Positions 1 through 36,447 of a stretch of 36,447 nucleotides of DNA are shown piece after piece (position 1 is the stretch's first letter; every line of letters begins with the position of its first letter). This DNA is from Promethearchaeota archaeon (GTDB taxonomy: Archaea > Asgardarchaeota > Lokiarchaeia > Sigyniarchaeales > SOKP01). The stretch spans positions 1-36,447 of the forward strand of contig JAHPYZ010000048.1 in assembly GCA_019058425.1 (NCBI GenBank). Reading direction: 5' to 3'. A program made the position numbers and the translations under genes. The notes under the pieces were generated by a model. The model saw only the letters and a list, made by a program, of their open reading frames with translations. It ran no database searches and was not told where the DNA came from.

Positions 1-658
1 ATGTTTTGGAGGTGTTATAGAAATATATTTTCAGGGCATTATCTGCAGCAGCCAAATAATCTCCATTTGAGGAAATCGCCACTCGACCTGCTCTTCCTGT
101 TGTACTATATATTAAAATAGGAGATGCTTCTGAAGTATTAAAGAAAAACACTCTTCTTGAACCGCTAGCCGCAGCCAGATAAGATCCATCATCAGAAATC
201 GTCACACCATAAACTGAATCACCAGTATCATACGTCCATTGAGGTATAGGGGTTGAAATATTAAAAAGATAAATTTTCTTATCATCTGAATTTCCCCCCA
301 CAACAAGATAATTCCCATCAGCAGAAATATCAAGAGAAGAAAAGCCATCCAACATTGAATAATTCCATAGTGGGGTCTTATATTTAGAGGCTGAGTTGTT
401 AAATAAATATAATGTACCGTCATGTGGATCGTAGATATTACTTGGTTGATTATCACATATAGCAGTAATATAGGTACCATCTGATGATATTGCGACAGCA
501 TTAACAAATTGCTTTCCTAATGGGTACACCCATAATGGGGTAGTTGAACGATATGTATAAAAAGCAGCACTCTCAGCTATAAAGAAGGAATTTCCAAGTA
601 AGATGACTGCTGAAAAAATAATAATCTTTAATTTACGACTTTTTGAACTCACTTTCAT
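1..658 (-). CDS. Secreted WD40-like beta-propeller protein (3' end cut off by window edge)
   Basis: Reading frame open from an ATG at 658 down to position 1, at least 219 residues, with its C-terminus outside the window. The first ~30 residues are a basic start followed by a hydrophobic stretch (IIIFSAVILLG), which looks like a signal peptide or membrane anchor. The remainder shows four repeats of the pattern h-x-I-S-x-D/N-G-x-Y-L/I (VAISSDGTYI, LDISADGNYL, VTISDDGSYL, VAISSNGDYL). Each is followed by a strand resembling xLYLFN or xIYLFN, typical of WD40/PQQ-like propeller blades. The protein is probably extracellular or surface-anchored, and its ligand is unknown. The frame and repeats are seen directly; the propeller fold and export are inferred. 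Confidence 0.7.
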   Translation of the reverse strand, partial: MKVSSKSRKLKIIIFSAVILLGNSFFIAESAAFYTYRSTTPLWVYPLGKQFVNAVAISSDGTYITAICDNQPSNIYDPHDGTLYLFNNSASKYKTPLWNYSMLDGFSSLDISADGNYLVVGGNSDDKKIYLFNISTPIPQWTYDTGDSVYGVTISDDGSYLAAASGSRRVFFFNTSEASPILIYSTTGRAGRVAISSNGDYLAAADNALKIYFYNTSKT

Positions 659-891
659 AATTATATTCGGTTAATTATTAAGGACTCCTCCCACTATTAA
701 ACTGGGCTTAAAACTCTTATGATCCTTTATTAATTATTTAGCTTATAAATATATGCTACTAAATATTGTCAATAAAAGCAATAATTATGTCTTATTAGAC
801 ATGAATCTTGTTTTATCAAAATATATAGTAATAATCATAAAGATACAGTATCGAAGGTTTTATAATTTGAATTCAATGTTAAATAATTATC

Positions 892-1353
892 ATGATCTCA
901 TTTGATAAATTCATTCAAAAATATCAATTAGACAATTTTGATGAAGAGCTAATTCTAAAAGGACGAAATAAAATTGATTTTTTTAATGATTTGAGTGCTA
1001 TAATGGAAACTTTTAGTAGAATTTTAAATAGACTAACAAGCATCTTTTCTCTAAGAGGAGGACAGGTCTTGATGAGTCTAGCGAAATTGCAATCTTCTGA
1101 AGACATTATATCCAAAACTGATGTATTGCACTGTCTAAATATTGATAGACGTGAAAAGTTAATCCATGCTTTTGATTATTTATTAGAACAAAAGTATATT
1201 AAAATAAAGAAAAAAACAAGTAAATTTCATATGGTAAAATTAAATGAAAAAGATAATCCCGATTTCATATTATTCCGGGAAATAGTTCAGAAATTTTGGA
1301 TTTCTCCTCAAGAAGAAAAAGAAAAAATTAAATCTTGGAGGGATGTAGAGTAA
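892..1353 (+). CDS. Hypothetical protein, probable winged-helix domain
   Basis: A 153-residue soluble protein that I do not recognise as a named family. Residues ~45-125 have the helix-helix-strand rhythm of a winged-helix domain: a segment ending GGQVLMSLAKLQ, a helical pair, then YLLEQKYIKIKKK and a basic wing. The C-terminus is charged. Its stop (TAA at 1351-1353) overlaps the ATG of the next gene, so the two are probably co-transcribed and translationally coupled. A regulator paired with a membrane protein is one possibility, but this rests only on fold impression and context. Confidence 0.6.
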   Translation: MISFDKFIQKYQLDNFDEELILKGRNKIDFFNDLSAIMETFSRILNRLTSIFSLRGGQVLMSLAKLQSSEDIISKTDVLHCLNIDRREKLIHAFDYLLEQKYIKIKKKTSKFHMVKLNEKDNPDFILFREIVQKFWISPQEEKEKIKSWRDVE

Positions 1354-2210
1354 TGGATCATGATAAAATATCAGCAGAATTGAATTTGGACAACAATAAA
1401 GAGAGTATTGAACTTATTGATTCAATTCGGAAAGAATATTTTAATATGTTATTTAGAGTCTTTTTTTTAATAATAATAATTTTCTTGATAAGTATGATTT
1501 ATTATATGCTTTCTTATCAACTATTTATATCTAATCTAAGTCTTATATTTGATCAAATAGTTTCTTGGCTCCTTTTTTTAGTTTATTTGTCAATACATTT
1601 TTCTCAAATTACTATTACAAATTTTTCTCCTACTTTAGTTAATTATATTAATAAAGAATTAAAAAATCTGGATTTTGAGATTCATAGAAAGTATAAAATA
1701 GGATTTAATTTTCTCTTATTTAGTACTTTCACTGTAATTATTTCTATTCTTGTTAATTTATTAATAAGAATATCAAATGATTATTATATTACTTCTCTAA
1801 TCATAAGATTAACCATTATCTATATATTTTTAAGCATAGCAATCCCTATACTACAAGGAATCTTTCATGATAGATTTTTTGTGAAGTTAAAGGCACCATA
1901 TTTTGTTCAAATTGATATTCAATTTAAGCTAATCAAACCTGTAGAAGCTGAATCCCAAATGGTCAGAATTTATATGACTTCAAACAAATTGGGATTAAAG
2001 TCAGATGAATTGAAATACGAGTTTTTAAAAGATATTTCAGAAAAACGATGGCTTCCTCGAAAACATAAAAAAATCCTTCCAATACTTCAATTTAGTCCGA
2101 ATTTACGTTTTTATGAAAGCTCATCTCCAACAAATTTTAAAGAACATTTTTTAAATATTATTTCAGCAATAAGAGAATGGGATATTTTAACCAAAAATGG
2201 ACTTAACTAA
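1353..2210 (+). CDS. Hypothetical membrane protein with four predicted transmembrane segments
   Basis: About 285 residues. Start placed at ATG 1353 because a GGAGGG ribosome binding site lies at 1337-1342 and the ATG overlaps the upstream stop (TAATG); a TTG at 1335 would sit inside that site. After ~30 polar residues there are four hydrophobic segments (starting near MLFRVFFLIIIIF, IVSWLLFLVYLS, FNFLLFSTFTVIIS and LIIRLTIIYIFLS), then a ~110-residue cytoplasmic-looking tail rich in Lys and Glu. No catalytic motif is visible. It forms a two-gene unit with the putative winged-helix protein upstream, and its function is unknown. Confidence 0.65.
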   Translation: MDHDKISAELNLDNNKESIELIDSIRKEYFNMLFRVFFLIIIIFLISMIYYMLSYQLFISNLSLIFDQIVSWLLFLVYLSIHFSQITITNFSPTLVNYINKELKNLDFEIHRKYKIGFNFLLFSTFTVIISILVNLLIRISNDYYITSLIIRLTIIYIFLSIAIPILQGIFHDRFFVKLKAPYFVQIDIQFKLIKPVEAESQMVRIYMTSNKLGLKSDELKYEFLKDISEKRWLPRKHKKILPILQFSPNLRFYESSSPTNFKEHFLNIISAIREWDILTKNGLN

Positions 2211-2244
2211 ATTCAAATACTTCTTGAATTATTACACATAAATT

Positions 2245-2640
2245 TTATCTATTTTTCAATAATAGCTGTCTGAGAACTTCATTCCAATCATCTAATTTTC
2301 GCACATACCAAGCAGCTGAGTCAGATTCTCCATTATCGTTTCTAAATGTTATTTTTAAAAGAGGCTTTAATACTGACCTGTGCATATGTGATTTAGGATT
2401 AGTGACCTCAACAATAGATTTCACAGGGATCAATAGATCTTTTTTTGGTTTCCACATTCCAAAAAATAATTCCTCTTTAGTAAGTAATAAAACACCATTT
2501 CCACGAACTTTCCAAACGCCTGCTGATTCTAAACCAAAAAAGTTGGACATGTCATCAGCTATTAAAATATCTTCATTTCTGTATTTTTTATAAATTTCAT
2601 TAATTCTTTTTTTAAAAATTTTTTTTAGAACGCCAATCAC
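2245..2640 (-). CDS. Small PH/GRAM-like domain protein (tentative)
   Basis: A 131-residue protein starting at ATG 2640 and convergent with the upstream membrane-protein gene. After a basic amphipathic N-terminus (KKIFKKRINEIYKKYR) there is a strand-rich region with GNGVLLLTKEELFFGMW, LIPVKSIVEV, LLKITFRND and AAWYVRKLDDW, and a C-terminal helix WNEVLRQLLL. A series of antiparallel strands closed by a C-terminal helix, with a 'G.L.LT...L.F' opening, resembles bacterial/archaeal PH-like or GRAM-like folds. A lipid- or protein-binding role is possible but not shown; the family call is by pattern only. Confidence 0.5.
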   Translation of the reverse strand: MIGVLKKIFKKRINEIYKKYRNEDILIADDMSNFFGLESAGVWKVRGNGVLLLTKEELFFGMWKPKKDLLIPVKSIVEVTNPKSHMHRSVLKPLLKITFRNDNGESDSAAWYVRKLDDWNEVLRQLLLKNR

Positions 2641-2797
2641 ATCAAATTAATCATAATTTTCTTAATTACTAACGAATATTCAAATAGTATTGATATCTAT
2701 TTAAGTGAATAAAATGCAAGCAAAAATTATATAATTTCTAGTTTATATAAATAACAAAATAATAATATGAAAAAGAATTTAATTTGAAACGACTGTT

Positions 2798-3862
2798 ATG
2801 TCAGAAGAAAATAAAATAAAGATTAAATATTGCGTACATTGTGGATCTAATGTAGAAGAAAATAAGACCTATTGCCCAACGTGTGGGAAACTTATTATTA
2901 AAGTTAAATCCGATAAAACAATTGTAAAACCTAAACCGCCTGGAAGATTAGAAGTTGCAAGAAAATGTCCTGGTTGTGGGTCTCTAATAACATCAACCAT
3001 TTTAGACCAATGTCCAATATGCAATACTGAATTAGAAAAGCTTACTGAAATTAAAAAAACCATAATTCAGAAAAAACCAGGATTAATTTTTACAAGTAAA
3101 AAACTTGAACCTGAACAAAATTTTATATTGAAGAAAGACACTTGGAACCTAAAAGAAGGTATTAATGTTTTTGGAACTTGTATTTATGTATTAGTCATCG
3201 TCTTTTTTCTATTATTTACTGTTATTTCATTTCAATTAGATACCACAACTCTTAGTGTTCAAGAAATTGTTTTAAGTCAGGTACCTGAATTACTATTTGG
3301 AATATATCCAATTTGGTATATTTTCAATAAAAAACATAGTTTTACTAAAATTGGAATTTATACAGAATCAAAAAAAATTCTATTAGGAATTGCTGTTGGA
3401 ATTTTGGGTGCTATCATTTTAATATTGATTAACTATATGTCAGACTCTATCATTAATTTCTTTTCAGATATTGGTTGGGATTTTTTTGATGTAAGAACGA
3501 GCATAATAGAGCAAAACCAAGTAATTAGAGATTCTGACCTATTGTGGATAATATTATTGATGATTACATTATGCATAGGAGCGTTTTCTTCAGAAATTGT
3601 ATTTAGAGGAGTCTTGCATAATACGTTAAAACAGAAATTTAAAAACGATTTTTATGTGATCATTTTAGTGGCGCTCACCTACTCACTTGTAATGCTGCTA
3701 TTTACTTTTCCTATTGGAATGAGTTTTTTTCTAGCAAATTTCCTAATGTTTCTGGTATTAGGGATAATTTTTGAACTTACGAATGGAAATATCAGTGCTA
3801 CGATTTTCACTAATGTGTTTTATAATCTTGTTATTATGATACTCATCTATCTAAATTTATAA
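2798..3862 (+). CDS. Double zinc-ribbon protein fused to a CPBP-type intramembrane domain
   Basis: A 354-residue protein. The N-terminus carries two zinc ribbons (C12/C15/C26/C29 and C57/C60/C72/C75), then a ~40-residue linker and about seven hydrophobic segments. Near residue 266 is SEIVFRG, the first CPBP (CAAX-protease/bacteriocin-processing, Rce1-like) motif, normally EExxFRG. Here the first Glu is Ser. The last motif, normally H...N, reads FTNVFYN, so the His is also missing. Seen: zinc ligands and degenerate motifs. Known: those residues bind the catalytic water in active members. Inferred: this copy may be a non-catalytic membrane scaffold, unlike the intact CPBP protein at 13833. Confidence 0.7.
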   Translation: MSEENKIKIKYCVHCGSNVEENKTYCPTCGKLIIKVKSDKTIVKPKPPGRLEVARKCPGCGSLITSTILDQCPICNTELEKLTEIKKTIIQKKPGLIFTSKKLEPEQNFILKKDTWNLKEGINVFGTCIYVLVIVFFLLFTVISFQLDTTTLSVQEIVLSQVPELLFGIYPIWYIFNKKHSFTKIGIYTESKKILLGIAVGILGAIILILINYMSDSIINFFSDIGWDFFDVRTSIIEQNQVIRDSDLLWIILLMITLCIGAFSSEIVFRGVLHNTLKQKFKNDFYVIILVALTYSLVMLLFTFPIGMSFFLANFLMFLVLGIIFELTNGNISATIFTNVFYNLVIMILIYLNL

Positions 3863-3986
3863 CTTTTCATTACCCCCCAAATATAAAATTTTAATAATAA
3901 GAAAAATCAATAATCTCTAGAATTATTATTTTAAATGCTTAATGAGGTTATTAAAATATAATTTTATTTATTTGGAGTAAAATGTA

Positions 3987-4697
3987 TTGAGTAAAACAGT
4001 TTATAGAAATAAGGGTTCTAAAGATAACATTGTTATATCTATTGCGGGAGTCCACGGTGTAGGAAAAACAACTATATTCAATCTTTTCAAATCCAGAGTT
4101 AAAGAAAATAATAAATTTAAATTTTTTCCTGAAAGATATGTTAAAAATCCGCCCTTTCCATTTGGTTCTTCAAATAAACAAATTGGATTTAGAAGTGAAC
4201 TTCATTTTCTTCAACAAATCATCAGGCGTAATCAAAATCTAGTTAATTTTGATAATAAATACAATGGTAGGATCATAATATTAGATAGAACTCCTTTATG
4301 TGTTCTAATTTATTCTAAGAGTTTGAATTTAAAAGAAAAAGATTTTAACTTAATATTGGATACATATAATTCCATTAAATGGAAAGAGGATTATATCTTT
4401 TATTTGTATGCAGAACCAGATACAATCATGAAACGTATAATTCAAAGAGGCTCATTAGAAAAAATCAGGAGTGAATGGAATGAAGAAGATAAAGAATATT
4501 TATTGACTATTCTCTCGTACTATAAGCAATATCTTTCAAATAAAGAAGAAGTTATCAAGATTAATACAGAAGAACTTACACCAGAGGGTGTTACTAATGA
4601 GATGAGGAAAAAAATAACACAATTATCGGGGTATACCTTTGAGAAGTTTGATAAATCTACTTCAACCCAAATGAATATAATGAAATTTTTAAAATAA
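3987..4697 (+). CDS. P-loop kinase of the deoxynucleoside/thymidylate kinase-like group
   Basis: A 236-residue protein. TTG start at 3987 behind GGAG at 3974-3977; the nearby ATG at 3982 runs straight into a stop. The Walker A motif is GVHGVGKTT (residues 21-29). RIIILDRT (96-102) resembles the DR motif of deoxynucleoside kinases and thymidylate kinases. FYLYAEPDTIMKRIIQRG looks like the strand and basic lid region that contacts phosphates, followed by a long C-terminal helix bundle. It probably phosphorylates a nucleoside, nucleotide or other small molecule in the cytosol. The substrate cannot be told from the sequence. It appears monocistronic. Confidence 0.65.
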   Translation: MSKTVYRNKGSKDNIVISIAGVHGVGKTTIFNLFKSRVKENNKFKFFPERYVKNPPFPFGSSNKQIGFRSELHFLQQIIRRNQNLVNFDNKYNGRIIILDRTPLCVLIYSKSLNLKEKDFNLILDTYNSIKWKEDYIFYLYAEPDTIMKRIIQRGSLEKIRSEWNEEDKEYLLTILSYYKQYLSNKEEVIKINTEELTPEGVTNEMRKKITQLSGYTFEKFDKSTSTQMNIMKFLK

Positions 4698-4797
4698 TGT
4701 AATGATAAAATATATTAAAATAGTCTTTCTATTTATACATAAATCGAAATTAAAAAATTCGAGTTCAGTCCTATATTACATCAAGGAGAAGAAGTAA

Positions 4798-5781
4798 ATG
4801 TCCTCAATTGCGGATGATATTCGTAAGAATATGATGTTAGTATTAAGAGAGGAAGAAAATAAAACTGACCTGGAAAATCTTTCAGTTTTATCTCGGGTAG
4901 GAATGAAAGTGGCGAGCTCAACATCTTCAGATTTGGATGCGGATGCGACCTCTGCATCAAGTACCGCCTTAATAGATTTAGGATTAAGATTAAATCAAGC
5001 AACTGTTCATGGAGCGTTGACAGAAATAATTCTACACAATGCCTCGGGATATAGTATTCTAATGGCAATCAATGATGAATATATTGTTTTTGGAGGATTG
5101 AGAGCGATATACCGAATCGGGTATTATTTAGGATACTTAAGAGAATTAGCTAAGAAATTAAATAGACTTATTTCAGGGGACCAAGAAACAGAAATGATGC
5201 TCTCCCTTGAAAAATCTGAAATTGAGAAGATGGAACTACAAAAAGCAGAAGAAGAAGCCAAGACTATAGTAAAACCATCACTCGAACAAGATAAAGCTGC
5301 TTTAGATGACTTATTGGGATTTTTAGATGATTGGGAAAAGGAAGGTGATGAATTTGAAGAACTTGAGCCTACAACGGATAGTGGAATTGTATCAATTCCT
5401 CAATCAGTGGGATTAGGGATTGATAAAGAGATAAAAGAAACAGTTTCTCTAACAGGAACTCAAGCTACAGAAAGTTTAACAACTGAAACTCATTTTAAAG
5501 TATATGAAGATGAAGTTCCTCCAATTCCCCTTGATAATTACACTCCAATGGAAATGGATGAAGAACCTATATCAGAACGACCTGCCATTGTTTCAGAGGA
5601 ACCAAAACCTGCTGAAGAATTTCCCTCTCTTGATGAATTACCTTCATTTGAAGATTTAGCCCCTCCCGATTTCGATTCTGAAATTTCTGCTTCTGAATAT
5701 GATACAGAGTTTGTTTTAGAGGAAGAATCAGAAACTTTAGGCTCAGTTCTACGCGATCTTGGGTGGGAAGAAGAAGATTAA
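4798..5781 (+). CDS. Roadblock/LC7 domain protein with long acidic tail
   Basis: A 327-residue protein with a purine-rich AGGAGAAG site just before ATG 4798. Residues ~20-125 match the Roadblock/LC7 layout: a helix containing LGLRLNQATVHGALTEIILH, strands around GYSILMAINDEYIVFGGL, and a C-terminal amphipathic helix (YYLGYLRELAKKLNRLI). The remaining ~200 residues are very rich in Glu, Asp, Ser and Pro and look disordered, ending GWEEED. Roadblock proteins are regulators or scaffolds for Ras-like GTPases such as MglA and the Rag/Ragulator group, and are expanded in Asgard archaea. A partnership with the GTPases encoded at 14610 or 19518 is an inference; they are not adjacent. Confidence 0.75.
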   Translation: MSSIADDIRKNMMLVLREEENKTDLENLSVLSRVGMKVASSTSSDLDADATSASSTALIDLGLRLNQATVHGALTEIILHNASGYSILMAINDEYIVFGGLRAIYRIGYYLGYLRELAKKLNRLISGDQETEMMLSLEKSEIEKMELQKAEEEAKTIVKPSLEQDKAALDDLLGFLDDWEKEGDEFEELEPTTDSGIVSIPQSVGLGIDKEIKETVSLTGTQATESLTTETHFKVYEDEVPPIPLDNYTPMEMDEEPISERPAIVSEEPKPAEEFPSLDELPSFEDLAPPDFDSEISASEYDTEFVLEEESETLGSVLRDLGWEEED

Positions 5782-5964
5782 CTTTTTATTAACCATTTAA
5801 AAATCTCCCTCTTCTTCGGATTTTTAGAAATTCATAGTGGTTATAAGTAATCTTATAGGAACTTTTAAAATTTAATAAAATTTTAAATAAAGCCTTCTCT
5901 AATCTATACTTGATTAAATTTTATACATAAAAATTAAAAAAATTATGATAATATGTGAAATCGA

Positions 5965-7368
5965 ATGAGTGAATCTGAAGAAATTATAAGAGAAGAAACT
6001 AGTAATTCAACGAAAATACTCTTTAGCTCTCCAAGATTAGGCAGTTCTATAGTATTGGGGATAGAAGGATGGGCAATGTTTACACTTTATACGAGCGGTT
6101 ATGGATTGCACCCTTTTCTAGCCGGATTTGCTATTGCTATGGGTTATTTAACTATTGCTCTCTCCCAATTTTTACTAGGTTGGATAAGTGATGCAAAATA
6201 TACGAAATGGGGTAGAAGAAAACCTTATATAATAATTTTTGCCCCTCTCTTAGGAATCTCATTGATTTTCCTAATATTACCCGGATTTGTACTTGATTTA
6301 AACGATCCAACTTCTTTTAATTTTATGGGTATTTTATTTCAAAAAGAAACATTATTTCTGTGGATGCTATTATGGGAGATAATCTTTAGAGCAAGTTATG
6401 CGGTTACAACTCCTTATCAAGCTTGGATGGCAGAAGAATTCCCTATAGAAGAAAGACCAAAAGTCTCTCAATTTCAAAATACCTTTAATTATATTGGAAA
6501 TGGGATAATGGCTCTTTTCTCAATGATAGTTCTTACAACTTATATTAATGCTTTAGACGGAGCACCTGATCTAAATATTCCAATTCCATCAAGTATAAGT
6601 ATTTCTATTATTACTTTTGGTATTTTAACAATTGTCTTATTTAATATCGTTGCTTTTAAGATGCCTACTGAACCTAAATATGAGATTAAAACCAACTTAG
6701 TTGAAAATTTGAAGATTATCGTAAAAAACAAGAATTTTATGTTAATCACTTTAATGGTTGGCATCTCAGGTTTAGGCTGGTCTATGGTAACTACCTCTAT
6801 GTTAAAATATCTTCAAGATGCATTACATATGGGGACTATGGATTTCATTATTTCCTCTGTTTTTCTTCTTCTCTCAATCTTCATATTTTTATATCTATGG
6901 AGAAGATTGATACAAAAGAAGGGAAAGAAACAATCTCTATTATATGTCTTTATTGCAGCTGTGATCTTTATGCCAATCTCTTTATTAGGCTTAATTCCAA
7001 TGCAATCTTCCTTAGTTTTGGGCATAATTTTTATAATGGGGATTGGTGCAATTCTTGGAGGGTGGTTCTTGTTCCCTTATATAGTTTATGCTGATGTAGC
7101 TGAAGATGATGAAAAATCTACGGGAGAATTGAAAGCAGGGATATATGCAGGATTTCCTTCAATTATACTTAATATCTTTCAGGCAGCAGGCGCTTTTTTC
7201 ATAGGTTCTATTTTGTCATTACCAGACGTTAATCCCACAGGGGGTGTGGGATTGGAATTTTCTATGGGCTTAGTTCTTTTCGGTCCTATCGTCTCTGTTA
7301 TTTTACTCATATCTTACTTCTATACAAAAAAATACGTCAAATTGGATTTTGATTGGGAGAAGAGATAA
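5965..7368 (+). CDS. MFS/GPH-family sugar:cation symporter-like transporter
   Basis: A 467-residue polytopic protein with about 12 hydrophobic segments. The loop between the second and third segments reads GWISDAKYTKWGRRKPY (72-88), the signature of the glycoside-pentoside-hexuronide (MelB-like) branch of the major facilitator superfamily. The segment TPYQAWMAEEFPIEERPKVS matches the equivalent conserved region after TM4. A middle cytoplasmic loop with PTEPKYEIKTNLVENLKIIVKNK is typical of the family. It likely moves a sugar or glycoside with a cation across the plasma membrane; the substrate is unknown. It stands alone, with no glycoside hydrolase nearby. Confidence 0.75.
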   Translation: MSESEEIIREETSNSTKILFSSPRLGSSIVLGIEGWAMFTLYTSGYGLHPFLAGFAIAMGYLTIALSQFLLGWISDAKYTKWGRRKPYIIIFAPLLGISLIFLILPGFVLDLNDPTSFNFMGILFQKETLFLWMLLWEIIFRASYAVTTPYQAWMAEEFPIEERPKVSQFQNTFNYIGNGIMALFSMIVLTTYINALDGAPDLNIPIPSSISISIITFGILTIVLFNIVAFKMPTEPKYEIKTNLVENLKIIVKNKNFMLITLMVGISGLGWSMVTTSMLKYLQDALHMGTMDFIISSVFLLLSIFIFLYLWRRLIQKKGKKQSLLYVFIAAVIFMPISLLGLIPMQSSLVLGIIFIMGIGAILGGWFLFPYIVYADVAEDDEKSTGELKAGIYAGFPSIILNIFQAAGAFFIGSILSLPDVNPTGGVGLEFSMGLVLFGPIVSVILLISYFYTKKYVKLDFDWEKR

Positions 7369-7502
7369 CTACAACAAATTAATTTTTTTCTTTTTTTCTT
7401 AACAATTTATGATATTAAACAAAAATCAAATGATTTTATTGATACTACCAAGTAAATCACTTAATAATATAAGAAAAAGAGAAAGTAATATCAGTTAAAA
7501 AA

Positions 7503-7742
7503 TTAATATCTTCTATCTTTTGAAACGACCTTTACTTTTAAGGCTTCAGGACCTTTTCCATCATTAGATTCATTTAATTCAAATTCTACTTCATCTCCCA
7601 TATCAAGTTTTCTAAATCCATCCATATCTATATTTGAAAAATGGACAAATATATCATCTTGATCGGCAACACTAATGAAACCAAATCCTTTTTTCACATC
7701 AAACCACTTAACAAATCCTTGATTTTTCTTCTTTTTTGCCAT
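7503..7742 (-). CDS. Cold-shock domain protein (CspA-like)
   Basis: A 79-residue single-domain OB-fold protein. It shows RNP1 as KGFGFI (18-23) and RNP2 as IFVHF (31-35), preceded by the diagnostic GFVKWFD opening, so it should bind single-stranded RNA or DNA. The Lys-rich N-terminal extension MAKKKKNQ and a GKGPEALKVKVV end are visible. Cold-shock domain proteins are nearly universal in bacteria but patchy in archaea, so ancient transfer from bacteria is plausible. It is convergent with the transporter gene and monocistronic. Confidence 0.9.
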   Translation of the reverse strand: MAKKKKNQGFVKWFDVKKGFGFISVADQDDIFVHFSNIDMDGFRKLDMGDEVEFELNESNDGKGPEALKVKVVSKDRRY

Positions 7743-7914
7743 TTGGAATTCTCTTATTTTTAATTAATAAATAAATAAAACACAAATATTCATGTTTTAT
7801 TATCAATATTTATTAGAATAAATAAAAAAATAAATTTTTATTTTAAAATTTTCTTACTACCCTTTCTTTTCTTGATAAAAGCAATAAATAACCATAAACT
7901 TATTTTATATAAGT

Positions 7915-9273
7915 ATGATTTTTGACAAAGTTTTAGAAATTTATCAGAAATACTATATTTGCGTTCATTGCCTTGGTAGAATGTTTTCTCTTTTGGGAAC
8001 ATGTACAACTAACTACGATAGAGGTTCTTCTTTATTACTTGCAATAACAATGGAAAATCATAAAAATTATTTATCTGGAGATGATGCTCTCCAAAAAAAA
8101 GCAATTAATAATTTGAAATTATTAGCAGAAAATGCGAATTATATTCCCAGTCAGAAAGTCTTAAACAATGAAGGGTTAAATTACGTAAAGAATGAAACAA
8201 AACAAGTATGCTATTTATGTAATAATATTTTTTTAGATATTCATAATTATATTGAAGAATCAAAACGAATTCTTGAAGAAATCGAATTCAATGATTTTTT
8301 AATTGGTTCAAGCCCTAGTGCTCAAATAATTAACCGAGAAGATAGATTTAAAATGGAGTTTAAACTTTTAGAAGCAGAATCCTTTAAAAGTCATTTTAAT
8401 CGTGTAATTGGAAAAGAAATAACAAGTAATCTCAATAAATTTCCTGCATTTAACCGTCCTGATGCATTACTAATTATTTCTTTAGATTTTAAAATATTTA
8501 ACATCAAATTAACGCTAAAATCCCTTTTTATATTTGGAAGATATAATAAATTGATAAGAGGAATTCCACAAACTCACTGGTTTTGTAAGAAATGTATGGG
8601 AGAAGGATGTGAATTTTGCAATTATACAGGAAAGCAATACCAAAGTACTGTTGAAGATCTAATAAGTCCAGAATTTTTAAAAGCTTCAAAGGCAAGTGAG
8701 TCAAAATTCCATGGTGCTGGAAGAGAAGACATAGATGTAAGAATGTTAGGCTCGGGAAGACCCTTTATTATTGAATTAAGAAATCCTAAAATTAGGAATT
8801 TAAATTTAAGTAAAATAGAAAGACGGGTTAATAAAAGAAATCGAAAAAAAATAAGAATTAACGATTTAAAATATACTAATAAGAAAGAAGTAATCAGCTT
8901 AAAATCTAAAGCAAAAGACACAAAAAAAGTCTATAAAGCTATAATAAAAGCAGAAAACAAAATTGATAAAGAGAATTTTAATCAAATAGTACTAAAATTA
9001 AAAGAAACTTTTGAAAATCAAAAAATTCACCAAAGAACTCCCTATAGAGTTTCTCATCGTCGTGCTGATAAAATAAGAGAAAAATTTATTTATCAAATTA
9101 ATGGTAAATATATTAAACCAACTATCTTCGAATTTACTCTAGAAACTCAAGGAGGAACATATATCAAAGAACTTATTAGCGGCGATGAGGGCAGAACAAC
9201 TCCTTCTTTTTCAGAGATTTTTAATAGTAAATTAGTTTGTAAAGAACTTGATGTACTTAAAATCTCCCTTTAG
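7915..9273 (+). CDS. pus10: tRNA pseudouridine synthase Pus10
   Basis: A 452-residue protein that should convert U54 and/or U55 of archaeal tRNA to pseudouridine. Two N-terminal zinc-ligand pairs (C16/C19 and C99/C102) and a THUMP-like region precede the catalytic domain. A further four-Cys cluster lies at C224/C227/C232/C235. The catalytic motif GREDIDVRMLGSGRPF (residues 269-284) contains the putative catalytic Asp274. The C-terminus has RTPYRVSHRRAD and TQGGTYIKELISGDEGRTTPS, typical of the family. No ribosome binding site is obvious, so the message may be leaderless. It heads the L21e-rpoF-DUF655-ksgA block, an arrangement common in archaea. Confidence 0.93.
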   Translation: MIFDKVLEIYQKYYICVHCLGRMFSLLGTCTTNYDRGSSLLLAITMENHKNYLSGDDALQKKAINNLKLLAENANYIPSQKVLNNEGLNYVKNETKQVCYLCNNIFLDIHNYIEESKRILEEIEFNDFLIGSSPSAQIINREDRFKMEFKLLEAESFKSHFNRVIGKEITSNLNKFPAFNRPDALLIISLDFKIFNIKLTLKSLFIFGRYNKLIRGIPQTHWFCKKCMGEGCEFCNYTGKQYQSTVEDLISPEFLKASKASESKFHGAGREDIDVRMLGSGRPFIIELRNPKIRNLNLSKIERRVNKRNRKKIRINDLKYTNKKEVISLKSKAKDTKKVYKAIIKAENKIDKENFNQIVLKLKETFENQKIHQRTPYRVSHRRADKIREKFIYQINGKYIKPTIFEFTLETQGGTYIKELISGDEGRTTPSFSEIFNSKLVCKELDVLKISL

Positions 9274-9376
9274 GGCTAAATTTATCAACTTTTCTTTATT
9301 CAAAATCAAAAAATAAATAAACTATCTATCATAATTCTACTAAATCAATTGATTAGTGTTTCATACTACTATTTTT

Positions 9377-9383
9377 AAAGGTG
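9377..9383 (+). promoter_or_regulatory. Shine-Dalgarno site (AAAGGTG) that fixes the L21e start
   Basis: AAAGGTG is complementary to the usual archaeal 16S 3' end (anti-SD GAUCACCUCC, from general knowledge). It sits 7 bases before the ATC at 9391. In the same register the S7 gene has GAGGT with 8 bases to its ATG, so the spacing supports ATC as the start codon of L21e. Confidence 0.6.
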
Positions 9384-9390
9384 TGTTACA

Positions 9391-9702
9391 ATCGTAAAAC
9401 ATAGAGGCTACAGGACCAAAACCCGTCATAAGCACAGAAAAAATGTCCGTAAGAGAGGTTTAGGATCAATTGAAAAATATCTTATAGATTATGAAATCAA
9501 TGATAAAGTTGATATAATCAGTGATCCATCAATTCACAAACGTGGATTTCCGCATTCTAGATATCATGGGCGTACGGGCACGATAATTGGTCAAAGAGGG
9601 CGTTGTTATTTGGTTGAGGTAAAATTGGGAAATTCGAGAAAGACATTAATTATTGGAAAGGAGCACCTAAGATTAAACGCTGTTTCAATTAAGGAAAACT
9701 AA
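9391..9702 (+). CDS. rpl21e: Large ribosomal subunit protein L21e, apparent AUC start
   Basis: A 103-residue L21e protein: VKHRGYRTKTRHKHRKN at the N-terminus, then DYEINDKVDIISDPSIHKRG, PHSRYHGRTGTIIGQRGR and YLVEVKLGN, all family hallmarks. The frame is open only from just after a TAA at 9376-9378. The codons between that stop and the conserved N-terminus are AGG TGT GTT ACA ATC, so no ATG, GTG or TTG is available. ATC at 9391 is 7 bases after AAAGGTG and directly precedes VKHRGYR, where other L21e proteins have Met. Standard gene callers will miss this gene. It lies between pus10 and rpoF. Identity is secure; the start codon is inferred. Confidence 0.9.
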   Translation: MVKHRGYRTKTRHKHRKNVRKRGLGSIEKYLIDYEINDKVDIISDPSIHKRGFPHSRYHGRTGTIIGQRGRCYLVEVKLGNSRKTLIIGKEHLRLNAVSIKEN

Positions 9703-9721
9703 ATATCATAGAGAAAAATCA

Positions 9722-10087
9722 ATGTCAGGAAGAAAAAAAGACGAAAAAACGGTATCAATACCTGAAGTAAAAGAAATCATGGAAAATGTAAAGGATCAAC
9801 TATTAGAAATAGATTCTGAGGAGGGAATGTCTCATTTCCAAGAAATTACATATAATTATGTGAATAAATTTACAAAATATAATGCTAAAACTGCTAAAAA
9901 AGTAAAGAAATTATTAATGGAAAAGTATGACATTGAGGAAATTTATTCTATTAATATAGTAAACATAGATCCTCAAACTGTTCCAGAATTGAGAATTATT
10001 TTAGAAAAAAGTTTTACAGGTAAAACCTTAACAGATGATCAACTCGAAATCATCATTGAAGAAATTGAGGAACTTAAATCGTCTTAA
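9722..10087 (+). CDS. rpoF: DNA-directed RNA polymerase subunit F (Rpo4/Rpb4)
   Basis: A 121-residue homologue of eukaryotic Rpb4, which with Rpo7 forms the polymerase stalk. It is the conserved neighbour of L21e in archaea and starts 20 bases after its stop. Visible family features: VSIPEVKEIMENV near the start, the helical stretch YNYVNKFTKYNAKTAKKVKKLL, and the HRDC-like end NIDPQTVPELRIILEKS followed by LTDDQLEIIIEEIEELKSS. The size fits the archaeal family. It is probably co-transcribed with L21e. Confidence 0.9.
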   Translation: MSGRKKDEKTVSIPEVKEIMENVKDQLLEIDSEEGMSHFQEITYNYVNKFTKYNAKTAKKVKKLLMEKYDIEEIYSINIVNIDPQTVPELRIILEKSFTGKTLTDDQLEIIIEEIEELKSS

Positions 10088-10262
10088 ATTTTGAATCTAG
10101 TCATCTAATTTATAAAATTTTGAAGGTATGAATTATAATCCGTCAAATTTATAAGTCTTTTTTGTTTTAAATTCTAATGAACAATCCCAATTAGTAGAGT
10201 AGTTTATTAAAATATAAATTTTGAAATGGTAATCGGAAAAGTAAAAAAAAGAAAAAATAGTA

Positions 10263-10907
10263 ATGATGGAAAGAAGAGAGCGATACAGAGGTCCTCCACG
10301 CAGAAGGAGTTATCGAAGTGGTTCCAAGAAGAAAAAACAATTTATAAAAAGATTTCGGGAGGTTGTTATATTAGATTTATTAATACATGGACATCCCGAA
10401 GAAGATAGACCTAGTTGGGCAAAAACTCCAATAGCACAAGTTCTTACTTTTCCGGATTTTGTTCTTTATGAAGTTAAGGTTAATAAAAACTCAAAGATCG
10501 AAGTTCAAGAACAAAAAACATATGAAGAATTCTTAAATGAAGAGAAACTAAATGAAGTTATAAAAAAAATCGATTTTAAAGATTTAACTAGTACATCTAA
10601 GGCATTAATTCAGCCGATTCTCGAAAAACAAGTTTTAAAATATGAAGAAGAATTTATTAATTTTTTTAATAATTCTACATCCATTACACCGAGAATGCAT
10701 GCTTTAAAACTGCTACCTGGAATAGGACAAAAACACATGTGGGAAATTCTCAATGCAAGAGAAAGACAAAAATTCGGAACATTTAAAGATATTTCTGATA
10801 GAACTAGTATTTCTAATCCACCCAAATTGATTGCCCAAAGAATTATTAAAGAACTTGAACGAGATGCAAAATACTATCTTTTTAGCAAAACTCAAAAATA
10901 TGAATGA
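10263..10907 (+). CDS. DUF655 family protein (OB-like plus helix-hairpin-helix)
   Basis: A 214-residue archaeal conserved protein normally found between rpoF and ksgA, as here. It has an Arg/Lys-rich start (RRERYRGPPRRRSYRSGSKKKK), a central strand-rich region with VVILDLLIHGHPEEDRPSW and AQVLTFPDFVLYEVKV, and a C-terminal helix-hairpin-helix (MHALKLLPGIGQKHMWEILNARE). These suggest nucleic-acid binding, probably linked to rRNA maturation or transcription. The precise function is not established. The start could be ATG 10263 or the adjacent ATG 10266. The stop overlaps the ksgA start (ATGA), implying coupled translation. Confidence 0.85.
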   Translation: MMERRERYRGPPRRRSYRSGSKKKKQFIKRFREVVILDLLIHGHPEEDRPSWAKTPIAQVLTFPDFVLYEVKVNKNSKIEVQEQKTYEEFLNEEKLNEVIKKIDFKDLTSTSKALIQPILEKQVLKYEEEFINFFNNSTSITPRMHALKLLPGIGQKHMWEILNARERQKFGTFKDISDRTSISNPPKLIAQRIIKELERDAKYYLFSKTQKYE

Positions 10908-11749
10908 GTTTCATGAATACGAAAGAAACAAAACTCATTTTAAATAAGCTGGAAATAAATCCGAATAAAAAATTTGGTCAAAATTTCTTAATCGATAAGA
11001 ATATTGTAAAGAAAATTATCTCCGTTTCTGAAATAACTCAAAATGACGTAATTTTAGAAATCGGAACTGGTTTAGGAGCTTTAACAGAAGATATAGCAAA
11101 TTTAGCTAAAAAAGTCTATGGGATTGAAATTGATCACCGTTTGAGTTCATATTTGAAGGATAAATTATCAATTTACAACAATATTGAGATTATTCATGGA
11201 GATGTGCTTGAAATTGAAATACCTGAGCACAATAAAGTCATTTCCAATATTCCCTATACCATAACAGGACCATTAATAGATAAAATATTCTTTAATACTT
11301 CAATACCTGTAGGAATATTGATTATCGAAAAAAGTATAGCAAATCGAATGTTTCTTTCAGGAAAATACAAAGATTACTCGCGGATCAGTATCGGAATTAA
11401 TGCATTCATGAAAACTGTTCTAAAATCAGAAATTTCAAATAATAGCTTTTACCCTATTCCGAAAATCGCATTATCACTCATCAAAATTGTTCCTAGAGAA
11501 AATCTTAATCCATTCCTCTCAGATGACGATTCAATAAAGTTTTTTTTAAAGTTTATTGCGGGGATAATGCCATATAAAAATAAAAATATTGTAAATGCTA
11601 TAGGTTTTTTTTTAAAAAACCATAATAATATCCAATATTCAAGAGAAAAAATTCTCAAAATTTTAGGAGGAAATAACTTAGAGAATAAAAAGGTTTTTAA
11701 CTTTAATATCGATGAGTTCATTGAGATTTGCAAACTATTTTACTTTTAA
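10904..11749 (+). CDS. ksgA: 16S rRNA dimethyladenosine transferase KsgA/Dim1
   Basis: A 281-residue SAM-dependent enzyme that dimethylates the two adjacent adenines near the 3' end of 16S rRNA. Seen: NKKFGQNFLIDKNI (21-34), the SAM-binding motif LEIGTGLGALTE (51-62), the acidic ribose-binding residue in EIDHRL (75-80), GDVLEIEI, and the catalytic NIPY (115-118). The C-terminal helical domain is present (FFLKFIAGIMPYKNKNIVNAI). It overlaps DUF655 by 4 bases and is followed after 17 bases by the HemK-like methyltransferase, forming one probable operon. Confidence 0.95.
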   Translation: MSFMNTKETKLILNKLEINPNKKFGQNFLIDKNIVKKIISVSEITQNDVILEIGTGLGALTEDIANLAKKVYGIEIDHRLSSYLKDKLSIYNNIEIIHGDVLEIEIPEHNKVISNIPYTITGPLIDKIFFNTSIPVGILIIEKSIANRMFLSGKYKDYSRISIGINAFMKTVLKSEISNNSFYPIPKIALSLIKIVPRENLNPFLSDDDSIKFFLKFIAGIMPYKNKNIVNAIGFFLKNHNNIQYSREKILKILGGNNLENKKVFNFNIDEFIEICKLFYF

Positions 11750-11766
11750 ATAAAAATTAAGAAAAA

Positions 11767-12462
11767 GTGATACTCATTCCTTTCAAATCCGACTATATGA
11801 TTAGCTGTGATTATGATAATGTCTATTCTCCTTCTGACGATACTTATCTATTAATTGACTACTTCAAGCAAAAAATTGATGAAAAATATTTTGATTGTAT
11901 AAATCATAATGAGATTGAATACATTTTAGATTTAGGTACTGGAACTGGGATAATTGCAATTTTTTTGCAATTACTTAAAAAACAATATTCAAATTTTAAT
12001 CCAATAATATATGCCTCTGATATTTTAGAAGAAGCAATAGCTTGTGCTAAAGAAAATGAAGAAAAGAATCAGATTAATGAAGAAATAACTTTTATACGCT
12101 CGGATTTGTTTATCTCCTTTCCAGAAAGCCTGAAAAATTCTTTTAATATTATTATTTTTAATCCCCCTTACTTACCATCCTCAGAATTAATAAATCAAAG
12201 TAATAACAAGAAAAAAATAGATTATAGTTGGAATGGAGGGTTAAAAGGATATGAAGTTTTAATAAGGTTTCTTAAACATGCGAAAAATTACCTTAGTTTT
12301 AAAAAGCCCCATATTATTTATTGCATTACATCCAGTAGAACTGATTTACGCGAATTAAACAAAATAATTAGTGATTTAGGTTATGTAAATGAAATCGTAG
12401 AAAAACGCCATATCTTCTTTGAAGATATTCTTCTAAATAAACTTTCATTTAAAACTAATTAA
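11767..12462 (+). CDS. HemK/Mtq2-type glutamine methyltransferase
   Basis: A 231-residue SAM-dependent methyltransferase with a GTG start at 11767, 17 bases after ksgA. Motif I is DLGTGTGIIAI (55-65) and the catalytic N6-methyltransferase motif is NPPYLPS (132-138). The N-terminal VYSPSDDTYLL resembles the VYEPxEDTxLL opening of the eukaryotic Mtq2/N6AMT1 and archaeal group. That group methylates the Gln of the GGQ motif in class I release factors, so the target is probably aRF1. This is known for the family and not shown here. Its last 4 bases overlap the convergent NurA gene. Confidence 0.88.
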   Translation: MILIPFKSDYMISCDYDNVYSPSDDTYLLIDYFKQKIDEKYFDCINHNEIEYILDLGTGTGIIAIFLQLLKKQYSNFNPIIYASDILEEAIACAKENEEKNQINEEITFIRSDLFISFPESLKNSFNIIIFNPPYLPSSELINQSNNKKKIDYSWNGGLKGYEVLIRFLKHAKNYLSFKKPHIIYCITSSRTDLRELNKIISDLGYVNEIVEKRHIFFEDILLNKLSFKTN

Positions 12463-13739
12463 AAAGGTCTTCGATTTCTTCTTTTTTCTATTAATGAAAC
12501 ACCGTGAGTATTTAAAGTTCTTGTTAAATTATTTAGGAGTAAGTCAACTTCCTTTGGTTTAAAAACTGCTCTCCTATGAGCTTCTATTTGAGGGATTGGT
12601 AAACCATAATGTTCATTTAAGCTTGAAATTGGTAATAGGATGGATGTAATTAAATCTGCTTTTTCTGATGCTTTTTTAAAGGAGTGTTTTTCATCCATGA
12701 AGAATTCTATTCTACAAGGAGTATCAAAATGAGTAGTTTTTAAATAGAAAGCATAAAAAGAAAGAGGAAAATAGTAAGGGATTTCTTTTTTAATTCCAGT
12801 ATCTCTGATTTTATCAATTTCTCTCTTACAATTGAAAATACAAGATCTTTCAGACTTCTTTAATACACGATTAAATAAGTCGAGATCTGAGAAATAATCC
12901 ATCACTTTTCGATAATTAATTTTAACAAAATCAGTTAATTTTGAATAACTGGGTCTTAATAATTGAATAGAATCTCTTAAAAGATGTGATAATGCAGAAG
13001 TTCTTGTATCTTTAATTGAACCAATTAACAATATCCCATTTTCTTTACAATATGAATATAAATTATGATATTCTTTCAAAAGCATATCATACTTTCGTGA
13101 AATCTCAGGATCTTTGGAGAACAATAAGTTTATTGGCATGATGACAATTGATCCGTCAATTATAATCATATCAATTCCAGAACTTTTTCTTATCAAATTA
13201 TTTAGTAGGTTGATCTCCATAAAATTCATATCAATTGATACTTTAGTTTCTACAGCAGTTTCATCCAGATTAAGGAAATTTGCTTGTACAAAATAATTAT
13301 TGAATCCACTTAAATCGGGATAATAATCGATTTTAGCAGCACTGTTTTTCTGGAAATAATATTTTACAGCAATACTTTTTAAAAATGAAAAATCTACATT
13401 CATATATTTCTTTGTAACTGAACTCCCATCAACACTAACAACATTTAATCCTCTAATATTAGCAGAAACTATTTTTTTTTTTAAAAATTCTTCTTTAATA
13501 AAAAATCTAGGAAAATCTATGAATTCTGAAAAATCTATGTGAACAATGTTTTTCTCAATTATGTTAACAAAATTATTCTTTAGTCTTTCAAGCTCTAAAT
13601 ATTCTTCTGCAATATTCTTAAGATCCTTTAACAAAAGCTGTTCTTTTGTAAGTCCAGGAGTAATTGATATGTCTTTATCATGAGAATACATTTTAGATTT
13701 TTTTAATTCCGATTTTGTCATTTTATCCCTAATTGTCAT
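12459..13739 (-). CDS. nurA: NurA domain 5'-3' nuclease
   Basis: A 426-residue protein with the NurA domain. Visible acidic metal-binding positions are D104 in VVSVDGSS and D195 in IIIDGSIV, plus a late conserved segment LPIPQIEAHRRAVF typical of the family C-terminus. NurA works with the HerA translocase in DNA end resection with Mre11-Rad50. Those partners are not in this window, so the gene is separated from its usual operon. It is tail-to-tail with the HemK-like gene, overlapping it by 4 bases. Confidence 0.85.
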   Translation of the reverse strand: MTIRDKMTKSELKKSKMYSHDKDISITPGLTKEQLLLKDLKNIAEEYLELERLKNNFVNIIEKNIVHIDFSEFIDFPRFFIKEEFLKKKIVSANIRGLNVVSVDGSSVTKKYMNVDFSFLKSIAVKYYFQKNSAAKIDYYPDLSGFNNYFVQANFLNLDETAVETKVSIDMNFMEINLLNNLIRKSSGIDMIIIDGSIVIMPINLLFSKDPEISRKYDMLLKEYHNLYSYCKENGILLIGSIKDTRTSALSHLLRDSIQLLRPSYSKLTDFVKINYRKVMDYFSDLDLFNRVLKKSERSCIFNCKREIDKIRDTGIKKEIPYYFPLSFYAFYLKTTHFDTPCRIEFFMDEKHSFKKASEKADLITSILLPISSLNEHYGLPIPQIEAHRRAVFKPKEVDLLLNNLTRTLNTHGVSLIEKRRNRRPF

Positions 13740-13832
13740 TAAAAGTACAAATAATAGAAATCATAATAATAATAATGAGATATTTAAATTTTTGATTTAT
13801 AACTACTAATTCAAAATATTATTTTAATAAAA

Positions 13833-14474
13833 ATGGTAATACAGATAGGAGAAAATCCTTGGATATTAATTGGATTAACATTTTTTGAAGTTTTGTTTGT
13901 CATTATTCCTGCTTTAATATCTAGTAAATTGGAAAACAAAACTTTTAAAGATATAATCAAAGAGATGGGATTTCAAAAAAATAAAGATATTTTTCTTAAA
14001 GTAATATCAGGTTTAAGTTTTGGAATTGTTTTCTTTTTTTTCGGTAATTATATCATTCTTTTCTTCCGAGATTTAATAGTTCGTAATATTTTTGGGAATG
14101 AGTTTGTCGAAGCTGGGGAAGCAGGAGGTATTAGTACCTCTCCTATTCAACCTAATAATATACAACTAATGATCCTAATAATCCTACAAGTAATTATTAT
14201 TGGTCCTTGCGAAGAATCTTTTTTCAGAGGATTTCTAATTCAAAAAATGAAAACAAAATTGAAATTAGCTTACTCAATCATTATTTCATCAATTTTTTTT
14301 ACATTATACCATGTACCACCATTTTTAGTACCATTGACTACTATTATTACTTTCTTTGGTTATTTTTTCACATTTAGCATTATCCTGTCTCTTATTTTCG
14401 TCTATTTTGATTTCTCACTTATTCCATGTTCAATTGCTCATTCTGTATTCAATATTCTTATATTATTAATATGA
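13833..14474 (+). CDS. CPBP family intramembrane protease (CAAX protease-like)
   Basis: A 213-residue membrane protein with 6-7 hydrophobic segments and a full set of CPBP/Rce1-like motifs: E127-E128 and R132 in CEESFFRG, H160 in FFTLYH, and H203/N207 in IAHSVFN. It is therefore expected to be an active glutamic-type intramembrane endopeptidase, unlike the degenerate copy at 2798. Substrates are unknown. The small GTPase next door (14610) lacks a C-terminal CAAX cysteine, so a prenyl-processing partnership is not supported by the sequence. Confidence 0.85.
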   Translation: MVIQIGENPWILIGLTFFEVLFVIIPALISSKLENKTFKDIIKEMGFQKNKDIFLKVISGLSFGIVFFFFGNYIILFFRDLIVRNIFGNEFVEAGEAGGISTSPIQPNNIQLMILIILQVIIIGPCEESFFRGFLIQKMKTKLKLAYSIIISSIFFTLYHVPPFLVPLTTIITFFGYFFTFSIILSLIFVYFDFSLIPCSIAHSVFNILILLI

Positions 14475-14609
14475 TGTTTTCTATCGGAGAAAGTATTAAA
14501 TATAAATTAGACAAAAATTAATTAATATTAGGTCTATTACTATAATAATTTCAAATTTAATTATTAATAATCGAGGAGAAACTTCAAAATATCCGAATCA
14601 TCGTAAATT

Positions 14610-15134
14610 ATGACCAATTATGACTACACTTTTAAAATTATGATGCTAGGAGATGCATCTGTTGGGAAAACGTCTCTTACTATGAGATATATCTCAGGAT
14701 TCTTTATGGAGGATTTAAAACTTACTATTGGTGTAGATTTTTATTCTAAAACTACAGGTTTCAGAGATAAAAAGGTCAAATTACAAATTTGGGATTTTGG
14801 CGGTGAGGAACGATTTCGATTTCTTCTCTCTCAGTATAGTAAAGGTGCAAATGGAGCATTTTTCTTATATGACATCACTAATCAAACATCGTTAGATCAT
14901 TTACCAGATTGGACACAAGTAATCAGAGAGCATGCGGGTGACATACCAATAATGTTAATTGGTTCGAAAGTAGACTTAGATGAATTCAGAGCTGTTACTC
15001 GGGATGAAGGAATTTTAGCAGCAAAAAAATATAATCTTGCTTCTTTTGTAGAATTATCTTCTAAAACTGGAGAGAATGTAGAAAAGGCTTTCAATGTTAT
15101 GACAGAAATTCTTTTCGAAAAGTATTCAAGCTAA
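14610..15134 (+). CDS. Rab/Ras-like small GTPase
   Basis: A 174-residue single-domain GTPase. G1 is GDASVGKTS (14-22), a candidate switch I Thr is T39, G3 is WDFGGEERF (61-69), G4 is GSKVD (118-122) and G5 is LSSKTGE (149-155). Compared with Ras/Rab, G3 reads DFGG-E instead of DTAG-Q, so the usual catalytic Gln position is Glu, and the G4 Asn is Ser. There is no C-terminal Cys, so lipid anchoring by prenylation is unlikely. Proteins of this type are abundant in Asgard archaea and are thought to act with Roadblock or longin proteins. Its cellular role is unknown. Confidence 0.9.
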   Translation: MTNYDYTFKIMMLGDASVGKTSLTMRYISGFFMEDLKLTIGVDFYSKTTGFRDKKVKLQIWDFGGEERFRFLLSQYSKGANGAFFLYDITNQTSLDHLPDWTQVIREHAGDIPIMLIGSKVDLDEFRAVTRDEGILAAKKYNLASFVELSSKTGENVEKAFNVMTEILFEKYSS

Positions 15135-15257
15135 GGATATTAAAAAGTATTTTAAAATTAAGCTATGCATTTAAATAAAGTTTAAATTTTCAGCTTTACT
15201 CCTTTTTTAAAATTTCTAAATTTAATTTTATATTATATTTGTATAATTTTTAGAAAG

Positions 15258-15266
15258 AAAAAGGTG
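15258..15266 (+). promoter_or_regulatory. Shine-Dalgarno site (AAAAAGGTG) for selenoprotein 1
   Basis: AAAAAGGTG lies 6 bases before ATC 15273 and contains the GTG at 15264. AAAGGTGTGTTACA is identical to the 14 bases upstream of the L21e ATC. It suggests that translation may begin at ATC 15273 and not at the GTG inside the binding site. Confidence 0.4.
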
Positions 15267-15806
15267 TGTTACATCACGGGAATTAACAATGGAGAACCTC
15301 TAAGGCCAAAGGGAATTCAATTAAATACCCTTGCCCCATTAATAGACACGATAGATATTTATGAAAATCCAATAAATCTAAAGGATTTGCTTCAAGAACA
15401 CGATGGAGTTTTAATTGACTTTTTTCGGGGTAATTGGTGAAACCACTGTAAAAAACACTTAAAACTATTAACCGAGCATATTTCTGAATTTGAAAATCGA
15501 AAAATTAAACTAATTACCATTGCCAGTGATAGTGTTAGACTTCTGAGGAAGTTTAAAGAAGAAAATGAGTTTAATGTTGATATGATATCTGATAGAGGGG
15601 CAAAAATTGCTAAGGAATATGGTGTTTATTGGTTTGCTCCTGGTGGAGGAAAAGATTACAAAATAAAACAAGCGGTCCCAAGTAAATTCCTTATAAATAA
15701 GAATAGAGAAATTATATGGAAATATATAGGGAAAGATAAGACCGATAGACCATCAATTGAAATGATGAAGGAAATAATAGATTCTAAAATTACATATCCC
15801 AAATAA
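15264..15806 (+). CDS. Selenoprotein: peroxiredoxin-like, W-U-N-H-C redox centre (UGA at 15438 read as Sec)
   Basis: Thioredoxin-fold protein of ~180 residues (GTG 15264) or 177 (ATC 15273). One in-frame TGA at 15438-15440 falls exactly where the family has its first redox Cys: DFFRGNW-U-NHC, against RGxWCxxC in Cys homologues. Reading frame and homology continue without shift on both sides. After the TGA come VDMISDRGAKIAKEYGVYWF, a PSKFLIN strand and WKYIGKDKTDRP, all matching the second copy at 16019. It should act as a thiol/selenol oxidoreductase or peroxidase. A SECIS-like RNA overlaps its 3' end (15795-15868) and a T-tract follows. Conventional annotation would report only the downstream piece from 15582 or call a pseudogene. 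Confidence 0.85.
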
Positions 15807-15868
15807 GAATGATTTGAGTATAAGAAAAATGAGATACTCAGGGACAACCTTGTGAGGGTTTTGGGATA
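15795..15868 (+). promoter_or_regulatory. SECIS element 1 (eukaryote-like, three-way junction)
   Basis: Hand-folded. Helix I pairs 15795-15803 (the last coding bases, for Y-P-K) with 15860-15868, 9 bp. The stop TAA (15804-15806) is in the junction. The quartet is AUGA 15809-15812 against GGAC 15842-15845, giving sheared G15811-A15844 and A15812-G15843. Helix II is 15814-15821 with 15834-15841, 8 bp including one U-G. The apical loop 15822-15833 is A-rich. Helix III pairs 15847-15850 with 15856-15859 around loop UGUGA. The AUGA / A-rich loop / GA pattern is the eukaryotic SECIS consensus, which as I recall has been reported for Lokiarchaeota. Confidence 0.8.
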
Positions 15869-15870
15869 CA

Positions 15871-15890
15871 ACTTCTTTTTATTTTTTTTT
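15871..15890 (+). terminator. Probable T-rich transcription terminator of selenoprotein 1
   Basis: A run dominated by T (ACTTCTTTTTATTTTTTTTT) begins two bases after the base of the SECIS stem. Archaeal RNA polymerase stops at such T-tracts without needing a hairpin. Its position means the SECIS is the last structured part of the message. Confidence 0.5.
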
Positions 15891-16018
15891 AAAATTCAAA
15901 ATTACTATTCTTCAATAATCAATTAAGTATTTTCGAATCACAAATGTTTAAAACTTCTAATTTTGTTTATAGGTACAAAAAAGTTTGCAGTGGAATTGAA
16001 TTTAAGGTAAAGAAAATA

Positions 16019-16546
16019 ATGAGCTTAAACAACGAAAGTACCCCTAGACCAAGAGGATTAGGGCTCAATAGTAAAGCTCCTCCGATAAATACTATTGATA
16101 TATATGGAAATCCAATTAATTTATCAAATCTTTTGAGGGAATATAATGGAATTTTGATAGATTTCTTTAGGGGTACATGGTGAAACTATTGAAAGGAACA
16201 TCTCGAGCATATAACAGATCACATTGACGAATTAGAAGAACGAAATATAAAAATTATTTCAATATCAACTGATACACCAGGATTATTAAAGAAGTATAGA
16301 GAAACAAATAATTTTCCCGTAGATATGATCTCAGATCGTGGGGGGAAAATAGCAAAAGATTATAACGTCTATTGGTTCGCTGAAGGTTGGGGTAAATTAA
16401 AAATAAAACAAGCGATACCAAGCAAATTTCTTATCCATAGAAATGGTGAAATTATCTGGAAATATATTGGAAGAGATAAAACAGACAGACCTGCTGTAAG
16501 TGCACTCATATTCCTAATTGATAAATACCTAACAAATCCCAAATGA
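16019..16546 (+). CDS. Selenoprotein: peroxiredoxin-like with two Sec codons (W-U-N-Y-U), UGA stop
   Basis: A 175-residue paralogue of the gene at 15264. ATG 16019 follows an AAGGT site; an in-frame ATG at 15944 would add an unmatched N-terminus. Two TGA codons, 16181-16183 and 16190-16192, replace both redox cysteines: DFFRGTW-U-NY-U (residues 55 and 58). Downstream homology is continuous (VDMISDRGGKIAKDY, KQAIPSKFLI, WKYIGRDKTDRP). The predicted stop at 16544-16546 is also TGA, aligned with the TAA of copy 1 after the same Pro-Lys, so termination there is expected although the codon also encodes Sec upstream. A diselenide or selenol centre is inferred. The likely origin is tandem duplication. 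Confidence 0.83.
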
Positions 16547-16606
16547 GAATGAATTGAACGTGAAAAAAACGAGACGTTCAAAGACAACCCTGTGTGGGTA
16601 TTGGGA
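16537..16606 (+). promoter_or_regulatory. SECIS element 2 (eukaryote-like, three-way junction)
   Basis: Same layout as element 1. Helix I pairs 16537-16542 (coding) with 16601-16606, 6 bp. The stop TGA 16544-16546 is in the junction. The quartet is AUGA 16549-16552 against AGAC 16582-16585, giving sheared G16551-A16584 and A16552-G16583. Helix II pairs 16554-16561 with 16574-16581, 8 perfect bp. The apical loop 16562-16573 contains seven consecutive A. Helix III pairs 16587-16590 with 16596-16599 around loop UGUGU. Three helix II pairs differ from element 1 by double compensatory changes. Confidence 0.82.
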
Positions 16607-16611
16607 CTAAG

Positions 16612-16621
16612 TTTTCTTTTT
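16612..16621 (+). terminator. Probable T-rich terminator of selenoprotein 2
   Basis: TTTTCTTTTT starts five bases after the SECIS stem, the same arrangement as behind selenoprotein 1. It may also serve as a boundary with the convergent zinc-ribbon gene. Confidence 0.4.
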
Positions 16622-16635
16622 AATTATTGATATCG

Positions 16636-16827
16636 CTATGTGTTAAATCTTACATACTTTACAAACTGTTTAGTCAACCTATTATAACGAAATCCAGATT
16701 CAAAACAATTTCCGCATTGAGAGCATTGATATTGAGTTAATTTTCCACCATCTGAGCGTAATATGTCATTATTTAACATTGCACTTCCACATTTGGTACA
16801 AAATATATTTGATACCATATATTGCAT
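16636..16827 (-). CDS. Small zinc-ribbon protein
   Basis: A 63-residue protein with two CxxC pairs (C10/C13 and C35/C38) separated by 21 residues, the layout of a single zinc ribbon. The tail NRLTKQFVKYVRF is basic. It could bind nucleic acid or protein; no specific function can be assigned. The start may be ATG 16827 or the ATG three codons later. It converges on the second selenoprotein gene, 89 bases beyond that gene's stop. Confidence 0.6.
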   Translation of the reverse strand: MQYMVSNIFCTKCGSAMLNNDILRSDGGKLTQYQCSQCGNCFESGFRYNRLTKQFVKYVRFNT

Positions 16828-16891
16828 AGAATTTGGAACAAATTTAAAAAAAGAAAGTAAGCAGATTTAGTAATAATTTGAAAAAAGTAGA

Positions 16892-17449
16892 TTATTTATT
16901 CTCGTGTTTTTTGAATTTATGAATAATTATCATGAGTAAGGCTACCACAAAATATGCTATTGCTGCAAATAAAACACTGAACTTAATTAATGCAAACAAA
17001 GATGCTAAAATGGGATTAAATGGAGAGAGAGATATAGGATTAGCAAGCATTATAAGTAAATTAATGTTCTCAATTACATCAAAAATCCCCGTCAGAAAAG
17101 GTGTTATAGTAAAATATAATCCAATTTTATGGATTGAGCCTTCTGATCTCCTAAGTACAAGTAATATCAACCCAAGAGCTAAAGAGACATATCCAACAAT
17201 ATACAAAAAATCCCAATATATTGCAGAAGTTTGTCTAGTTATACCATCGACACCCCATACTGAAAAGATGGTTTCCACTCTTTCAGGAGTCCAGGCAAAT
17301 TCATAATCTAGAATTCCATAAGTTGGAACTGCCACCTCAATAGGTATGAAAATTAGTACATATGTTAATAAAACTATTGCTAAACCAAATATTGTTATTA
17401 AAATAACAAGTTTATCTTTGGGTGATTCTTTAAATTTATCTAGGAACAT
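16892..17449 (-). CDS. Hypothetical membrane protein with four transmembrane segments
   Basis: A 185-residue protein with hydrophobic segments near residues 17-35, 80-100, 107-127 and 145-178. A polar loop with YEFAWTPERVETIFSVWG follows the first. IFDVIENINLL sits at the third membrane segment, so acidic residues lie in or near the membrane. I do not recognise the family. It is upstream of, and on the same strand as, the small zinc-ribbon gene, with a gap of about 65 bases. Confidence 0.6.
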   Translation of the reverse strand: MFLDKFKESPKDKLVILITIFGLAIVLLTYVLIFIPIEVAVPTYGILDYEFAWTPERVETIFSVWGVDGITRQTSAIYWDFLYIVGYVSLALGLILLVLRRSEGSIHKIGLYFTITPFLTGIFDVIENINLLIMLANPISLSPFNPILASLFALIKFSVLFAAIAYFVVALLMIIIHKFKKHENK

Positions 17450-17595
17450 TTTTGATCTACTCCGTAATTAAAAAGATATAATATGTATCTAATCTGTTAA
17501 AATAATATTTAAAGCTAACAGTAATTCTTATAGGTAAAGTTTAAAAAAAAAATAAAAAGATTGCTGGAAATATTAAAATCGAAAAAACTACTGAT

Positions 17596-17802
17596 TTATA
17601 CTAAACCAATAGCGATTTTCATATCTGCAGCAGTGACTTTCTTTCTGCCGGAGTGTTTGGCAATATCAAGCGCGCAGCCAGTTAAACCTTTAGCATATTC
17701 TTCTAAATAATCCATTAATTTATCAACTGCGGCACGACTTACGATTTCAGCTCCAGCTTTCTTCATTAGAGCCCGTAATGGACTCCATGCAAATGCGGCC
17801 AT
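17596..17802 (-). CDS. Archaeal histone
   Basis: A 68-residue, single histone-fold protein. Visible features: N-terminal SPLRALMKKAGAEIVSRAAV (alpha-1 and loop 1), the long central helix DKLMDYLEEYAKGLTGCALDIAKHSG, then GRKKVTAADMKIAIG (loop 2 and alpha-3). No lysine-rich tail is present. It should dimerise and wrap DNA. The start has a clear GGAGG ribosome binding site about 9 bases upstream. Residue 43 is a Cys in the central helix, unusual for archaeal histones. The long upstream region (17803-18309) contains several palindromes. Confidence 0.95.
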   Translation of the reverse strand: MAAFAWSPLRALMKKAGAEIVSRAAVDKLMDYLEEYAKGLTGCALDIAKHSGRKKVTAADMKIAIGLV

Positions 17803-18309
17803 TTTTTATTCCTCCACTAATTTATATTATTTTTTATTCTTTTTTTTAAAGTGTAGTTAAATTTTAATTAGTATTTCTTATATTTAAATGTGTTGTTTGA
17901 TCATCATTAATCCGATAAATCTGATCAATCAAATATGGTCGACAAAAAAAATTGTTAAAAAAACTTCATAAATTTTTTACTAGTGAATTCACTATATGGG
18001 ATTTGATCAATTTATGAATTCAAATGATGCAATTGTCTAGAAGTATTATAAAACTTTGTTATATTTGAGTGAAAATTATCAACCAATTAGTTGTATATAA
18101 TATGGAAGATAAAAGATTGGACTATAAATAGTTAATAATATTTACATAGCAATACTTTTGAGAGTAATTTTTAATTTTTAAAAATTATTTTTTCTTAAAT
18201 ATAATATTTTCTCACATTAATTTAAAGTTAAAGCAATTTCCTTATTAATACTGCTATATATTAATTTAATTAGATCACGATAATTTATGCGAAACCGAAG
18301 CCGAGGAAA
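17803..18309. promoter_or_regulatory. Long divergent intergenic region between histone and phosphoesterase genes
   Basis: 507 bases without a convincing gene. It must hold the promoters for both divergent genes, but TATA boxes cannot be separated from the very AT-rich background. The middle (17896-18022) contains three TGATCA palindromes (17898, 17922 and 18004), two TGAATTCA palindromes and a 14-base perfect palindrome. I saw no tRNA, snoRNA-like box or terminator. Confidence 0.5.
17981..17994. repeat. Perfect 14-base palindrome (TAGTGAATTCACTA)
   Basis: TAGTGAATTCACTA equals its own reverse complement. Its core TGAATTCA recurs at 18015-18022. It lies ~180 bases upstream of the histone start and ~316 before the phosphoesterase start. 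It could be a dimeric repressor site; no binding protein is known from the sequence. Confidence 0.5.
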
Positions 18310-19377
18310 ATGAGTGAAAATAAACCAATAATTTTAATAACTTCAGATGTCCATTTAGGTTCTTTAGATTGTGAAATTGATTTATTTACTCAATTTTTAA
18401 AAGAAATAATTGATGGAAAATTTGGGACAGAATTACAAGCTCTTATTATATTAGGTGATTTTATTGATTTATGTATGGACGTTCCAAAAACTCTTTTAAA
18501 AAGAGAAAAAATCCAGGAAATTTTTACACTTTTACTTAATATTAAGAAGTTGACTAATCTGATTTTTGTAATTGGGAATCATGAAATTCCTGTTATTGGA
18601 AATTATGATGAAAAGTTTAAACGTCGAAAAAATAAGTTTTTAAAAAAATTTGGAAACAGCAATTTCAGTGAATTATTTGATAATGAACTTTACTGTCAAT
18701 ATCTATTAATAAAAAAGTGGAATAATGAGGATGTTCTTTTATTATACGATTCTCGAGATCAAATTGAAACAAATCCAGATAAAAAAATTGAAATTAAAGC
18801 TCTTGATTTAGATAGTGATTATTGCTGTTTTATGACGCATGGTTATCAATTTGATGGTGATATGTATCGATTTTTTGTTGGACAGATATGGAAATCATTA
18901 ATTTCTAATAATAATTTCGCGTTAAAAGAAACCTACGATTACTTTTGGAATAAGGTTGTTAAGGAAGGAAGAAAAATAAAGCCAATTACATTTAAACAGA
19001 TGAAACTAGAGTTAGCTATATTAAAAAATAAGACAATAAAGGAGATAGAATCTTCTTTTCAAGGGTTAAGTTACGTAGAATTTAATATAATTAAACTTAA
19101 TATGCGTATTATGAAGAGATGGGAGCGGGCAAGTAATCCTAATTCATATTTTGATAAAATTAAAGAATTTTTAGAAGAAAAGGATTATGATTTCTCAAAA
19201 GTAAACCGTGTAATATATGGCCATACCCATCACAGTGGAATCTCTTATGGAATTATAAACAATTTAAAGGTTGAAATAATAAATGATGGATCTTGGCAAC
19301 ATGTGCAACCGTCTTATGTAGAAATTAGCACTAAGGGAAGCATGAATCTAAAGGGATTTCCTAATAATACCACATAG
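18310..19377 (+). CDS. Calcineurin-like metallophosphoesterase
   Basis: A 355-residue protein with all five metallophosphoesterase blocks: SDVHLG (D13, H15), LGDFIDL (D50), IGNHE (N90, H91), MTHGYQ (near 180) and YGHTHHSG (near 309). The two-metal active site is complete. A ~90-residue helical insertion lies between the fourth and fifth blocks. The arrangement recalls UDP-2,3-diacylglucosamine hydrolase-type or archaeal phosphodiesterase-like members, but the substrate is not evident. An SD-like GAGG precedes the ATG. Confidence 0.85.
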   Translation: MSENKPIILITSDVHLGSLDCEIDLFTQFLKEIIDGKFGTELQALIILGDFIDLCMDVPKTLLKREKIQEIFTLLLNIKKLTNLIFVIGNHEIPVIGNYDEKFKRRKNKFLKKFGNSNFSELFDNELYCQYLLIKKWNNEDVLLLYDSRDQIETNPDKKIEIKALDLDSDYCCFMTHGYQFDGDMYRFFVGQIWKSLISNNNFALKETYDYFWNKVVKEGRKIKPITFKQMKLELAILKNKTIKEIESSFQGLSYVEFNIIKLNMRIMKRWERASNPNSYFDKIKEFLEEKDYDFSKVNRVIYGHTHHSGISYGIINNLKVEIINDGSWQHVQPSYVEISTKGSMNLKGFPNNTT

Positions 19378-19517
19378 TCTGCTTAGTAATAAATCATTTT
19401 TGTTCAAAACTAATTTAACACTGATTTATATTTATATCTTCAAAACTTATAAATCCAAGTTTTTACTTTTAATTATTAGATCTAGATTTTTAGAATAAAA
19501 AATATATCCTTATCCTA

Positions 19518-20126
19518 ATGAAAAGCCAAATAAAACCCCTCTCTGAGATGAGTGAAAGCGAAAAACCAATATATATTTTCAAGATTTGCATTCTAGGTGA
19601 AGAAAGAGTTGGTAAAACATGTATCGCTAGGAGATTATGTTTTAACATGTTCGACCTGAATACAAAAGAAACATTAGGGATTGAATTCTATACAAAAGAT
19701 ATTCCTGTCATAGTTAATGATGATGAATCATTCGTTCGATTAAGTATATGGGATTTTGGAGGACGTGAACAATTCAAAAAACTATTTCCGTATTATATTA
19801 ATGGTGCTAATGGAATATTTATGGTTTTTGATTTAGTTAATATTCAGACTTTATTGAGATTGGATTGGTGGTATGAAAAACTTGGAGAATATAATCAAGG
19901 TCTGACACCTCGGATGTGTATAGGAACAAAAAGCGATCTTGTTAAAACTGCTGATGAAAAAACGAAAGTAGAGGAATTAGCAATTAAACGATTCATGGAA
20001 AGACATAAAGAAAATGATTTCTACCAAACTTCTTCAAAGGAAAATTATAATATTGAACTAATTTTCAAAGAACTTGTTCTTAAGATATTAAAGAAAAACA
20101 AATTAGATTATAATCGATTGCTATAA
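19518..20126 (+). CDS. Rab/Ras-like small GTPase, divergent
   Basis: A 202-residue small GTPase with a ~20-residue N-terminal extension. G1 is GEERVGKT (27-34), G3 is WDFGGREQF (78-86), G4 is GTKSD (136-140) and G5 is TSSKEN (171-176). Relative to Ras, the catalytic Gln position carries Arg and the G4 Asn is Thr, so intrinsic hydrolysis and nucleotide affinity may be altered. There is no C-terminal Cys for prenylation. It is a separate lineage from the GTPase at 14610 but shares the DFGG signature. It may pair with Roadblock proteins, which is an inference from the Asgard context. Confidence 0.88.
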   Translation: MKSQIKPLSEMSESEKPIYIFKICILGEERVGKTCIARRLCFNMFDLNTKETLGIEFYTKDIPVIVNDDESFVRLSIWDFGGREQFKKLFPYYINGANGIFMVFDLVNIQTLLRLDWWYEKLGEYNQGLTPRMCIGTKSDLVKTADEKTKVEELAIKRFMERHKENDFYQTSSKENYNIELIFKELVLKILKKNKLDYNRLL

Positions 20127-20169
20127 TAATTTTTATTATAAAATTATAGTAATTCAATTAACCACGGAT

Positions 20170-21147
20170 TTAAAATAGGATAATTATAACTCCTGAAATA
20201 GTTAAAATTACTCCTAAAAAGCCCCATTTTGTAATTCTTTCTTTGTTTATAAAATAGGTTAGAGGAAGTGCAAATAAAGGGCTAGCACTGGCGATTAACG
20301 CTACAACATTGGCTCCCGCTATATGTACAGATTCAGTATACAGATAAGCACCTAGTGAAGTCCCTATTATTGAAGCAATTAATAATATAATCCATGAACG
20401 GAGGGATTTCTTATGTTTAAGCGAATTATCATTATCATTTTTGAAATAATTTTCTCTCAATACCATTGAACCCAGAATCAGTAAAGCAAAAGGAAATCTT
20501 ATAGCATTTCCTATAATAGAACTTAGAACTTCTATTTGAATGATTTGATCTATTTGAACTGTTGCGAATTGAATTAACACGGCACCAATAGCCCATCCAA
20601 TTGCAGCAGTAAAACAAAAACCTATTGGCTTTATAAAATCGCTTTTGAATATTTCTTGAATTCTAGCCTTTATAGAACCTTGAATCTCTGTCTTCTTTTC
20701 TTTTATTATATTGTCTTTTTTTATTTTTGATTTACTTATAGTAATTACTCCAGCTCCAATGAGAAATAGTGAAAATACCAAATTGAGTTTAAATGGCTCT
20801 CGAAAAAAGATTAGAGATAAAATAAAGGTAAAAAGGGGAAATGTCATAGAAATTGCTAGAGTAATAGTAGTTCCAAGCTCTTTTTGAGCAATAAAATAGG
20901 CAGTATCTCCAATTACTTGCCCAAATACAAAACTCAAAATTAATAATAACCATAATTCCCATGGTATTATAAATAAGAGGTTTATTCTATTCAAAAGTAG
21001 AACAATTAAAATGAATGATAAAGTACCTATCCCTGTTCTAAAGAAATTGATAAAAGTTGGAGTTACTTCGTGCTCAGTTTTGCGATACATTACATTAGAG
21101 CCTACAAAAGTTAGCACAGCAAAAATTGCTATGAGTTCTCCTATCAT
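20170..21147 (-). CDS. EamA/DMT-family transporter
   Basis: A 325-residue protein with ten hydrophobic segments in two repeats of five, each beginning like an EamA domain (N-terminal GELIAIFAVLTFVGSNVMYRK; second half GFCFTAAIGWAIGAVLIQFA). Characteristic segments are ...FGQVIGDTAYFIAQKELG... and SIIGTSLGAYLYTESVHIAGANVVALIASASPLFALPL. It likely exports or imports a small metabolite across the cytoplasmic membrane, substrate unknown. It is convergent with the small GTPase at 19518. Confidence 0.85.
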   Translation of the reverse strand: MIGELIAIFAVLTFVGSNVMYRKTEHEVTPTFINFFRTGIGTLSFILIVLLLNRINLLFIIPWELWLLLILSFVFGQVIGDTAYFIAQKELGTTITLAISMTFPLFTFILSLIFFREPFKLNLVFSLFLIGAGVITISKSKIKKDNIIKEKKTEIQGSIKARIQEIFKSDFIKPIGFCFTAAIGWAIGAVLIQFATVQIDQIIQIEVLSSIIGNAIRFPFALLILGSMVLRENYFKNDNDNSLKHKKSLRSWIILLIASIIGTSLGAYLYTESVHIAGANVVALIASASPLFALPLTYFINKERITKWGFLGVILTISGVIIILF

Positions 21148-21213
21148 TGAACAAATAAATTAATAGACACATAAATTGTTTTGTATTATAAAATCTTTAA
21201 TTTTGAAAATAAA

Positions 21214-22686
21214 TTATGATAAAAACTTGTAATCTTCCTCATTTTTTTTATCTAATTTCTTGCCAAATTCATACAATTTTAAAAAGGCTTTAGCAGCAGT
21301 TTCAATTGTAGGATAAACAATAAAATTGTCTTTCCTTAACATCTCATTATAAGCTGTTTGAGATTCGCTTGGATATTGGTGTAAAATTATTATAAAAATC
21401 TTTCCCTTCAATTCGACATAATCTCTTAATTCAACTATGTTACTATAATAATTTTTAAAGCGTTCATTCTGCCTATTTCTCCAAGCATCAGTTTCTACTA
21501 TTACCAAATCTATGTTTTCATCAAATGCAGCTTTAGTTAAATTCAAAAACTCTTTTCGATGAGTTATCCAAGGTAGATCAAAAGGATTTGATAAACTTCC
21601 AATTTTTACAGGGAATATTTCTCTTAGTCTTTTTAAATTTTCTCCTTCAAAATAAGGTAATTCAATTCCTAACTCTGTTAATGTGTCTGTAGCTAAAATT
21701 CCAAATCCTCCAGACCATTGTATTACTAACGCACGCTTATTTTTTGGATAATAAATACTAGCCTTATTTTTAAATCGCGTAATATAATGAGAAAAAAGAT
21801 AAGTATAATCTATCAATTCATCTAAAGAAGATGGGACCTCAATTAAGGGGGATTGCTTGAATATTGAGTTCCAAATATTGTTTCTAGTAGCTAATGCTCC
21901 CGTATGTGTTAAAACAGCTGATTGTCCTCTAGTAGTTTTTCCACCTCTCATAAATAATACTGGTTTTTCCATTTGTTTCATTACATTGAATAAAATTTTA
22001 CCCTCATTTTTATGGAGGGGTGATATCCCTTCGAAATATACACAAATTATATCCGTTTCATTATCTTGATTGAGATAATTTAGAATTTCCGAAATTTGAA
22101 TATCTATGCAATTGCCAATACTTACTCCAACAGAAAATCTAAGATTATATCTTCTTGAACCAAACTTTATCATTTTCGAATGTAAATCGCCTGATTGAAA
22201 AACAAGACCTATATTTCCTCGTTCAACTGGAAATGATGAATAATATGCTGTTTTTCCACGTGGACAATATAAACCCATACAATTAGGTCCTATTGCTCTT
22301 GTGTGCTTATGATTATCTAAAATATTTTTTAAATTTCGCTCAATTTGAACCCCTAAATCGTCAAATTCTCCCGTTCCAGCAGTAAAAATATGAATAAATC
22401 TTACCTGTTTTTTTGATAAAATGTATTCTAAAGATTCTAAAAGTAATTTTCTTCTTATTGATAAAATTAAAAGATCAATTGTATCTTCTGGAAATTCCTC
22501 AATAGTATCATGACATTTTATACCTAGAATTTCATTATCTTTTTTTGAAATTAAAAACAATTTATCTAAATCAAAACCTTGTCTTATAAATCCCTCTACA
22601 AAAAAAGAAATTCTTTGAGTTACTTCATAAATTACAACATTTTTTGGATTAAACAATCGCTCTAATGAGTCTCTATTATCTTTCAT
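21214..22686 (-). CDS. NDP-forming acyl-CoA synthetase-like protein (alpha-type domains)
   Basis: A 490-residue protein with the order CoA-binding Rossmann domain (NPKNVVIYE, then IHIFTAGTGEF and AIGPNCMGLYCP), succinyl-CoA ligase-like flavodoxin domain (NIGLVFQSGDLHSK) and a second ligase domain. The phosphohistidine motif is LTHTGAL with H261, as in ADP-forming acetyl-CoA synthetase alpha subunits. The C-terminal half has QWSGGFGILATD and a NPFDLPW segment. No ATP-grasp (beta) part is present, so a partner subunit would be needed for catalysis. It overlaps the membrane-protein gene upstream by 11 bases, implying coupled expression. Confidence 0.8.
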   Translation of the reverse strand: MKDNRDSLERLFNPKNVVIYEVTQRISFFVEGFIRQGFDLDKLFLISKKDNEILGIKCHDTIEEFPEDTIDLLILSIRRKLLLESLEYILSKKQVRFIHIFTAGTGEFDDLGVQIERNLKNILDNHKHTRAIGPNCMGLYCPRGKTAYYSSFPVERGNIGLVFQSGDLHSKMIKFGSRRYNLRFSVGVSIGNCIDIQISEILNYLNQDNETDIICVYFEGISPLHKNEGKILFNVMKQMEKPVLFMRGGKTTRGQSAVLTHTGALATRNNIWNSIFKQSPLIEVPSSLDELIDYTYLFSHYITRFKNKASIYYPKNKRALVIQWSGGFGILATDTLTELGIELPYFEGENLKRLREIFPVKIGSLSNPFDLPWITHRKEFLNLTKAAFDENIDLVIVETDAWRNRQNERFKNYYSNIVELRDYVELKGKIFIIILHQYPSESQTAYNEMLRKDNFIVYPTIETAAKAFLKLYEFGKKLDKKNEEDYKFLS

Positions 22687-23284
22687 TTACATTCTTTTTC
22701 TCAATCTTTATAGATAAATCTGTGTTACATTTATAACAAAATCTAGGGATAGAATCAAATTTTGTTCCACACTTTGGACACGTTGAGTGTGTTAAACTAG
22801 CTATAGTGGATAGATCTTCGATTTTAGTCTTTAATTTATCTTTAGTAATTTTTTTTAAAACTAAAGAGATTCCAATTGAAAAACTAACAATAACAATTCC
22901 AAGTAAAATTGTATGTAAAAAATGAAATTGAAAATTCGAATTAAAATAATCTGGTGAATGTCTTCCTAAAAATACATATAAAAAGAAATTTGGAAAGAAA
23001 AATGTCATTAAATTCATAGAATAAGCTTTTTTGAAATTAATATATATGAATATAGGTATTAATGATATCAATATCCAACTTATATAGATAAAACATAAAT
23101 CTGTTAAGTTATTGAATAAAACATAGTTCGCTAAAAATTGAATAATCATTTCCTCTTCTTTCAATATATCATCATCAAAATCAACATGAAAATCATAACC
23201 TAAACCATAGATAAAAAGGCTTAGAAGTAATATTTGAATAAGAAATATGATTATTCTACTTCGAAAAAAGTCAATTAACTTCAT
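22676..23284 (-). CDS. Membrane protein with C-terminal zinc ribbon
   Basis: A 202-residue protein with four hydrophobic segments (near residues 10-27, 66-83, 92-106 and 122-144), followed by a cytoplasmic linker and a zinc ribbon at C169/C172 and C183/C186 (CPKCG...CYKCN). The family is unknown. It is first in a two-gene unit with the acyl-CoA-synthetase-like gene. Zinc ribbons joined to membrane segments recur in this window (also at 2798 and 33317). Confidence 0.65.
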   Translation of the reverse strand: MKLIDFFRSRIIIFLIQILLLSLFIYGLGYDFHVDFDDDILKEEEMIIQFLANYVLFNNLTDLCFIYISWILISLIPIFIYINFKKAYSMNLMTFFFPNFFLYVFLGRHSPDYFNSNFQFHFLHTILLGIVIVSFSIGISLVLKKITKDKLKTKIEDLSTIASLTHSTCPKCGTKFDSIPRFCYKCNTDLSIKIEKKNVNER

Positions 23285-23505
23285 TTATGGTTAGTTAAAT
23301 ATAGCATTAAATTAAACTCTTCTAAAAACAAGATAAAGATGAATTAGTTCTGTAAAAAAATACGAGAAAAGAGTAAATTTATCTATTTGAAATTTAGAAT
23401 TGCCCAAAACAGAAAAATTTTTAATATTTGTTATCTTTATTTACTTACAGTGGAAGACTCGTATTCTCATTTTTTAAGATTAGCATTATATTACTGTTAT
23501 AGAGG

Positions 23506-23583
23506 ATGTTTTCTCCCATGAGTTTCACTTCTTCTTCAAGTTTTATGAATAATGTTATATTTTTGGAGGTATTTTTTGTATGA
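23506..23583 (+). CDS. Possible 25-codon leader ORF upstream of rpoA1
   Basis: An ATG at 23506, immediately preceded by GAGG, opens 25 codons (MFSPMSFTSSSSF...) that end in a TGA overlapping the rpoA1 ATG (ATGA). The rpoA1 ribosome binding site GGAGGT lies inside it. It could be a translationally coupled leader peptide or chance. GAGG is closer to the ATG than is usual, which weakens the case. Confidence 0.25.
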   Translation: MFSPMSFTSSSSFMNNVIFLEVFFV

Positions 23584-26504
23584 GTTATACATTTTCAAGA
23601 ACTAAAATGATTGAAAAAATCAAGTTTGGGCTTCTAAGTCCTAATGAAATTCGTAAGATGTCAGCAGCTCGTATAATCACAGCTGATACATATGATGAAG
23701 ACGGACTCCCGATACCAAGTGGTCTTATGGACCAAAGATTAGGTACTATTGAACCAGGACAACGATGTCAAACTTGTGGTAATTTAGTAAGTAATTGTAT
23801 GGGTCACTTTGGTCATATCGAATTAGCACGCCCAGTAATTCACGTAGGTTATGCAAAAAAGGTTTTAAAAGTCTTACGGAGTATTTGTCCTGATTGTAGC
23901 AAGTTAATGCTCACCGAAGATGAAAAAGAGAAATTTCGACAAGAGCAATCAACTCATAGAAAAATATTTTTTGAGGGTGATGAAGATGCTGCTAAAATTG
24001 TATTTAAAAGAGCCAGAAAGTCAAAAACATGCCCATATTGCGGAGCAACAAAGAAAAAAATAGTTATAGAGAAACCAACTACTTTTTATGAAGAGGAAGA
24101 AGGAAAAGGTTCGCGAAGAATAACACCTATTGAAATACTGGAACGCTTAAAGAAAATTGGTGATGTAGATCTAAGAATACTCGGTATTTCTCCAGAAAAC
24201 GCTAGACTTGAATGGGTTATCTTTACAGTATTACCAATTCCTCCTGTTTGTGCAAGACCGTCAATCACACTAGATAGTGGAATTCGATCTGAAGATGATT
24301 TAACTCATAAGCTCGTCGATGTTATCCGAATTAACCAAAGATTACGAGAAAATATTGACGCGGGAGCGCCTCATTTAATAGTCGAAGATCTTTGGGAATT
24401 ATTACAATACCACATTACAACATATTTTGATAATCAAGTTTCCGGTATACCTCCTGCTAGACATCGTTCAGGAAGAGCTCTTAGAACATTAACTCAAAGG
24501 TTAAAGGGTAAGGAGGGTAGATTTAGAAGTAATTTAAGTGGTAAACGAGTTGATTTTTCTGCCCGTAGTGTAATTTCTCCTAATCCATATATTAGCATCA
24601 ACGATGTAGGTGTTCCAATAGAAATTGCGAAAATTTTAACAATTCCTACGAATGTTAATGATTGGAATATTGAAGAGATGAAACAAATGGTCTTAAATGG
24701 ACCTTTTAGACATCCAGGTGCAAACTATATCATACGTAACGATCGAAGAAGGATAGATTTACGTTATGTTAAAAACCGTAAAATTATTGCTGACATGTTA
24801 GCACCAGGTTTTACAATTGAACGACATCTAAATGATGGAGATTTAGTATTGTTTAATCGCCAACCATCGCTTCATAGAATGAGTATAATGGCTCATGAAG
24901 TAAAAATTATGAGAGGAAGGACTTTTCGATTAAACTTAACTGTTTGTCCTCCATATAACGCTGATTTTGATGGAGATGAAATGAATTTACATGTGCCCCA
25001 AAGTGAAGAAGCGCGTACGGAGGCAGAATTACTTCTTAAAGTTCAAAATCATATACTTTCACCTAGGTTTGGTGGACCTATATTAGGTGGAATTCAAGAT
25101 TTTATTTCAAGTGTATTTCAATTTACTAGCAAAGATTCATTATATAATAAGAAGGATACGCTAATATTATTGTATTTTGGAGATGTTTATAAAAATAATC
25201 CTGATTTTAGTTTAGATCAACTTACTCCAATAACTAATGATCCAGAACCAATGTATTCTGGAAAAGACATTTTTAGTTCACTATTTCCAAATGATCTAAA
25301 TATTAAAGTAAAATCCAAATTTTGTAAAAAATGTGAAGTTTGTGAAGAGGAAAATTGCCAATTCGATGCATATGTTGTAATTAAAAATGGAAGACTGATA
25401 ACTGGGACTATTGACGAAAATTCTTTTGGTGCCATGCAATCAAATAGCATCTTGCAACGTATTATAAAGGATCATGGAAACGCACTCGGAAGACAATTTT
25501 TAGATAGCGCAACCAAAATGCTCTTATATGTTATTCGGAAAAATGGAATCACAATGGGTTTGGATGAAGTATATGTTCATGGACATGCATATGAAGAAAT
25601 TGAAAAGATATTAGATGATGCAAACGCCGAATCTGAGAAATTAATTAAAGCATTCTATGAAAATGACACAAAAATCCTTAGAAGAGCCCCTGGGCGTTCA
25701 ATGAGAGAAACATTAGAATTAAGAATTCGACAAGTATTAGCAGAAGCCAGAAATAAAGGAAATGAAACCGCCGCGGAGTTCATTGGAGATGAAGCTCATT
25801 CTGTTATTATGACTAAAAGTGGTGCTCGTGGAAATATACTAAATTTAGGGCAGATGTCTGCGCTCGTAGGCCAACAAGCAATTAGAGGTGAAAGAATTAA
25901 TCGAGGTTACAGTATGAGGACTTTACCTCATTTTAAGGTTAATGATTTAACACCTAAATCTAGAGGTTTTGTTTCTTCTTCCTATAGAAATGGATTAAAG
26001 CCGGTCGAATTTTTCTTTCACGCAATGGGAGGAAGAGAAGGATTGGTAGATACAGCAGTAAGAACATCTACATCTGGGTATATGCAACGTAGGTTAGTAA
26101 ATGCGTTACAAGATATGGTCGTTGAAAATGATGGCACAGTCAGAAATTCTGATAAAAATATTATTCAATTCCGCTTTGGGGATGATGGTATAGATGCTAT
26201 GCATACTGATCATGGTGCTGCGGTAAATTTGGAGGTTTTACTATTAAAAGCTAAAGCCTTGGACGTTGAAGAAGTAAGAAAAGAGATTAAAAAAGGTTCT
26301 ACACGGAAATCCCCGGCAGCTAAAGCAAAAAAGGTTACCGAAAAGGAACCTAAAAAACCAATAGAAAAAACACAACAAGAGAAAAAACCTAATGACAATG
26401 AATCTTTAATGCTACAATTTGAAGAAGAAACAGGTAAAAAGGCAATTTGGAGAGCGAAAGAAACTAAAGCATATTTGGAATGGAAAGAAGAAAGAATAGG
26501 ATAA
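23580..26504 (+). CDS. rpoA1: DNA-directed RNA polymerase subunit A' (Rpo1N)
   Basis: A 974-residue N-terminal part of the largest polymerase subunit. The clamp zinc-binding site [20 protein letters not shown] and a second CPDC...CPYCG pair are near the N-terminus. The active-site Mg motif [10 protein letters not shown] has D462, D464 and D466. [20 protein letters not shown] and [13 protein letters not shown] match the conserved core. The protein is ~70-90 residues longer than typical archaeal A' because of a Lys-rich linker and helical tail after [19 protein letters not shown] precedes the start. rpoH and rpoB, which usually precede it, are absent upstream. Confidence 0.97.
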
Positions 26505-26526
26505 TAAAATAAGAAGGGATTTAATT

Positions 26527-27723
26527 ATGGTAAAAGTTAATCCAGAACATTTAGAAGAGAAATTAAATGATCTAAAGCAAGATGGTATTCCCGAAGATTT
26601 AATCGATAAAATTAGGAAAAGATTGATTGGTGAGAATTTAGAAGAGGAACAACTTGAATATTTATTAAACAAAATCTATATCAATTTTACTAATGCTCTT
26701 GTGGAAACTTCAGAACCAGTAGGTACCGTTGCTGCGCAATCAATTGGTGAACCTGGTACTCAAATGACATTACGGACATTTCATTACGCAGGTGTAGAGG
26801 AATTCTCTGTAACCCAAGGATTACCTAGGCTTATCGAGATAGTTGACGCGAGACGTTTTCCTAGTACTCCACAGATGACTATTTACCTTGAGAATCCTTA
26901 TAGTGAAAGTGAAGAAAAAGCAATTGATGTTCATAATCGTATAGAACAAATAAGAATAGAACAAATAACTCATGATGTTGATTTAGATTTTGTAAATTGG
27001 AATATTGTAATAAATTTAATTCCAGAAATTTGTGAGAAAAAAGGAATTGAAATTAATGAAATTCCTGAAATTTTAAAACGCTATAAAAAGAAAGGAACTA
27101 TCAAACGTGAGGGAAATTCTATAATTATTGATCCGGGAATAGAAGATTTACAGAGTTTACAAAAATTAAGAGAAAAAATTCTTAAAAAAGTTGTAAAAGG
27201 GATTAGAGGAGTTAAGAGAGGGCTTTTAACTCCTTCAGATGATGCTAAAGAATGGATAATTAAAACAGAAGGTACTAATATGCAAGGAGTTATTCAAATT
27301 GAAGGAGTAGACATAACGAGAACAGTCTCAAATCATATACACGAAATCGAAAAGTTATATGGTGTAGAAGCAGCTCGTCAAATGATTATATTAGAATCTC
27401 AAAAAGTCTTAGAACAACAAGGATTAGATGTAGATTTAAGACATCTTTTAATTTTAGCTGATCTAATGTGCTATTCAGGTTCAATTCAATCCATTGGACG
27501 GCATGGAATTTCTGGTTCAAAATCAAGTGTATTCGCTAGAGCTGCCTTTGAAGTTACTGTTAACCAGCTCCTCGATGCAGGTCTTTATGGAGAGGAAGAA
27601 CGATTACTTGGAATCCCTGAAAATGTTATTGTTGGGCAAATATCACCTATTGGTTCGGGGCGTGTAGCTGTAATGTTTGATCTTGATGCTAATCTAGATA
27701 TATTGAAAAAGAAGAATAAATGA
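26527..27723 (+). CDS. rpoA2: DNA-directed RNA polymerase subunit A'' (Rpo1C)
   Basis: A 398-residue C-terminal part of the largest subunit. It contains the trigger-loop region [29 protein letters not shown] and the following [23 protein letters not shown]. Near the end is [26 protein letters not shown]. An ~55-residue charged N-terminal segment corresponds to the split point. It lies 22 bases after rpoA1, so the two halves are co-transcribed and assemble into one functional subunit, as in most archaea. Confidence 0.97.
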
Positions 27724-27841
27724 TTTACTTAACTAAAAATTTTAAATAGGATAAAATTACCTTAATATTTCAAAAAAAAAATTAATAATTAAAAAAGTAT
27801 TATTCTTATTACTTATTATATAGTTACTGATTGAAGATACA

Positions 27842-28216
27842 ATGGCAAAGAGAAAAGATAAAACTATAGCAGAGAAAGTCGATCTAAGTAGGAAAAAAAC
27901 TAAGGAATTTGATGTTGACACCAATCTCAAGGTTGTTTATAAAACTGGTAAAATAATCTATGGTAAAAATCAAGTTTTAAAGAAATTAAAAAGGGAAAAT
28001 CTCTTCAAAATGCTAATTGTCAGTGAAAATTGCCCTGCAGAATTGATGAGTCAATTAAATCATTATAATTCTCTACTAAGCAATCAAATCTTTATCTATA
28101 AATATAAAGGTTCAAGCTGGGATTTGGGCTTGGCTTGTGCTAAACCTTACATGATTTCTATTATTGGTATCATTGATTTTGGAGATTCAGATTTGATCAC
28201 TTTGAAAAATAAATAA
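27842..28216 (+). CDS. rpl30e: Large ribosomal subunit protein L30e
   Basis: A 124-residue protein of the L7Ae/L30e superfamily in its conserved place after rpoA2. VDTNLKVVYKTGKIIYGKNQVLKKLKRENLFKMLIVSENCP gives the first strands and helix, and HYNSLLSNQIFIYKYKGSSWDLGLACAKPYMISIIGI the rest. An ~18-residue Lys-rich N-terminal extension (AKRKDKTIAEKVDLSRKK) is longer than in many archaea. L30e-family proteins bind kink-turn RNA; eukaryotic L30 also binds SECIS kink-turns, which is relevant to the selenoprotein loci here. Confidence 0.92.
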   Translation: MAKRKDKTIAEKVDLSRKKTKEFDVDTNLKVVYKTGKIIYGKNQVLKKLKRENLFKMLIVSENCPAELMSQLNHYNSLLSNQIFIYKYKGSSWDLGLACAKPYMISIIGIIDFGDSDLITLKNK

Positions 28217-28243
28217 TATTAACAAAGAATATTAAGATTTTAC

Positions 28244-28720
28244 ATGTTAAAAAAGAATATTAAAATTGATCGGGAAGCAATGGAACTTATTTCGCTATTT
28301 AATAACATTTCTGGAGCTATTATAAAAGACTGTCTGATTTTTAAATCACCTGAGAATAGATCTGAAATTATAATTTTTTTAGTTAAAGAAGAAGATGTTG
28401 GTAAAGCTATAGGAAAAGCGGGGGAACATGTTAAAGATTTAAAATCAAAACTCCAAAAAAAGATAGATGTTATTGCTTTTTCTGAGAACCTCAATAAATT
28501 CATTCAAAATATTCTTCAAACAACAAAAAATTCTATTATAGTTCAAAATATCGAAATTAAAGAGAGTAGAACTCAAAAAAAGACCGTAATCATAACTGTG
28601 CGACCTCAAGATCGTGGAAAAGCAATTGGTAAAGATGGTTCTATGATAAGAAAAATCAAAGAATTGGTGTTGAGGTATTTCGAAGTTGATAATGTAATAA
28701 TCAACACTAAGAATATCTGA
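28244..28720 (+). CDS. nusA: Archaeal NusA-like transcription factor (two KH domains)
   Basis: A 158-residue protein with two KH motifs: VGKAIGKAGEHVKDLKSKL and RGKAIGKDGSMIRKIKELV, each with the GxxG loop. There is no S1 domain, as expected for the short archaeal NusA. The gene lies between L30e and S12 in the classical archaeal order, here followed by an inserted peptidase. It probably binds nascent RNA during transcription elongation or termination. Confidence 0.93.
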   Translation: MLKKNIKIDREAMELISLFNNISGAIIKDCLIFKSPENRSEIIIFLVKEEDVGKAIGKAGEHVKDLKSKLQKKIDVIAFSENLNKFIQNILQTTKNSIIVQNIEIKESRTQKKTVIITVRPQDRGKAIGKDGSMIRKIKELVLRYFEVDNVIINTKNI

Positions 28721-28772
28721 TTTTTATAACACAATATAGTATATTGATTTAATCATCAATTAACCATTTATA

Positions 28773-30029
28773 GTGATTATTATATCTAAATTGAAATTGT
28801 ATGATGAAAATGCTGCTATCAACCATGTCAAATCGCTAGGATTTGCACGTCATGCTGCAACCAATGGTGAGACAAAAACTATAAACTATATCAGAAAAGA
28901 GTTAGATAAAGAGAATCTTGATGTTAGAGAAGAACCCTTTGAATGGACTAAAACATCCACTAAACTAAGAAAATTGATTTTTCTTTGGATTTTTATTGTG
29001 TTTACAATTAATGAAATACTATTATTATACCCACTTTTTACATGGATAATTCTCCCTATATATGGGCTCTTCTTCATCATATTAATTTTAGGAGGAAAAG
29101 TTGCTTTTGATTACACGAGATTTATATTTATAGGAAAGAAAAAAGAGTCAAAAAATATCATAACCACCATTCAAGCAAAAGATTTATATCCAAAAAGACC
29201 TGTAATCATATTTTCAGCTCATCACGATTCAGTTTCTTCAAATTTCCCAAACAAAATGATCAAACCATTTTATGTTTCTGTGATATTAACACTCCTTTCA
29301 TCTCTTCTTTTACACATAATCCTTTCTATTTGGTCAATTGTAATCTTGTTTACTGCAGTTCAAATTGAAGTTACCTACATGTCCTTAAGAAATTTATCCC
29401 TAATCATTGGATTTATTCTACTTACAGAAGTTTTCATTAATTTTTTCAGAAAAAATACCAATAATTCAATAGGTTCAATAGACAATGCCTCAGGTGTAGC
29501 AATCCTCATAGAACTAGCGAAATTAATCAAAAAAAATCCTCTTGAAAGGACAGATGTAATTTTTCTATGGTGTGGAGCAGAAGAAATGGGACTTTGGGGG
29601 TCGAAACACTATTGTAATATGCATTTTGAAGAATTAGATTATGACTATGATTTGGATAAGTCATATAATATCAATATAGATATGGTTGGATTATATATTA
29701 ATATTGTTTATGAAACTGGATTAATAAAAAAAAAGAAAATAAATAAGAATTTAAATGAAATTTTAGAAGTATCTGCTCTTCAACAAAAAATACCATTAGA
29801 GAAAACTAGTTTAGCTTTTGGAGTTGGTAGTGATCATTTAGTGTTTCGAGCTTTTACAAAAAACGCGGAAAAGAAAGACTTTCAGGTTTGTTGTTTTTCA
29901 TCAAGGGATGTTTCAAAATATATACATTCAAAAAAAGATACTCCAGACAAATGCTCCAGTATTAATCTAAATGCGTGTATCGATATTTGTTATAATGCAA
30001 TTAAAAGTCTTGATTTGAGGGTAGAATAA
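28773..30029 (+). CDS. M28-family metallopeptidase with membrane segments
   Basis: A 418-residue protein with a GTG start at 28773. Zinc-ligand motifs of M28: AHHDS (H150, D152), IGSIDNASGVAIL, WCGAEEMGLWGS (general-base and ligand Glu pair) and INIDMVGL, with a late His in SKYIHSKKDT. Hydrophobic segments occur near residues 68-110, and two more (around LTLLSSLLLHIILSIWSIVILF and SLIIGFILLTEVFI) interrupt the catalytic domain between the first two motifs. It is probably a membrane-bound aminopeptidase. It sits between nusA and S12, breaking the usual continuous ribosomal/polymerase operon. Confidence 0.85.
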   Translation: MIIISKLKLYDENAAINHVKSLGFARHAATNGETKTINYIRKELDKENLDVREEPFEWTKTSTKLRKLIFLWIFIVFTINEILLLYPLFTWIILPIYGLFFIILILGGKVAFDYTRFIFIGKKKESKNIITTIQAKDLYPKRPVIIFSAHHDSVSSNFPNKMIKPFYVSVILTLLSSLLLHIILSIWSIVILFTAVQIEVTYMSLRNLSLIIGFILLTEVFINFFRKNTNNSIGSIDNASGVAILIELAKLIKKNPLERTDVIFLWCGAEEMGLWGSKHYCNMHFEELDYDYDLDKSYNINIDMVGLYINIVYETGLIKKKKINKNLNEILEVSALQQKIPLEKTSLAFGVGSDHLVFRAFTKNAEKKDFQVCCFSSRDVSKYIHSKKDTPDKCSSINLNACIDICYNAIKSLDLRVE

Positions 30030-30115
30030 TCGAATTAAAAGTAGTATTTTTTCATTATATACATAAATTTTAAGTTTAAAGAATCATTTTTTCTCCTACT
30101 TTAGTTTAAAAAAAC

Positions 30116-30121
30116 AAGGTG
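30116..30121 (+). promoter_or_regulatory. Shine-Dalgarno site (AAGGTG) of S12
   Basis: AAGGTG ends 6 bases before ATA 30128. The GTG often taken as the start is part of this site. The register matches L21e and S7, so ATA 30128 is a serious alternative start for S12. Confidence 0.4.
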
Positions 30122-30559
30122 TTATTAATAGCTCCAAAAGGATTATATGCTGCAAGAAAGCTTAAAATTAATCGAAAGAAGTTTCGATGGTCAAAAACGA
30201 AATATAAGAGAAGAAAACTTCAATTAAAGAAGAAAGTAGATCCATTGGAAGGATCATGTCAAGCTCTTGGTATTGTTCTTCAAAAAGTCGGTCGAGAAAG
30301 TAAACAGCCTAACTCTGCAATTAGAAAATGTGTACGAGTTCAATTGAAAAAGAATGGAAAAGGTGTGACAGCGTTTCTTCCCGGAGATGGTGCACTTAAC
30401 TTTATAGAAGAACATGATAGAGTAATTATTGAAGGTATCGGCGGAGCTAAAGGAAGAAGTATTGGAGATCTTCCCGGAGTGCGTTATAGGGTTGTAATGG
30501 TAAATGGTGTTAGTTTAGAGGCATTACTTCAAGGAAAGAAGGAGAAACCACTACGATAA
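30119..30559 (+). CDS. rps12: Small ribosomal subunit protein S12 (uS12)
   Basis: A 146-residue protein (143 if it begins at ATA 30128). Core motifs: [38 protein letters not shown], the decoding-centre loop [15 protein letters not shown], and [13 protein letters not shown] followed by [20 protein letters not shown]. It sits in the ribosomal decoding site. The start is uncertain: GTG 30119 overlaps the AAGGTG site, whereas ATA 30128 lies 6 bases beyond it and just before the conserved APKG. S7 follows 18 bases downstream. Confidence 0.95.
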
Positions 30560-30577
30560 TCATTGAGGTAAGAGATA

Positions 30578-31195
30578 ATGAGCAAAACAGAAAAAGAAGT
30601 CAAATTATTTAATAGATGGTCCTTTTCCGACATAAATATTGGGGATATGACACTTGAAAATTATATTAATTTAAAACCTATTATAGTACCTCATTCTGCC
30701 GGAAGACATGAGCATAAAAGATTCTGGAAAAGTTCAAAAGTTTCAGTTATTGAACGTTTTTCCAATAGATTACTATCTCCAGGTTTTATCGGAAGCAAAA
30801 TTAAAGGTCATAAGAGTTCCTATCACTCTGGTAAGAAAAGTAAACTTCTGAGGAGTTTACAAAATGCATTCAGCTTAATAGAATTACTTACTGAACAAAA
30901 TCCAATCCAAGTCTTAGTAGATGCGATCTGTAACTCTGCACCTCGAGAAGAAACGACAAAGATAGCAATGGGGGGGATTTCCTATGCATCAGCTGTCGAT
31001 ATCGCTCCACAACGCCGAGTTGATTTAGCAATCAAATACCTCGTTCAGGCAATTGGGGCTCGTTCACATGGAAATGTTAAGATGTTTGAAGAAAATCTGG
31101 CACAAGAGTTAATACTAGCTGCAAGTAATAGCCAAGAATCTCGAGCTGTAAAACGCAAGGATGAAATAGAAAGAATTGCAGTTTCAGCAAGATAA
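30578..31195 (+). CDS. rps7: Small ribosomal subunit protein S7 (uS7)
   Basis: A 205-residue archaeal S7 with GAGGT eight bases before ATG 30578. Recognisable segments are LKPIIVPHSAGRHEHKRFWK, VIERFSNRLL, NPIQVLVDAICNSAPREETTKI, SYASAVDIAPQRRVDLAIKYL, and the C-terminal SNSQESRAVKRKDEIERIAVSAR. It binds the 3' domain of 16S rRNA. It is co-transcribed with S12. The elongation factor 1-alpha gene that usually follows in archaea is not present within the window. Confidence 0.96.
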   Translation: MSKTEKEVKLFNRWSFSDINIGDMTLENYINLKPIIVPHSAGRHEHKRFWKSSKVSVIERFSNRLLSPGFIGSKIKGHKSSYHSGKKSKLLRSLQNAFSLIELLTEQNPIQVLVDAICNSAPREETTKIAMGGISYASAVDIAPQRRVDLAIKYLVQAIGARSHGNVKMFEENLAQELILAASNSQESRAVKRKDEIERIAVSAR

Positions 31196-31447
31196 ATATT
31201 AGTAGGATCTATTAAAAAATCACTTTTTATAATAAATTAGCCTAGTTTCCAACTAATATATCGTAAAATTTCTCTCTAATAGTTTTTATCGTTTACATTT
31301 TAAATATAAGTTGTATCAAGAAAACTAGGTACTTCATAAATATACCATTTCCTTTTAAATAGAATTCAAAAACTATACGAATATAGGGATATAATTGAGC
31401 TGTTTCTTTACTCTCTTCAGCAATATTTGATCTAAGAAAAGGAGGTT

Positions 31448-31609
31448 ATGAAAGTTATGACACTCAAAAAAAGGGAATGGCTAATTAAAAATGAAAAAAT
31501 GCAAGATATAAGCCCAAAGAAATATTACAAGGAAAAATTTAAGGAAATCATACAAGAAATTCAGAAAAATGCTAATAAAAAAAATTGCCATTATTTAGAT
31601 AATGTTTAA
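31448..31609 (+). CDS. Small basic hypothetical protein (53 aa)
   Basis: A short reading frame preceded by a strong AAAAGGAGG site at 31437-31445. The first ATG (31448) is only 2 bases after the site; ATG 31457 at 11 bases is an alternative giving 50 residues. The product is Lys-rich and helical (KKYYKEKFKEIIQEIQKNANKK) with one Cys near the end. No family was recognised. The clear ribosome binding site in a 440-base gap is the main support. Confidence 0.4.
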   Translation: MKVMTLKKREWLIKNEKMQDISPKKYYKEKFKEIIQEIQKNANKKNCHYLDNV

Positions 31610-31637
31610 CTAGAATTTGTTAAAATGATATAATCTT

Positions 31638-33071
31638 CTAGATTTTTTCAGAATACCATAATGCAGTACCAATAAATGCTGCTAGAAGTGAATAAGATAT
31701 TAAAAACAAGGATATCGGATATTCATGAGTTTGAACAACTACTACTTGTAAAATCATTACTATATAAGTTGTTACTAAAAATGCACTCCATGAAAATATT
31801 ACTTTAGTATTGAGTGGTTTTCTAATCACAATGTTAGCAACTAAAGCTGTAATGGCATAAAGTAAAATAATCAAAAGAGGTATAGGAATCCAGTATGCTT
31901 GACCCCAAAAAGTAAAGAACAAGAGGGAAGAAAATATTATGAAAAAATTGAAATAATATAGTATACGTTTGAGTAAATCTTTAATCTGATCTATTTTGTA
32001 CCACAATATACCAAAAGAAATAAACAAAATCCACGCAATAATCATATCTAAAATTTTATCAGGGCCAAATCCAGTATCTATACCATAATGAGTCCCCCAA
32101 TAAGCGGTTATTAAGCCATAACCTAAAATTTGTGTTAATAAGATATGATAAGTTGATTTACTAATTAATGTAATTGCTTTAGAAATTCGCAATTCTGATT
32201 TTTGAGGCAAAAATGTCATCGCTAGCATAAATAAAAATGCAGAATAAGGAAAAACTAAGAAATGATAATCTCCTCTAATTAATGGAATCCCATCTATGCT
32301 AAATCTAAAATCAAAAAATTGATAATTGATAATATAATAAAGACTTATCAGAAATAAAATCCACATTATTCTATTTCGTTTGGATTTTATATTATGGTCA
32401 AATGAGAGCCACATACCCAAACCAATACCAGAAAGATAGGTTAAGACACAGTTCATTAAAACATTAATGATATGAACTTCCTCCCAAGATGTAATATTTC
32501 CAATAAAGAAGAAAATTATTGATTGCATTGCTATTTCTATAACAAAACATGCAAATAAAGCTAAACCAGGCTCTTTTTTGAAAGCTTTATAGAGAAGTGG
32601 TACCACTATTATAGATCCGAAAATTACTGGTATAAACCAATTACCTGGGCCCCAAAACACCATTATTCCTGTGAATAAGTTGATAATCCCATGATCTGGA
32701 TAATATTGAGTATTATACATTGCTATAAAATCATAATTATACAAAATTAATCCAATTAAAGTCGAGGCCGCATATAAAATAAGAAACGGTACAATATAGC
32801 GTATAATTTTCTTTTTAAAATAATTCCAAGAATACAATTCCCTTAATGTATTTGCTCCATTCCTTTGAAATGATTGTCCCATATTAAATCCCATTATCAC
32901 TAAAAATACTGGAATAGAGATTCTTTCCCATAAAGCAACACCAATATCTCTTTTTATATTCCAAGAAACCATATGATCAAATATAACTAAAAAAATCATT
33001 ACTGCTTTTAAGAAATCTACTTGGAAATAATGTCCACGATCATCATCCAAAAACTTCTTTTCATGTTTCAT
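31638..33071 (-). CDS. Acyltransferase-3 family membrane protein, copy 1
   Basis: A 477-residue protein with ~10-12 hydrophobic segments. The N-terminal QVDFLKAVMIFLVIFDHMVSW places His33 where acyltransferase-3 proteins have their catalytic His after the first membrane segment. ISIPVFLVIMGFNMG and RYIVPFLILY follow, typical of the family. These enzymes transfer acyl groups (e.g. acetyl) to extracellular sugars or lipids; the acceptor is unknown here. It is a close paralogue of the gene at 34137, sharing FQVDFLK/FQIDFLK, FWGPGNWFIPVIFGS, RGDYHFLVFPYSA and KSTYHILLTQ. An AGGAG site precedes it at 33110-33114 on the opposite strand. Confidence 0.75.
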   Translation of the reverse strand: MKHEKKFLDDDRGHYFQVDFLKAVMIFLVIFDHMVSWNIKRDIGVALWERISIPVFLVIMGFNMGQSFQRNGANTLRELYSWNYFKKKIIRYIVPFLILYAASTLIGLILYNYDFIAMYNTQYYPDHGIINLFTGIMVFWGPGNWFIPVIFGSIIVVPLLYKAFKKEPGLALFACFVIEIAMQSIIFFFIGNITSWEEVHIINVLMNCVLTYLSGIGLGMWLSFDHNIKSKRNRIMWILFLISLYYIINYQFFDFRFSIDGIPLIRGDYHFLVFPYSAFLFMLAMTFLPQKSELRISKAITLISKSTYHILLTQILGYGLITAYWGTHYGIDTGFGPDKILDMIIAWILFISFGILWYKIDQIKDLLKRILYYFNFFIIFSSLLFFTFWGQAYWIPIPLLIILLYAITALVANIVIRKPLNTKVIFSWSAFLVTTYIVMILQVVVVQTHEYPISLFLISYSLLAAFIGTALWYSEKI

Positions 33072-33316
33072 TACTAATGATTCAGTTATCTGCTTTTCAG
33101 CTGTAATTAGGAGTTCTCCTTTTTACATTTTTTTATCAATTCCAATAACTATAGTCTAGATGTGTAAATAATGAAATATAATTAAACGGTAGTCTAATAT
33201 TTTCCTGATATAAAATTATGAATTATTCTTTACTTGAACCAAAGACTTAAGTATAAAATAGTAATAATTTACTTTTCTTAAAAAAAAATGAATATAAAGT
33301 GTATTTAATAGAGGAG

Positions 33317-33994
33317 TTAAGACAGTTGAAATCCACAGAATACACAATACTTCGCATCTGGTTTAGCTGGGGCTCCACATTGACTACATGTCTCTGAATA
33401 TCCCTCAGTCTTAAATTTGATTTGAGATGTCGGTGTTTGAATGACCTCCTCTTCTTCACTTAAATTTAATCCACATTTAAAACAAAATTTAGGATTTCCT
33501 TTTACTTTAGTTCCACAGGAGGGACAAGTCATACGAATTCTTGTACCACATTCTTGGCAGAATCCACCTCTTTTAGCAAAAATTTTCCCACACTTAGGAC
33601 AGAATCTTACATCTCCAGATGTAAATTCTAGAATTGTGGGTACTATGGCTAAAATTAGTAAACTTCCAATAGGAATCAATGGAATCCAATATTCACTAGG
33701 TGAGAAAACATTTCCTAATATAAGAGCAGTAAATACAACAAAAGTCAATGCAAAAATGGTCCATACTCCAACAATACCCATTTTAAACTTCCTTTCATAC
33801 TTAATATCTACACTTGTAGCAGCAATAGATAATACAAATAGAGTACCCAAAGGAATCATAGGAATCCAATATTCATCACGTTGAAAAACATTTCCTAACA
33901 TAAGAGCTATCATCACAATAGTGGTGATTCCAAAAATTACCCATAATCCTATTGTTCCTATCTTTATTTTTTTTCTTAATTCATTCCATGACAT
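33317..33994 (-). CDS. Membrane protein with internal repeat and three zinc ribbons
   Basis: A 225-residue protein. Residues 11-59 and 71-119 are a tandem repeat offset by exactly 60 (KIGTIGLWVIF...LGNVFQRDEYWIPMIPLG and KMGIVGVWTIF...LGNVFSPSEYWIPLIPIG). Each repeat has two membrane segments, giving four in all. Three zinc ribbons follow: C132/C135/C146/C149, C157/C160/C171/C174 and C203/C206/C217/C220. Function unknown; a membrane-tethered zinc-ribbon adaptor is the natural reading. It lies between two acyltransferase paralogues on the same strand and has its own promoter-proximal inverted repeat at 34066-34082. Confidence 0.7.
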   Translation of the reverse strand: MSWNELRKKIKIGTIGLWVIFGITTIVMIALMLGNVFQRDEYWIPMIPLGTLFVLSIAATSVDIKYERKFKMGIVGVWTIFALTFVVFTALILGNVFSPSEYWIPLIPIGSLLILAIVPTILEFTSGDVRFCPKCGKIFAKRGGFCQECGTRIRMTCPSCGTKVKGNPKFCFKCGLNLSEEEEVIQTPTSQIKFKTEGYSETCSQCGAPAKPDAKYCVFCGFQLS

Positions 33995-34065
33995 AAAATT
34001 ACCTTTTTACTTTTTGTTAAAACTAATACTCAATGAAAAAAATATTTATTTTTTTTTATAAATTT

Positions 34066-34082
34066 AAATTGGAGTCCAATTT
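34066..34082. repeat. Inverted repeat (AAATTGGA-G-TCCAATTT), candidate operator
   Basis: A perfect 8-base inverted repeat around a single G, centred 80 bases upstream of the ATG of the zinc-ribbon membrane gene (33994). The core TTGGAGTCCAA recurs at 35704-35714, 85 bases upstream of the acyltransferase at 34137-35624. The matched position before two neighbouring genes suggests a shared transcription-factor site. Confidence 0.55.
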
Positions 34083-34136
34083 TTCATTTCTTCAAATTAA
34101 AATAATTGTAAAAAAAAAAGAAAAGTTGATAAAAAT

Positions 34137-35624
34137 TTATTTCCTTAGGGCGTAATCCAAAACAGTACCAATCACAACAAAATTAAGATATGCAGCAATA
34201 GATAACATTGGAATTATAAACACTGTAGGAGGAAGAATTGCTACGTATAGAATAGTAACAAAGAAAGTATATACAAGAAATGATGTCCAGAGAACTAAAG
34301 TTGTTAATCTAATTGGTTTTTTCATGACAAAACTAATAATTAAGCAAGCACACCCATAAATAAGAATAAACATAAACGGCATTGGTACCCACTCAAGAAA
34401 GGGGGGATTAAATCTTATTGAGTTATACATGTAAAATACTAGTATTACATAAACAAGGAAGAAATTTACATAAAATAACAACCGTCTACTCAAATTTTTT
34501 TCTTGATCTATTTTATACCATACAATCCCAAAAGAAGTAAATATGATCCACCCAAAAATTAAGTATAATGCTTCCAAAAACGTGAATCCTGGACCAATAA
34601 GATAGTGCGTACCTCTCAAGGCGGAGACCAAACCGTAACCTAACATCTGAGTAAGCAAAATATGATAAGTTGACTTACTAATTAATGAAATCGCACGTGA
34701 AAGTTTACCATCTGACTTCCTGGGTACTATCATCATTGCTAAGATAACTAGAACTGCTGAATATGGAAACACTAAGAAATTATAATCTCCTCTAATAAGT
34801 GAAACACCACCAATCCGGAATCGAAAGGCAAAGAATTGATATGCAATTATATATGTAAGACTTAACGGAAATAAAACCCAAATGAATATATTTCTTTTTG
34901 AAAAAGGTTTTCGATTAAATGATAACCATAAACCTATTCCTATCGCAGAAAGATAGAACGGAAAGCTAGTCATAAATAAACTGAGTAGATGTGATTCTTC
35001 CCAGGAAGTTACTTGGCCAATAACGAAAAAGACTGTTAATTGTAATGCTATTTCAACAGCGAAGCATAAAACTATTGTCAAAATCGGTTTTTTTGTAAAA
35101 GCCCAATAAACTAATGGGAATAATAAAATAGATCCGAATATTACAGGTATAAACCAATTACCCGGACCCCAGAAGGGTAAAATTCCAGTAAATAACTGGA
35201 TAAATCCATGTTCTGGGTAATATTGACCATACCACATTGCAGTAATATTAAACTGATATATAATTAAGCCTATTAACGTAGAAAAGCCATATAAAACTAG
35301 AAATGGTACAATATACCTTAAAATCTTACTTTTAAAGTAACTCCACGAATATAGTTCTTTTAATGTTAAATCTCCCTTTCTTTGAAAAGAAACTCCCATA
35401 TTAAATCCCATAATCACTAAAAATACAGGGATACATATTCTCTCCCAAAGTGAAACACCTATCTCATTCTTTACTCCCCAGGAAACCACATGATCGAATA
35501 TAACTAAAAAGATCATTACAGTTTTTAAGAAATCTATTTGGAAAAAACGATATCTACTTTCCTTTAATGTCTCCTTTTCTTTCTCGACTAAAACTAATTG
35601 AGTAGTCTGATTTTTGTTTGTCAT
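34137..35624 (-). CDS. Acyltransferase-3 family membrane protein, copy 2
   Basis: A 495-residue paralogue of the 31638 gene, with the same ~10-12 membrane segments and an ~18-residue longer N-terminus. His45 in FQIDFLKTVMIFLVIFDHVVSW corresponds to His33 of copy 1. Conserved blocks are WERICIPVFLVIMGFNMG, RYIVPFLVLYGFSTLIGLIIY, GPGNWFIPVIFGSILLFPLVYW and ISLISKSTYHILLTQMLGYG. It probably acylates a surface glycan or lipid; the acceptor is unknown. A TTGGAGTCCAA inverted repeat lies 85 bases upstream of its start. Confidence 0.77.
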   Translation of the reverse strand: MTNKNQTTQLVLVEKEKETLKESRYRFFQIDFLKTVMIFLVIFDHVVSWGVKNEIGVSLWERICIPVFLVIMGFNMGVSFQRKGDLTLKELYSWSYFKSKILRYIVPFLVLYGFSTLIGLIIYQFNITAMWYGQYYPEHGFIQLFTGILPFWGPGNWFIPVIFGSILLFPLVYWAFTKKPILTIVLCFAVEIALQLTVFFVIGQVTSWEESHLLSLFMTSFPFYLSAIGIGLWLSFNRKPFSKRNIFIWVLFPLSLTYIIAYQFFAFRFRIGGVSLIRGDYNFLVFPYSAVLVILAMMIVPRKSDGKLSRAISLISKSTYHILLTQMLGYGLVSALRGTHYLIGPGFTFLEALYLIFGWIIFTSFGIVWYKIDQEKNLSRRLLFYVNFFLVYVILVFYMYNSIRFNPPFLEWVPMPFMFILIYGCACLIISFVMKKPIRLTTLVLWTSFLVYTFFVTILYVAILPPTVFIIPMLSIAAYLNFVVIGTVLDYALRK

Positions 35625-35929
35625 TATTAATTTTCACTTTTTATTTTATTTATATAAAGTAAATTTTATAATCTGACTAATTTATACCTCAAATATAACT
35701 AAGTTGGAGTCCAATATTTAATGACCTAATAATGAGTCTAAACCCATTGAGTTGTTTTTTATGATTAAATTTGAACTTAAAATTAAATCTTTAGAATTTT
35801 GTCTTAGTATCACCCACGTATTATCCAAATTGATTGAAAGTCAAGAAAGTTCCTAAATTCTTATATAACTGTTAATCATATTATTTAGTTAAACAGAATT
35901 GAAGAAATAGGACAGGGTTATCAATTAAA
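35625..35929. promoter_or_regulatory. Divergent intergenic region before the ATP-cone gene
   Basis: 305 bases between divergent genes. The only structure I can support is the TTGGAGTCCAA repeat (35704-35714) on the acyltransferase side. The rest is AT-rich and must contain promoters for both directions. No RNA gene was seen. Confidence 0.4.
35704..35714. repeat. Second copy of inverted repeat TTGGA-G-TCCAA
   Basis: A five-base inverted repeat around G, identical in its 11-base core to the site at 34069-34079, centred 85 bases upstream of the acyltransferase copy 2 start. Confidence 0.5.
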
Positions 35930-36447
35930 TTGGATTCCGACAAAAACCAAAATATCTTAGAAAAACAATTAAAAACACTTGGTCAAAAGGTTAGGATTGA
36001 CATTTTAAAAAAATTAAAGCATTCTCCTACTCCATTATCATTTTCTAAGCTTCAAAAAGAGGTTTTAGAAAATGACGTTACTTCTGTAAATCTCTCTTTC
36101 CATTTAAATACATTAAAAAAGAGTCATCTAATTCAATCCTCAGATAATGGATATTCAATCTCACTTTTAGGTGAGCAAATAATCGAAAGAATTTTATCTA
36201 TTGAACAAATCTTACACAAACAAAATAGGACATTAATGATAAGAACTTCAAAATACTCTAAGGAAACATTTGAGATAAATAAAATTGAGGAGTACTTAGT
36301 AAATGAAGGTGAACTGGAACGACATTTGGCACGACAAATCGCCCATGAAGTAGAGGAAAGATTATCAAAAACAAATATAGAATATATGACTGCTCCGTTA
36401 ATGCGGGAGTATATAAATGCAGTGTTATTAGAGAATGGTTTAGAGGA
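35930..36447 (+). CDS. nrdD: Winged-helix plus ATP-cone protein, probably anaerobic ribonucleotide reductase NrdD (3' end cut off)
   Basis: Frame open from TTG 35930 to the window edge, at least 172 residues. Residues ~14-85 form an ArsR-like winged helix (LGQKVRIDILKKLK, VNLSFHLNTLKKSHLIQ, GYSISLLGEQII). Residues ~103-172 match an ATP-cone: RTSKYSKETFEINKIEEYLV, LARQIAHEVEERL, and TAPLMREYINAVLLENGLEE. TAPLxRExVNxxLLExGLE is typical of the N-terminus of archaeal anaerobic ribonucleoside-triphosphate reductase, but NrdR-like or other ATP-cone proteins are possible because the catalytic part lies outside the window. The start codon is uncertain; an in-frame stop at 35900-35902 limits it. Confidence 0.65.
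   Translation, partial: MDSDKNQNILEKQLKTLGQKVRIDILKKLKHSPTPLSFSKLQKEVLENDVTSVNLSFHLNTLKKSHLIQSSDNGYSISLLGEQIIERILSIEQILHKQNRTLMIRTSKYSKETFEINKIEEYLVNEGELERHLARQIAHEVEERLSKTNIEYMTAPLMREYINAVLLENGLE

Follow-up and report, generated by a model that had tools for sequence, protein, structure and literature searches.

SECIS elements with eukaryote-like features have already been described for Asgard archaea. The main text of Huang, Xiao and Zhang (2024, PMC11227280) reports that 1224 of the 1439 Asgard selenoprotein sequences have eSECIS-like structures, mainly of type I in the Prx-like genes, and the model given there consists of the quartet, an upper stem and an apical loop. The same text lists seven Asgard selenoprotein families, found via homology to known ones, describes UGA stops that often overlap the AUGA in Lokiarchaeia, and states that a gene for SBP2 was not seen in Asgard genomes. 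In substance, the first-pass annotation, which mentions lokiarchaeal SECIS as an intermediate between archaeal and eukaryotic systems, agrees with this literature. In addition, a review gives the lokiarchaeal SECIS one apical loop (PMC9499178, citing Mariotti 2016), and according to an in vivo study a lokiarchaeal SECIS does not work in Methanococcus maripaludis (Peiter et al. 2025, PMC11881835).

Here we analysed two elements in a stretch of 36,447 nucleotides (the window), contig C54 of a Lokiarchaeia genome (G000) with 143 contigs, 97.6% completeness and 7.4% contamination. Both are very probably the SECIS elements of Lokiarchaeia Prx-like genes, in which a three-way junction directs the reading of an upstream UGA as selenocysteine (Sec).

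Two tandem Prx-like genes with in-frame UGA codons

Both genes lie on the forward strand. Copy 1 (15264–15806, start GTG, uncertain) ends at a UAA stop (15804–15806) and contains one conserved in-frame UGA at 15438–15440, which translates as Sec in a UNHC motif. Copy 2 (16019–16546) probably begins at the ATG at 16019 and ends with a UGA stop located inside the SECIS (16544–16546); according to the translation and the aligned rows, two further UGA codons (16181–16183 and 16190–16192) form the first and second Sec of a UNYU motif. Reading through the UGA codons yields AhpC/TSA-family proteins from both genes (PF00578, E 7.7e-21 for copy 1 and E 8.9e-23 for copy 2). The AhpC/TSA domain and a Sec codon in a UxxC or UxxU centre, both present in each copy, are the features that Prx-like thiol:disulfide oxidoreductase selenoproteins have in common in the available description (PMC13188914), and we see no essential difference between those proteins and the window genes. 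Each gene probably encodes a peroxiredoxin-like oxidoreductase whose UxxC or UxxU centre contains Sec, in line with the Prx-like selenoproteins already reported from Asgard archaea (PMC11227280).

Using copy 2 as query against the 83 genomes of the class (E 1e-20), we found 58 Prx-like matches in 40 genomes. The Sec codon is TGA in all 58 aligned rows, which derive from 53 loci and include the window's own two, and protein conservation extends to either side of it. Three codons further on, the rows carry either Cys (40 of 58) or a second TGA (18 of 58). When named genomes were searched separately with the copy 1 segment that follows its UGA, 12 relatives were returned, all of them Candidatus Lokiarchaeota or Lokiarchaeia records.

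Other genes of the window fit its origin. By eye only, small Ras-like GTPases were noted at 14610–15134 (+) and 19518–20126 (+) and a histone-like protein at 17596–17802 (−), as would be expected for an Asgard archaeon. Moreover, the window encodes a protein of the L7Ae/L30e family at 27842–28216 (+; PF01248, E 2.9e-11), a family of k-turn binders, which makes it on sequence grounds a candidate SECIS binder.

Architecture of the SECIS elements

The elements overlap the stop codons of their genes, and their AUGA sits 356–368 nt downstream of the Sec UGA codon(s). The AUGA opposite NGAN, the 8-bp helix and the A-rich loop that the first-pass annotation had placed after both genes were all confirmed on the sequence. 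In copy 1, AUGA (15809–15812) faces G15843 and A15844, and helix II (15814–15821 with 15834–15841) is capped by an A-rich apical loop of 12 nt (15822–15833). In copy 2, AUGA (16549–16552) faces G16583 and A16584, and helix II (16554–16561 with 16574–16581, also seen in the fold) likewise carries a 12-nt loop (16562–16573). As that annotation had claimed, helix II differs between the copies by one change from U·G to U-A and by three exchanges on both sides of a pair (G-C to A-U, U-A to C-G and A-U to G-C). Single-sequence folding z-scores are modest (−1.65 for copy 1 and −2.82 for copy 2) and were not relied on.

Related elements were collected with a pattern scan for AUGA or AGGA, an 8-bp helix and GA, which located an element behind 54 of the 58 Prx rows. 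Two of the other four rows stop at a contig end, one (L007, G045:C57) is matched by the model with 83.1 bits, and the most distant (L069) has no element. Leaving out the two window copies and a cut-off row (L013), we aligned the 51 remaining Prx elements (alignment A1) and built from them a covariance model (R1). This model finds both window copies, at 15792–15874 (+, 79.7 bits, E 4e-18) and 16532–16614 (+, 73.3 bits, E 2e-16), and the sole other match in the window up to E 10 has E 4; the two structures are thus more than chance. In A1, 95.3% of the helix II cells are paired, all eight pairs have changed on both sides, and the covariation score of the whole structure is 0.487, compared with 0.265 in shuffles, none of 500 of which scored as high. 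The expectation that orthologous loci keep the structure thus holds for the helices; for the quartet it holds more weakly, as the elements were partly selected on AUGA/AGGA and GA.

A larger alignment (A3) contains 78 elements of mixed families, window copies included, and trained a second model (R2). Its Prx elements were taken by the AUGA/AGGA and GA pattern and the others by a model built from those, and the alignment is fitted to its model and favours that structure. AUGA and GA are each present in 77 of the 78, partly by selection, and three apical adenines are found in every element. Directly behind the quartet GA comes a C (74 of 78), usually followed by one or two bases, then ACC..GGU and then helix I.

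Two features are absent from the first-pass annotation: helix I and, between it and the GA, a third hairpin. Helix I comprises 9 bp in copy 1 (15795–15803 with 15860–15868, −11.6 kcal/mol) and 6 bp in copy 2 (16537–16542 with 16601–16606, −8.3 kcal/mol). RNAalifold recovers it neither on the MAFFT alignment of the Prx elements (A1) nor on that of 41 non-Prx elements (A6), probably because its 5′ strand shifts; a duplex test with swapped partners was used instead. Across the 78 elements the native duplex averages −9.22 kcal/mol, compared with −6.22 kcal/mol for swapped partners (none of 5000 permutations as good), and the native partner beats the median of its own row in 71. On the bulged strand, about 7–8 nt separate helix I from the quartet.

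The third helix (T arm) is formed in copy 1 by 15847–15850 with 15856–15859 (ACCU-UGUGA-GGGU) and directly abuts helix I, whereas in copy 2 it is formed by 16587–16590 with 16596–16599 (ACCC-UGUGU-GGGU); its distance from helix I is 0–1 nt in the window copies. The hairpin appears in the minimum-energy fold of copy 2; in copy 1 it appears in the centroid fold and is missing from the minimum-energy fold. Together with the result of RNAalifold on A1, which shows helix II alone, and with the two published descriptions cited above that include no such arm (PMC11227280 and PMC9499178, as far as their available text goes), the latter observation is what speaks for an ordinary two-helix SECIS of eukaryotic type, whose third hairpin would be neutral or serve something separate such as RNA stability. 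We consider this improbable, even though it is the most serious of the alternatives. The hairpin occupies a fixed place in the junction, with near-invariant CC/GG, and its closing pair (60–81, next to CC/GG) covaries: it is formed in 71 of 78 elements against a shuffled mean of 46.5 (none of 2000 shuffles as high), as A-U (49), U-A (9), C-G (5), G-U (5), G-C (2) or U-G (1). The next pair outward is formed in 50 of 76 against 41.6 (20 of 2000 shuffles as high). The C-G pairs and the innermost pair say little, because the former are nearly invariant and the latter (60 of 77 against 57.6) does no better than shuffled. The short loop holds a G in 71 of 78, and in 77 of 78 the hairpin segment has a better fold than its mononucleotide shuffles have on average; on A6 RNAalifold recovers helix II plus 3 bp of the third helix. 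In a set of 48 distinct rows outside the Prx rows (A2), the paired cells amount to 96.1% in helix II, 89.5% in the third helix and 70.0% in helix I. These comparisons support an element built as a three-way junction with a conserved third helix.

The reading of a eukaryotic SECIS signature stands in part. The quartet and the A-rich apical loop hold, whereas the conserved third helix does not belong to that signature, and Rfam SECIS models gave no match at the gathering score, nor up to E 10 in 14600–17000. A fully eukaryotic SECIS is rejected because the third helix is present and the Rfam match missing; the evidence supports SECIS elements of an Asgard archaeon with a eukaryote-like AUGA/GA quartet.

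Other selenoprotein genes and small candidate families

In the own genome, R1 matches ten places up to E 10, all with E 0.0045 or less. They comprise the two window copies, SelD, two FrhD genes, a VhuU-like ORF, a zinc-ribbon peptide and three tandem membrane ORFs. The element stands at the 3′ end of SelD (GUSCK; TIGR00476 match). The two FrhD genes (contigs C17 and C103) carry two UGA each; the C17 protein matches PF02662, and the C103 gene is named by likeness only. The 48-residue ORF (DCULSCAAH), which we take to be VhuU-like from its motif, had no match in a Pfam search. R2 matches 14 places at E up to 1, namely the ten of R1, a third FrhD (C102, PF02662), a membrane peptide with GGGGUPCU (C124), and two places tied to no selenoprotein, on C64 (36.7 bits, E 1.2e-4) and C100 (22.4 bits, E 0.65). 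The C64 match (G000:C64:36905-36993, −; L136) lies directly behind a long ORF. In relatives, the 40 non-Prx R1 matches taken from among the matches listed are mostly behind FrhD- or SelD-like ORFs or small ORFs, with no identified gene at L088 and L118.

The Sec machinery was examined in the same genome. SepSecS is present (E 2.1e-146), and among 14 control genomes its family matches M. jannaschii alone. SelD gives two places over the cut-off, each with one TGA; for the second (G000:C29:24868-25665, −), no R2 match is listed behind it. The selB model marks eight places, all short of its cut-off of 242.25 bits, the best with 230 bits. A genome search for tRNA-Sec gave two RF01852 matches, both under the cut-off and located on tRNA-Arg and tRNA-Gly. 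A T-arm intron is reported for one lokiarchaeal tRNA-Sec in the review text (PMC9499178), and by analogy such an intron may hide this tRNA from the search.

The element is widespread in the class. R1 matches 74 of the 83 genomes at E 0.01, and SepSecS is found in 77 of them at E 1e-40. At E 0.001 and under stricter filters with few scored candidates, R2 matches 84 of 227 genomes of the phylum, 76 of 83 inside the class and 8 of 144 outside. According to the literature some other Asgard classes use Sec, so the few matches outside mean that these classes mostly go unrecognised by this model. Among the 12 named Lokiarchaeota or Lokiarchaeia loci, some of whose records may be the same genomes as used to build R2, the element stands behind the Prx-like gene in all 12, and two have a second one.

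Two families of small ORFs came from this search by signal. The first is a zinc-ribbon peptide of about 37 residues with a putative Sec as its last residue (L138–L159, L162 and L163, also L075 and L101–L105; in the own genome G000:C69:83257-83364, −), for which an alignment search matched 33 of the 83 genomes in 41 rows. Thirty rows were inspected as loci: 24 end in Lys-UGA followed by UAA (19) or UAG (5), two (L160 and L161) end in Lys-Cys-UAA, and four more distant ones have neither form. An R2 match lies behind all 24 UGA forms, five zinc-ribbon elements (L075, L101, L102, L103 and L105) having been in the R2 training set. The distance from UGA to AUGA is 34–50 nt in 23 of them (43 in L139) and 140 nt in one. 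Both Cys forms, which are located upstream of a Prx-like gene, have no element of their own, and the sole R2 match at each locus belongs to that gene. At the sequence level, this exchange of Sec for Cys is the best indication that the last UGA is translated, although Cys forms are few, with two.

The second family consists of Gly-rich peptides with a single transmembrane segment (by eye), many with one TGA, found in 50 of 83 genomes at E 0.01 (61 rows, the weakest of which may be chance matches). Thirty rows were taken as loci and 26 gave a readable ORF with U; of the 25 ORFs measured with an R2 match, 20 have U-x-C. The loci (L168–L173, L175–L186 and L188–L195; G000:C124:47288-47485, −) mostly show GGUxC, and nearly all have the element behind them. 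The three tandem membrane ORFs on C99 (−; L073, L078 and L079) have one UGA and one element each, at 63583, 64132 and 64742. Moreover, four membrane ORFs of about 100 residues (L084, L087, L094 and L099), with an acidic stretch, a Cys shortly before the UGA and an element behind, are possibly another selenoprotein group.

The zinc-ribbon, single-transmembrane and C99 ORFs do not appear among the seven families of PMC11227280 or in PMC13188914, as far as the accessible text of both papers extends, and a literature search returned no title or abstract on these small families. Searching by signal thus led to two small families that homology to known selenoproteins would likely miss, and they seem to have been missed by earlier homology-based surveys. 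Used as a search tool, the element leads to candidate selenoprotein genes through the signal itself, with no need for likeness to known families.

The distribution of the element also bears on its role. k-turn-like RNAs can regulate, and the junction resembles TPP riboswitches (PMC10573300), so the element might regulate selenium genes by binding a protein or sensing a metabolite instead of acting as a recoding signal; its SECIS-like location, behind genes with UGA at their 3′ end, and the two Cys zinc ribbons without an element of their own make this highly unlikely. Least credible of all is that the genes are pseudogenes or sequencing errors with UGA as a plain stop and the hairpins 3′-end or terminator structures, as T-rich tracts behind both elements might suggest, given the invariant TGA, the conservation of the proteins on both sides of it and the same element behind unrelated selenoprotein genes.

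Proposed mechanism and comparison with known systems

In the recoding mechanism that we favour, the SECIS at the 3′ end of the gene would make the ribosome read the distant upstream UGA as Sec, through a pathway of the archaeal/eukaryotic kind with tRNA-Sec, PSTK, SepSecS, SelD and EFSec. Helix I would close the three-way junction, with the bulged 5′ strand carrying AUGA. AUGA and the opposite GA would form tandem sheared G·A pairs at the foot of helix II, and the short third hairpin would branch off the opposite strand, where this runs from the GA to helix I. The sequence data show the UGA codons with their conservation, support for all three helices, and SepSecS and SelD places with UGA in the genome. 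Actual Sec insertion, the kinked geometry and the identity of the binding protein are what we infer. The UGA stop of copy 2 lies only 2 nt before the AUGA, and the zinc-ribbon UGAs are 34 nt or more away; if the former stops translation and the latter are read, whether a UGA means stop or Sec could depend on how far it lies from the element.

A more far-reaching proposal, which we put forward tentatively and hold to be somewhat doubtful, is that the three-armed SECIS is a k-junction and a recoding architecture of its own. The arm would bar abundant L7Ae-type proteins, and arm and quartet together would be read by a dedicated binder in the place of SBP2; eukaryotes would later have lost the arm and put SBP2 there. 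An unknown Asgard protein that PMC11227280 mentions near Sec genes is among the candidates for this binder. The same signal would drive hidden micro-selenoproteins, including the zinc ribbon and the widespread membrane-anchored GGUxC peptide. The third arm is a concrete part that may bear on how an archaeal SECIS reaches the ribosome by an SBP2-free route.

Compared with known systems, the window elements are closest to the Asgard type I eSECIS-like structures of prxL, sharing the gene family, the lineage, the AUGA_GA core and the 3′-end position described in PMC11227280. Both copies have the type I core (5′-GA_[G/A]A-3′, mainly AUGA_GA), an upper stem of 8 bp and a loop of 12 nt, within the published 7–15 bp (up to two mismatches) and 8–20 nt, and a position within 30 nt upstream to 600 nt downstream of the gene 3′ end. 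The key-region model in the main text has no third helix, whereas the window elements have one; the same text describes no strong nucleotide conservation in the surroundings of the key regions when families are compared, whereas here GAC-N-ACC..G..GGU is conserved across families. A literature search for a third arm or an Asgard SECIS covariance model returned no such title or abstract, the PMC11227280 supplements and Mariotti 2016 standing outside the comparison. SECIS of this kind are already published for Asgard archaea, and the third arm is apparently the new part. With it, the lokiarchaeal element no longer looks like a plain hairpin of eukaryotic type.

Eukaryotic SECIS have the AUGA/NGAN quartet, the unpaired apical adenines and the 3′ position in common with the window elements, and differ by description in the three-way junction found here, the missing Rfam match and, according to the literature, the lack of SBP2 in Asgard archaea. 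Methanogen SECIS are likewise archaeal 3′ elements with a kink-turn-like core. Their core is GAA opposite A between G-C clamps, by description different from that of the window elements, in which the GAA_A bulge is not present (structure read by eye, no Rfam match). The k-junction of TPP riboswitches and DUF-3268 RNA (PMC10573300) combines tandem G·A/A·G pairs, a bulged strand and an extra helix that adjoins the C helix on the non-bulged strand. By its topology, the third arm would make the Lokiarchaeia element a k-junction as well, with the 7–8 nt on its bulged strand as the point of difference, and the narrow gap between the third helix and helix I is compatible with coaxial C and T helices. 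Two published k-junctions do not fold with L7Ae, and the comparison predicts the same here: the element would fold with ions and not with L7Ae.
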